Source of the DNA: Alphaproteobacteria bacterium
Lineage (GTDB): Bacteria > Pseudomonadota > Alphaproteobacteria > Caulobacterales > Hyphomonadaceae
NCBI GenBank assembly: GCA_018969425.1
Contig: JAGWYJ010000023.1
Location: 1 to 48,588, forward strand
Direction of reading: 5' to 3'
Length of the DNA stretch: 48,588 bases
In this document: in pieces, positions 1 to 48,588 of the stretch
How the letters are laid out: the number at the start of each line of letters is the position of its first letter
How positions within the stretch are numbered: the first letter of the stretch is position 1
Made by a program: the position numbers and the translations under genes
The notes under the pieces: model-generated
The model's database searches: none
Told to the model about the DNA's origin: nothing
What the model saw: the letters and a program-made list of their open reading frames with translations, nothing else

Positions 1-240
1 AAACCGACCCGTCATTCCCAAATGAACGATGAGGCTAGCTCTCCGTGTCATTTTCCAGATCAGATACTTGGCCCGGCGATCAATCGAAATCACCGTCAGC
101 CCTGTCAAACTCTCAGCGAGACCTTGCGGAATGGGGAAACGCAGGTCAGGCCGCCCGATGACCACGGACGACAGGGTCCGCCCCACAAGAACAGGCGCTA
201 AACCGCGGCGAACCGTCTCGACTTCAGGAAGTTCAGGCAT
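1..240 (-). CDS. mutM: Formamidopyrimidine-DNA glycosylase, N-terminal 80 residues (cut by window edge)
   Basis: The minus strand from 240 down reads [14 protein letters not shown] and stays open to the window edge, giving 80 codons of a protein normally about 270-290 residues long. PELPE is the hallmark N-terminus of the Fpg/MutM family: Pro2 (after Met removal) is the Schiff-base nucleophile and the next Glu is catalytic. The conserved lysine in the RRAKYL segment and the HLGMTGRF segment at the cut end also fit. MutM excises 8-oxoguanine and other oxidised purines. The gene is divergent from ubiE with 71 bp between start codons, an arrangement I recall from many alphaproteobacteria. The zinc-finger C-terminus lies outside the window. 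Confidence 0.93.
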
Positions 241-311
241 ATTCAGAGCATATAGCCCTTCGCCGGGGCTTCGCCTATGGTCTCTTCAGAATCCCGCACG
301 CGCAGGACGAC

Positions 312-1070
312 ATGACCGAAGAAACCGTCTCCTTTGGATACAGCGACATCTCGCCGTCTGAGAAATCGAGACGCGTGAAGGCTGTCTTCGCCTCTGTCGC
401 GCCCCGATACGATTTGATGAATGATCTCATGTCCGCGGGTGTTCACAGACTATGGAAAGCTGGATTGATCAACCGTCTTAACCCTCAGCCCGGTGAAACC
501 CTGATCGACGTAGCTGGAGGCACCGGCGACATAGGACGGGCTTTTGTCGCCGCTGCAGCGACAGCGGGTCGTCGCAGAGGCCCGGCGAAGGCTGCGCTGG
601 CCATAATAGCCGATATCAACGAAGCGATGCTGGTGGAAGGCATGCGCGGCTCAGACAACGGGTTAGTGAGGGTAGCCTGCGACGCTGCGGATTTGCCTTT
701 CGGCGACCGAACAGCGGATGCGGTGACAATCTCGTTCGGAATCCGGAACGTCGTGCGGATCGATGCTGCCCTGAAGGAGTTTCGGCGTGTGCTCAAGCCA
801 GGGGGACGATTCGCCTGCCTCGAATTTTCCCATATGACGTCTCCTGCCCTACAGAAGGCATATGACGCCTATTCCTTCGCCGTGATTCCCAGGTTGGGAG
901 AGATCGTCACCGGCGACAGGGACAGTTACCAGTACCTGATCGAGTCAATTCGCAGATTTCCAGACCAGACCTCGTTCGCGCGACGAATTGAAGACGCTGG
1001 CTTCTCACGGGTGTCCGTTACGAATTTTACCGGCGGCGTAGCGGCCCTCCATACAGGTTGGGCCTGCTAG
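312..1070 (+). CDS. ubiE: Ubiquinone/menaquinone C-methyltransferase UbiE
   Basis: This 252-residue class I SAM-dependent methyltransferase has the usual UbiE length. Motifs in order: [19 protein letters not shown] at about 23-41, the SAM-binding loop DVAGGTGD at 66-73, SFGIRNV at 141-147, and [16 protein letters not shown] at 158-173. It methylates the quinone ring carbon in ubiquinone synthesis. The ATG at 312 follows an AGGA-like ribosome site in GCAGGACGAC. ubiB starts 5 bp after the stop codon, so the two are almost certainly co-transcribed. Nothing in the sequence looks damaged. Confidence 0.97.
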
Positions 1071-1074
1071 CCAC

Positions 1075-2682
1075 ATGCTGACTGCCCTCTCAGACTGGTT
1101 TCGCCTCGCCCGGCTCGGGGCCGTCATGATCCGTCATGATGTCATATTGCCCTCAGAATACCGGAGCCATGCCCCCCTGCTTCTGAAATGGGCGGGGACA
1201 GTCTTAAGAATAACAAACGCCAGCGGACGAAAAGCGCGGACCGGCCAGACGCTCGCTGCAGAGCTGGAAAAGATGGGACCGGCATGGATAAAGCTGGGGC
1301 AACTGCTGGCCACGCGACCGGATATCATCGGCGTCACCGCAGCACAGGATCTGGCGCGGCTGAAGGACAAATTGGCGCCCTTTTCGCGAAACCTAGCCGA
1401 GACAACACTCAAGTCAGAATTTGGCGCTGAATCGAAGACATTGTTTGCCAACCTCAGCCCCCCTATCGCCGCAGCCTCGATCGCTCAGGTCCACAAGCTC
1501 GAAACTCTGACCGGAACCTACGCGGTTAAGATACTGCGGCCTGGCGTTGAACAGATAATGGAACAAGAGCTGCGAGCTCTGAGGCGACTGGCGCGTTTCG
1601 CGACAGACAACGGATCAAAGACGCTTCGCAGACTTGAGCCGGAGGCGTTTGTCGAAACGATGGCGCAATCGCTGACGAACGAGCTCGACCTCAGGTTTGA
1701 GGCAGGCGCCGCATCGGAGTTTCGCGAAATCGCAGCTTTGGACGGATTTGTCTCAGTCCCTAAAGTGGACTGGACCAGAACCAGTCGTCGAGTGCTGACG
1801 ACCGAATGGGTAAATGCGCGCAGCCTCACAGACCCTCTCGCGTTGGAAGGCATTGACCGGAAAGATCTCGCAAATCGCATGACGCGTGGATTTCTCGCAT
1901 GCGCTCTCGATCACGGCTTCTTTCACGCGGATATGCATGAAGGAAACATCATGGTCGGCCGCGGAGGCGAGCTGACCCTGATAGACTTTGGAATCATGGG
2001 TCGGATAGGAATGAATGAACGCCGCTTCCTTGCCGAAATCCTCCACGGCTTCCTAAATCGGAACTACCGCAGGGTGGCGGAAGTGCACTTCGAAGCGGGA
2101 TATGTTCCGACAGACAGATCACTGGGAGACTTCGCTCAGGCGCTGCGATCGGTCGGGGAACCGATCTTCGGTCAGGAAGCCTCAAGCGTATCGATGGGAC
2201 GAGTCCTCATACAGCTGCTTGATATTACGGAGCAGTTCGGCATGCGACTGCGTCCGGAATTAGTCCTGCTGCAGAAAACGATGGTTCAGGTCGAAGGCGT
2301 GTCGCGATCCATCGACCCCGATCACAATATATGGACAGCAGCGCAGCCGATTGTGGAACGATGGACGCGGCGCGAATTCGGCCCCGAGGGGATCGCGCGG
2401 AAAGTTAAAGAGACTGCTTTGGCGACTTTTCACGCCGTCAACCGGCTTCCCGCCCTTATCGACCGCATGGATCGGGACAACAAGACCAGAGACTATGACG
2501 TCGCAGCAAGAAAGGCGCGCCTCCGCCGGGTCAGCCATCCAAGCCGAATCCTCTGGGCGATTATAGGCGCCGCAGCGCTATGGACCTCCGCCTGGATGGT
2601 CCAAAGGATCGATTATGAAGAACTGACGGTGGAAAACGTCTCGGCGAACCTCAGGGACCAATGGAAGGCGATCGCAAAGTGA
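1075..2682 (+). CDS. ubiB: UbiB-family ABC1 atypical kinase/ATPase for ubiquinone synthesis
   Basis: This 535-residue protein shows the atypical ABC1 kinase signatures: KxGQ in WIKLGQLLATRPD (71-83), the alanine-rich loop IAAASIAQVHK (131-141) that replaces the glycine-rich loop, the ion-pair lysine in YAVKILRPG, the catalytic HADMHEGN (284-291), and LIDFGIMGR (302-310). A hydrophobic segment near 494-515 (ILWAIIGAAALWTSAWMV) is the usual C-terminal membrane anchor. UbiB proteins use ATPase activity to help extract or present ubiquinone intermediates at the membrane. It follows ubiE by 4 bp, supporting a ubiE-ubiB operon. Confidence 0.96.
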   Translation: MLTALSDWFRLARLGAVMIRHDVILPSEYRSHAPLLLKWAGTVLRITNASGRKARTGQTLAAELEKMGPAWIKLGQLLATRPDIIGVTAAQDLARLKDKLAPFSRNLAETTLKSEFGAESKTLFANLSPPIAAASIAQVHKLETLTGTYAVKILRPGVEQIMEQELRALRRLARFATDNGSKTLRRLEPEAFVETMAQSLTNELDLRFEAGAASEFREIAALDGFVSVPKVDWTRTSRRVLTTEWVNARSLTDPLALEGIDRKDLANRMTRGFLACALDHGFFHADMHEGNIMVGRGGELTLIDFGIMGRIGMNERRFLAEILHGFLNRNYRRVAEVHFEAGYVPTDRSLGDFAQALRSVGEPIFGQEASSVSMGRVLIQLLDITEQFGMRLRPELVLLQKTMVQVEGVSRSIDPDHNIWTAAQPIVERWTRREFGPEGIARKVKETALATFHAVNRLPALIDRMDRDNKTRDYDVAARKARLRRVSHPSRILWAIIGAAALWTSAWMVQRIDYEELTVENVSANLRDQWKAIAK

Positions 2683-2820
2683 TCGTTCGATGACGTCGCC
2701 TAAGAGGTGGCGTATAGTTTGCATGAGATTGTGTGAAAACGAGGGACAACGGCCACCCGGACGTTTCGCCCCCGTCAGCAGGTCGACCTCCGGCCCGTCC
2801 AGCAATCGAAAGGACATGAC

Positions 2821-3141
2821 ATGATCCGCACCATAGCCAGCCTCGCACTGATCGCCTCCGTCACAGCGTCTCAGGCTTTTGCCGGCCCCGCAATTCAGTC
2901 GACCATGCCAGTAATCCGGGCGGTCGCCTCAGACGGGGTAGTGAACATTCGAGTGTCGAAAGGGGTCATGGGACACACAAAGGCATCAACCATGAGGACT
3001 GTGACGGTTGAGGGCTTCGACAGCCAGAACAGGTCGCTGGGAACCTCAACCGTCTCAATGTCAAAAAGACTGTCGTATGCGTCCGTTCCTCTCACAGGAG
3101 ATCTGAAGTCGGCTGCAAGACTTGCCATATCGGCCCAGTAA
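2821..3141 (+). CDS. Small secreted protein of unknown function (106 aa)
   Basis: I do not recognise a family. The N-terminus MIRTIASLALIASVTASQAFAG is a clear Sec signal peptide with an AFA-G cleavage site, leaving a mature protein of about 84 residues. That part is rich in Ser, Thr and Val, with alternating polar and hydrophobic residues as in a small beta-sheet protein, and has no cysteine. An AAAGGA ribosome site sits 6-8 bp before the ATG. The gene lies 138 bp after ubiB and converges on an outer-membrane barrel gene. A periplasmic or surface role is the most that can be inferred. Confidence 0.7.
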   Translation: MIRTIASLALIASVTASQAFAGPAIQSTMPVIRAVASDGVVNIRVSKGVMGHTKASTMRTVTVEGFDSQNRSLGTSTVSMSKRLSYASVPLTGDLKSAARLAISAQ

Positions 3142-3180
3142 GAGCCATTAGCCGGCAACAGCCAGTAGAAAGACCCGTTC

Positions 3181-4227
3181 TCAACCGCCAAAACCGAACG
3201 ACAGCCTGAGACCGAAGAGGGTGGAGCGCTCTCCATCCTCTTCGATAAACTGGACTCCGCCATCAAGAACAGCAGAACCGAACTCACGGCCGAGCGAGAG
3301 CTCGATACGATTGAGATCTGCGCCGCCAGCGACATCGTTGTCGCTCGCGCCAGACACGATAGCGACTGCGTGCCACTCCGACCGGGTGACAGTTAAGCCC
3401 GCCGTATAGTAGGTACGCTGCGCATTGGCCACGCCGTCGGCATTGTCGAAAGATGCAGCTTCCGCAAAAACGTCCGTGGAGACATCACTGTCGCTAGCGA
3501 AGGAATAACTCAAACCTCCGACCAGGCCGGTCTCCGCCTCGTCCCCAGGCTGCGCAGCCGCTAGGCTTCTGTAACCGAAGCTGTATCCGAACCCGCTTTC
3601 CAGCTGTCCATCAAGGCTGACAGCATAGGATTCGAGGCCTTCAGTATTACCAGGACCTCCATCGGCTAGCTCCAGAGCAGGCCTCTCAGTCCCGATGGAC
3701 TTCGAGAGAAATGACCTGTCAGCGGTAAACACGGCGGCCGACAGAACATGCTCTCCTTGAACCGGGAGCTTGATGTCTCCTCCGAAACCCACCCTTTCAG
3801 TAGTCTCGTAGGACTCACCAATCTCCGCTCCGTAGAGACCAGGAGCTAGTCCCGCCGCCGAGCCGAAAACCGGATTAAACTTCCCCGCATAGAGCGAAAA
3901 CGCATCGGCTGCATAATGGATCTTCAGCTCTTCAGCAAAGAGACCCTGGTTCTCGAACACGGAATCGCCGTCTGAATCCTGGACGGGTTCGAAAGTCAGG
4001 GCTGTTTCTATCGTCCAGCCCTCATTGAACTCGAATTCTGCTCCATACTCGATCTTGGCGGCGATCACGCTCAGATCGTCCGTATCGGCATCTAGGTTGT
4101 CCCATGTCAGTTCAACGACGCCCTCATGTGAGAATCGATCCTCACCCGTCGGGGCTTCCTGCCCGAAGGCAGACCCGGTCATGGCGATGAAAGCTGACAT
4201 CAACGCTGTGGAGAGTTTGAAATTCAT
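3181..4227 (-). CDS. Predicted outer-membrane beta-barrel (porin-like) protein
   Basis: The open frame begins at 4296, but the first 23 codons look untranslated. The internal ATG at 4227 gives a good signal peptide, MNFKLSTALMSAFIAMTGSAFGQ, so that start is chosen. The mature 325 residues are acidic and full of alternating aromatic/polar strands separated by D/G/N-rich turns (for example YAADAFSLYAGKFNPVFGSAAGLAPG). It ends in LRLSFGFGG, resembling a barrel end with a two-glycine tail. The LYAGKFNP motif is typical of porin-like proteins of alphaproteobacteria. The substrate is unknown. It converges on the small secreted protein with 39 bp between stops. Confidence 0.75.
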   Translation of the reverse strand: MNFKLSTALMSAFIAMTGSAFGQEAPTGEDRFSHEGVVELTWDNLDADTDDLSVIAAKIEYGAEFEFNEGWTIETALTFEPVQDSDGDSVFENQGLFAEELKIHYAADAFSLYAGKFNPVFGSAAGLAPGLYGAEIGESYETTERVGFGGDIKLPVQGEHVLSAAVFTADRSFLSKSIGTERPALELADGGPGNTEGLESYAVSLDGQLESGFGYSFGYRSLAAAQPGDEAETGLVGGLSYSFASDSDVSTDVFAEAASFDNADGVANAQRTYYTAGLTVTRSEWHAVAIVSGASDNDVAGGADLNRIELSLGREFGSAVLDGGVQFIEEDGERSTLFGLRLSFGFGG

Positions 4228-4577
4228 GGATTGACTCGTTTGATCGGCTGGAGGGAAGATCACGTTCCCTTTCCGATACACCAAACGAAATAACATCCGC
4301 CCAAAGGAGAGGCGCCAATTCAGTCGATGACGTTTACTCCTTAGAATTCGCTTATCCCCACCCGCCGTTTAACGCATCAGCGCCCGCACTTACGGGACTG
4401 AGACAGAAAGAACGATCGGCGACCAAAGCAGACTTAGAGCCTGTTGCTGCGACTGCAGGCTTCCTGTCATCGAACGCCAGAACGCCCGGTTCCAGTAGTG
4501 CCGCCAGAGATGGGGGGGGCGCGACCTCGGCCCTCCCCTGAGGCGGCGAAACAAACAAAGGCGCTCACGAAGTGCTG
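4228..4577. other. Non-coding gap with a G8 tract
   Basis: This 350-bp stretch separates the barrel gene from the upstream YjgR-like ATPase gene. I see no convincing ORF: the short frames lack ribosome sites and homology. A run of eight G residues lies at 4512-4519. The part next to 4227 should hold the barrel-gene promoter, but no clear -35/-10 pair could be picked out. No hairpin with a U-tract is visible after the ATPase gene. Confidence 0.5.
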
Positions 4578-6089
4578 CTACCTCTTTCTCGACCCCAATA
4601 TCCCCCTGAGAATATACTTGGCAAACTCTCGGGCAGCGGTTCGCACGACGACGCCCCCCGCAATCTCAACCGGACCCTGTCGGGATGAGGCGCGTCGACG
4701 AAGTTTCCTTTCGGTTTTTGCCACCTCTGTTTTGGGCTCCTCCTGGCGACCCGAACGAGTCTTGGCCCGCTCCCGAGAAGTCGGAGCGAGGCCAGACCCA
4801 CCGGTGAGAGTCTCATAGGCGGATGACCGGTCCACTCTCTGGTCATACCGCCCGAAGAGCGCGCTACCAGCCAGCAAACTCTCACGCTCCGCATCGGTTA
4901 GCGGCCCAACCCGGGACGAAGGGGGTCTGATAAGCGTTCGTTCAACCATCGTTGGAACGCCCCTCGCATCAAGCGTCGAAACCAACGCCTCCCCAGTCGC
5001 CAGCTCAGAAATAACCGTCTCTGCATCAAACCCGGGATTAGGCCTGAAGGATTGAGCGGCGGCCTTCACACCCTTGCGCTCATTCGGCGTGTAAGCGCGA
5101 AGCGCATGCTGAATCCGGCATCCCAGCTGCCCGAGCACCGCCTCAGGCAGATCCTTTGGGTTTTGGGTCACGAAGTAAACGCCCACCCCCTTCGATCGAA
5201 CGAGACGGACCACCTGCTCAATCTTTTCAACTAGGGCCTTCGGAGCGTCGGCAAAGAGGAGATGGGCCTCATCAAAGAAGAATACCAGCTTAGGCTTTTC
5301 CGGATCTCCGACCTCAGGGAGCGATTCAAAGAGTTCGGCGAGAAGCCACATCAGAAAGGTCGAATAGAGGCGCGGCGACTGAATAAGCCGTGTCGCATCG
5401 AGAACATTAACATAACCGCGTCCGTCTGGAGCCGTCCGCATCAGGTCGGCTAGCTGAAGAGCAGGCTCGCCAAAAAACGCCTCCCCACCCTCCCTTTCTA
5501 ATAAAAGCAATTGCCTCTGCACCGCGCCCACAGAGGAGGAGGCGATGTTCCCATAGCGGACCTGAAGTTCGGAAGCCGCTCCTGAGACATGGGTAAGAAG
5601 ACTCCTTAGATCCTTAAGATCGAGCACGAGAAGGCCCTGATCGTCCGCATACTGAAACGCAATGGTCAGGACGCCTTCCTGGGTCTCGTTAAGCTGCAAG
5701 AGGCGGGCGAGAAGTTGCGGCCCCATGTCAGAGACCGTAGCCCTGACAGGGTGCCCGGTACGGCCCCACACGTCCCACAACGTCACGGGGGCCGCCTGAT
5801 ATTCTATCGGCCCGAGGCCGATCTTGATCGACCTTTCATTAAGCCTGTCGTGGAGCCGACCGGCTGGATCGCCCGCGAGAGCAAGACCTGACAGATCTCC
5901 CTTTATATCTGCGCAAAACACCGGAACGCCTGCAGCAGAAAATTGCTCAGCAAGCGTCTGCAACGTTACAGTCTTGCCTGTTCCAGTGGCGCCAGCCACA
6001 AGACCGTGCCGATTGGCTCGCGACAGAAGGAGAAGCTGGCGCTCCTCAGCGTCTGGCCCGCCAGCTCCAATAACGATGTCGTCCGCCAT
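4578..6089 (-). CDS. yjgR: HerA/YjgR-like DUF853 ATPase
   Basis: This 503-residue P-loop ATPase belongs to the DUF853 (YjgR) branch of the HerA/FtsK superfamily. Walker A is AGATGTGKT at 32-40, the DIKGD signature is at 61-65, and Walker B is LVFFFDEAHLLF at 268-279. It is followed by the sensor-like TQNPKDLPEAVLGQLGCRIQ and HALRAYTP. The C-terminal 60 residues are basic and low in conservation (KTRSGRQEEPKTEVAKTERK). YjgR proteins are predicted DNA-translocating ATPases, but their physiological role is not established. The gene is divergent from the glutamate dehydrogenase, with about 250 bp between them. Confidence 0.9.
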   Translation of the reverse strand: MADDIVIGAGGPDAEERQLLLLSRANRHGLVAGATGTGKTVTLQTLAEQFSAAGVPVFCADIKGDLSGLALAGDPAGRLHDRLNERSIKIGLGPIEYQAAPVTLWDVWGRTGHPVRATVSDMGPQLLARLLQLNETQEGVLTIAFQYADDQGLLVLDLKDLRSLLTHVSGAASELQVRYGNIASSSVGAVQRQLLLLEREGGEAFFGEPALQLADLMRTAPDGRGYVNVLDATRLIQSPRLYSTFLMWLLAELFESLPEVGDPEKPKLVFFFDEAHLLFADAPKALVEKIEQVVRLVRSKGVGVYFVTQNPKDLPEAVLGQLGCRIQHALRAYTPNERKGVKAAAQSFRPNPGFDAETVISELATGEALVSTLDARGVPTMVERTLIRPPSSRVGPLTDAERESLLAGSALFGRYDQRVDRSSAYETLTGGSGLAPTSRERAKTRSGRQEEPKTEVAKTERKLRRRASSRQGPVEIAGGVVVRTAAREFAKYILRGILGSRKR

Positions 6090-6298
6090 TCAAACACCCC
6101 CAGGAACCCGGCCGACCATCAGACCGCCGCTCTCAGACCTGAAGATGCCGTTAATCTGATTCGATCCCCACTTCGCCTCGTTCGAAGACCTGATGCCGCA
6201 CCGCCGCCTTTCAAGGCTGGGAAAGGGGCGATTAGAGGCATCTTCGCTGCTAACGTCCAGGCCGAATTCGAAAAAACATGTCATCGCTAGGGGCCCTA

Positions 6299-6328
6299 TT
6301 GAGCATGCTCATACCATCTTCCTATATT
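6299..6328 (+). promoter_or_regulatory. Possible sigma70-type promoter with overlapping palindrome
   Basis: TTGAGC (6299-6304) and TATATT (6323-6328) are separated by 18 bp, a plausible -35/-10 pair for the glutamate dehydrogenase gene. The 10-bp palindrome GAGCATGCTC (6301-6310) overlaps the -35 and could be an operator. If this promoter is used, transcription would start around 6334-6336, removing most of the AAGGAG at 6330-6335. That bears on which start codon is used. Confidence 0.35.
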
Positions 6329-6342
6329 TAAGGAGAATGAAT

Positions 6343-6366
6343 ATGCGCCAGACGGCGGCGCCGTGA
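6343..6366 (+). CDS. Seven-codon ORF abutting the glutamate dehydrogenase frame (leader peptide or truncated start)
   Basis: An ideal ribosome site, AAGGAG (6330-6335), sits 7 bp before ATG 6343, which encodes only MRQTAAP before TGA at 6364-6366. The same frame then continues open for the whole dehydrogenase, beginning with TTG directly after the TGA. It could be a leader peptide, a nonsense mutation or sequencing error in the original start region, or an untranslated coincidence. No amino-acid bias suggests attenuation. Confidence 0.3.
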   Translation: MRQTAAP

Positions 6367-6387
6367 TTGCCTGGTCGGAGAACGATT

Positions 6388-9300
6388 TTGGATCCCAAAC
6401 GTGATGATGGCGATAAGCGACCCACATTCAATCAGGCGTTTAACGCCGCTCTCAAGAAAAGAACCGGCCTTCCGCACCCCGACGACCTGTCATCCTTTGT
6501 GAGGCAGTATGCGAGCGACCAACGCCACGTCGATCAACTCACTCTGACGCCGGAGGATGCCGCAAATCTCGCCCTCGATCTCCTGGAGGCTGGGCGAACT
6601 GCGGCAAGCGAAGACCGTCGAATCATCAGAATCCGGCCCACAAAGGCGGGCAACGATATCTCGGAGACATGGGTCGCGGAAATAGTCGGTCCTGACATCG
6701 CCTTCTTGCTCGACTCCTCAGTCGCAGCGTGTCAAGAGCGCAGAGTCCCCGTCCACGCGGTAAAACATCCCGTTTCTCAAATTGATGGACGTCCGTTTTC
6801 CTTTATTCAGATCTTTATCCCCGCCCTCGACACCGCGAAGCGAAAAGGCCTTCTGAACGCACTCTCTGAGGCGATTTCGGACGTAGAGCTAGCCAATCAC
6901 GACTTTTTCTCAATGCGCGAGAAAATGCTGGCGGCAGCTGAGACATTATCGACCATTGCACCCCGAATAAACACGTTTGACGAGGAGAAACTCGAGGCCT
7001 GTGCTTTTCTGAATTGGCTGGTTGAAGATCACTTCACCTTCCTGGGCGTCCGGGATTACGTCTTCGCACGAGACGATCAGGGCCGCCTGACAGAAGGGGA
7101 ACCCATCCCGGTGGAAGGCTCTGAGCTGGGAATCCTGCGCGACACGACCCGAAGCGTGCTGTCGCGTCGCGCCGAACCGACTACATTGACGGAGCAGGTT
7201 CGGGAATTTCTGAATGAGCCCTCGGCGCTCATCGTGGCGAAAGCAAGCTTCATTTCTCGGGTTCATCGACGAACCCATGCAGATTACATCGGAGTGAAGA
7301 GGTACGATCATTCAGGAAACGTCATTGGAGAGACCCGCTTTGTGGGGCTGTTCACCTCTGAAGCTTACTCCCAGTCGGTGGACCTGATCCCTCTCATCCG
7401 CCGGAAAGTTGATCGGGTCAGAGCCATGCACCCGAAAGACTCGAGATTTTCCATAAAGACTTTGAATTCCGTCCTCCAGGCCTATCCGCGAGACGAACTT
7501 TTCCAGATTTCAGAGCCCGAACTCTTCCGAATAGCGGAAGGAATACTTCAACTGAGGATGTGCACAGACACAGCTCTCTTCATTCGTCGGGATCGCTTCG
7601 ACCGATACGTTTCCGCGCTGATATTCTGCTCACGAGACTCCTACAATTCGGAACGTCGCGCCAAGGCGCATACCCTTCTCGCAAAGTCATACGGCGGTCG
7701 ATCATCCGCTTTTTATCCGGCCTTCACAGACGGAGGCCTGGCGCGCGTTCATCTGATCATTGGGCTGGACTCGCCCCATCCCGAACCTGATGAAACAGAC
7801 CTTCAAAACGAAGTGCGAAAGATCTTCGATCGATGGGAGGACAAACTCGAGCAGGCCGCTCTCGTGGACGGACCAGCGTCTGAAGAAATTTCAGGTTTTC
7901 ACTTCACAGACGCCTACAAGGAGGCGTTCCAACCTATAGAGGCACTGGCGGACATCAGGACAATTACCGCCATGCCGCGGGACCAACAGCTTCTGGCCCG
8001 CTTCTGCGGAGAAACCTCCCGTCCTGGAGAATGGCAGATCAGGATTTATCACCGAGATTCCCCTGTACCTCTGACATCAATAGTTCCTCTGCTCGAAAAT
8101 CTGGGGTTCGCCGTTCAATCGGAAGTGGGCCATCCGGTAAAAATCACTGAGATCGATCAGACGCATAAGCAAACAATTCATATTCACCACGTGACCGCAC
8201 TCACCTCATCTGTTGCCGCAGCAGCAGACAGTCACATAGAAAAAGCAATTGAGGCTGTTTGGAGAGGCGACACGGAGAACGACGCATTCAACAGCCTTGT
8301 CCCCCAACTGGCGATAGACTGGAGATTGGCGGCGCTTTTAAGAACTGTTTGCCGATTCAGAAGTCAGTCGGGCCTCGACCCATCTGAAGCGATTCAGATC
8401 CGTTCGTTGCGCGAACACAAGACCATAACAAGCGACCTCATACGTCTCTTCGAATCGAAGTTTGATCCTGACGAGTACCTGGACCTGAACCAACGTCAGG
8501 AACGGGTCACAGAACTGGAAGCATCCATACTGAAGTCGCTTGAAACAGTTCCCTCTATCGAGACCGACCGCTGTCTGCGCAGGATTCTCTCGGTTTTGAT
8601 CGCTGCCGTGAGGACGAATTTTTACCTTCTGAACGCCGTGGGCGAGCGAGAGCGCTTCATATCGATCAAAATTCGCAGCGCCGACGCCGGGCCCCTTCCC
8701 GCGCCGCAGCCTTTATTCGAGACTTTCGTTTGGTCTCCCGAAGTGGAAGGCGTGCACCTGCGCTTCGGGCCCGTTGCGCGAGGAGGGATTCGCTGGTCTG
8801 ACCGGCGCGAAGATTTCAGAACCGAAGTCCTCGGCCTTGTCAAAGCCCAGCAGGTCAAGAACGCCGTTATCGTTCCCGTCGGTGCGAAGGGCGGATTTTT
8901 TCCAAAACTTGCCCACCCAAACCTCGGAAGACCACGTTATCAGGAGAAAGGAGCCGAAGCTTATCGTCAGTTTATATCAGCGCTCCTTCAGATTACAGAC
9001 AACATTCAGAACGACGCTACCATTCGCGATAAGCGGCTGATCGCATGGGACTCCGACGATCCGTACCTCGTAGTTGCCGCCGACAAGGGAACATCGACCT
9101 TTTCCGACACGGCAAATAGGCTTGCGCAAGAGCATGGCTTTTGGCTCGATGACGCATTCGCGTCGGGTGGATCAGCGGGCTATGACCATAAGAAGATGGG
9201 CATAACAGCGCGTGGCGCCTGGGAAGCGGTCAAGCGACACTTCCGGGAAATGGGCCGCGACCCCCTAACAGAACCAATTTCGGTTATCGGGATCGGCGAT

Positions 9301-11232
9301 ATGTCGGGAGACGTTTTTGGAAATGGACTTCTGCTGTCCAGATCAATGCGCGTATTGGCGGCCTTTAATCACCAGCACATATTCGTTGATCCGAACCCTG
9401 AAGACCTTGAGCGATCATGGACTGAGAGAAAAAGACTATTTGATCTTCCCCGATCCACATGGGCCGACTACGACCGTTCTCTATTGTCACGAGGAGGGGC
9501 AATATTTGACCGAACGGCGAAATCAATACCGATCTCGCAGGAGGTCGCACAACTCGCCAGTATCACGACACCGACCAGTTCGCCTGATGAACTCATCCGA
9601 GCTCTTCTTGAAGCGGAGGTCGACCTTCTATGGTTCGGAGGGATCGGTACGTTTGTTAAAGCCTCCCACGAAACTCACTCATCTGTGTCTGACAAATCGA
9701 ATGACGCTATTCGCGTTGACGCCAATCGCATGAGGGCGAAAGTTGTTGCAGAGGGGGCGAACCTGGGGCTAACGCAGGCCGCGAGGGTGGAATTCGCCCG
9801 CCGGGGAGGAAGGATCAACACGGACGCGATCGACAATTCCGCCGGAGTGGACTGCTCAGATCACGAAGTGAATATCAAAATTCTTCTTGCTGACTGCATC
9901 CGACGCGGTGGGATATCCAGATATGCCCGAAACGAACTTCTTAGCGAGATGACCGAAGAGGTTGCCGATCTGGTCCTTCGAAACAACTATGATCAGACCC
10001 TGGCCCTCAGCCTGCTTGAACGCTCAGCAGCAGACGACATCGAGAACCATGAACGCTTCATCAAGCGCATGGAGGGCAGCGGCCGCCTTCGTCGCGACCT
10101 CGAGGGCCTGCCTTCGTCAGAAGCGATGGAGGACCTCAAGAGGAAGCGAATGGGACTGACAAGGCCTGAATTGGCGGTCCTTATGGCCTATGCGAAGATG
10201 GACCTGTTTGAGGCGCTTATCAGATCTTCAGCTCCTGACGATCCAGGGTTCGAGAGCCTTCTGAAGAGATATTTTCCGACAGCCCTTCAGGGCTTCAGCT
10301 CGAGCCTTGCAGGACACAGGCTGCGTCGTGAGATCATAGCGACTCTTTTGTCAAATAGATTTGTGAATCTAACCGGACCCGGATTCGTTTCGGAGACGAT
10401 TGACTATGAGGGTCGCGACGCGACGAGAATGGCCCAGGCTCTTGAAGCTGCCCTGCGAGTATTCCGCCTGGACGAATTGACCGACCGCATCAACGCGGAG
10501 GATGGACGGATCCCGGCAGTCGCTCAATTCGAGATGCTGACTGAGACCTCGTCAAATCTGAAGTTTCTCGCCAACGTCTTCGGAAGCTGTCCCCATTTGA
10601 AAGAAGGGGGATCAGTTCAGGACCTTGTAGACAGATACGCGTCAACCGTCCAAGAGATGAGTCCATATCTGCCCGATGTCCTGTCTCCTTTTGTGTTGGC
10701 TCGTGTCCGAACAAGAGAGGCGGCGTATATCAAACTCGGATCGCCGGCGGATCTGGCGCGAGATGTGGCGCTGATCCGTGCGCTAGCCTCCTGCTGCGAA
10801 GTCAAGGATATTTCGATCAAAACGGGCTGGCCGCTCAAAAGTGTTGCCAAGCTTCATCACGACATCGGCTCATCGTTCAGAATAGACGAGCTGCGAGCCG
10901 CCGCCAGGGACGCCTCGGCATCGAATGAGTGGGAAAGAATTGCAATTCAGAAAGTTGCTGAGGAGCTTCCCCGCCAGCAAGCGGAGCTGACTGCGTCGGT
11001 AATCTCATCGGTTGGTCGCGCCTCAGATCCGAAGCAACCCGAAACTTCGATAGTTTTTGAGCGTGCATTCGCTATGTTGGGAGGGGGCGGACAAGCACAG
11101 GCCGACCGGCTAACCAGCCTCATGAAAGCGTCGAGCGAAGGATCTGGCTGGACTCTTGCAAAATTGGTGCTCCTGAGCGAGGCAGTTCGAGAAATCGTAA
11201 ACAGCTGCCAGGATCGCCTGCAGCGCCGTTAG
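6388..11232 (+). CDS. Large NAD-dependent glutamate dehydrogenase (180-kDa class)
   Basis: The frame is open from TTG 6367. I prefer TTG 6388 because GGAG (6377-6380) precedes it by 7 bp, giving about 1614 residues, the usual size for the L-180 NAD-GDH family (GdhB of Pseudomonas, GdhZ of Caulobacter). The catalytic core near residues 800-840 reads GPVARGGIRWSDRREDFR ... VPVGAKGGFF. The NAD-domain segment VVAEGANLGLT and the following INTDAIDNSAGVDCSDHEVN lie near 1120-1165. Long regulatory regions flank the core. It oxidises L-glutamate to 2-oxoglutarate and ammonia. In Caulobacter the homologue also modulates FtsZ, so a link to division is possible but not shown here. Confidence 0.95.
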   Translation: MDPKRDDGDKRPTFNQAFNAALKKRTGLPHPDDLSSFVRQYASDQRHVDQLTLTPEDAANLALDLLEAGRTAASEDRRIIRIRPTKAGNDISETWVAEIVGPDIAFLLDSSVAACQERRVPVHAVKHPVSQIDGRPFSFIQIFIPALDTAKRKGLLNALSEAISDVELANHDFFSMREKMLAAAETLSTIAPRINTFDEEKLEACAFLNWLVEDHFTFLGVRDYVFARDDQGRLTEGEPIPVEGSELGILRDTTRSVLSRRAEPTTLTEQVREFLNEPSALIVAKASFISRVHRRTHADYIGVKRYDHSGNVIGETRFVGLFTSEAYSQSVDLIPLIRRKVDRVRAMHPKDSRFSIKTLNSVLQAYPRDELFQISEPELFRIAEGILQLRMCTDTALFIRRDRFDRYVSALIFCSRDSYNSERRAKAHTLLAKSYGGRSSAFYPAFTDGGLARVHLIIGLDSPHPEPDETDLQNEVRKIFDRWEDKLEQAALVDGPASEEISGFHFTDAYKEAFQPIEALADIRTITAMPRDQQLLARFCGETSRPGEWQIRIYHRDSPVPLTSIVPLLENLGFAVQSEVGHPVKITEIDQTHKQTIHIHHVTALTSSVAAAADSHIEKAIEAVWRGDTENDAFNSLVPQLAIDWRLAALLRTVCRFRSQSGLDPSEAIQIRSLREHKTITSDLIRLFESKFDPDEYLDLNQRQERVTELEASILKSLETVPSIETDRCLRRILSVLIAAVRTNFYLLNAVGERERFISIKIRSADAGPLPAPQPLFETFVWSPEVEGVHLRFGPVARGGIRWSDRREDFRTEVLGLVKAQQVKNAVIVPVGAKGGFFPKLAHPNLGRPRYQEKGAEAYRQFISALLQITDNIQNDATIRDKRLIAWDSDDPYLVVAADKGTSTFSDTANRLAQEHGFWLDDAFASGGSAGYDHKKMGITARGAWEAVKRHFREMGRDPLTEPISVIGIGDMSGDVFGNGLLLSRSMRVLAAFNHQHIFVDPNPEDLERSWTERKRLFDLPRSTWADYDRSLLSRGGAIFDRTAKSIPISQEVAQLASITTPTSSPDELIRALLEAEVDLLWFGGIGTFVKASHETHSSVSDKSNDAIRVDANRMRAKVVAEGANLGLTQAARVEFARRGGRINTDAIDNSAGVDCSDHEVNIKILLADCIRRGGISRYARNELLSEMTEEVADLVLRNNYDQTLALSLLERSAADDIENHERFIKRMEGSGRLRRDLEGLPSSEAMEDLKRKRMGLTRPELAVLMAYAKMDLFEALIRSSAPDDPGFESLLKRYFPTALQGFSSSLAGHRLRREIIATLLSNRFVNLTGPGFVSETIDYEGRDATRMAQALEAALRVFRLDELTDRINAEDGRIPAVAQFEMLTETSSNLKFLANVFGSCPHLKEGGSVQDLVDRYASTVQEMSPYLPDVLSPFVLARVRTREAAYIKLGSPADLARDVALIRALASCCEVKDISIKTGWPLKSVAKLHHDIGSSFRIDELRAAARDASASNEWERIAIQKVAEELPRQQAELTASVISSVGRASDPKQPETSIVFERAFAMLGGGGQAQADRLTSLMKASSEGSGWTLAKLVLLSEAVREIVNSCQDRLQRR

Positions 11233-11248
11233 AGCAAGGTACGGGCAC

Positions 11249-11776
11249 GTGGTCGATCGCGACATGACGTTTCGAGACGCCAGGGCGAGTGACGCCGCGG
11301 ATCTCGCCCGAATTGGGCGCGAGACGTTTGCGGAAACCTTTGGCCACCTGTACCCGCCAGCCGACCTGAAATCGTACCTCGACGAGACCTACAGCCTCGA
11401 AGCAATGAATGAGGACCTGGCCAACCCCGACGTCGAGGTTCGCGTCGCATTTACCGGCAAGCGGATCACCGCTTACTGCAAGATTGGCCCAACCAAATTA
11501 CCAATAGATACAGGGTCAGAGCCATCTCTCGAACTTCATCGTGTTTATGTCTACGAGGCTCGTCAGGGCATAGGAGTCGGGCGGATTCTACTCACATGGG
11601 CGATCGAACGGGCTCGACAGCGAGGAGCGAAGAACCTGTTCCTTGGCGTTTGGGAAGGGAACGAGCGGGCGATTTCCGTCTATGAGACCCGTGGTTTTCA
11701 GAAAGTCGGCTCCTATATCTTCCACGTTGGCGAAAGCCGGGACAATGAACACATTATGCGTCTTAGGCTGACGTGA
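11249..11776 (+). CDS. GNAT-family N-acetyltransferase
   Basis: This 175-residue protein has the GNAT fold landmarks: FRDARASDAADLARIGRETF at the start, LHRVYVYEARQGIGVGRILL as motif A (acetyl-CoA pyrophosphate loop, R/QGIGVG), and NLFLGVWEGNERAISVYETRGFQKVGSYIFHVG as the C-terminal motif. The GTG at 11249 is preceded by AAGG at about 9 bp; the ATG at 11264 would drop five residues but lacks a ribosome site. It starts 16 bp after the dehydrogenase stop, so co-transcription is likely. The substrate cannot be named; resemblance to spermidine/diamine or small-molecule GNATs is only general. Confidence 0.9.
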   Translation: MVDRDMTFRDARASDAADLARIGRETFAETFGHLYPPADLKSYLDETYSLEAMNEDLANPDVEVRVAFTGKRITAYCKIGPTKLPIDTGSEPSLELHRVYVYEARQGIGVGRILLTWAIERARQRGAKNLFLGVWEGNERAISVYETRGFQKVGSYIFHVGESRDNEHIMRLRLT

Positions 11777-11838
11777 GGTGTCTACCGTCCCGGCTTATTT
11801 CCATAAAAGTTAAATGGATTTAGAGGGGCTATCTCATT

Positions 11839-12636
11839 ATGGCGGATTTTTCAGCGCTGGTGTCTGACCCTGGCGCATGGGCGGCTCTTATCTCACTGGT
11901 GGTGATGGAGATCGTCCTCGGGATCGATAATCTGATCTTCATATCCATTCTAACCAACAAGCTGCCGGAAGCCCAAAGACCGAAAGCCCGGACGATCGGC
12001 ATTTCGCTTGCTCTTGGAATGAGGCTCGCTCTTCTTGCTACGCTGGCATGGATCGTCGGACTAACGGCCCCCGTCTTCAATCTGGGCATAACGGGCCCAC
12101 TGAACGAATACGGATATCCGCAATTCGAAACCGAGTTCTCGTGGCGCGATCTCATCCTGATAGCAGGCGGCCTGTTTCTCGTCTGGAAAGCGACCTCTGA
12201 GATTCACCACAACATGACGCCTGAACGGGAGACGGAAGGTCCGAGCCTCGGACGCGTCGGACTGAACTTCGGCGCCGCGATTTTCCAGATCATCCTTCTC
12301 GACTTAGTGTTCTCAATTGACTCGATCCTGACCGCCGTGGGGATGACCGACCATCTTCCGATCATGGTCATCGCTGTGCTGTCGGCAGTTCTGGTCATGC
12401 TTCTGGCGTCAGGCCCCCTTGCGAAGTTCATCCACGACAACCCGTCTGTTGTCATGCTTGCGTTAGGGTTCTTGCTGATGATCGGGATGGTTCTCATCGC
12501 GGACGGCTTCGGAATCCACGTCCCCAAGGGCTATGTATATGCGGCTATGGCTTTCTCCGCCTTCGTGGAGAGCCTCAATCTGATCGCCAGACGGCGCCGA
12601 CTGAAGAAAGAGGCTCATTCCCCGGAAAACGGCTAA
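11839..12636 (+). CDS. TerC-family integral membrane protein
   Basis: This 265-residue polytopic protein has about seven hydrophobic spans. The two paired acidic motifs of the family, [14 protein letters not shown] (about 25-38) and [15 protein letters not shown], are both present, with the characteristic intervening hydrophilic loop ([12 protein letters not shown]). TerC/Alx proteins are implicated in manganese or other metal-ion export and in loading exported metalloenzymes. A GAGGGG ribosome site precedes the ATG. It follows the acetyltransferase by 62 bp and converges on the cytochrome module. Confidence 0.92.
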
Positions 12637-12675
12637 GGCCTCTTTGAAAGGCCGAATGGCCGCAATAGCGAGGTT

Positions 12676-12715
12676 GCCTCCAGTGTGATGCTCAAATCGG
12701 GAGCGCGCTGGAGGC
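12676..12715. terminator. Possible hairpin between convergent genes
   Basis: GCCTCCAG (12676-12683) pairs with CTGGAGGC (12708-12715) around a 24-nt loop in the 115-bp gap between terC and the dihaem peroxidase, which converge. There is no U-tract on either strand, so intrinsic termination is doubtful. Confidence 0.25.
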
Positions 12716-12751
12716 GACTTCGCGTTCACGTCCAGGCACATCCTCCGCGAT

Positions 12752-14533
12752 CTATTTTTTCATCGGACTGGAGTATCTGAGATCAGAGGCCAGCTCGACA
12801 TCGTCAAGCGTCTTCATGAACGCCACAAGAGCCGCGCGATCGCTAGGAGAAAGCCCTAGTTGCTGGGCGCCGGCGCCTTGGCGAAGACGATTGTCAAGGG
12901 CGGGCCCAAGACGGATGCCCCGGTCATAGAAGTCCACAACCTGCTCAAGGGTGTCGAACCGGCCGTCATGCATATAAGGCGCAGTCATCGCGACGTTTTT
13001 AAGTGACGGAGACTTAAAAATCCGCGTTTCGCCAGCGTCAAGACCATTACTCAGGGAGTTAGCCGCAAGAGAGAAGCTCGGAGGAAGGTGACAGGCTGAA
13101 CAACCTGCCCCGCCCTGTCCTCGGCCCGTCATGAAAAGCTGACGACCACGATTCTCCTCAACAGTCAGATTGGGCAAATCAACGCCAAGATTGCGATTTG
13201 GCGCTGCCGCGTCGAAAACGGTCGCATATCCCGTGTCCCATCGACTTGAGGAGGACACCAGCGACCGTTCGAACTGAGCAAGCGCACGACCTATCCGAGC
13301 CTCAGAAATAACTGGGGTGCCAAAAGCGAAGCTGAACAGATCGGAATAATACCCGAGCCCCTCCAGCTTCGCGATCAGCGCGCCGAACCCGCCCGCGGCG
13401 TCATTCCAACCCATTTCAATGGAATTGATAATAGGTTGCGACGCCTGATTTTCGACCGAAACGCTTCGCCTGTCCCAGAACATCTCACCCGGTCGATAGA
13501 AACGGACGTTTGCGAGCGCCATAGAGTGGGCAGACGTAAACGACGCTCCGTCAAACCCGACGCTGAAACGCCTTGGGTCTGAAAATCCGTTCGCCTGGTG
13601 ATGGCATGAAGCACAAGCCACCGTGTCATTTCGGCTGAGTCGCTTGTCGTAGAAAAGCACGCGACCCAGCGTTGCTATCCTGTCATCGACGTTGTTGCCC
13701 GGAGGGGTATTATCCAACGCAAATACAGTTCCGTCGAAATATGCTGGAAGATCGAGACGCGAATATGGCGTCACCGTATCAAAATCGACAGTCGTGAACT
13801 CCGCCACGCGGGCTGGTGTCGACGAGGACGGGTTTGGAACGACGTTCAGAGCGCGAGAAGAAGGACCGGCGCCAAGGCTGCTGGAGGCGGAAACCGAGCA
13901 TTGATAGGTCCCGCCATTAGTAAGTCCAAGCACAACGATCGGACTCGACCGACCGAACACTGAGGCGGTAGCCTGTCCAGACACGCAAGCGGCCGAGTAT
14001 CGCACGATTGGAGCGCCTCCCGACGCTGCTGGAGGGTCAAACCTCAGGGCCGCACTTGTGTTTCCAGGCGTAACGCTGACTAAGGTTGGAGCACCAGGCG
14101 TCCCAAGCGTGCCGAGAGGCGTTGCCGATACCGCCGTCGACCTCGGCCCCGCCCCGAACGAGTTCGATGCTGACACCGAGCAGGAGTACGTCACCCCGTT
14201 GGACAACTCTGAGACAGCCAGAGGGCTGGACGATCCTGTCGCCGACACAGTCGTTGCTCCGGCCGTGCAGAACGCGGAGTAGCTCGAAACAGCGCTGGAG
14301 CCGGAAGACGCTGGCGGATTGAAGGAAAGCGATATGGACGCGTTTCCAGGAGTAGCGGAGAGGCCCAAGGGGGCGCCAGGGATATTAATCTGCACGGCGA
14401 CATCGGAGGCGCCTGAAGACCCCCCCCCGCCGCAGGCCGCCGCCAGCAAGCCAGACGCCACCGCCAGCCATCCATGACGCGTTCGGCCAGACAAAATCCC
14501 GCCCATGGGCTCAGTCATCCCTTGGTCCAACAT
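12752..14533 (-). CDS. Dihaem cytochrome c peroxidase/MauG-like lipoprotein with two FN3-like domains
   Basis: This 593-residue predicted lipoprotein has a signal segment ending in LLAAAC with the lipidated Cys at 34. A Gly/Ser linker follows, then two fibronectin-III-like domains (about 50-138 and 147-233), each with a YSxxC...TYxCSVSASxSxGAGP pattern and a cysteine pair. The C-terminal half is a dihaem peroxidase/MauG-like region with CASCH at 307-311 and CSACH at 478-482, plus the late APYMHDGRFDTLEQVVDFYDRG motif that supplies a distal haem ligand in this superfamily. ATG 14533 has GGAG 5 bp upstream. It probably acts in the periplasm or at the outer membrane as a peroxidase or oxidase. 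A G9 tract lies directly after the lipidated cysteine. Confidence 0.88.
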   Translation of the reverse strand: MLDQGMTEPMGGILSGRTRHGWLAVASGLLAAACGGGGSSGASDVAVQINIPGAPLGLSATPGNASISLSFNPPASSGSSAVSSYSAFCTAGATTVSATGSSSPLAVSELSNGVTYSCSVSASNSFGAGPRSTAVSATPLGTLGTPGAPTLVSVTPGNTSAALRFDPPAASGGAPIVRYSAACVSGQATASVFGRSSPIVVLGLTNGGTYQCSVSASSSLGAGPSSRALNVVPNPSSSTPARVAEFTTVDFDTVTPYSRLDLPAYFDGTVFALDNTPPGNNVDDRIATLGRVLFYDKRLSRNDTVACASCHHQANGFSDPRRFSVGFDGASFTSAHSMALANVRFYRPGEMFWDRRSVSVENQASQPIINSIEMGWNDAAGGFGALIAKLEGLGYYSDLFSFAFGTPVISEARIGRALAQFERSLVSSSSRWDTGYATVFDAAAPNRNLGVDLPNLTVEENRGRQLFMTGRGQGGAGCSACHLPPSFSLAANSLSNGLDAGETRIFKSPSLKNVAMTAPYMHDGRFDTLEQVVDFYDRGIRLGPALDNRLRQGAGAQQLGLSPSDRAALVAFMKTLDDVELASDLRYSSPMKK

Positions 14534-14748
14534 GCGCTCTCCACGAACTATCGCTCGCCAGCATCACCAAAGGTCTGAGCCGGACATCCGAAAATTCACA
14601 GCTTGCGCAGGTGAGACAACCACGAATGTGTCAAAAGATGTATCAGGCCGCCGCTTATCTGGCTGACTGAACGAGCTCAGATCGGTCTGACAGCACCTGC
14701 TGCCGGTGAACGCACATTGCTGTTATCAAAAGCCAGGCGAGCTTAGCC

Positions 14749-15183
14749 TCAATAAGGCGTCTCACTATCGGCAGCCGACGCCTGCCGGATCGACTTGAGG
14801 TAGGCCACAAGCGCGTCGGCTGCGAGGACGTTGAAGTCAAAAAGCGGCATATCCTCATGGCCAAGCTTAACGCCGTCGACCAGATGATTTATCAGCGCCT
14901 CTTCATCATAACGCCCAAGGAGGACCGCCATTGAAGGCGCATCGGGCCGCCCTCCCCCTGCGGCGCCAGATCCCAGAGCGTGGCACCCCGCACACTCTCG
15001 CTCGGCAATGACCCTGCCCTGCTCAATCAAAACCGCATCAGGATTGAAGGTTTGAGGGGACGACGCGTCCGGGGTCGATCTCGCAGAGACCTCTGGCGGA
15101 GAACCAGGATCATCCTGACTGCACGCAGCAACGACGAACGCTACACCCAAAACGCCCGTGAGAAAAAGAAACTGACTGCGCAT
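14749..15183 (-). CDS. Small monohaem cytochrome c lipoprotein
   Basis: This 144-residue protein has a lipoprotein signal peptide ending VVAAC (lipidated Cys21), a Ser/Pro linker, and one c-type haem site CAGCH at 64-68. The probable axial methionine lies in HEDMPLFDF. The fold fits a class I cytochrome c. It is upstream of and parallel to the FN3-dihaem peroxidase gene, separated by 215 bp, so it may supply electrons to that enzyme. This partnership is inferred from position. No promoter or terminator was identified in the gap. Confidence 0.87.
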   Translation of the reverse strand: MRSQFLFLTGVLGVAFVVAACSQDDPGSPPEVSARSTPDASSPQTFNPDAVLIEQGRVIAERECAGCHALGSGAAGGGRPDAPSMAVLLGRYDEEALINHLVDGVKLGHEDMPLFDFNVLAADALVAYLKSIRQASAADSETPY

Positions 15184-15372
15184 GCGCGAAGTATTGCCTC
15201 AATTTACGTGATCGAAAAAGCCGCGAGTTCAGACAACCCAATAGAATGAGTCTTCGAAACATTTAGTCCCGAGAACCTTGACAGCTATCAACCCCTCGCT
15301 TTTTTCCGGAAATGCCTGTAGACGGACGCGCGTAAAAGGCCCCTCCCCCAAGAAACGAAAAGCGCCCGTATC

Positions 15373-17193
15373 ATGAATCTCCGCAATATTGCGATCATCG
15401 CGCACGTGGACCATGGCAAAACCACCCTCGTAGACTGCCTGCTTAAGCAGTCCGGCGTCTTCCGGGAAAACGAAGCCACCACAGAACGAATGATGGATTC
15501 GAATGATCTCGAGAGAGAGAGAGGCATCACCATCCTGGCTAAAGCCACTTCGGTGGTCTGGAACGACACACGGATAAACATTGTCGATACCCCGGGCCAT
15601 GCGGACTTCGGAGGAGAGGTGGAACGGATCCTGAATATGGTGGACGGGGCCATCGTGCTCGTAGACGCTGCTGAAGGGCCTATGCCGCAAACGAAATTCG
15701 TAGTCTCCAAAGCCCTAAAGGTCGGACTGCGGCCGATCGTATGCGTGAATAAAATCGACAAGGCGGAAAGCCGTCCGGACGAAGTCATCAATGAGGTGTT
15801 TGATCTGTTCGCCAATCTTGATGCGACGGATGAACAGCTGGACTTCCCGATTATCTACGGTTCCGCCAAGAATGGCTGGATGAGCACTGACGCCACGCGC
15901 AAGACCGAAGACATGACTGAGCTGTTTGAAACAGTGCTCCGCCATGTTCCGGCGCCGTCTGTGGCGGGCGGGTCATTTCGCATGCTCGGCACCACCATCT
16001 CCTCGGATCCCTTCCTTGGACGCATTCTGACGGGCCGGGTAGCGTCAGGCGTCGTGAAACCCAACCAGACCGTCAAGGTTCTGTCACGAACAGGCGAACT
16101 GGTCGAACAAGGACGAGTTTCAAAGGTACTTGCGTTTAGGGGGCTCATTCGCTCTCCAATCGACGAGGGACGGGCTGGGGACATCGTTTCGATTGCTGGC
16201 CTGACAAAAGCCACTGTCGCCGACACGGTCTGCGCACCGGATGTTGCTGAAGCGATGGAAGCCCAGCCGATAGATCCGCCCACCCTGGCGATGACGTTTC
16301 GGGTGAACGACAGCCCTCTGGCGGGTACTGAGGGAAAGAAGGTCACGAGTCGGGTCATTTGGGATCGGCTTCAAAAGGAAGCAGAGGGCAATGTGGCCCT
16401 GCGTATCTCCAGAGCCGCAGAAGGCGACAGCTTTGAAGTCGCGGGTCGGGGAGAACTTCAGCTCGCCGTTCTGATTGAAACGATGAGAAGAGAAGGCTTT
16501 GAACTCGGCGTATCGCGGCCCAAAGTGGTTATGAAAACCGATGAAGAAACCGGCCAGAGGCTGGAGCCCATTGAAGAAGTAGTCATCGACGTCGATGACG
16601 AACACTCTGGTATTGTGGTCCAGAAGCTCTCCGAACGTCGGGCGGACCTGCTCGAGATGCGTCCGTCAGGCGTGGGTCGAACGCGCCTCGTCTTCCACGC
16701 CCCTACGAGAGGGCTTATCGGTTACCAGGGAGAACTGCTTTCCGACACGCGCGGCACGGCTGTGATGAACCGGCTCTTCCACGCCTACGCGCCCCATAAG
16801 GGAGTGATCCAGGGTCGCCATACGGGTGTTCTGATCTCGAATGGTCAAGGTGAGTCAGTCGCCTTCGCGATGTGGAATCTTGAGGATCGCGGTCCGATGA
16901 TGATCGAACCCGGTTCAAAGGTGTACGAAGGGATGATCATCGGAGAACACACAAGGGGCAACGACCTTGAGGTGAACGTCCTCAAGGGTAAGAAACTCAC
17001 CAATGTGAGGGCGTCCGGCTCTGATGAAGCGGTCCGCCTGACGCCGCCCATACGAATGACCCTGGAGAAGGCCCTTGCCTATATCCAGGATGACGAACTT
17101 GTGGAGGTCACCCCCGAGAACATCCGTCTCAGAAAAGTGTATCTTGACCCAAATGACCGGAAGCGCTTTTCCAGAATGACCGCCGACGCTTGA
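15373..17193 (+). CDS. typA: Ribosome-associated GTPase TypA/BipA
   Basis: This 606-residue translational GTPase has the usual length for TypA. It has the P-loop AHVDHGKTT at 10-18, the effector region NDLERERGITI, the G3 motif DTPGHADFGGE, and NKID for base recognition. The EF-G-like domain II/III and the BipA-specific C-terminus (PIRMTLEKALAYIQDDELVEVTP) follow. BipA binds the ribosome and assists 50S assembly and growth under stress or cold. The ribosome site before ATG 15373 is weak. The stop codon overlaps a spurious upstream extension of the next lipoprotein frame. Confidence 0.97.
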   Translation: MNLRNIAIIAHVDHGKTTLVDCLLKQSGVFRENEATTERMMDSNDLERERGITILAKATSVVWNDTRINIVDTPGHADFGGEVERILNMVDGAIVLVDAAEGPMPQTKFVVSKALKVGLRPIVCVNKIDKAESRPDEVINEVFDLFANLDATDEQLDFPIIYGSAKNGWMSTDATRKTEDMTELFETVLRHVPAPSVAGGSFRMLGTTISSDPFLGRILTGRVASGVVKPNQTVKVLSRTGELVEQGRVSKVLAFRGLIRSPIDEGRAGDIVSIAGLTKATVADTVCAPDVAEAMEAQPIDPPTLAMTFRVNDSPLAGTEGKKVTSRVIWDRLQKEAEGNVALRISRAAEGDSFEVAGRGELQLAVLIETMRREGFELGVSRPKVVMKTDEETGQRLEPIEEVVIDVDDEHSGIVVQKLSERRADLLEMRPSGVGRTRLVFHAPTRGLIGYQGELLSDTRGTAVMNRLFHAYAPHKGVIQGRHTGVLISNGQGESVAFAMWNLEDRGPMMIEPGSKVYEGMIIGEHTRGNDLEVNVLKGKKLTNVRASGSDEAVRLTPPIRMTLEKALAYIQDDELVEVTPENIRLRKVYLDPNDRKRFSRMTADA

Positions 17194-17276
17194 TCCTGTC
17201 ACCAAAACGATATGATCCGTCGAACGGCTCGACGAAACCGGTAAGAAGGTCGCCTGCAAGGCCCGTCAACGTGCAG

Positions 17277-17786
17277 ATGAGAGTTAGAATGCTTGCCCGA
17301 GGATACGTCTGGATCGCCGCGCTGCTTGCGCTGAATTTAAACGCCTGCGGGGAGCCTGCGGGGGCGCCCCCGAGCCCCGAGGCTTCGGCTGAAGCCGCGA
17401 GCATCGTATCAGCCTCATCCGAAAACAAGGAGGGCGCCCGTCAATCGCCGCCGCCGCCGCCGTCAGATCCGCTATCCATTGGATCGCAGAGCGCTAAGGA
17501 TGATCTGTATTGCGGAGGCCTGATCCTCGCCGCCTATCCGGTGCCGACAAGCGCCATGAGCCCCACGGACGAAGCAAGGTTGATCAAGAACCAAAACCTT
17601 GGGGTGAGCCTCGCTGATACGGGAATCGATAAGCTGATCGCTGAAGGTGTGGCGCACGCGACCCACGCAGGGGTCATATCGGAAGCCTACACAACCGTGG
17701 CGGCAGCCGACCTCGAAGCCGGCGTCTCCAGAATATCGATGGATGACTGTATTCGGAGAGGCGAGGCCATCCCCCCCATCGAATGA
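17277..17786 (+). CDS. Predicted lipoprotein of unknown function
   Basis: The frame is open from 17190, but the signal peptide begins at ATG 17277: MRVRMLARGYVWIAALLALNLNAC, with the lipobox LNAC placing the lipid on Cys24. An Ala/Ser/Glu- and Pro-rich linker follows, including five prolines encoded by a CCG repeat. A conserved-looking globular part then begins DDLYCGGLILAAY and ends with SMDDCIRRGE; the two cysteines could form a disulfide. I cannot assign a function. It lies downstream of typA and converges on another unknown lipoprotein, with 58 bp between stops. Confidence 0.72.
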   Translation: MRVRMLARGYVWIAALLALNLNACGEPAGAPPSPEASAEAASIVSASSENKEGARQSPPPPPSDPLSIGSQSAKDDLYCGGLILAAYPVPTSAMSPTDEARLIKNQNLGVSLADTGIDKLIAEGVAHATHAGVISEAYTTVAAADLEAGVSRISMDDCIRRGEAIPPIE

Positions 17787-17844
17787 AAGTCTGCGGCGGT
17801 GAGCCCGTACCGTGAAGACGGACGCTCGCACTGAGGCTAGGCGA

Positions 17845-18861
17845 CTAAAGGCCGTCGCCAAGCAAGCAGGTTTCCCGAGCAGGTGAAACGTCGGGTTTAG
17901 AAACACGGCGCAGTGAGACTATGTCACGGCATCGATCAGGTATGGAGGCTTGGATGGCGGGATCACTGACGACGTCAGCGACTCGGGCGAACGCCTCAGC
18001 GTACCCAACCGAGTAGAGGGCATCCCGAAGGATAATGCGCTGACCAGGAAGACTAATTCGAACGCCCAGAGTTCGCTCGTCTGCCAAGGCAGCCGCCAAG
18101 GCCGCAAGCTCCCCTCCCCCGGCCGACGTCTCGACAGAAAAGGACCACGGGACAAACCCTCGTTTGAGAGCATCGTCTCCGTACCGGATCGAAACTTCAG
18201 ATCTTCCCGTTGAGTATCCCGACCAAAGTGTCGACCCACGGTCGATGAGCTCAATCCGGGCCCCAACGCTCCCATCAGCCCAACGCTGAGACTTGAGATG
18301 CCGGGAGGTCAGATCCTCCAAGTCCTGAACCGAATTCGCCTGCTCCGCCCCTGGAACGCCAAGAGCGAGATAGGGAGAGACGAAACGAACTGAAACAGGT
18401 TGAATGACAGAGGTGGACTGAGAATACTCCAACCACAACGTCGATGAACGAGCCTCCGATGCCCTGAGATTCGACGGGGCTTCATCGGAAGTCACGGGCC
18501 GCCCAATCCGCCCACCCGACGGTCCGGATGACCTGAGCGCCATAAAGTGACGCCATTTGTTAAGAGCCGCTTCCGGGCTGGTGTCGGGACCTCGTCGCAC
18601 AAAATAGCTAACCTCGCGTCGCACGCCTGAGGCCTCTCCGGCCCCGGCAGAAAATTCACGCATCGGATCGCAATCAGGCGCACGTCGACAATGCTGCAGC
18701 AGTAGAGGCCAAAGCGAACCAAGATCAGGGTCGGAAACTGCAACTCTGGACGATGACGAAATCATTGGACGGTCGGGATCATCGCACCCCGTCGTGATCA
18801 TGGACACAGCGGCGACGACACATACGCCGGTCCATCTCGCCCCCCCCCCGGACTTACCCAT
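17845..18861 (-). CDS. Predicted lipoprotein of unknown function with a G10 tract in its first codons
   Basis: This 338-residue protein starts MGKSGGGARWTGVCVVAAVSMITTGC, a lipoprotein signal peptide with lipidated Cys26. The rest has mixed alpha/beta composition (YFVRRGPDTSPEAALNKWRHFMALRS, VRFVSPYLALGVPG) and I recognise no domain. Codons 5-8 form an uninterrupted run of ten G residues (10 C at 18840-18849 on the plus strand). A change of one base in this run would shift the frame right after the start. Its ATG overlaps the stop of the upstream FAD monooxygenase by 8 bp, so translation is probably coupled. Confidence 0.78.
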   Translation of the reverse strand: MGKSGGGARWTGVCVVAAVSMITTGCDDPDRPMISSSSRVAVSDPDLGSLWPLLLQHCRRAPDCDPMREFSAGAGEASGVRREVSYFVRRGPDTSPEAALNKWRHFMALRSSGPSGGRIGRPVTSDEAPSNLRASEARSSTLWLEYSQSTSVIQPVSVRFVSPYLALGVPGAEQANSVQDLEDLTSRHLKSQRWADGSVGARIELIDRGSTLWSGYSTGRSEVSIRYGDDALKRGFVPWSFSVETSAGGGELAALAAALADERTLGVRISLPGQRIILRDALYSVGYAEAFARVADVVSDPAIQASIPDRCRDIVSLRRVSKPDVSPARETCLLGDGL

Positions 18862-20053
18862 CTTTGAAGGCCTGCGTCACATCGTAGTCATAAATCCAGT
18901 CCTGACGCGAACGCACGAACCCTGGGACGAGTTTATCAGCCGCCCGGAGGAGACCGTAAACGCCAAAGCGAACGGGGCCAGACGACAAATGGAAAAGCTT
19001 CTGGTTGAAGCGAGAGCTTCTAAGCATGCGGGCTGTCCTGTCGCGCCTGAGCGCAACAAAACGCGTCAAGGCGGCGACAACGTCCCCTGAATGAAGTTCA
19101 ACGCATCTGGACAACGCATAAGCATCCTCAACACCCATTGCCGCGCCCTGGGCCTGAAAAGGCGGCATCGCGTGCGCAGCGTCGCCGATGAGGACCACCC
19201 GACCATCGCTCCAGGTATTGAGCGGAGCGCGATCAAACAATCCCCAGACATGACAACGAGGGCTCTCTGCAACCAGCGCTCTGATGGGCTCAACCCATGT
19301 CTCAAACTCGGTGGAGAGCTCCGATCGGTCACCCTCTGCAACCCAGGTCTCAGAGGCATCGGCCCCACCCTCTGTGACCGCCACCACGTTCAACATCCGT
19401 CCCCCGGCGATGCGATAGGTCACCAAATGACGATGCGGCCCAACCCAAATGGTCGCGGCGGATTTGAAAAATAGCGGATCCACGGTGCTGACAGGAACTG
19501 TAAAGCGCCAGGCCCTGCAGCCTGTAAAGCGGGGGGCGTCAGGACCAATCATCTGACGACGAAGAGCCGACCTGACGCCGTCAGCGCCGATCAATAGATC
19601 ACCCTCGACTTCACGCCCGGGCCCAACCAGTGCGGTGGGGCGGTCAGCGGACGCTCGATAGCCTTCGACTCGGGCTCCGAACTCGAAACTGATACCGGGA
19701 AACTGTCGAGTGCTCTCCTCGAGGATCGCAAGAAGAGCGGGCCGGTGAACATGGACGTAAGGCGACCCGTAACGCAGTGCGCCCTCTGCCCCCATCGGAA
19801 GCGAAAAGATAGTGGTTCCGGAGAGGCCTGAGCGCATGTCCAGCGACTGAGGTCGGTCTGCGATCGCCAGAAGTTTCTGGTCCAGTTCCAGAGCCCCCAA
19901 AGCCTTCAGTGCGTTTGGGCTGATCTGAAGACCGGCGCCGATCTCCTCGAAGCGATCAGCCTGCTCAAGAAGACGCACCTCATGACCGTTTCTAGCGAAT
20001 GCAAGGGCGGCGGTTAACCCGGCGATTCCTCCGCCGGCAATCACAACGCGCAT
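18854..20053 (-). CDS. FAD-dependent aromatic monooxygenase (salicylate hydroxylase-like)
   Basis: This 399-residue group A flavoprotein monooxygenase has the dinucleotide-binding GGGIAG at 7-12, the DG motif GADGVRSALRRQ, and the GD motif GDAAHAMPPFQAQGAAMGVEDA. It ends with QDWIYDYDV, the WxYxYD tail typical of salicylate/3-hydroxybenzoate hydroxylase relatives. These enzymes use NAD(P)H and O2 to hydroxylate aromatic rings. The substrate cannot be decided, and a quinone-related role is possible given the ubi genes nearby. The next gene overlaps its 3' end. Confidence 0.9.
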   Translation of the reverse strand: MRVVIAGGGIAGLTAALAFARNGHEVRLLEQADRFEEIGAGLQISPNALKALGALELDQKLLAIADRPQSLDMRSGLSGTTIFSLPMGAEGALRYGSPYVHVHRPALLAILEESTRQFPGISFEFGARVEGYRASADRPTALVGPGREVEGDLLIGADGVRSALRRQMIGPDAPRFTGCRAWRFTVPVSTVDPLFFKSAATIWVGPHRHLVTYRIAGGRMLNVVAVTEGGADASETWVAEGDRSELSTEFETWVEPIRALVAESPRCHVWGLFDRAPLNTWSDGRVVLIGDAAHAMPPFQAQGAAMGVEDAYALSRCVELHSGDVVAALTRFVALRRDRTARMLRSSRFNQKLFHLSSGPVRFGVYGLLRAADKLVPGFVRSRQDWIYDYDVTQAFKDG

Positions 20054-20231
20054 GTTTCACCTGCTCTCACGATCTGATGCGCACGCACATCCGCAAACCG
20101 AATATAGCCAAAAACAACCAATCAACCGTCTGGCAACGGGGAGTAGGTCAGGTTCGGTGCACGATTTCAACGGATCCGCCGTCAAACGACGTCTCGCGGA
20201 CCGGAAAACAGAGCGCTCGGAACGATGGCTT

Positions 20232-20292
20232 CTCGCTTCGCGAGCTGGAGGGGCGAACCGCCGGCCTTGGAGACCGGCAGTTGTTATCGCCC
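20232..20292 (-). other. Nested hairpin with a tRNA-Trp-like anticodon arm
   Basis: Read on the minus strand just downstream of tRNA-Gly, an outer GGGCGA/TCGCCC stem (20292-20287 with 20256-20251) encloses a GCCGG/CCGGC stem. Its loop reads CTCCAAG-like, resembling a CCA-anticodon (Trp) arm. A separate CTCGC-GAA-GCGAG hairpin follows at 20244-20232. There is no complete acceptor stem, D-arm or canonical T-arm, so this is not called a tRNA. Confidence 0.25.
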
Positions 20293-20310
20293 AATAGTCT
20301 CTCTAACCGC

Positions 20311-20385
<75 letters not shown>

Positions 20386-20460
20386 ATCCGTAGGGTATTC
20401 CCAGCGTGACCGCCGGGAGCGCGTCTTTAAACCCAAAGGACAGAGGAACGCAAGAGGGCC

Positions 20461-21216
20461 CTAGTCGCCCAGTCCAGGAAGTGGAGGTTTGGGCGCCTTC
20501 AAGCGTCTTTTTGTAACGTGAGAACCAGCTTCATCGCCCGTCGCAACGTTCTTTCCATGCATATAATGACGTTGCCACCGCTCCTTCATGGCATTCGCCT
20601 CCTTGCTCTGAAGACGACGGTTGAAGTCGCCTCGCGACTGAGACCACACCGTAAACTCCCTATGGAGGGGTTCATTCGAACTCAGCATGCGCAATTGCGG
20701 CTGCACTTGTTCAAGCGCCTTATCCTGGACAAGGGTGAGAAAACAGAACGGCTCGCCCTTCTCAAATCGCACTTTTCCAGGCCGGGTCATTTGCCAGTTC
20801 ATGGTGAACGGAAAAGGTAGCCAGTCTGTCTCAACAAGGCCCGAGAGCGGATAAACGCCGTCTTTGGGTTCATTGGGGGGCCCCATAGCCCAAACAGCCC
20901 AACCCGGCTCTGTCCGGAACAGATGCCCGGTATGGAAGGTGACGATACCGCGACGAAAATGACTGTCAGCGACAGAGGTCACCGGCGGCCAGGGCTCATC
21001 GGCCGTCAGAGTTATGGCGTCCTCCATTAAACCGCCGTCCCATTCAATGGTGAGCCCGACGGGACAAAGTATCTCCCACCCCGTCGTATTGGCCATGGTC
21101 AACGGCAGGCACCGGTACGGATGGCGGTCCTCGAATGCGTCCATCCAGGCTCGACGCGCCTGCCCGGGAACGATTTCCGGAGCAAACTCATAGATCTTGT
21201 AACAATCGAGGCGCAT
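20461..21216 (-). CDS. DUF6065 family protein
   Basis: This 251-residue soluble protein shows a pattern I associate with DUF6065: YRCLPLTMANTTGWEILCP near 34-52, WDGG, SHFRRGIVTFHTGHLFRTEPGWAVWAMGPPNEPKDGVYPLSGLVETDWLPFPFTMNW in segments, and FEKGEPFCFLTLV. The function of the family is unknown to me. The C-terminal 60 residues are basic and helical. There is no signal peptide. The gene stands alone, upstream of a divergent ProXp-ala-type gene and after a tRNA. Family assignment is from memory of the motif pattern. Confidence 0.8.
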   Translation of the reverse strand: MRLDCYKIYEFAPEIVPGQARRAWMDAFEDRHPYRCLPLTMANTTGWEILCPVGLTIEWDGGLMEDAITLTADEPWPPVTSVADSHFRRGIVTFHTGHLFRTEPGWAVWAMGPPNEPKDGVYPLSGLVETDWLPFPFTMNWQMTRPGKVRFEKGEPFCFLTLVQDKALEQVQPQLRMLSSNEPLHREFTVWSQSRGDFNRRLQSKEANAMKERWQRHYMHGKNVATGDEAGSHVTKRRLKAPKPPLPGLGD

Positions 21217-21421
21217 CGTTTGCTGAGATCCTCATCCGCGATCAGGGTCCATTTGCAATTCAGATACCCCAATCCTAGGACCATGGACAGCGCATGGACG
21301 CCTCTGACGCCCGACTTTGCAAGATGGATGGCGCCCGCCCCCACCCTCGCTGTCCCACTACCCTCCCAATGCCACACTCGGCTATAGAACCGGCTCCTTC
21401 ACTCTAGACACGAGACAGCCC

Positions 21422-21442
21422 CTCTCAGAAACAGGCTGAGAG
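21422..21442 (+). promoter_or_regulatory. Small hairpin upstream of the ProXp-ala-type gene
   Basis: CTCTCAG (21422-21428) pairs with CTGAGAG (21436-21442) around a 7-nt loop, 33 bp before the ATG. It would sit in the 5' untranslated region. It does not match the TPP or glycine riboswitch cores, which share short words with it. Its role is unknown. Confidence 0.25.
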
Positions 21443-21475
21443 AGTGCCGACAGGACTTCAGAGGAAGGCGGAGGG

Positions 21476-22033
21476 ATGCATCAGGTGAACCCGGAGACCG
21501 AACTCGACACGCAGCCTTTCGCAGACATCCCCGAAAAAGCTCTTTTTGACTTCCTCGACGTCTTAGGGGTGAAAACCCAAACCTATACGCATCCGCCTGT
21601 CCGAACGGTGGCTGAAAGCGAGACCGTCAAACTCGACATCGCAGGGGCCCACACCAAGAATCTCTTTCTGAAAGACAGGGATGGACGCCTGGTCCTGATC
21701 TCGGCAAAAGCCGACTCCCGGGTGGCCCTGAACAAGCTGCACCGAACTTTGGGGCTACAAAGACTGTCCTTCGCCCCGCCCGAAATCCTTCTGGCGCGTC
21801 TGGGCGTAACCCCCGGGTCAGTGAGCGGGTTTTGTCTGATTAATGATCGGATCGAACCCACGTCCAGCGCAAGAGTCAGGTTCATTCTTGACCGCAATCT
21901 TCAGAGCGCTGACCTTCTCAATTTTCATCCCCTGAGAAATGATATGACCACCTCCATCAGACGGGAGGACTTTTTCACCTTCTGTCATGCGACAGGCCAC
22001 GAAATAGAATGCCTCGACTTGGACGGACTTTAG
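21476..22033 (+). CDS. YbaK/ProXp-ala-type prolyl-tRNA editing protein
   Basis: This 185-residue free-standing INS-superfamily editing domain has THPPVRTVAESE near 38-49, GAHTKNLFLKD at 57-67 with the invariant lysine (Lys61), and GSVSGFCLIND. These are the landmarks of ProXp-ala (PrdX/YbaK group), which hydrolyses Ala-tRNA(Pro) to stop mistranslation. Such proteins are common where ProRS lacks its own editing domain. AGGAAGG precedes the ATG at 7-12 bp. It is followed 95 bp later by cnoX, so both may have proteostasis roles, but co-transcription is not shown. Confidence 0.9.
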   Translation: MHQVNPETELDTQPFADIPEKALFDFLDVLGVKTQTYTHPPVRTVAESETVKLDIAGAHTKNLFLKDRDGRLVLISAKADSRVALNKLHRTLGLQRLSFAPPEILLARLGVTPGSVSGFCLINDRIEPTSSARVRFILDRNLQSADLLNFHPLRNDMTTSIRREDFFTFCHATGHEIECLDLDGL

Positions 22034-22128
22034 TCTTTTGGATTTGAACTTGTCTGGAACATCGCGAGAGGCCATCTACTGCCTCGCAGCCATAAGCGGC
22101 GACCAGACCATGCAAGAGGAGAACCGTT

Positions 22129-23061
22129 ATGGAGATCATCGGAGCAGGCAAACCGGCCGGCGCCGGGACGGCTGGCGCAGCGAAAGGGATGTTCGTCACA
22201 GACGGCTCAGACCGAACATTTATGACGGATGTCATGGAGCCTTCGAGAACCATGCCGGTGATCGTGGATTTCTGGGCCCCCTGGTGTGGTCCATGCCGCA
22301 CCCTCGGCCCCATCATTGAGAAAGTTGTCAATGACGCAAACGGAGCGGTTCGGCTGGTGAAAATCGATATAGACAAAAATCCGTCGATCGCCGGACAGCT
22401 CGGCGTCAAGTCAATCCCTGCAGTTATCGCCTTCAAGGACGGCAGACCTGTCGACGGGTTTATGGGAGCTCTTCCCGAAAGCCAGGTGAAAGCGTTTATC
22501 GCGAGGTTGGGCGGATCCGGACAAGGAACAGAGCCATCCGTAGATGAACTCTTAGCGGCGGCCGAGGAGGCAGGCGACGCTGGCGACTTCGGGGGAGCTG
22601 CAGAGCTGTACGCGGCGATTCTGGCAAGTGATCCGTCTCATACCGAGGCACTGGCGGGACTCGCACGATGCTATCTCAAGACAGGGGATCTTGAACGAGC
22701 GCGGCAGGTTGCCGAGATGATCCCTGAAGCGGCGAGAAAGACACCGGCTGCCTCGGCCTTATTTGCGACAATCGACCTCGCGAGCCATGTGGCGGAGCCC
22801 GACGAGCTCCTCGAACTGACAACGCGGGTCGCCAACACGCCCGGAGATCTCGACGCCCGTTTCGCCCTGGCTAATCTCCTCGCGAGTCAAAACAGGCACG
22901 AGGATGCCGTCGAACAACTGTTTGCGATCCTTGAACGCAATCTTCAATGGAACGAGGGTGCGGCCAAGGAGCAGTTGCTCAAAATCTTCGAAGTGACAGG
23001 GCCCAAATCAGATGTCACCCGGGATGGTCGGCGTCGACTTTCATCTCTGATGTTCCGGTAA
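22129..23061 (+). CDS. cnoX: Thioredoxin-TPR chaperedoxin CnoX (YbbN)
   Basis: This 310-residue protein starts with a thioredoxin fold (about 21-130) that keeps the redox motif FWAPWCGPC (cysteines 53 and 56) and the cis-Pro loop SIPAV. Tetratricopeptide-like helices follow (about 136-310: DELLAAAEEAGDAGDFGGAAELYAAILASDP and later repeats). This is the CnoX/YbbN design of a holdase protecting proteins under oxidative stress and passing them to GroEL. Because WCGPC is intact, it may also be redox-active, as known for the Caulobacter protein. GAGGAGA gives a strong ribosome site. No signal peptide. Confidence 0.93.
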   Translation: MEIIGAGKPAGAGTAGAAKGMFVTDGSDRTFMTDVMEPSRTMPVIVDFWAPWCGPCRTLGPIIEKVVNDANGAVRLVKIDIDKNPSIAGQLGVKSIPAVIAFKDGRPVDGFMGALPESQVKAFIARLGGSGQGTEPSVDELLAAAEEAGDAGDFGGAAELYAAILASDPSHTEALAGLARCYLKTGDLERARQVAEMIPEAARKTPAASALFATIDLASHVAEPDELLELTTRVANTPGDLDARFALANLLASQNRHEDAVEQLFAILERNLQWNEGAAKEQLLKIFEVTGPKSDVTRDGRRRLSSLMFR

Positions 23062-23323
23062 GGTCGCGTTCCGATCAGCTGAAGCAACCGTAAGCGAAAC
23101 GCCCCCTGATGGCCTGACTGACCGGCCGAGCATTGCGCGGTCAATGATCTGATACGCGCAGACGCTCATCTTCAGTTGGTCCGGCGGGTCACTAGGGGCG
23201 TAAACTTTAAGCCGCAGGGGACCTGCGTCTGGTCGATTCATAGAAGACGAAACTGCCCCCCGCTGCTAGCATATCAGGATCAGAACCGTTTCCTGAACGG
23301 GCGATTTTGGGGAGAGAGCCTTT

Positions 23324-23731
23324 ATGTTTGCCACGATGACTTCGCTCCAGGCGGCTGCCCTTTATTGCGGGCTTCTCATTCTGGTGATGCTGGGCCTCAA
23401 GATGTATGTGGGGGCTCAGCGCGGGCGACTGAAAGTTGAGCCTGGCGACGTTGGCAATATCGAATTCGGCCGGGCGACTCGCGTTCAGTTAAACGCTGTT
23501 GAAGACGTCCCTCCCCTTATGGTCGGCATTCTTCTGTTGGGGCTCCTGAACCTACCGGCCTACGCAATCCACATAACAGGGGGCCTCCTTACCGTATCCA
23601 GAATTCTGCACGCGGTAGGGCTCGCGGGATCAGGCGGTTTCTCCATAGGGAGGGCCTTAGGAACTTTGGGAACTTTACTGACCTACCTCGCGGTCGCTGG
23701 CGGACTGATTATTCACGCCTTCGTCAACTAG
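23324..23731 (+). CDS. MAPEG-family membrane protein
   Basis: This 135-residue protein has four hydrophobic spans and the MAPEG pattern: an N-terminal span, GNIEFGRATRVQLNAVEDVPPLMVGILLLGL in the middle (the RxxxNxxED-type core), and SRILHAVGLAGSGGFSIGRALGTLGTLLTYLAV. MAPEG proteins include membrane glutathione-dependent enzymes; bacterial members are mostly uncharacterised. GGGGAGAG precedes the ATG. It lies 262 bp after cnoX, and that gap shows nothing recognisable. Confidence 0.9.
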   Translation: MFATMTSLQAAALYCGLLILVMLGLKMYVGAQRGRLKVEPGDVGNIEFGRATRVQLNAVEDVPPLMVGILLLGLLNLPAYAIHITGGLLTVSRILHAVGLAGSGGFSIGRALGTLGTLLTYLAVAGGLIIHAFVN

Positions 23732-23817
23732 AAACGTGAACATTCCGCCCGGGAACACAAGCGACACCTCCGCAAGAGCGACATGAGGGTTCTGGTCACT
23801 CGGGAAAAGAGAAGTCT

Positions 23818-24471
23818 GTGACGAAAGTCTTCCGAAAACTCTCAGATCTTCCCGAGCGCCTCAGGATCTTTCCGCTTGGGGGAGCCATACTTTTCCCCCG
23901 AGGCGTTCTCCCGCTCAACATCTTCGAGCCGAGATATCTGAACATGATCGATGACGCGCTGGCGTCAGACAGACTCATCGGCATGATCCAGCCCTCGGGC
24001 CGGGAGGGTGGCGACGGATCTCTAGGTCTCAGCTCCGTGGGCTGCGCCGGCCGTCTGTCAAGTTTTCAGGAAACCGACGACGGACGCTATCTCATTTCCC
24101 TGGTAGGCGTATGCCGCTTCCGCGTCGCGCGTGAGACGCCATCGAGGACGCCCTATCGACAAGTCGAAACAGACTGGAGCGAGTTTCAACCGGACCTTGA
24201 TAAGGTCGACCTCTGTGAGCTCGGAGACGGAGCGGCCCTGATTGAAGCGCTGGAAGGGTATCTCCTCAGAACAGGCCTGAAAGCGGATTGGCGAACCATT
24301 CGGGATGCGCCCATCGAGGAGCTGATCAACTCGCTCAGCTCAGGATGCCCATTTTCAATTCCCGAGAAGCAGGCGTTGCTGGAAGCCCCGTCGCTGAAGG
24401 AACGATATAGCGCCTTGTTGTCTCTTCTGGTAATGGAGCGTCCCGGTCACGGTGGCGGGTACGTGCAATGA
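23818..24471 (+). CDS. Stand-alone Lon N-terminal (substrate-binding) domain protein
   Basis: This 217-residue protein corresponds only to the Lon substrate-binding domain: [34 protein letters not shown] at the start, followed by IGMIQPSG and [29 protein letters not shown]. There is no ATPase or protease part. The GTG start at 23818 has a weak GAG-type ribosome site. Its stop overlaps the next gene as ATGA, beginning a tight three-gene unit with a Trm112-like protein and a DUF971 protein. The molecular role of single LonSB proteins is unsettled. Confidence 0.92.
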
Positions 24472-24677
24472 CGAACGAAAATACGTTGGAAGCGGATGCT
24501 GGCGTGGATCCGCGTCTCCTGGAAGTTTTAATCTGTCCAGTCTCCAGAGGGCCCCTGATCTACAATCGGGAAAGCAACGAGCTTATTTCGAGAGGCGCGG
24601 GGCTCGCGTTTCCAATCAGGAACGGTGTTCCGATTATGCTCGCAGATGAGGCCCGAGAGCTTGAAGGTGGAAAGTGA
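24468..24677 (+). CDS. Trm112/UPF0434-family small zinc-ribbon-like protein
   Basis: This 69-residue protein matches the UPF0434/YcaR (Trm112-like) pattern: [45 protein letters not shown]. It keeps only one of the usual cysteines (ICPVS), as many bacterial members do, so it may not bind zinc. Eukaryotic Trm112 activates methyltransferases, but the bacterial role is less clear. It overlaps the LonSB gene by 4 bp (ATGA) and the DUF971 gene by 4 bp (GTGA), so all three are translationally coupled. Confidence 0.9.
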
Positions 24678-25078
24678 CGACCCTGGACGGTGAAAAGCTG
24701 TCTTTGAGCACGGATGCCGACCGCCGCCCCTGGCCGACTAAACTCAGCTTCCTTACGTCGGAGGCGCGTCTTTTTGTCGAGTTCGATGATGGATTTTCGG
24801 GATCCGTTCCCTTCGAGCTGCTTCGTGTGGAAAGTCCGAGCGCCGAAACGCAGGGACACGGCGCATCTCGTCCCCCGCCCCCGCGGGGCAAGAAGACGAT
24901 AAATGTAATCGGAGCTGATCTGGTAGGCAGATACGCCGTTCGGATCCGATTTTCGGATGGCCACGACACGGGTCTGTTCACTTGGCCCTATTTGCGCGAA
25001 CTGGCTCAAGAAGCTGATAGCCGGATGAAGGCCTATCTCCGTCGCCTCTCGGAAGCGGGCTTGTCTCGAGACGCCTGA
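24674..25078 (+). CDS. DUF971 (gamma-butyrobetaine hydroxylase N-terminal-like) protein
   Basis: This 134-residue single-domain protein has [39 protein letters not shown] and ends [28 protein letters not shown], the DUF971 pattern. The same domain is fused to ApbC/Mrp-type Fe-S carriers in some bacteria and forms the N-terminus of gamma-butyrobetaine hydroxylase, so a role in iron or Fe-S chemistry is possible but not shown. GTG 24674 overlaps the previous stop. Its TGA (25076-25078) abuts the stop of the convergent ubiH-like gene with no spacer. Confidence 0.9.
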
Positions 25079-26308
25079 TCAAGCCTGCATAAGGGTGGGC
25101 AAATCCCCGGTATCTGCGCCGGCTTCCCTCATTAGCCATGATCGGATGGCCGGACTGGACCCCATCAGATCCATTGCACCGCCCGCGAGGGCTCGAAGTG
25201 CTGGCGGACCCGAAAAGATCTGGGAAAACCCTTCCATGACCGCAGCCGTCGCGACCGCATCTGAACGCCGCCAGCGTGTGTAGCCTGAAACAACAGCAGA
25301 CGATCCGATATCAAGACCCAGTCTCTGAGCGTCACAAATCACATCGACAAGAGCTGCGACGTCCTTGAGGCCAAGATTGAGCCCTTGTCCGGCAAGGGGG
25401 TGAATCTGATGAGCGCTATCTCCGGCAAGGGCCACTCGATCGCCATGAAAGCGATCAGCGACATGAGATCCAAGAGGAAACGACTGTCTACCTGTCGAGA
25501 GGCGGGCGCCCTTAAGAATCGCGCCGAGACGACTGGCCGCCTCATCTATAAAATCATCATCGGTAAGGGCCATCAGCGCATCTGCGGCGGCAATAGGTTG
25601 GGTCCACACGATGTTGCCGCGCCCCTCCCTGAGAGGAAGAAACGCCAGAGGACCCCGCCGCGTGAAAATCTGACGCGCGACGCCCCCATGACCGCCAACA
25701 ATCTGAACAACGGCAGAGATTGATTTAAGAGGATAATCCCAGCCGTCAAACCGAATGCCGCTGGACTGACGAATAACAGACCGAAGACCGTCGCAACCCA
25801 CAGCAAGCCTTGCACGAACTCTATGTCCGCCCACTCGCAGAGATATATCAAACGGTCCAGTCTCCACAGCCATGACAGGACCGATGGGGGCGAAGCCCAC
25901 CAGACTATCCTGGTCCGCCGCACGCATTAGCGCGAGCGTCAGGCCCTCCTCTGAGATCATGTAACCGAGCGGGGAGCCGTCCTGACTGTCTTCAGCCCGA
26001 ACCCCCAAGGTTCCATCTGCACAAACGGCGGACAGTCCCCAGACAGGCTCCGCCATAGCCGCAAGAAGGTCTCCAAGTCCTAGAGACCGCCAGATTCGCC
26101 AGCAACCGAATGAGACCATGAAATGTCGGCCCTGAGAGGGCGAGCGCTCTGGTCGCGCAGAAGCCTCAAGAACAATTGTCTCAATTCCGCGTTGGGCCAG
26201 CGCCAGCGCGAGCGTCAGTCCGACAACGCCTCCGCCCGCTATCGCCACCGGATAGACCCGGTCATCTGAATCAAAGTGGGAAATTTCGGTGCTCATTGAT
26301 GACGCCAT
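25079..26308 (-). CDS. ubiH: UbiH/UbiF-family FAD monooxygenase for ubiquinone synthesis
   Basis: This 409-residue flavoprotein has the FAD fingerprint VAIAGGGVVGL at 21-31, the DG motif GCDGLRSVIRQ, and the family GD motif GDSAHQIHPLAGQGLNLGLKDV that separates UbiH/UbiF/VisC enzymes from other aromatic hydroxylases. These enzymes hydroxylate the polyprenylated ring; which position (C1, C5 or C6) cannot be told from sequence, and UbiL/UbiM-like regiospecificity is possible in alphaproteobacteria. Start choice between residues 1 and 5 is uncertain. The gene lies tail-to-tail with the DUF971 gene at zero distance. Confidence 0.9.
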   Translation of the reverse strand: MASSMSTEISHFDSDDRVYPVAIAGGGVVGLTLALALAQRGIETIVLEASARPERSPSQGRHFMVSFGCWRIWRSLGLGDLLAAMAEPVWGLSAVCADGTLGVRAEDSQDGSPLGYMISEEGLTLALMRAADQDSLVGFAPIGPVMAVETGPFDISLRVGGHRVRARLAVGCDGLRSVIRQSSGIRFDGWDYPLKSISAVVQIVGGHGGVARQIFTRRGPLAFLPLREGRGNIVWTQPIAAADALMALTDDDFIDEAASRLGAILKGARLSTGRQSFPLGSHVADRFHGDRVALAGDSAHQIHPLAGQGLNLGLKDVAALVDVICDAQRLGLDIGSSAVVSGYTRWRRSDAVATAAVMEGFSQIFSGPPALRALAGGAMDLMGSSPAIRSWLMREAGADTGDLPTLMQA

Positions 26309-26426
26309 GCCGCTAACGCCTCAACCTCTAGCGCGGGACCGCCCCATCTCACCAGATGAAACCTATGGACGTCCCTCAGCATGCCGCAATGCCGCATTCC
26401 AAGGACCGGAGAGGAATGGCCACACG

Positions 26427-26456
26427 CAAAAAGGCGCGCCCCTTTCAGGGCGCGCC
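26427..26456 (-). terminator. Rho-independent terminator of amtB
   Basis: Read on the minus strand, GGCGCGCCC (26456-26448) pairs with GGGCGCGCC (26441-26433) around a six-base loop and is followed by TTTTT (26432-26428). It lies 39 bp after the amtB stop. Confidence 0.88.
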
Positions 26457-26494
26457 TCCTTCAGTCCGTCCGATAAAGATCGCCGCTCGATCGC

Positions 26495-28084
26495 CTAGGG
26501 ATGGTAGGCGACCTCACCGTGCTCCGTCATGTCGAGGCCTTCTTCCTCGACCTCTTCCTTGACCCGACCGCCGGTCGCCAGCTTGATGACAAACCAGATG
26601 ACAGCGCTGCCGACACCTGACCACACCAGAGTGACGCCCACGCCCTTCAGCTGGTTGATTACCTGCACAGCATATCCCGGGTAACCCGGCACACCGCCAT
26701 TGGCGTAATCGACGATCCCCGCACCGCCGAGGGCCGGAGCAACCACTATGCCTGTCGCGATGGCTCCAAAGATGCCGCCCACGCCATGAATGCCGAAAAC
26801 ATCGAGCGTATCGTCATAACCGAGAGCGTTCTTGAGACCCGAGCACGCAAAGAGACACAGAGGCCCGACAATAGCCCCCATGACAATCGCCCCCATGGGT
26901 CCTGCGAAACCAGCAGCCGGCGTGATCGCAACAAGACCCGCGACGGCGCCGGAAGCAAGTCCAAGAAGGCTTGGCTGACGCTTCACGAGCATTTCAGCAA
27001 AGGCCCATGAGAAGGCGGCGGCTGCCGCCGCAAGCATGGTGTTGATGAGCGCAAGCGCCGCATAACCGTTAGCCTCCAGATTCGAGCCCGCGTTAAAGCC
27101 AATCCAGCCGAACCACAGGAGACCCGTTCCGATGAGGGTGAAGGTCAGGTTATGCGGAGGCATGGGAGCCGTTCGGTAGCCCTTCCGCCGACCCAGAATG
27201 AGAGCGCCGACAAGAGCCGCGATACCAGAATTGATATGGACGACAGTTCCGCCCGCGAAGTCGAGGGCGCCGAAGCTCCAGATGAGACCGGCGCTATCGA
27301 GCAGCGCCTGAGCGTTGGCCGGATCCGACGCCATGATCGGACCGCCCCACCACCAGACCATGTGTGCGACCGGGTAGTAGACGATAAGCGGCCATAGAAC
27401 GGCGAAGAGCACTACGGCGAAAAACTTAGCCCGCTCCGCCACTCCCCCCAGCACAAGCGCCGGCGTGATGCAGGCGAAGGTCATCTGAAACGCCACGAAA
27501 ACCAGTTCGGGAATGCCGACCCCCACCGAGAAGGTCTCAACATTCGAAGCAGGGGTAACGCCGTTCAGGAACGCCTTGCTCACCCCGCCGACAAACCTGT
27601 TCAGGTCTCCGCCGTCAGTGAACGAGAGACTGTAACCAACGGTCGCCCACATAACCATTCCGACAGCAACAACGATCATCACCTGGCTGAGGATCGAGAC
27701 CATGTTCTTGGATCGAACAAGGCCGCCGTAGAAAAGAGCGAGACCCGGAATAGTCATAACGAGCACGAGCGCGGTGGAAATGAGCATCCATGACACGTCG
27801 CCCTTGTCGACCGTGATCTCAGGAGCCGCTGCAGGCTCAGCTTCAGCAGCAGGAGCCGGCGCAGCCATCTCCGCTGGCGGCGCAGCTTCGACCGCCGGAG
27901 CTTCCGTTGTTCCTGCAACGGCCGGCGCGGCCGGTTGAACGGCGTCGGCAGGCGAGGCGGGGGTCTGCGCGACCGCCAATCCTCCGAAGGCCGAAAGCAT
28001 GATCACGGCGAGCGCCGCGGACTTGGCGCGGAAACCTGCGCCCAAAGCGGATGGACGATCCTCTCGTCCTTTTATGATATTCAT
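26495..28084 (-). CDS. amtB: Ammonium transporter AmtB with signal peptide and Ala/Pro-rich leader region
   Basis: This 529-residue Amt/MEP/Rh channel has an atypically long N-terminus: a signal peptide (about 1-39, ending GLAVAQ), then roughly 50 residues rich in Ala, Pro and Glu, then 11 predicted membrane spans starting at DVSWMLISTALVLVMTIPGL. Core motifs include FYGGLVRSKN, DFAGGTVVHINSGIAALVGA with the first pore histidine, and FGIHGVGGIFGAIATGI with the second. It conducts ammonium/ammonia. GGGGAGACAC precedes ATG 28084. No glnK lies next to it, unlike the usual glnK-amtB pair. Confidence 0.96.
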   Translation of the reverse strand: MNIIKGREDRPSALGAGFRAKSAALAVIMLSAFGGLAVAQTPASPADAVQPAAPAVAGTTEAPAVEAAPPAEMAAPAPAAEAEPAAAPEITVDKGDVSWMLISTALVLVMTIPGLALFYGGLVRSKNMVSILSQVMIVVAVGMVMWATVGYSLSFTDGGDLNRFVGGVSKAFLNGVTPASNVETFSVGVGIPELVFVAFQMTFACITPALVLGGVAERAKFFAVVLFAVLWPLIVYYPVAHMVWWWGGPIMASDPANAQALLDSAGLIWSFGALDFAGGTVVHINSGIAALVGALILGRRKGYRTAPMPPHNLTFTLIGTGLLWFGWIGFNAGSNLEANGYAALALINTMLAAAAAAFSWAFAEMLVKRQPSLLGLASGAVAGLVAITPAAGFAGPMGAIVMGAIVGPLCLFACSGLKNALGYDDTLDVFGIHGVGGIFGAIATGIVVAPALGGAGIVDYANGGVPGYPGYAVQVINQLKGVGVTLVWSGVGSAVIWFVIKLATGGRVKEEVEEEGLDMTEHGEVAYHP

Positions 28085-28463
28085 GTGTCTCCCCTGAGGT
28101 TGACCAGCAACCGACCGTTAACAAACGAAAGTTGAGACCGGATACGAACGACCCGCACTCACTCCACCGGCACTACGCGAACCCTAACGATCGAGGATCA
28201 ATGACGCGGGACCGACCCGACCCCGCCCTCCTTCAGATTGCACAATTTTTGACCGACAAACTGGGCGGTTGGCGCAATTTGGTGCGCATGTTGGCAAATG
28301 TTCCGATGGTTTTGGGGGGCGGAACCGACTGAGTTCCAAACATCGCCCAAGGATTGGGCGCCCTCCCGGCTTCACGAAAAGCATTGTCGTTTGCGAGGCG
28401 TTAAGAGCCGCAGCTCATAGTCGTCAGGATTGTGCTTAACCCGGATCAAGCAAGGACGCCTGC
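28085..28463. promoter_or_regulatory. Divergent amtB/ftsK regulatory region
   Basis: This 379-bp non-coding region contains both promoters. On the amtB side I see a GCGCAATTTGGTGCGC-like imperfect palindrome (about 28269-28289) that resembles NtrC half-sites (TTGGTGC), and a nearby GG/GC pair on the minus strand (around 28239-28255). The latter has 11 rather than 10 intervening bases, so it is a poor sigma54 promoter. TTAA words at 28400-28440 and GTTAAC at 28113-28118 are possible CtrA half-sites. None of this is firm. Confidence 0.4.
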
Positions 28464-30986
28464 ATGCCGCATGCAAAGACGCCCCATGGTGACGAGCGGA
28501 CCTCAATGACGAAGAGGCCGAGCGGCTTTCTGCGCTTTCTCACAGGCCTCGCCGCCTTCTCGACGGGGGTATTTATCTGTGGGGCCTGCGGATCGTATTC
28601 GCCATCGGATCCAAGCCTGAATTCAGCCGCTTCAGCGGCTCCGCAAAACCTCTTCGGATATCCGGGCGCCCTGTGGGCGGATATCATGACTCAGGGGTTT
28701 GGCTGGACCGCCTGGCTCATGGGCTTCGCCCTCATGATCGGCGGCTTGAGACGTACCTTGGGAATTGGGCCGCGGGACCCGGCGGCATGGGCGTGGGGAG
28801 CCGCAGCACTGGTTCTGTCGGCGTGCTGTCTAGCCGAATGGCCGATCCCCAAGACATGGCCGCTGGCGGCCGGGCTGGGCGGCGTCATGGGCGACACCCT
28901 TCTGGCTGCAGCCGCCATCCCATTCGCCGCGCTCCAGGCCCCGGAACCTCAGATCTGGGCCTCAACCCTTGCGGGGGTCTGCGCCGTGATGTTTGCAGCT
29001 ATGGCGATGGGCCTTGGCGCGCAGGATGGGGCGGCCATTCTCAGAACCCTTCGCTCAAGCTTCAGCTTGCCGCGCAGAGATCGCACAGCGAACCTCTCTG
29101 GTTCGACGGGCGTTTCCAGTGGCTTTTTCGACAGGATGCTGACGGCGATAGGCCTGAGGCCGCGACAGCTTGCACATATCGCCACACCGGTCATCTACAC
29201 CGAAGACGACGGATTTGAGGACGGTGACAAGGGCTTCTTCGCTCACGTCGGCAAAGCCGAAGGCGTGGGTGGACGCACCATACCGGTAACGCCGAGAATT
29301 CTCGACAGCAGACCTTCTCTCGACGATGGGACGCGAACGGAAGCGCCAGGTCGTCCGATCGTAAGCCCTGCAAAACCGATCGCGTATGCCGGATCTGCGC
29401 CTCCTGTTCGAACAAACGGCGCGCAACCTTCCAGCGCATCGCCCAGAAACTCGGCGACGGCTATTCCGCCGATCGAACTGCTTGAAGTTCCGCCCGCGAG
29501 AAACTCGGAAGTTGACGAGCCTCGCCTAATGGAAATGGCTCAGCGTCTCGCGGTGGTGTTCAACGACTTCGGGGTAAAGGGCAACATCACGGAAGTTAGA
29601 CCAGGGCCGGTCGTCACGCTTTTCGAGTTAGAACCCGCCCCGGGAGTGAAATCGTCGCGAGTGATCGCCCTGGCCGAAGATATCGCCCGCTCCATGAGCG
29701 CGACGGCGGCGCGGGTCGCTGTCATCCCAGGCAGAAATGCGATCGGCATCGAGCTGCCCAATCCCACCCGCCAAACCGTCTATCTGCGGGACCTCTTGTC
29801 CGCTCCGGATTTCAAGCGCTCCCGGGCAGCGCTTCCTCTCGCGCTGGGAGAATCGATAGAAGGGCACGCGACAATCGCCGATCTCGGCAAAATGCCTCAT
29901 CTCCTCATCGCTGGAACGACAGGTTCCGGAAAGTCCGTCGGGATCAACGCCATGATCCTGTCACTGATGTTCAAACTTCCCCCTGAAAAATGCCGCTTCA
30001 TCATGATCGATCCCAAGATGCTGGAGTTGTCGATCTACGAGGGCGTCCCCCACCTTCTCTCCCCTGTCGTCACAGATCCAGCCAAGGCTGTGCTCGCCCT
30101 GAAATGGGTGGTCCGGGAAATGGAGAGCCGATACGACCTCATGTCGAAACTCGGTGTCCGCAATATCGCTGGTTTTAATCAGAAAGCGGAAGAGGCGGCC
30201 GCCAAAGGAGAGGACCTCTCCCGCCAGGTTCAGACGGGGTGGGATAAGGAAACCGGTGAGCCCATCTGGGGCGTGGAGCGGGTCAAACCCGAAGCCATGC
30301 ATCACATTGTTGTTGTGATCGACGAAGTCGCCGATCTGATGATGGTCGCCGGCAAGGATATAGAAGCGGCCGTGCAGCGACTGGCTCAAATGGCGCGAGC
30401 GGCTGGCATTCACCTGATCATGGCCACGCAGCGACCCTCGGTCGATGTCATCACGGGGACGATCAAGGCCAACTTCCCCACTCGAATTTCCTACATGGTC
30501 ACTTCAAAAATCGACAGTCGCACCATTCTGGGCGAACAGGGCGCAGAACAGCTCCTTGGAATGGGCGATCTCCTCTGGATGGCCTCGGGCGGAAAGATCG
30601 TAAGGGTTCACGGGCCGTTCGTGTCTGACGAAGAAGTCGAGCGGGTCGTCTCCTGGCTCAAAGATCAGGGCGCGCCGCAGTACGTTAGCGGAGTGACCGA
30701 CGAGATAGAGGCCGAAGACGTGTCCGTCGCCGACGCCGCATTTGGAACCTCTTCAGGAGATCCGGATGAGGATATGTATCGTGAGGCCGTGGCGGCGGTC
30801 ATCAGAGACAAAAGACCAACGACTTCCTATGTTCAGCGCATCCTGCGTATCGGTTACAACCGAGCGGCCTCAATGATCGAACGAATGGAAAGAGAGGGGA
30901 TCATCTCTGCGGCTGATCACGCCGGCAAGAGACAGATTCTTACGCGCGATACGGGTCGGGATCGAAACGACGACGTAGCTGCCTGA
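28464..30986 (+). CDS. ftsK: DNA translocase FtsK
   Basis: This 840-residue FtsK/SpoIIIE protein has five or so hydrophobic spans in the first 190 residues and a Pro/Ser-rich linker (about 200-345). The RecA-like motor follows, with Walker A AGTTGSGKSVG near 481-491, Walker B VVVIDEVADLMMV near 613, and ATQRPSVDVITGTIKANFPTRISYMV. The C-terminal winged-helix gamma domain (about 770-840, RPTTSYVQRILRIGYNRAASMIERMEREGII) recognises polar KOPS sequences and activates XerCD. ATG 28464 is chosen because AAGGA lies 7 bp upstream; ATG 28506 is an alternative. A TGCATG/CATGCA hairpin covers the start codon. Confidence 0.97.
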   Translation: MPHAKTPHGDERTSMTKRPSGFLRFLTGLAAFSTGVFICGACGSYSPSDPSLNSAASAAPQNLFGYPGALWADIMTQGFGWTAWLMGFALMIGGLRRTLGIGPRDPAAWAWGAAALVLSACCLAEWPIPKTWPLAAGLGGVMGDTLLAAAAIPFAALQAPEPQIWASTLAGVCAVMFAAMAMGLGAQDGAAILRTLRSSFSLPRRDRTANLSGSTGVSSGFFDRMLTAIGLRPRQLAHIATPVIYTEDDGFEDGDKGFFAHVGKAEGVGGRTIPVTPRILDSRPSLDDGTRTEAPGRPIVSPAKPIAYAGSAPPVRTNGAQPSSASPRNSATAIPPIELLEVPPARNSEVDEPRLMEMAQRLAVVFNDFGVKGNITEVRPGPVVTLFELEPAPGVKSSRVIALAEDIARSMSATAARVAVIPGRNAIGIELPNPTRQTVYLRDLLSAPDFKRSRAALPLALGESIEGHATIADLGKMPHLLIAGTTGSGKSVGINAMILSLMFKLPPEKCRFIMIDPKMLELSIYEGVPHLLSPVVTDPAKAVLALKWVVREMESRYDLMSKLGVRNIAGFNQKAEEAAAKGEDLSRQVQTGWDKETGEPIWGVERVKPEAMHHIVVVIDEVADLMMVAGKDIEAAVQRLAQMARAAGIHLIMATQRPSVDVITGTIKANFPTRISYMVTSKIDSRTILGEQGAEQLLGMGDLLWMASGGKIVRVHGPFVSDEEVERVVSWLKDQGAPQYVSGVTDEIEAEDVSVADAAFGTSSGDPDEDMYREAVAAVIRDKRPTTSYVQRILRIGYNRAASMIERMEREGIISAADHAGKRQILTRDTGRDRNDDVAA

Positions 30987-31010
30987 GGATTTCGGATTTG
31001 CGCCTACATA

Positions 31011-31044
31011 AAGCCGGCCGAGAGGCCGGCCTTAGCTTTTTAAA
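31011..31044 (+). terminator. Rho-independent terminator of ftsK
   Basis: GCCGGCC (31013-31019) and GGCCGGC (31024-31030) form a 7-bp GC stem with a GAGA tetraloop, followed by CTTAGCTTTTT. It is 26 bp after the ftsK stop. Confidence 0.85.
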
Positions 31045-31058
31045 TTTGGGGGCGAACT

Positions 31059-31076
31059 CCTGAATGCGCATTCAGG
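31059..31076. promoter_or_regulatory. Perfect 18-bp palindrome between ftsK and lolA
   Basis: CCTGAATGCGCATTCAGG reads the same on both strands. It is downstream of the ftsK terminator and 67 bp before the lolA ATG, so it is likely to be a dimeric regulator's operator rather than a terminator (no U-tract). Confidence 0.45.
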
Positions 31077-31142
31077 AAAAACGGGCGGAAATTCCCAAAC
31101 ATGGTCTTGTTTTGGCCGTGAGTGGATGAAAAGACTTTCCCC

Positions 31143-31910
31143 ATGAGCATCATCGTTACGTCAATTATCACCTGGGCTCTGAGCGGGTTTGCTACCGAAG
31201 GAGCGTCCGCGGGCAAGGAGATCAGGCCTCTTCAGGGAGCTTTTCCGTCGCACCATCGCGAGCCCGGCTCTCGGATAATCCGTGTGCAACTCGGACCCGG
31301 AGCCCCTCCGCCAGCCTCCCGCAGCGAGGCTGCTGCAAAGGAGAAGTCGGTCGCCCCGGCGGCGCCAAGCCGGACGTCAATCATCAAAAGCATGTCGGAC
31401 GCCCTCATTCGGGTCAAAACAGCTCAGGGCAAATTCATCCAGGCGGATAACCAGGGGACAGAAAGCCGGGGCGCTTTTTACATCAGCCGCCCCGGGAAAG
31501 TCCGGTTCGACTATTCGAGCCCAGAGCCGATAACGATTGTTTCAGATGGAGTGACTGTCTCCATTGAGGAGCCGCGGCGCGACGCCTACGATGCCGTGCC
31601 CCTCGCCTCGACGCCGCTTAATTTGTTCCTGCGCAATTCGATCGATCTCAGCAGGGACGGCAGCGTCAAGAGTGTCACAAGCCGCGGTTCATCTCATTTC
31701 ATAACCCTTGAAGATGCTTCCGGGCAGTCAGAGGGACAGATGATCCTTGAGTTCAGGGCCTCGGACTTTGAACTACTGGGCTGGACGTCGATTGACGCAA
31801 ACGGAGACCAGACCCGCGTGCGGCTGAGCGACGTTCGAACGAATGTCGCGCTTAAGCCCTCGCTCTTCATCGTCCGGGATCCAGCCGATGAGGATGACAG
31901 ACGAAACTAA
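31143..31910 (+). CDS. lolA: Outer-membrane lipoprotein carrier LolA
   Basis: The frame opens at GTG 31122. ATG 31143 is preferred because it begins a signal peptide (MSIIVTSIITWALSGFATEGASAG). After a 60-residue Pro/Ala-rich linker comes the LolA fold: DALIRVKTAQGKFIQ, RGAFYISRPGKVRFDYSSPEP, and VSIEEPRRDAYDAVPLASTPLNLFLRNSIDL. LolA carries lipoproteins from LolCDE across the periplasm to the outer membrane. The gene lies behind ftsK, a common neighbour pair in alphaproteobacteria, but a terminator separates them here. The window encodes several lipoprotein clients, including LptE. Confidence 0.9.
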   Translation: MSIIVTSIITWALSGFATEGASAGKEIRPLQGAFPSHHREPGSRIIRVQLGPGAPPPASRSEAAAKEKSVAPAAPSRTSIIKSMSDALIRVKTAQGKFIQADNQGTESRGAFYISRPGKVRFDYSSPEPITIVSDGVTVSIEEPRRDAYDAVPLASTPLNLFLRNSIDLSRDGSVKSVTSRGSSHFITLEDASGQSEGQMILEFRASDFELLGWTSIDANGDQTRVRLSDVRTNVALKPSLFIVRDPADEDDRRN

Positions 31911-32059
31911 TCGTCGTTGGGCTCATGCGGGTTATGTGAGTTCGCCCACAACCGATCCTGACGCATTCACAAATCATTCAAGGCGAACCCAGTTGATTGT
32001 TGGGGAAGCATGACCAATGGTCGGATCACCGCGTCACTCTCTTGAACAGCCATTTCCCG

Positions 32060-32866
32060 ATGACCCGCCTCTCCCTGGCGACCTGGAACATAAACTCGAT
32101 ACGCCTGCGTATCGACCGGGTTGTGGATTTCGTTAAACGACAGAAGCCGGATGTCGTCTGCCTTCAGGAAATAAAGTGCCAGACCGGCGAGTTTCCAAGG
32201 ACGGCCTTTGAGGCTTGCGGACTACCCTACCTCGAAATCGCCGGACAAAAAGGAATGCACGGGGTCGCGATTGCGTCCAGGTATCCGCTCCAGATCTCCC
32301 CAAGGCCTGATTTCTGTCGGCACGACCACGCCCGGGTCTGTTCCGTGGAGGTGGAAGGGTTCACGCTTCACAACCTTTACGTACCCGCGGGAGCCGACAT
32401 TCCTGACCCGGGATTAAATGACAAGTTCGCGCACAAGCTCGACTTTCTGGAAAGAATGACACTCTACTATTCTAAACGAGCCCGGACGCAGTCCTCTCCC
32501 CTTCTGGTTGTTGGCGACATAAACATCGCCCCGGAAGAAAACGACGTTTGGTCTCATCGCCAGCTTCTGGATGTCGTCAGTCATACTCCCGTGGAGACAG
32601 ACGGCCTGAAAAACCTCCTCAATCAGGGAGAGCTGTCGGATGTTGCAAGAGTGAAGCACAGCCCTGAGGAGAAGCTGTACACTTGGTGGAGTTACCGAGC
32701 GGCTGACTGGCGATCGAGCAATCGCGGTCGGCGCCTTGACCATATTTGGGCTGATCGTTCGGCGATCCTCAGAACCGACGTTAACACCTACACAATTCAC
32801 CAGGACGAACGGGACGGAGAGAAGCCCTCTGATCACGTACCCGTCTCAGTTGAAATCGTTCTTTGA
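32060..32866 (+). CDS. xthA: Exodeoxyribonuclease III
   Basis: The frame runs from 31997, but the ExoIII family begins at MTRLSLATWNINSIR, so ATG 32060 is chosen (268 residues). Signature motifs of the endonuclease/exonuclease/phosphatase fold are all present: LATWNINSIR, VVCLQEIKC (metal-binding Glu), MHGVAIASR, VVGDINIAPEENDVW, and the C-terminal RLDHIWA and SDHVPVSVE (catalytic His). It acts as an AP endonuclease and 3'-5' exonuclease in base-excision repair. It converges on cenR, with a CCGCTG/CAGCGG hairpin (32877-32892) in the 28-bp gap. Confidence 0.95.
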   Translation: MTRLSLATWNINSIRLRIDRVVDFVKRQKPDVVCLQEIKCQTGEFPRTAFEACGLPYLEIAGQKGMHGVAIASRYPLQISPRPDFCRHDHARVCSVEVEGFTLHNLYVPAGADIPDPGLNDKFAHKLDFLERMTLYYSKRARTQSSPLLVVGDINIAPEENDVWSHRQLLDVVSHTPVETDGLKNLLNQGELSDVARVKHSPEEKLYTWWSYRAADWRSSNRGRRLDHIWADRSAILRTDVNTYTIHQDERDGEKPSDHVPVSVEIVL

Positions 32867-32894
32867 AACCGTCGCTCCGCTGACAACAGCGGGG

Positions 32895-33581
32895 TCAGGC
32901 CTGAAGCCTGTAGCCCCCCGACTCAGTCAGGAGAAGGCGGGCGCTTGAAGGGTCGGGTTCGATTTTTTGACGTAGTCTATAAATATGTGTCTCGAGAGTA
33001 TGAGTTGTGACGTTCGCGTTGTAACCCCAGACTTCGCTCAGGAGCTCCTCGCGTCCCACGGGTTTTCCTCCTGCCCTGTAAAGATATTTGAGAATATTGG
33101 TCTCTTTCTCAGTCAGCCGAACCTTACGCTCCCGCTCATCGACCAGGAGCTTCGCCGCAGGCCTGAACTCATAGGGCCCCAGCCTGAAAGTGGCGTCTTC
33201 ACTCTGTTCAAAGGTTCGGAGATGAGCCCGGACCCGGGCTAGAAGAACAGAAAACTTAAAAGGCTTGGTCACATAGTCATTCGCCCCGGCGTCCAGTCCG
33301 AGGATTGCATCAGAATCCGTCGCCTGACCCGTCAGCATCACGATCGGCGCAGAGATCCCGTGCTTGCGCATTAGCTTGCACGCATCGCGACCATCCATAT
33401 CAGGAAGTTCGACATCCAGAATAATGATGTCCGCCCGGACCTCCCCAGCGAGGCGAATGCCTTCGGCAGCGGACCCTGCGTGCTCGACCCTGAACCCCTC
33501 ATGAAGTTCAAATTGCTCGCCGAGAGCCTCCCGCAAATCCTGATCATCATCCACAAGGAGAATGGTCTTCACGGTCGTCAT
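32895..33581 (-). CDS. cenR: OmpR-family response regulator, CenR type
   Basis: From ATG 33581 (GGGAG 9 bp upstream; the open frame starts at 33641) the protein has 228 residues. The receiver domain shows LLVDDDQD with the acidic pocket, the phosphorylation site Asp56 in IIILDVELPDMDG, and TKPFK. The winged-helix domain ends with TEKETNILKYLYRAGGKPVGREELLSEVWGYNANVTTHTLETHIYRLRQKIEPDP. The tail and the xthA neighbour match my memory of CenR, the essential envelope regulator of Caulobacter. Its kinase CenK is not in the window. Confidence 0.88.
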   Translation of the reverse strand: MTTVKTILLVDDDQDLREALGEQFELHEGFRVEHAGSAAEGIRLAGEVRADIIILDVELPDMDGRDACKLMRKHGISAPIVMLTGQATDSDAILGLDAGANDYVTKPFKFSVLLARVRAHLRTFEQSEDATFRLGPYEFRPAAKLLVDERERKVRLTEKETNILKYLYRAGGKPVGREELLSEVWGYNANVTTHTLETHIYRLRQKIEPDPSSARLLLTESGGYRLQA

Positions 33582-33807
33582 GTCCATCGTCTCCCGAAGC
33601 GTCGAGCTTGCGACAACCGCATCATTTTGTCGCCGAATCAAGGAGTGAAGCTGTACCGTGGGTCAGCACACTGCCTTGTGATGAGAACAAGACGACCCTT
33701 CCGCGACGATGTCCCAAAACCAGCCGACCGGGTCCAGGCGCCTCTTGTATAAGCCTGTTTTCCAATCCAGCCTCTCCCGACCGCTTTGACGGATGTGAGG
33801 TGACGCC

Positions 33808-34482
33808 TTGAAAACCGCAAGCCATACTGGATCCGATCTTCTTTTCGCGATGGCCGTAGGCCTCTCGGCATCTTATCTCGCCTCCTCCCTTCTTCCCTTA
33901 GACTTTCCGTTTTCAGGACTATGGAAGGCCTCAGGCATCATTCTTCTTGGTGCTTTCGCAACCCTTCGCGGACGAGGTCTCATTGGGGCAGGCCTGCTCA
34001 CCTGCGCCATCGGCGATTTCCTTCTGGAATTCGAACCTCCTGAATGGACGCTTGGAATGGCGGCGTTTGGGGCGGGTCACCTTATCTATACTGCAAGTTT
34101 TCTGAAATCCGCGTCCAGGAGCCGGATCACGACCCTCGGCTGGGCGGGCGCCGCGACAACGCTGGTTGTCTCATTGGCTTTGGCTCTGTGGTTTCTGCCG
34201 GATATGGGGGATTTGCAGATCCAAGGATTGGCGTATCAGGCGGTCATCACAGGAATGACAGCAACAGCCTTTCTCACAGGCGCTCCACTGCGCGTTCGGC
34301 TGGGAGCGACAATTTTCATGCTGTCAGACAGTCTGATCGCTCTCGACCTCTACAAGGGAATCCAGCCCCCTGGAGGATCGGTCTGGGCGACCTACGCCCT
34401 CGCACAGATGCTTCTAGCGTGGACATCGCTAAGCAAGGTTCCGAGACATGGACGCTCACATCCGATCGCCGAACAGAGCTGA
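33808..34482 (+). CDS. YhhN-family membrane protein (lysoplasmalogenase-like)
   Basis: This 224-residue protein has about eight hydrophobic spans and the YhhN/TMEM86 motifs: KASGIILLGAFA, LLTCAIGDFLLEFEPPEWTLGMAAFGAGHLIYTASFL, and GATIFMLSDSLIALDLYKG with conserved Asp residues. Members hydrolyse the vinyl-ether bond of lysoplasmalogens or act on related lipids; the bacterial substrate is uncertain. The TTG start at 33808 follows GAGGTGA. Its last 27 bp overlap the 3' end of the convergent yggS gene. Confidence 0.85.
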   Translation: MKTASHTGSDLLFAMAVGLSASYLASSLLPLDFPFSGLWKASGIILLGAFATLRGRGLIGAGLLTCAIGDFLLEFEPPEWTLGMAAFGAGHLIYTASFLKSASRSRITTLGWAGAATTLVVSLALALWFLPDMGDLQIQGLAYQAVITGMTATAFLTGAPLRVRLGATIFMLSDSLIALDLYKGIQPPGGSVWATYALAQMLLAWTSLSKVPRHGRSHPIAEQS

Positions 34483-35151
34483 CCCAATTCTGACATGAGT
34501 TGACCCGAAGCGAACTGCCGTCTCAAAGTCTGAACTCATTCCCATGGACAAAGTCGTCAAACCCTGCCGCCGGGCGATCTGCGCCAATAGAGCGAAATGA
34601 GGACCGCTAGGCTCATCCTGCGGGGGGATGCACATTAAACCGACTGGCTCCAGACCGAATTCCTTTCTGACAGTCTCAATAAACGCATCCGCCTCTCGCG
34701 GCGCCACACCAGACTTCTGAGGCTCATCTCCGGTATTGACCTGAACCAGGATGTCGACATCTCGCCCCACGGCCAAGCGCGCATCGGCTAGCGCTCGCGC
34801 AAGCTTTAATCTGTCCAACGTCTCAATAACGTCAAACAGCGCAACGGCGTCCTTGGCCTTATTCGTCTGCAACGGCCCAATGAGATGCAGCTGCAAATCC
34901 GCATAACTTCCCCGACGGATCGCCCAGTGCTCATAAGCCTCCTGGACACGGTTTTCGCCAAAAATTCTTTGCCCCGTCTCCAACATGGCCTCAATACGAA
35001 GATCAGGTTGAACTTTTGAAACCGCGACAAGACTGATATCGGACGCTCGTCGTCCCGCCGCCTCGGCGGCTTGGGCGACAGACTTGAGAACTCGACCTCG
35101 CGCAGCGGCGACGTCAAAACGCTCTGGCGGGTCAGACGGTGTAAGCGACAT
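34456..35151 (-). CDS. yggS: YggS/PLPBP pyridoxal-phosphate homeostasis protein
   Basis: This 231-residue protein is a fold-type III PLP protein of normal length. Lys46 in LVAVSKVQPD is the PLP Schiff-base lysine. Other motifs are FGENRVQEA, LHLIGPLQTNKAKDAV, VNTGDEPQKSGV, and MGMSSDFETAVRFGSTHVRIGSALFG at the C-terminus. It buffers PLP and affects vitamin B6 and amino-acid pools. Its start codon overlaps that of the divergent thiamine-phosphate-synthase-like gene by two bases, so each gene's promoter must lie within the other's coding region. Confidence 0.95.
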   Translation of the reverse strand: MSLTPSDPPERFDVAAARGRVLKSVAQAAEAAGRRASDISLVAVSKVQPDLRIEAMLETGQRIFGENRVQEAYEHWAIRRGSYADLQLHLIGPLQTNKAKDAVALFDVIETLDRLKLARALADARLAVGRDVDILVQVNTGDEPQKSGVAPREADAFIETVRKEFGLEPVGLMCIPPQDEPSGPHFALLAQIARRQGLTTLSMGMSSDFETAVRFGSTHVRIGSALFGDRM

Positions 35152-35818
35152 GGAGCTCCTTCATCCCCTTCCCTCGGAGAGCCGAAAATTTCTCTCCGCA
35201 GCGAGGAAGATCCCGCCATCATACAACATATCAGGTCGCAAACTTCCTCCGATTTTTCTGTTTACCGACCCGGAACGAACGCCCGATCCGACGGCGCTCG
35301 TTTCAGCCATGCCATGGGGCTGGGGGGTCGTTTATCGACACTTCGGAGACGACGACCGCTTATCCAAAGCCCGTGCTCTGGTTGCCGCAGCGCGAAAACG
35401 AAGTGTTGTTGTTCTTGTGTCGGCCGATCCGGAACTGGCGGATGCGTCTGGGGCTGACGGCGTCCATTGGCCCGAAAACCGCCTCCCGCAACGACTGACG
35501 CGACGACCTCAGTGGATTGTGTCGGCGTCAGCTCACTCGCCTAGGGCCATTTCTAAAGTGGCTAGAACAGGCGCTGATCTGGCTTTTGTATCTAAGGTAT
35601 TCGACAGTCGAAGCGGTTCAAAGTCAGACGCTTTGGGTCTGCTTCGCTTCGCAGCCACATGCTCAAGGGCGACCCTGCCGATCTTTGCGCTCGGGGGGAT
35701 AAAGGCCTCAAACATCGACCGGATCCTCCGGATCCAACCGAAGGTTATTCGAGGCGTAGCCGCTGTCGACGGGCTTCTGCGAATCCTCGGAGACGAGGGT
35801 TCGACTGATGGTCGCTGA
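35150..35818 (+). CDS. Thiamine-phosphate-synthase-like (ThiE/TenI family) protein
   Basis: From ATG 35150 the protein has 222 residues. The first 30 are poorly conserved; the TIM-barrel begins at LPPIFLFTDPERTPDP and continues with GWGVVYRHFGDDDRL, GADGVHWPENRLP, SASAHSPRAISKVARTGADLAFVSKVFDS and FALGGIKASNIDRIL. These match the alphaproteobacterial ThiE/TenI group, but whether it makes thiamine phosphate or is a TenI-like paralogue cannot be decided. No other ATG, GTG or TTG lies in frame before the barrel. It is divergent from yggS with overlapping starts and is followed by the ntrZ terminator. Confidence 0.82.
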   Translation: MELLHPLPSESRKFLSAARKIPPSYNISGRKLPPIFLFTDPERTPDPTALVSAMPWGWGVVYRHFGDDDRLSKARALVAAARKRSVVVLVSADPELADASGADGVHWPENRLPQRLTRRPQWIVSASAHSPRAISKVARTGADLAFVSKVFDSRSGSKSDALGLLRFAATCSRATLPIFALGGIKASNIDRILRIQPKVIRGVAAVDGLLRILGDEGSTDGR

Positions 35819-35819
35819 A

Positions 35820-35844
35820 AACAAAACGCTCTCCGTCGAGAGCT
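35820..35844 (-). terminator. Rho-independent terminator of ntrZ
   Basis: On the minus strand, GCTCTC (35843-35838) pairs with GAGAGC (35833-35828) around a GACG loop and is followed by GTTTTGTTTT. It sits in the 30-bp gap between the two convergent stops. Confidence 0.75.
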
Positions 35845-35848
35845 CTGC

Positions 35849-36307
35849 CTAGAAAGAGAATGCCGACTCTATACGGACCCCGGCCTCACCTGTCTTCCGA
35901 GTCCAACCCTGAGCCGCCTCTCCCAAATTGTCCCCGTTAAGGGTCACGCCGCCTCCGAATCTGAATCGAGGACTGATCTGATAGTAGGCGCCAGCCGACA
36001 ATTCCTCTCTCGGCAGAACCTCATTTGGTGAACGGCTCGTAAGATCCAGACTGATCCCCCACTTGCCGGCAGGCCTCCAGGCGAGAGCAAGTTGCCCTGT
36101 CTCAATGGGGCCGATCGGCAGCCCCGACCTGTCCTGTCCGCGATTAATCGAAAGTCGATCAATGACGCCCAGAAGTCCCGACGGCGGCGCAGACGGTTGC
36201 GCTCCACGAACCGCCCCAGCGGCGTCAGCCGTCCTTGGAGCCTGAGCGAAAGCAGGCGCTGCGATGATCATGGCGGTAAGACAGAAAAGTCCGGTCGTGA
36301 AACGCAT
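35849..36307 (-). CDS. ntrZ: NtrZ-like periplasmic regulatory protein
   Basis: This 152-residue exported protein has a signal peptide (MRFTTGLFCLTAMIIAAPAFAQ), a Pro/Ala-rich linker, and a C-terminal beta-rich domain: LALAWRPAGKWGISLDLTSRSPNEVLPREELSAGAYYQISPRFRFGGGV ... AGVRIESAFSF. The LPREExSAGAYYQIxPRFRxGG pattern matches NtrZ, a periplasmic inhibitor of the NtrY kinase in Caulobacter, as I recall it. The gene is in the same neighbourhood (near leuS/parAB) there too. A CtrA-like TTAA pair lies about 50-60 bp upstream. A hairpin terminator follows it. Confidence 0.8.
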   Translation of the reverse strand: MRFTTGLFCLTAMIIAAPAFAQAPRTADAAGAVRGAQPSAPPSGLLGVIDRLSINRGQDRSGLPIGPIETGQLALAWRPAGKWGISLDLTSRSPNEVLPREELSAGAYYQISPRFRFGGGVTLNGDNLGEAAQGWTRKTGEAGVRIESAFSF

Positions 36308-36355
36308 GTCCAGCCCTCCGTCCCTCTATACTGGCGCCTAACCACTTCGAAAAAG

Positions 36356-36369
36356 TTAACGAGAATTAA
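36356..36369 (-). promoter_or_regulatory. CtrA-like TTAA-N6-TTAA site upstream of ntrZ
   Basis: On the minus strand TTAATTCTCGTTAA lies about 50-62 bp before the ntrZ start. The CtrA consensus is TTAA-N7-TTAAC, so the spacing is one base short. It is offered as a weak candidate only. Confidence 0.25.
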
Positions 36370-36406
36370 TCCGAACGATCAAGCCATGATTTCTCGTTTG
36401 ATGTCG

Positions 36407-37576
36407 CTATTTGCGCACAGTCAGCTCTACAAGCAAGCCTCTCCGTCTGTTGCGAGAAGCCGATGGCTCGGCATAGCCCGGAAGGGCGAAGGCTGTGGTC
36501 GTCGACAAGAGCCCAACCCCCACATCAAGCTCGTCCGAAATATGGCGTCGTAGCGCCATGAGGGAAGTCCGTCCCTCCCATCCGGATAGATCCTGCGACG
36601 AGCGCCCCGTTTGAAAACCAATTTTCCACAGGCCAAAATCATGAGCAACGCCAACCTCGATGGCTGAATACCTCTTATTTCCAACCAACTCGGAAGACAG
36701 CGCCCGAACGCCTAACGAAGACGCTCCGCTTTCGACCTCAAGGCCGTAACCTTGAGAGCGATAGGCCGTCTCCGGACCCTGGCCCGAGACATAGCGTCCT
36801 TCCGTTAAGGCCACCCCCGCCCGAAGTTTGACCCCGGCATCTGGAAATGATCGTGAAAATGAGAAAGCCCCCTCCCAGACATGGTCCAGTGGCGCACCAA
36901 CAGACCATGCGAAACGATCATGGGGATCAAAGTCCGCACTCCTAAACCCCGTTTCCGGGGTGAAGGAAGCGCCGACGCGGACCCCTAAAATTCGAGGAGA
37001 GAGATAAGTGAGCTTCAAGGCTTGTCCGGTCGGATCGTTTCGAGCCCGAACAATTTGCGAACCGAATGGGTCCAACTGGGACGAATAGGCGCCCGCCGTC
37101 TCCAAAACCGACGGCGCCCTAGCATCAAGCCTCACCGCAGCACCCGCCTGATGACCGACCGAGCCCTCGCCCCACGCGCCGGTTAAAGTCAGAGACGCGG
37201 TCTCAACGCCGATCTGCGCGTCGGCGCCCCCCAGCGACGAAACAGACAATGGAGATGCTGTAGAACCGGCATTCGACGCCGCGACAGGTCGACAGGCAAG
37301 GAGAGTGCAATCGACACTGGCGGCGCCCCCCCTCCCGTCGACTTGATATCGCCCCCCGAAAACGAACCGAACCTGAGTCCCGCCCTGAAGAACATCCTCC
37401 CACGACGCTTGGACATTAGCATCCAGAAGCAGGGCGGCTCCTCCCTCAGAGCTATCTGAAGAGCCGGAAAGGTCGATCACGGTCGTGACGCGCCCCTCGC
37501 CGACCCATCCCTGCCCATACGCTGCAGCCGGTGACAGCGCCGCGGCGACAGCCGTCAGGACAAGGCGTCGATTCAT
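36407..37576 (-). CDS. Predicted porin (outer-membrane barrel)
   Basis: The frame is open from 37870, but the first 98 residues are low-complexity Ser/Arg/Pro and overlap the divergent DUF3576 gene. ATG 37576 starts a signal peptide, MNRRLVLTAVAAALSPAAAYGQ, giving 389 residues. The mature part shows porin-like strands: GGTQVRFVFGGRYQVDGRGG, ASLTLTGAWGEGSVGHQAGAAVRLDARAPSVLE, and LKLTYLSPRILGVRVGASFTPETG, with the late AIEVGVAHDFGLWKIGFQTGRSS strand. A CTLLAC cysteine pair may close a loop. It belongs to the alphaproteobacterial porin type; its substrate is unknown. Confidence 0.8.
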   Translation of the reverse strand: MNRRLVLTAVAAALSPAAAYGQGWVGEGRVTTVIDLSGSSDSSEGGAALLLDANVQASWEDVLQGGTQVRFVFGGRYQVDGRGGAASVDCTLLACRPVAASNAGSTASPLSVSSLGGADAQIGVETASLTLTGAWGEGSVGHQAGAAVRLDARAPSVLETAGAYSSQLDPFGSQIVRARNDPTGQALKLTYLSPRILGVRVGASFTPETGFRSADFDPHDRFAWSVGAPLDHVWEGAFSFSRSFPDAGVKLRAGVALTEGRYVSGQGPETAYRSQGYGLEVESGASSLGVRALSSELVGNKRYSAIEVGVAHDFGLWKIGFQTGRSSQDLSGWEGRTSLMALRRHISDELDVGVGLLSTTTAFALPGYAEPSASRNRRRGLLVELTVRK

Positions 37577-37758
37577 GAGAAGGGACCTCGTCAAGACTTC
37601 GGGACCTTGGTGGGAGACTAAGCGCGGTTGAGAGAACTGACCAGCGGCATCAGGGCCTTGCGTGCAGGAGCCGCTGCCAGCTAATGGTGTTGTCGACGTC
37701 CGGTCGACGCGGCGCCCATCAACAAGGTGACCGCCGAGAGTGAATGGAGAAAAACCTG

Positions 37759-38217
37759 ATGGCCTCTCGTGTTGCAATGGCGACCATGCTGATAACCTCG
37801 ATCCTGGTGGCGAGCGGCTGCTCGATATTTGGGAGCGGGACGGCCCAGACAGCGACCGCCTCTGCGACAAACCTTGGGCCCGAGGAAACGGGTGGGATTG
37901 GCGTTAACGCCTATCTGTGGAGAGCCTCTCTGGATACGCTTGACTTCATGCCCTTAGCGTCGGCCGATCCCTGGGGTGGGGTCATCGTCACCGACTGGTA
38001 CGCGAACCCCTCCAAACCGGACGAACGCTTCAAAGTCACCGTCTACATCCTCGATACGCGACTGAGGGCTGACGGAGTATCCGCTGCGGTATTTAGAGAA
38101 ATCAACTCGAATGGCGTTTGGACCACGGCGCCCGTGAGCCCGGACACCAATATCGCGTTTGAAAACGCCATCCTGGCCAAAGCTCGAGAACTCAAGCTTT
38201 CAAATATCGACGGATAG
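37759..38217 (+). CDS. DUF3576 lipoprotein
   Basis: This protein starts at ATG 37759 because GGAGA lies 8 bp before it; ATG 37744 would add five residues. The signal peptide MASRVAMATMLITSILVASGC places a lipid on Cys21. The mature part GIGVNAYLWRASLDTLDFMPLASADPWGGVIVTDWYANPSKPDERFKVTVYILDTRLRADGV, read in segments, is the DUF3576 signature. Such proteins are small outer-membrane-targeted lipoproteins of alphaproteobacteria with unknown function, often beside leuS as here. It is divergent from the porin and precedes leuS by 76 bp. Confidence 0.88.
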   Translation: MASRVAMATMLITSILVASGCSIFGSGTAQTATASATNLGPEETGGIGVNAYLWRASLDTLDFMPLASADPWGGVIVTDWYANPSKPDERFKVTVYILDTRLRADGVSAAVFREINSNGVWTTAPVSPDTNIAFENAILAKARELKLSNIDG

Positions 38218-38293
38218 GACGAGACGCCCTATCAATCTCGGCGACGTTCCATCGGCCTGAGACCAATCAGGCGGTTCAACCGAGACCGAGACC

Positions 38294-40885
38294 ATGACAT
38301 CGCGCTACAATCCCAAAGAAACCGAACCCAAATGGCGGTCCGCATGGAGGACGGCTGGGGTGTTCAGGGCGAGAACGCCGGAGGAAGCGGGAGACGCGCC
38401 GAAGGCTTATGTCCTGGAAATGTTTCCCTACCCGTCCGGTCGCCTTCACATGGGTCATGTCCGGAACTACGCGATGGGGGACGTCGTCGCGCGTTACAAG
38501 ATCGCCAACGGCTTCAACGTTCTGCACCCAATGGGATGGGACGCTTTTGGTCTTCCGGCGGAAAACGCCGCAATCGAACGAGCTGTGGCTCCAAAGACGT
38601 GGACGCACGCCAACATCGCCGCGATGAAGGAGCAGTTCGAGCCGCTCGGCTTGTCTCTGGATTGGTCACGAGAGGTCGCAACATGCGATCCCGACTATTA
38701 CGTACATCAGCAGCGCCTTTTTCTGAAAATGTGGGAAAAGGGCCTCGTTTATCGCAAAACGTCAAAAGTGAACTGGGATCCTGTCGAGAATACGGTCCTC
38801 GCAAACGAACAGGTCATCGACGGCAAAGGCTGGAGATCAGGCGCTTCAGTGGAGACCCGAGAACTCGAACAGTGGTTCTTCAGGATCACTCAATATGCAG
38901 ATGAACTTCTGGAAGGATTGAACACCCTCGATCGCTGGCCGGATAAGGTTCGGATCATGCAATCGAACTGGATTGGCCGAAGCCTCGGCGCAACCGTCGT
39001 TTTCCCGTTTCACCCGCACTCAACGCTGCCCTCCGGCGTCCGGGAGAGAGGGATTGAAGTCTTTACCACCCGGCCCGACACCCTCTACGGCGCCAGCTTT
39101 ATCGCCATTGCGCCCGATCATCCCCTGACAAACGCGCTGGCGAAAAAGAACAAGGGATTGAAGAAGTTTCAAAAGACGTGCGCGGCCCTGGGAACGTCCG
39201 AGGAAGCGATTGAGACAGCAGAAAAAATCGGTCATTTCACGGGCGTTTATGTCGAGCATCCCCTCGTGCCGGGATGGGAGATACCGGTCTGGGCGGCTAA
39301 CTTTGTTCTCTCGTCCTATGGTACCGGCGCCATCTTCGGATCGCCGGCAGGAGACCAGCGAGACCTGGAGTTCGCGCGAAAATACGGACTGCCGATCAAG
39401 CCGGTAATCCTTCCTCCCGGGATTGCTCCTGACCAGCACAGAATTGAAGACGCCGCCTGGTCGGGGGATGGAACGCTTTACAATTCCGATTTCCTGAACG
39501 GACTGACCATTGATGAAGCCAAGACCGCCGTTGTGGAGAGGCTTAACGCTCTCAACCTGGGATCAGCCTCAGTCAGATATCGCTTGAGAGATTGGGGCGT
39601 ATCGCGACAGCGGTTTTGGGGATGCCCCATCCCCGCCATTCGATGCGTCAAATGCGGGGTCGTCCCTGTCCCAGATCATCAACTCCCGGTTCTTCTGCCC
39701 GAAGATCCTGACTTTTCACATTCGGGAAACCCGCTCGATCGCCACCCGACTTGGAAGCACACAACGTGCCCGGTTTGCTCAGGCGGGGCGAAACGGGAAA
39801 CGGACACGCTGGACACGTTCGTCGATTCCTCTTGGTACTTTCTGCGCTTCGCAAATTCCAAGTGCGGACAGCCGATAGACATGTCGGAAGCTCGATACTG
39901 GCTCCCCGTCGATCAGTACATTGGAGGGGTCGAGCACGCCGTTCTTCATCTTCTCTACTCGCGATTTTTTGTAAGAGCGCTTCGAGACTGCGGGTTTGTC
40001 GACCTTCCATCTGGAGAACCGTTTGCAGGCCTGTTCACCCAGGGCATGGTGACACACGAAACCTATAAATCTTCGGATGGGCGATGGCTCTCGCCTGAGG
40101 AGGTCGAGAAACGAAACGAAAGCGTCGTGGAGATTGAGACAGGTCTGCCGGCTTTCGTCGGCGGCGTGGAAAAGATGTCCAAATCCAAGAAGAACGTGGT
40201 CGATCCGACAACTATCATCTCCGATTACGGGGCTGACGTCGCACGGTGGTTCGTCCTGTCGGACAGCCCGCCGGATCGGGATGTTCAATGGACACAGGAA
40301 GGGGTCGACGGCGCGTGGCGATTTGTTCAAAAGGTATGGTCCCTCGCTCAATCCATACCCGCGCTTGACGACGGCCCCTCGACCTCCCCGGAATCTCTTG
40401 AACTTCGGCGGTTAACCCATAGGGTCATACGCAATGTCACCGCCGGTATCGAAAACTTCCGGTTCAATACGGCCGTCGCTCAGCTTTATGAACTGACAAA
40501 CGCCCTCAAGAAGGCTGAATCCTCGACGGCGCCCGGTCTCGCCACAGCTCGTCGCGAAAGCATGAGGGCCCTGGCGCAACTTACCTCTCCATTCGCTCCA
40601 CATATCAGCGAGGAAGTTTGGTCCCGAATTGGGGGGTCAGGATTGGTTGTTAACGCGCCATGGCCAAAGCCGGATCCGGCAATGCTTATCTCGGACACCG
40701 TTCAGCTTCCGGTTCAGGTGAACGGAAAGCGGCGAGGAGAAATCAACGTCAGCGCCTCTGCATCAGTGGCCGACATCGAGGCCGCAGCGCTGGCGGATGA
40801 GCAGGTCAAGCCCTTCCTTACGGCAGTGACAGTGAAAAAGGTTATTGTCGTGCCGGGACGCATTGTGAACATAGTGGCGTCATGA
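38294..40885 (+). CDS. leuS: Leucyl-tRNA synthetase
   Basis: This 863-residue class I synthetase has the family's usual length. The HIGH motif is HMGH at 52-55 within [20 protein letters not shown]. The editing domain contains [21 protein letters not shown], and [12 protein letters not shown] lies near residue 627. The anticodon-binding and C-terminal domains ([17 protein letters not shown]) follow. It charges tRNA-Leu and edits mischarged species. Its TGA overlaps lptE (ATGA), starting the leuS-lptE-holA operon. Confidence 0.98.
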
Positions 40886-41391
40886 TCCGATTATTGGCGT
40901 TAGTTGGACTATCAACAGCCCTGCTGGGATCGGCGTCCTGCGGCTTCTCTCCGGTTTACGGTAATCTTGCCGCGACCTCGGGTCGTCTGGAGATTGAACA
41001 GATTGACGGCCGCACAGGACATTTCCTGAGACAAGAGCTGATCGCAGCGTTTCCAAGAGGCTTACCCGGCCTCGAAGGAGAAGCGAGTCTTGAGGTAAGT
41101 CTCAAAGAGACCATTGCGCGTCTGGCGTTTTCACCCGATCAGGTGGCGGCGCGAAGCGACTACATCGGTGTCGCAACTTTTGTACTTCGAGGCAGCGACG
41201 GCGCGGAAATCATCAAGGGTGAAACAAGAGAGGCGGCCAGCTTCAATTTCGCTGACTCCGCCTACGCAGACATCTCCTCTCAGACTGCGGCCCAGGAGCG
41301 GTTGGCGCAGCTTCTGGCGCGATCGATTCGAAACAGGCTCCTAATCGCCTTAAAGCAAACGAAACCCGAACCGTCAGTCCCAGAAAAATGA
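40882..41391 (+). CDS. lptE: LPS-assembly lipoprotein LptE
   Basis: This 169-residue lipoprotein has the signal [14 protein letters not shown] with lipidated Cys20, followed by the family hallmark CGFSPVYG. The remainder ([23 protein letters not shown] ... [15 protein letters not shown]) fits the LptE fold. LptE plugs the LptD barrel and takes part in placing lipopolysaccharide in the outer leaflet. It overlaps leuS at the 5' end and holA at the 3' end by 4 bp each, so translation is coupled across the operon. Confidence 0.94.
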
Positions 41392-42410
41392 AGAAGAGCG
41401 GCAAAGCGGCGCTGGATTTCTGCTCCGCACCACCGAAGAACGTTCGTTGTGTTCTGCTTTTCGGAGAAGATCCAGGCCTGATAGAGGCGGCGGCGCTTGG
41501 ACTGGTGGGCCGCTGGATAGCTCAGCTTGACCCAATGAATGTGGTAAGGCTGACTGATGACGAGCTGCGCAAAGACCCTGGCGTACTTGAAGATCACCTG
41601 AGTGCCCGTTCCCTCATGGGAGGAGATAGTCTCGTACGGGTGAAAACGGAGAAAGACACCTCGGCGCGCATTCTGACTGATACGCTGAAGCGAATTGAAG
41701 TCGGCTCCCTGTTCCAGGAAGCGTTCTGCATTGTGGAAGCTGGCGAGCTCCCGAAAACATCGCGGTTAAGGTCAGCTTGGGAGGCCTCGCCTGTCGCATG
41801 TGCGTTGGAACTCAGTCCCGACGATGAAGACGATGTCGTGCGACTTGTCCGTGAAAGTCTTTCTGTCGACTCGATCGACGTGGAAGGAGACGCCCTTGCC
41901 GCATTCTGCTCCGAACTGGCGGGCAACCGTCGACTAGCGCTGTCCGAAATTGAAAAACTGCGCCTCTACGGGATGGGATTAAATCGTTCCGTAAACGTCG
42001 CGGACATCAAGGTCTTTTCATCCGGAGAAATTGCCCGAGGCGCCGACGACGCAGCAGACGCAGCGGTGCTGGGAGATTTGAAATCTGCCGACATCGCGAT
42101 TGACCGCTTTCTCGAGAGCGGCGGATCGCCGATCACCGCGCTCAGAGTTCTGCATCTCAGAATCTTGCGGGCGTCCAACGCCCGATCGACAAGAGTTCAG
42201 AACGGCAGCCGTCTTTGGCCGCCAATAACGGATCAGGACTGGCCAGCCTATTCCGCCGCCCTGAGATACTGGACCCCGGGCAGGATTATTAGGGCCCTTC
42301 AATGCCTCCACACGACAGAAACGGCCTGCAAAGCCGCTGGATCACCGGCAGAGGCGCTTCTTAGGCATGCCCTCCACGAAATCGCAGATCGAGGTCAGCT
42401 GGAGGCCTGA
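41388..42410 (+). CDS. holA: DNA polymerase III delta subunit
   Basis: This 340-residue protein has the HolA layout: a short N-terminus, VLLFGEDPGLIEAAALGLVGRWI, DHLSARSLMGGDSLVRVKT, the middle helical region FCSELAGNRRLALSEIEKLRLY, and FLESGGSPITALRVLHLRILRAS. It loads the sliding clamp as part of the clamp-loader complex. Its ATG overlaps the lptE stop. Its final 16 bp overlap the 3' end of parB, which runs in the opposite direction. Confidence 0.93.
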   Translation: MKKSGKAALDFCSAPPKNVRCVLLFGEDPGLIEAAALGLVGRWIAQLDPMNVVRLTDDELRKDPGVLEDHLSARSLMGGDSLVRVKTEKDTSARILTDTLKRIEVGSLFQEAFCIVEAGELPKTSRLRSAWEASPVACALELSPDDEDDVVRLVRESLSVDSIDVEGDALAAFCSELAGNRRLALSEIEKLRLYGMGLNRSVNVADIKVFSSGEIARGADDAADAAVLGDLKSADIAIDRFLESGGSPITALRVLHLRILRASNARSTRVQNGSRLWPPITDQDWPAYSAALRYWTPGRIIRALQCLHTTETACKAAGSPAEALLRHALHEIADRGQLEA

Positions 42411-43429
42411 GACGCTTCATCCGTCGAAGGATACGATACCTCATCAACGGCTGGAGGCGGGTCTTCATTCTGCAACCCAGGAGAGTCGGTCATGGTCGTC
42501 TCAGACGAGACCGCTCGAGACCGGGTCAGGAGCCGACAGATCTCATCAAGCTGTTCAAGGTGAGAATAGCGAATGCGCACCTCCCCTCCCCGACCGTTAC
42601 TATGCCGAATATCCACGCTGAGTCCGAGGGCCCGTTGCAGGTCCAGCTCAAGCGCGCGTGTGTCGACGTCCTTGTCCTCAGCGGCACGCGACTCTGCAGA
42701 CAGGTCCGATTTTTTGGCTTTCGAGAGCGCCTCCGTCTCGCGAACCGACAAACCGCGCTCGATAACGATCTGGGCGAATTTGGACGCGTCAGACGAGCCG
42801 AGCAGAGCACGCCCGTGGCCAGCCGAAAGTCGACCCTCTCGAACGTGCTCACGAACGTCTTCGGGAAGCTGAAGAAGACGAACGGTGTTGGCGATATGCT
42901 CGCGACTTTTACCGACCTGCGAAGCGACCGAGTCCTGTGTCCGCCCGAACCGGTCCATGAGAGACTTATACGCTTCGGCCTCTTCGATAGAGTTGAGGTC
43001 CGACCGCTGAACATTTTCTATGATCGCGATTTCCAAGACCTCGCGATCATCCAGGTCTCGGACGAGAGCAGGAACCGTCGCCAGTCCTATGCGTCGGGCC
43101 GCTCTCCAGCGTCGCTCTCCTGCGACAATCTCGAACATCTCGGGGGCATTGGGGTCGGGTCTGACAAGGATAGGCTGCAAGACCCCTTTCAATCGGATCG
43201 ACGCCGCCAGGTCTTCCAGATCAGTCTCAAGAAATGTTCGCCTCGGCTGCCGCGGGTTCGCGACAATGCGATCGAGGGGAATTTCCGAGCTTTGGCTCAA
43301 GCGCTCCTCAGCATCCGTTGAAGCAGCAGGAACCTCTCCGCCTTCCGCGACTCCGCGAACAGTGGAGTAGTCCCCCAAAAGCGCGGTAAGACCACGCCCC
43401 AGCCTCATTGGTTTTGCCGACTGATTCAC
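42395..43429 (-). CDS. parB: Chromosome partitioning protein ParB
   Basis: This 344-residue protein has the N-terminal ParA-interacting segment MRLGRGLTALLGD (8-20) and the CTP-binding/clamp motifs GERRWRAARR (104-113) and ENVQRSDLNSIEEAEAY (138-154). Its helix-turn-helix for parS is SVASQVGKSREHIANTVRLLQLP (about 167-189), and the dimerisation domain ends near 304. A further tail of about 39 residues rich in Ser, Thr, Glu, Asp and Pro extends past the usual end and overlaps holA. It loads on parS and spreads as a CTP-dependent clamp. The target array starts about 3.6 kb upstream. Confidence 0.96.
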   Translation of the reverse strand: MNQSAKPMRLGRGLTALLGDYSTVRGVAEGGEVPAASTDAEERLSQSSEIPLDRIVANPRQPRRTFLETDLEDLAASIRLKGVLQPILVRPDPNAPEMFEIVAGERRWRAARRIGLATVPALVRDLDDREVLEIAIIENVQRSDLNSIEEAEAYKSLMDRFGRTQDSVASQVGKSREHIANTVRLLQLPEDVREHVREGRLSAGHGRALLGSSDASKFAQIVIERGLSVRETEALSKAKKSDLSAESRAAEDKDVDTRALELDLQRALGLSVDIRHSNGRGGEVRIRYSHLEQLDEICRLLTRSRAVSSETTMTDSPGLQNEDPPPAVDEVSYPSTDEASQASS

Positions 43430-44253
43430 GCCGCATTCCTCTCGCGTTCACGCTGTAGGAGCTCACTCGCAAGCTTTATGTAAGCTTCACTACCGGAACA
43501 TTTATAATCATAAAGTAAAGCAGGCTTCCCAAAAGAGGGCGCTTCCGACAGACGGACATTCCTCGGTATGACCGTCTGATAGACCTTTGCCCCGAAAAAG
43601 CTTCTGACCTCGCTGGCGACCTGATCAGACAAATTATTGCGCTTGTCGTACATCGTGAGCACCACGCCCTGAATCTCTAACGAAGGGTTAAGAGCCCCGC
43701 GGACGAGATCGACGGTTCGCAGCAACTGACTTAATCCTTCCAGAGCCAGGAACTCGCACTGCAGAGGAACAAGAACGGAATCCGCCGCCGTCATAGCGTT
43801 GATGGTGACCGTCGATAATGACGGCGGACAATCGATAAGAACAATGTCGTACTCTAGCTTCTCTCCATCCGCGGACAGGGCGCCTCCGTCGCGCGAGGCG
43901 CGGCGGAACACATCCAGGGCATCCTTCAGACGAAAGTTCTTCCTGGCGTCCGTATGGAGAAGAGTCTCCACACCCGCCAGATTTTCGTCGCCAGGGACGA
44001 TACCCAACTGCGGCACTTCGGTGGCGATGATCGCCTCGGCGATCGAGGCCTCGCCGACAAGAACGTCATAGCTTGTCTTCTCCCGAAGTCTCGGTTCAAT
44101 TCCGAAACCCGTGGATGCGTTACCCTGAGCGTCGCAATCAATCACCAGAACGCGACGATTCGCAGCCGCAAGAGCGGTTCCAAGATTAATGGCTGTGGTC
44201 GTCTTTCCGACCCCACCCTTCTGATTCGCAATAGCTATGACTCGAAAGCTCAT
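43426..44253 (-). CDS. parA: Chromosome partitioning ATPase ParA
   Basis: This 275-residue Walker-type ATPase has the deviant Walker A KGGVGKTT at 12-19, Walker A' VLVIDCDAQGNAS (35-47), and Walker B-like IVLIDCPPSLSTVTINAM. C-terminal VRLSEAPSFGKPALLYD is the ParA/Soj signature. Its nucleoid-bound gradient moves ParB-parS complexes. The stop overlaps the parB start as ATGA, and its own start overlaps rsmG, so the four genes mnmG-rsmG-parA-parB form one transcription unit. Confidence 0.97.
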   Translation of the reverse strand: MSFRVIAIANQKGGVGKTTTAINLGTALAAANRRVLVIDCDAQGNASTGFGIEPRLREKTSYDVLVGEASIAEAIIATEVPQLGIVPGDENLAGVETLLHTDARKNFRLKDALDVFRRASRDGGALSADGEKLEYDIVLIDCPPSLSTVTINAMTAADSVLVPLQCEFLALEGLSQLLRTVDLVRGALNPSLEIQGVVLTMYDKRNNLSDQVASEVRSFFGAKVYQTVIPRNVRLSEAPSFGKPALLYDYKCSGSEAYIKLASELLQRERERNAA

Positions 44254-44897
44254 CTTGGTCGCCGCGCCAATGAGGAGATCGCCAGAACCTGCCCTTCAGC
44301 ACTACTGAGACTCGGGCGAGCGGACAGGGAGAAGGTCCAAGATTCCCTTGCATCGGTCAATTCGTTTTCGACATCCCGACCCTTGAGAAAGAGACACAAG
44401 CTATCGCCATGAACCAGCCCTTCCGCATAGCCAAGAAGCTTCGACAAGGGCGCAAGGGCCCTGGCGGTTAGGACATCGACGGCGGACAATGACAAGGTCT
44501 CCAGTCGACTTGTCACGACTTCAGCATTCAGACTGAGCTCCCTGACAGCTGCGGCCAGAAACTCTGACTTTCTGGGGCTTTTCTCAATCAGGAAGACGCG
44601 TCGGGAACCAGAAGCCGCCAGCGCCAGAACGATTCCTGGCAGACCCGCCCCCGAACCGATATCCGCGACCCTGAGATCCCCAGGTCGAAAGTCATTTGCC
44701 AGCTGCAGGCAATCCAGAACGTGGCGCCTCCAGATATGGCGATGCTCAGAAGGACCGATCAAATTGATCCGCTGATTCCAATGAAAGAGGAGATCAAGAT
44801 ACGCGGCGATCCGATCTGTGATATCGCTCGACACGTTCAGGAGACGACAGACCTCATCAGGTCCAAACCCATCGATATCTGCAACCAGAGACCTCAC
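44250..44897 (-). CDS. rsmG: 16S rRNA m7G527 methyltransferase RsmG (GidB)
   Basis: This 215-residue protein has the SAM-binding motif [14 protein letters not shown] at 76-89, preceded by [14 protein letters not shown] and [10 protein letters not shown] and followed by [21 protein letters not shown]. These are the RsmG landmarks. It methylates N7 of G527 in 16S rRNA; loss gives low-level streptomycin resistance in other bacteria. It overlaps mnmG and parA by 4 bp on either side. Confidence 0.96.
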
Positions 44898-46753
44898 GCT
44901 ATCGCCCTTGCAGCTCGCTTGAGATGACCGACCAGAGCAGACATCGCTCCGGGGGTCATTCCTTCGATTCGAGCGGCTTGACCCAGAGTCACAGGTCGGA
45001 TCCTTGAGAGCTTGTCTTTGGCTTCTGTCGACAATCCCCCAACTTCGTTGAAATCAAGGTCGCTGGGCAGGAGCATTCCTTCGTCCCGTCGAAACGCGTC
45101 GATGTCAGCCTGCTGTCGATCGATATAGCTCGCATAGGAAGCCTCGATCTCAATCTGTTGGCTTATAAGAGGTGAGACGCCATTTAGTTCAGGCCAGACG
45201 CTCGCAAGTTTGGAATAGTTCACATGAGAGTAGGCAAGCAGCTCGAACGCGCTTCGACGGCGCCCGTCGAGGTTAACCTCGATGCCGTGGACTCTGGCTT
45301 CGTTAGGGGTGAGGACGAGGCTTCGCAGCTGATCTCGCAGAGCGACAATGTCGGTCTTCTTGCGCGCGAAGAACGCAGCGCGCTCAGACCCCACACACCC
45401 CGCCGATAGTCCGAACTCGGTCAAACGCTGATCGGCGTTATCAGCGCGCAGCGTCAACCGATACTCGGCTCGCGAGGTGAACATCCTGTAGGGCTCGCTA
45501 ACGCCGCGGGTGACCAGATCATCAATCATCACGCCGATATAGGCGGTAGACCGATCAATGATCAGAGCGTCACCGCCCCCGGCTCGTCGAGCGGCGTTCA
45601 AGCCTGCCATCAACCCCTGCCCGGCCGCTTCCTCGTATCCGGTGGTGCCGTTGATCTGACCCGCCAGAAAAAGTCCAGGAAGCTTTTTCACCTGGAGGTC
45701 AGGAGAAAGCTCCCTCGGATCGACGTAGTCATACTCGATCGCGTATCCGAAGCGCCGGATGACCACGCGCTCCAGACCCGGAATCAAACGAATGAACTCC
45801 TCCTGAACCGCCTCGGGCAGGGAGGTGGAGATTCCGTTCGGATAGACCGTGTCGTCATCAAGACCCTCCGGCTCGAGAAAGATCTGGTGACGATCGCGAT
45901 CAGCGAACCTGACAACCTTGTCTTCGATAGACGGACAATATCTTGGCCCACGACCTGCGATCGCCCCGGAATAGACAGCCGATCTATGGATGTTGGCGGT
46001 GATCGCTTGGTGAACCGCCGGGGACGTCCAGGTAACGCCGCAAGCGACCTGGGGGGTGGTGATCGCTGGGGTCAGGAAGGAGAAGGGGACAGGGTCCTCG
46101 TCTGCAGCCTGCATCTCTAGGCCCGCCCAATCAATCGACTTCCCATCGAGCCGAGCAGGCGTTCCGGTCTTGAGCCGGCCCATGGACAAGCCAAGTCCGT
46201 ACAGACGTCCCGACAAACCTAACACCGGGGCCTCGCCGGCTCGACCTGCGGGGATGCGCTTATCGCCGATGTGAATGACGCCCTTCAAAAAGGTGCCCGT
46301 GGTGAGGACCACGGCGGAGCAACGCCATAGGCGGCCAGACGCCCCGATCACTCCGGCGACGCTCCCGTTCTCAACCAATAGATCTTCAATGCTGTCCTCG
46401 ATGATTTCGAGGCCCGCCACACGGGTCAGAATATCCTGAACCGCCTCGCGATAGAGACGTCGGTCCGCCTGGGTTCGAGGCCCCCTCACCGCCGGTCCGC
46501 GGGACCTATTCAACATCCTGAATTGAATGCCAGCCCGGTCGGCCGCCACCCCCATGACTCCATCGAGAGCATCGACTTCACGGACCAGGTGCCCCTTCCC
46601 CAGCCCGCCGATCGCCGGATTGCAGGACATCTCCCCGATTGTGGACGCTTTGTGAGTGATCAGCGCCGTTCGCGCACCCATACGCGCAGCCGCCGCGGCG
46701 GCCTCAGTGCCGGCGTGCCCCCCGCCTACGACAACGACATCAAATACGCTCAT
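44894..46753 (-). CDS. mnmG: tRNA uridine-5-carboxymethylaminomethyl modification enzyme MnmG (GidA)
   Basis: This 619-residue FAD protein has the Rossmann motif [22 protein letters not shown] (7-28), then [34 protein letters not shown], the FAD-binding [21 protein letters not shown], and the MnmE-interacting helical C-terminus. With MnmE it installs cmnm5U at the wobble position of tRNAs. Upstream, where mnmE is often found in alphaproteobacteria, this window has a parS array instead. It is the first gene of the mnmG-rsmG-parA-parB unit. Confidence 0.97.
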
Positions 46754-46994
46754 ACGACGACACTTTCCGAGAAAGCAGTTATCTCGATGCTCTAATCGAG
46801 GGCGGGTCCTGCGTCGAGATCAAGCCCTCGCCGGAAACACGGCCGGCGATCGATCTTCACACCAGCCGACCCGAAGTATCGATCTCTGTCACCCTGAATC
46901 GAAGTCTCATGACAACAGGCCTGGCCCCGATCGGCCGCGGCCCCCCCGCAAAATCATCCAGGGCCGCTGACGGCGATACTTATGGAGAAGACCC
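46754..46994. promoter_or_regulatory. Upstream region of the mnmG operon
   Basis: This 241-bp non-coding stretch separates mnmG from the first parS-associated motif and must contain the promoter of mnmG-rsmG-parA-parB. I could not pick out a clear promoter. It includes a C7 run near 46945 and a GAATC at about 46896. Confidence 0.4.
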
Positions 46995-47001
46995 GAATCG
47001 C

Positions 47002-47017
47002 TGTTTCACGTGAAACA
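47002..47017. promoter_or_regulatory. parS site 1
   Basis: Perfect 16-bp ParB box. GAATC (46995-46999) lies exactly 2 bp before it. This is the site nearest the mnmG start (249 bp). Confidence 0.95.
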
Positions 47018-47113
47018 TTTCGAGGCGGTGAGCAGCTCATGGGTAAGTCGAACTGAAGACGGACACAAAGCGCAGCCTGCAGACGGATCGATTGCCAGCT
47101 GACGCAGAGTCAA

Positions 47114-47129
47114 TGTTTCACGTGAAACA
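47114..47129. promoter_or_regulatory. parS site 2
   Basis: Perfect ParB box with GAGTC (47107-47111) 2 bp before it and the inverted repeat TGAC-N5-GTCA at 47100-47112. First copy of the tandem-duplicated unit. Confidence 0.95.
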
Positions 47130-47321
47130 ATTGGGCCGCAGCTAGCAGCGGCGCTTCCGCCACGCAACAAGCCATCTAATCGTCCGATATTACGCCAAAT
47201 CGCCAAATGGAGCGCGCGGCACGCCTTATGCCTTGTGCGTCCTGATCATGAGCGGGTTGCCGAACCAAGGACCAAAAGGCTTGGCCGGGAAAATGAGGAA
47301 CAAGGGCTTACCCGGAGTCAA

Positions 47322-47337
47322 TGTTTCACGTGAAACA
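47322..47337. promoter_or_regulatory. parS site 3
   Basis: Perfect ParB box with GAGTC (47315-47319) 2 bp before it; the TGAC half is changed to TTAC. Second copy of the tandem-duplicated unit. Confidence 0.95.
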
Positions 47338-47522
47338 ATTGAGGCGCGGCTAGCAGCGCAATTCCCCTAGGAAACAAGACCTTTAATGATCCGATATCGC
47401 GCCAAATCCGAAAATGTGGCGCAAAAAATGACGTGTGGGGCACGATCATGAATGGCTCGCCACTCAGAGAAGCAAAAGTCTTGGCCGGCCAAATCTTGGG
47501 AAGGGGGGTCACGTTCAGTCAA

Positions 47523-47538
47523 TGTTTCACGTGAAACA
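47523..47538. promoter_or_regulatory. parS site 4
   Basis: Perfect ParB box. The left flank is CAGTC-AA, one base away from the GANTC seen at sites 2 and 3. Confidence 0.95.
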
Positions 47539-47616
47539 ATCTCGTAGCTGGACGACCGCCGAAAAGCATGCCGCCGGCGACCTAAAAGCCGCCACCCCCC
47601 GCGCCAAGAAAGGCGA

Positions 47617-47632
47617 TGTTTCACGTGAAACA
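47617..47632. promoter_or_regulatory. parS site 5
   Basis: Perfect ParB box without the GANTC flank. Confidence 0.95.
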
Positions 47633-47728
47633 ATCTGCGCGAGGATCGCCTCGGGGCTGGAGGCCGCGCGGAGGCGTAAGAAAAAAGCATCCAAGCAGGG
47701 AGCCGAGCACAGGCGCACGCACAATCAT

Positions 47729-47744
47729 TGTTTCACGTGAAACA
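47729..47744. promoter_or_regulatory. parS site 6
   Basis: Perfect ParB box; left flank CAATC-AT is one mismatch from GANTC-N2. Confidence 0.95.
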
Positions 47745-47860
47745 TTCGCGCCAAAGCAAGGCTCCCCGCTAAAGCCTACGCCAGCAATCCCTTTTAATTC
47801 TGGGGACCACGGCAAAGACCACACTGGCGACGAGCGATGCAAGCTACATTCTCGGACCAT

Positions 47861-47876
47861 TGTTTCACGTGAAACA
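47861..47876. promoter_or_regulatory. parS site 7
   Basis: Perfect ParB box without a matching GANTC flank (GGACC-AT). Confidence 0.95.
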
Positions 47877-47967
47877 TCGCACGCAACTCTCAGATCATGA
47901 CCCCTGGGTTGATTGACTCCAACAGACCAGGCAACGCCGCTGGGGCGCCTCAACGGAGTGGAGACCA

Positions 47968-47983
47968 TGTTTCACGTGAAACA
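47968..47983. promoter_or_regulatory. parS site 8
   Basis: Perfect ParB box; left flank GAGAC-CA is one mismatch from GANTC-N2. Confidence 0.95.
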
Positions 47984-48079
47984 ATTCGTTCAAGCGCAAA
48001 CTGACCCCAGCCATAAAGTCTCAAGTTCAAAGACGATCACCCCGAGTGGGGGGGCGGGCGCAAATTGACACTGAGTCAA

Positions 48080-48095
48080 TGTTTCACGTGAAACA
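48080..48095. promoter_or_regulatory. parS site 9
   Basis: Perfect ParB box with GAGTC (48073-48077) 2 bp before it and TGAC-N5-GTCA at 48066-48078. Confidence 0.95.
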
Positions 48096-48172
48096 ATCCG
48101 ACGCCGCCCAAGCGCCAAATAGAAGCTCAGCCTCATCTCATGGGCTGTCAAAGCTCACCTCTTAGACACTCC

Positions 48173-48188
48173 GGTTTCAGGTGAAACA
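48173..48188. promoter_or_regulatory. parS site 10 (degenerate)
   Basis: GGTTTCAGGTGAAACA matches 14 of 16 positions, with changes at the first base and at the centre (C to G), which breaks the palindrome. It may bind ParB weakly or be a decayed copy. Confidence 0.6.
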
Positions 48189-48259
48189 GTCCAGGCCTGG
48201 CAGTAGGCGAGGGCCCTAATCACCAAGGAAAAGGCAATTGCCGGGTGACCTAGAGTCAA

Positions 48260-48275
48260 TGTTTCACGTGAAACA
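48260..48275. promoter_or_regulatory. parS site 11
   Basis: Perfect ParB box with GAGTC (48253-48257) 2 bp before it and TGAC-N5-GTCA at 48246-48258. Confidence 0.95.
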
Positions 48276-48448
48276 ATCACCGCGCTCCGACGGGGCCCGT
48301 TTGGAACCGTAGAGCATCAGCAAGATTTAAAGGGGCGTGATGGTCAGCTCTTACCCTCCGGAGAAAGGTGGGTAGCCCAGCGAACCCAATTGATACAAGG
48401 GAAGGCGCCCTGCCAGGAGGCAAGAGCGATGGCAGGGCTAGAGCAAAA

Positions 48449-48464
48449 TGTTTCACGTGAAACA
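48449..48464. promoter_or_regulatory. parS site 12
   Basis: Perfect ParB box with A-rich left flank and no GANTC. The palindrome extends outward slightly (AATG...CATT). Confidence 0.95.
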
Positions 48465-48550
48465 TTTCTGGGCGATCCGAGTCCAGAACCTTCAGAACAG
48501 TGGGGGATTTAAGAAAGTCGAGACGAGGCGACAGATCGACCGCCTGCCCT

Positions 48551-48588
48551 GCACGAAGGAATGTTTCACGTGAAACATTCCTTCGTGC
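48551..48588. repeat. 38-bp perfect palindrome at the window end
   Basis: The two 19-bp arms are exact reverse complements centred on parS site 13, and the sequence stops exactly where the right arm ends. It may be a real extended palindrome or an assembly fold-back. Confidence 0.85.
48562..48577. promoter_or_regulatory. parS site 13
   Basis: Perfect ParB box at the centre of a 38-bp perfect palindrome (48551-48588) that ends at the window edge. Confidence 0.93.

Follow-up and report, generated by a model that had tools for sequence, protein, structure and literature searches.

Gene content and the parS array

The window, that is, the whole stretch of 48,588 bp analysed here, makes up the whole of contig C11 of genome G000 and carries 12 perfect copies of the parS 16-mer TGTTTCACGTGAAACA together with one degenerate copy. 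The array is followed by the gene order mnmG-rsmG-parA-parB, directed away from it, with parA 2.7 kb from the parS copies.

42395..43429, minus strand: parB, 344 aa (NCBIfam TIGR00180, 196 bits, cut-off 58)
43426..44253, minus strand: parA, 275 aa (assigned by position and ParA-type ATPase matches)
44250..44897, minus strand: rsmG (gidB) (TIGR00138, over cut-off)
44894..46753, minus strand: mnmG (gidA) (TIGR00136, over cut-off); the gene next to the array, directed away from it
47002..48577, no strand: parS array, 12 x TGTTTCACGTGAAACA
47002, 47114, 47322, 47523, 47617, 47729: parS starts, sites 1-6
47861, 47968, 48080, 48260, 48449, 48562: parS starts, remaining perfect copies
48173..48188, no strand: degenerate parS GGTTTCAGGTGAAACA, numbered as site 10 in an earlier, sequence-only reading of this DNA
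48551..48588: 38-bp perfect palindrome around the last parS, at which contig C11 ends

The profile matches of parA were to RepA (106 bits) and ParA_partition (105 bits), none of them above a curated cut-off. The features of a chromosomal ParABS centromere are present, with multiple parS consensus 16-mers near parAB and a ParB family gene alongside, and the array is the chromosome's predicted ParB loading centre, having 12 intact parS in ~1.6 kb.

Elsewhere in the genome, the sole other 14-mer match to parS was found on contig C60, inside the same 38-bp palindrome. Contig C60 opens with the identical 38 bp and continues with mnmE on the minus strand, beyond which lie rho, hemE and a ppsR-like gene. 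Because the end of C11 and the start of C60 are the same palindrome, the most likely place for the array is the mnmE-mnmG interval, a gap of ~2.06 kb, the adjacency of the two contigs being deduced from the shared sequence rather than assembled. The Caulobacter origin adjoins hemE; if that layout applies here, the array would lie ~5-7 kb from the origin.

Three further observations concern this region. The assembly of the sister species G002 also breaks inside its parS array, and since the contigs of both species do so, short-read assemblies may under-count parS arrays. ParB ends in a C-terminal tail of ~30 residues, rich in acidic residues and in S, T and P, that is common to G000 and G002 only and missing in nine other ParBs of the genus (11 ParBs aligned); its link to the box described below is a correlation only. 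Finally, a GAATC within TGAATC(G/A)AAGTC (46893-46905), ~145 bp upstream of mnmG, recurs in G002 about as far from the gene and could be part of an mnmG promoter.

GANTC motifs beside parS

The sequence-only reading had pointed to GANTC, the CcrM-type methylation motif, exactly 2 bp before the TGTTTCACGTGAAACA core at five sites. All five are exact (46995, 47107, 47315, 48073 and 48253; 5 of 12 perfect sites), and the near misses are also as claimed (CAGTC at site 4, CAATC at site 6 and GAGAC at site 8). GANTC is in fact rarer than the chance rate of 1 in 256 per position given there, as the 128 GANTC in the window give p ~0.0026 per position. With the sites taken as independent, the naive probability of at least 5 of 12 is 1e-10, or 5e-9 over 24 flanks. 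These values are too strong because sites 2, 3, 9 and 11 share one longer element and hence are not independent; with two origins among 8 units (an assumed number) and 26 choices of gap and side, P is ~0.005 and the excess is weak.

Only one GANTC site lies outside this shared-element family:

46995..47017, plus strand: site 1, GAATC-GC-parS; has GANTC but not the wider box, matching 3 of 9 box positions

Site 1 had been put forward as a sign that the arrangement itself may be selected. It does have GAATC and other spacer bases, but for the 7 intact sites outside the family, at the GANTC density of the window, a lone coincidence has a chance of 7 x 0.0026, or ~2%.

An accessory box adjoins five parS sites

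A wider element, T(G)AC-N3-(G)AGTCAA-[parS]-AT, is common to sites 2, 3, 4, 9 and 11 and to the sister species, and it is one-directional.

47100..47131, plus strand: site 2, box TGACGCAGAGTCAA + parS + AT; 32-mer identical in G002
47308..47339, plus strand: site 3, box TTACCCGGAGTCAA + parS + AT
47509..47540, plus strand: site 4, box TCACGTTCAGTCAA + parS + AT; box kept, GANTC lost
48066..48097, plus strand: site 9, box TGACACTGAGTCAA + parS + AT; with the preceding base, a perfect TTGAC-N5-GTCAA
48246..48277, plus strand: site 11, box TGACCTAGAGTCAA + parS + AT

Conservation was assessed by aligning these five sites with sister site S2 and comparing 12 pairs, those within sites 2-4 being omitted. 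Columns -14, -12, -11, -6 to -1, +1 and +2 matched in 12/12 pairs, column -7 (the G of GANTC) in 9/12, and columns -13 and +3 in 6/12. Identity over the same pairs was 0.36 in the spacer (-10 to -8), 0.286 in the left and 0.287 in the right outside flank, and it fell to background sharply beyond -14 and +2. Because a shared AGTCAA was the criterion by which the family was assembled, the agreement at -6 to -1 follows in part from the choice itself; T-14, A-12, C-11, +1 and +2 played no role in it. When window sites 2, 9 and 11 were taken as a block with S2, 11/14 columns were identical, compared with a mean of 0.28 and a maximum of 4 identical columns in random 14-blocks drawn from the flanks (200,000 draws).

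Scored over nine fixed positions, all five boxed sites reach 9, a score found nowhere else on the two strands of the window; the remaining parS flanks score 2-6 (seven left flanks) and 1-5 (11 tested right flanks). Exact TGAC-N3-GAGTCAA has 3 copies in the 3.25-Mb genome, all three abutting parS, and TGAC-N5-GTCA has 4 copies in the window vs 0.72 expected. The fourth of these (44979-44991) was set aside as mnmG coding sequence with no perfect parS adjoining; it is also found at the homologous place in G002. All five window boxes and the sister's two lie on the mnmG side of parS; 5/12 window and 2/4 sister sites thus pair the ParB site with another conserved element whose distance and orientation are fixed. 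The box is absent from 7/12 window sites and is therefore not required for every parS. AT at +1/+2 is also present at sites 5 and 8, which are without a box.

Allowing one mismatch, the box had 13 matches in the genome vs 24 for a reversed control, and thus there is no wider target set in the genome. A role as the site of a global regulator was rejected, as exact genome matches lie solely at parS (3/3). In the portions of the literature available to our search, no published TGAC-N5-GTCA or TTGAC-N5-GTCAA string was found.

Distribution among relatives

MnmG of the sister species G002 is 94% identical to that of the window (75-77% for the 11 other same-genus MnmG found), and the two mnmG genes are identical at 185/336 fourfold sites (~55%). 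G002 has four parS upstream of mnmG at a contig edge. Its contig C4 starts 67 bases ahead of the first of the listed parS; of an mnmE-like frame, no more than the initial 43 residues were detected, at the edge of a different contig. Two of the four sites, in near-identical repeats, read TGACGCAGAGTCAA-parS-AT, 32 bases that equal window site 2, and a 189-bp unit with two parS is duplicated almost identically. The other two are without GANTC, S3 keeping TGAC and CAA and S1 not keeping TGAC.

Beyond this pair the arrangement was rare. Among 61 relatives including the window's own genome, GANTC-N2-parS was found in G000 and G002 only, the 60 relatives other than G000 having 119 perfect parS (summed by hand). 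AGTCAA-parS in 105 family genomes was likewise confined to G000 (5) and G002 (2). Of 14 same-genus genomes, 13 have 2-7 parS, and no parS was found in the remaining one. Retention of parS in close relatives without the spacing, which the sequence-only reading had itself named as evidence against its proposal, was seen in 12 of these 13 genomes with parS. In the wider class (685 parS sites and 1370 flanks in 384 genomes other than G000), 3/1370 flanks had GANTC-N2-parS vs 3.6 expected, and the pairing was rejected as a class-wide feature, being at chance level. In 80 named loci around mnmG it was seen at 1/298 flanks of 149 parS sites.

Enrichment of GANTC on the mnmG side was also considered, using gaps 0-15 at the 54 parS sites between mnmE and mnmG in the named loci and an expectation from local density. 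The result (9 proximal vs 5 distal, ~4 expected per side) was not convincing, and none of the 54 sites had GANTC at gap 2 on the proximal side.

One distant genome stands closer to the window. In G492, from another family of the class, the mnmE-mnmG parS carries TGAC-ATA-GAATCAA directly on its mnmG flank (perfect parS at L222:7765; loci L194/L222), matching the window in layout and side. Compared with the window, GANTC has another free base there but unchanged G, A, T and C, a pattern that selection on GANTC would give, read here from one site picked from three chance-level GANTC matches. A weaker likeness, ACAGTCAA-parS with a score of 6/9, was found in G058 (L088). A GANTCAA-parS on viral contig L223 was attributed to chance, as it lies inside open reading frames and is without TGAC. 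Four Rhizobiales loci (L048, L052, L056 and L066) have TTGACTC, which is GAGTCAA on the opposite strand, 3-5 bases after the parS between mnmE and mnmG; it is on the mnmG side, but the spacing differs from that of the window.

The class sample also held genomes with unusual parS numbers. G358 (loci L208, L213 and L218) has 78 perfect TGTTTCACGTGAAACA in a 1.8-Mb genome, vs the usual 0-4, in many small clusters on many contigs and often 35-120 bp apart. G339 and G497 have 18 perfect parS each, scattered, and G330 has 13.

CcrM and the status of GANTC

The ccrM gene on which a methylation role would depend was found as a CcrM homologue of 388 aa at L086:1345-2511. It matches Pfam N6_N4_Mtase (E 3e-62; the single such gene found in the genome) and, over nearly its whole length, the CcrMI structure 6pbd (E 1e-177). 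Against the NCBIfam CcrM model, a Caulobacter model, it scores 613 bits, below the curated cut-off of 830, and on these matches it is taken as a CcrM homologue.

Whether the arrangement itself is selected, as had been suggested, has a divided answer. The fixed arrangement is real and is kept at two G002 sites, and therefore something has been selected or inherited. GANTC as the selected unit is not supported: its G is lost at site 4, and T-14, A-12, C-11, +1 and +2 are invariant outside it, so that GANTC fails as the conserved unit in an alignment that is itself partly ascertained, the family having been chosen by AGTCAA. Judged from the aligned sites, GANTC is what appears where GA happens to precede GTC inside the box.

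The accompanying statement that no parS-GANTC pairing had been described was too strong, because papers on repABC and on the C. crescentus parS locus exist. In the accessible parts of these sources, GANTC near parS is discussed for repABC replicons (PMC9040568, PMC11514494) and GANTCs at the C. crescentus parS locus served as a methylation control (PMC5172544). A description of a fixed GANTC-parS pairing or of the box was not found in the portions of the literature that the search covered.

Interpretation

We give about an even chance to the reading that this is a ParB centromere array, partly duplicated, in which an accessory box, serving a second protein or an extended ParB contact, makes five of the sites composite. 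The array would have grown at least partly by tandem duplication in the lineage of the two species. In its composite sites the box adjoins parS on the side of mnmG, and AT stands on the opposite side. The box is an imperfect inverted repeat, TGAC-N5-GTCA, as operators of dimeric proteins are. Given this operator-like form, either a second protein that binds DNA or a further contact made by the ParB of this lineage would most likely sit there, 1.5 turns from the parS dyad. Occupancy would give the symmetric parS a direction, or would modulate ParB loading or clamp sliding.

The main rival is duplication hitchhiking, by which an ancestral boxed parS unit was copied along the array, perhaps with short gene conversion, and the box is without function; we regard this as possible though rather doubtful. 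Copying is visible in the upstream spacers. Sites 3 and 4 have homologous spacers (67% over 165 bp), and a match of 23 bp next to parS, box included, is common to sites 2 and 11; the spacer of site 9 has no match to any other (all at E <= 0.05). The near-identical 189-bp two-parS duplication in G002 and the same orientation of all boxes also agree with copying. With sites 2-4 possibly paralogous and the 23-bp match between sites 2 and 11, few copies count as independent. A copied tract should, however, be contiguous, and here a three-base spacer at background separates two halves that are both fixed, with sharp ends at -14/+2. Such a conserved-variable-conserved pattern with sharp edges is typical of a binding site and not of copied sequence. 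The boxed 32-mer is moreover identical in the sister despite a near-neutral divergence of 45% at mnmG fourfold sites, which supports an accessory box; its presence in two species only, 2/105 family genomes, weighs against one. On balance, we infer selection behind this conservation and a putative protein bound at the box.

We do not favour a CcrM-dependent switch and consider it unlikely. In that case GANTC methylation would alter the binding of ParB or a competitor, and hemimethylation after replication would tie segregation to the cell cycle. Such a switch would be in keeping with the CcrM homologue, with GANTC at the same gap in 5/12 window sites and two sister sites, with the different spacer bases of the site 1 GANTC, with the whole box carrying GAATC for GAGTC on the same side in the distant G492, and with the repABC precedents. 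Against these points, the columns outside GANTC are equally conserved and the G is lost at site 4, GANTC at gap 2 is missing in 7/12 window and 2/4 sister sites, and elsewhere it occurs at chance frequency in the flanks of the class and the named loci. Methyl groups at -6 and -4 would also fall outside the helix-turn-helix contacts known from structures of ParB on parS.

The box towards mnmG begins TTGACTC, which is -35-like, and it could for this reason be taken as a promoter element of the mnmG-rsmG-parA-parB operon, possibly of GcrA/CcrM type. TTGACT does resemble TTGACA and faces mnmG, and TTGACTC a few bases after parS towards mnmG recurs in the Rhizobium loci L052, L056 and L066 and also in L048. 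Nevertheless, a search limited to the sigma-70 type found no such promoter in 46754-48588 (0 vs 0.7 in shuffles), on which the box as a sigma-70 promoter was rejected; five promoters up to ~1.5 kb upstream would be odd, and the far-end TGAC would go unexplained. We regard this reading as very improbable.

A directional, bipartite element with a free spacer and an imperfect palindrome fits a protein site better than a methylation mark, and we therefore prefer the accessory box. Methylation could still modulate it. In one such combination, which we think quite improbable, the box serves a second protein and is toggled by CcrM methylation of the inner GANTC as a replication-sensitive switch of ParB direction or loading, with G492 as an independent or ancient instance.

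In the usual description of ParB loading, the symmetric 16-bp parS is the whole signal. The locus is a variant chromosomal parS centromere with a putative accessory box, seen in two species. If the interpretation is true, a conserved, one-sided box at a fixed distance would mean that the centromere is read or oriented by more than ParB. The methylation reading is corrected accordingly, with GANTC lying inside the element and yet not being what the alignment holds constant.

Comparison with known systems

The locus resembles the ParABS systems of Caulobacter crescentus and Hyphomonas neptunium in its parS consensus, its parAB operon beside mnmG/rsmG and the nearby mnmE, rho and hemE. The available table of PMC7022226 gives 5 parS sites for C. 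crescentus and 2 for H. neptunium. Unlike such alphaproteobacterial centromeres, the window has 12 intact sites in ~1.6 kb, five of them with a conserved accessory box.

For the repABC replicons pAMI4 and Agrobacterium Ch2, the available text of PMC9040568 and PMC11514494 reports GANTC in the parS region and suggests a partition role. There, in contrast to the window, GANTC lies ~500 bp from parS or in a repABC promoter region nearer parS, and no fixed 2-bp GANTC-parS pairing is described in those portions.

In Vibrio cholerae chromosome II, parS lies within rctA, a region also bound by RctB, according to the part of PMC3141006 available. The likeness would be a second DNA-binding protein that acts beside a centromere site and links replication to segregation. 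The class and the type of chromosome differ, and an RctB-like partner was not identified in the window genome.

As regards density, 22 parS sites are listed for Myxococcus xanthus in the same available table (PMC7022226). The window is similar in having many parS copies as one predicted ParB loading region, a likeness of site number. Unlike M. xanthus, it has a flank box, the alphaproteobacterial parS and a smaller region.

The parS of P1 is composite, with A-boxes, B-boxes and an IHF site, and has a second conserved element beside the ParB box. The B-box and IHF are mentioned in the available part of a review (PMC5016525). The window array differs in being chromosomal and arrayed and in a box sequence unrelated to anything tested, for which a contact partner (ParB or IHF) would be named by analogy. 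Like P1 parS, it has a second conserved element adjoining the ParB site.
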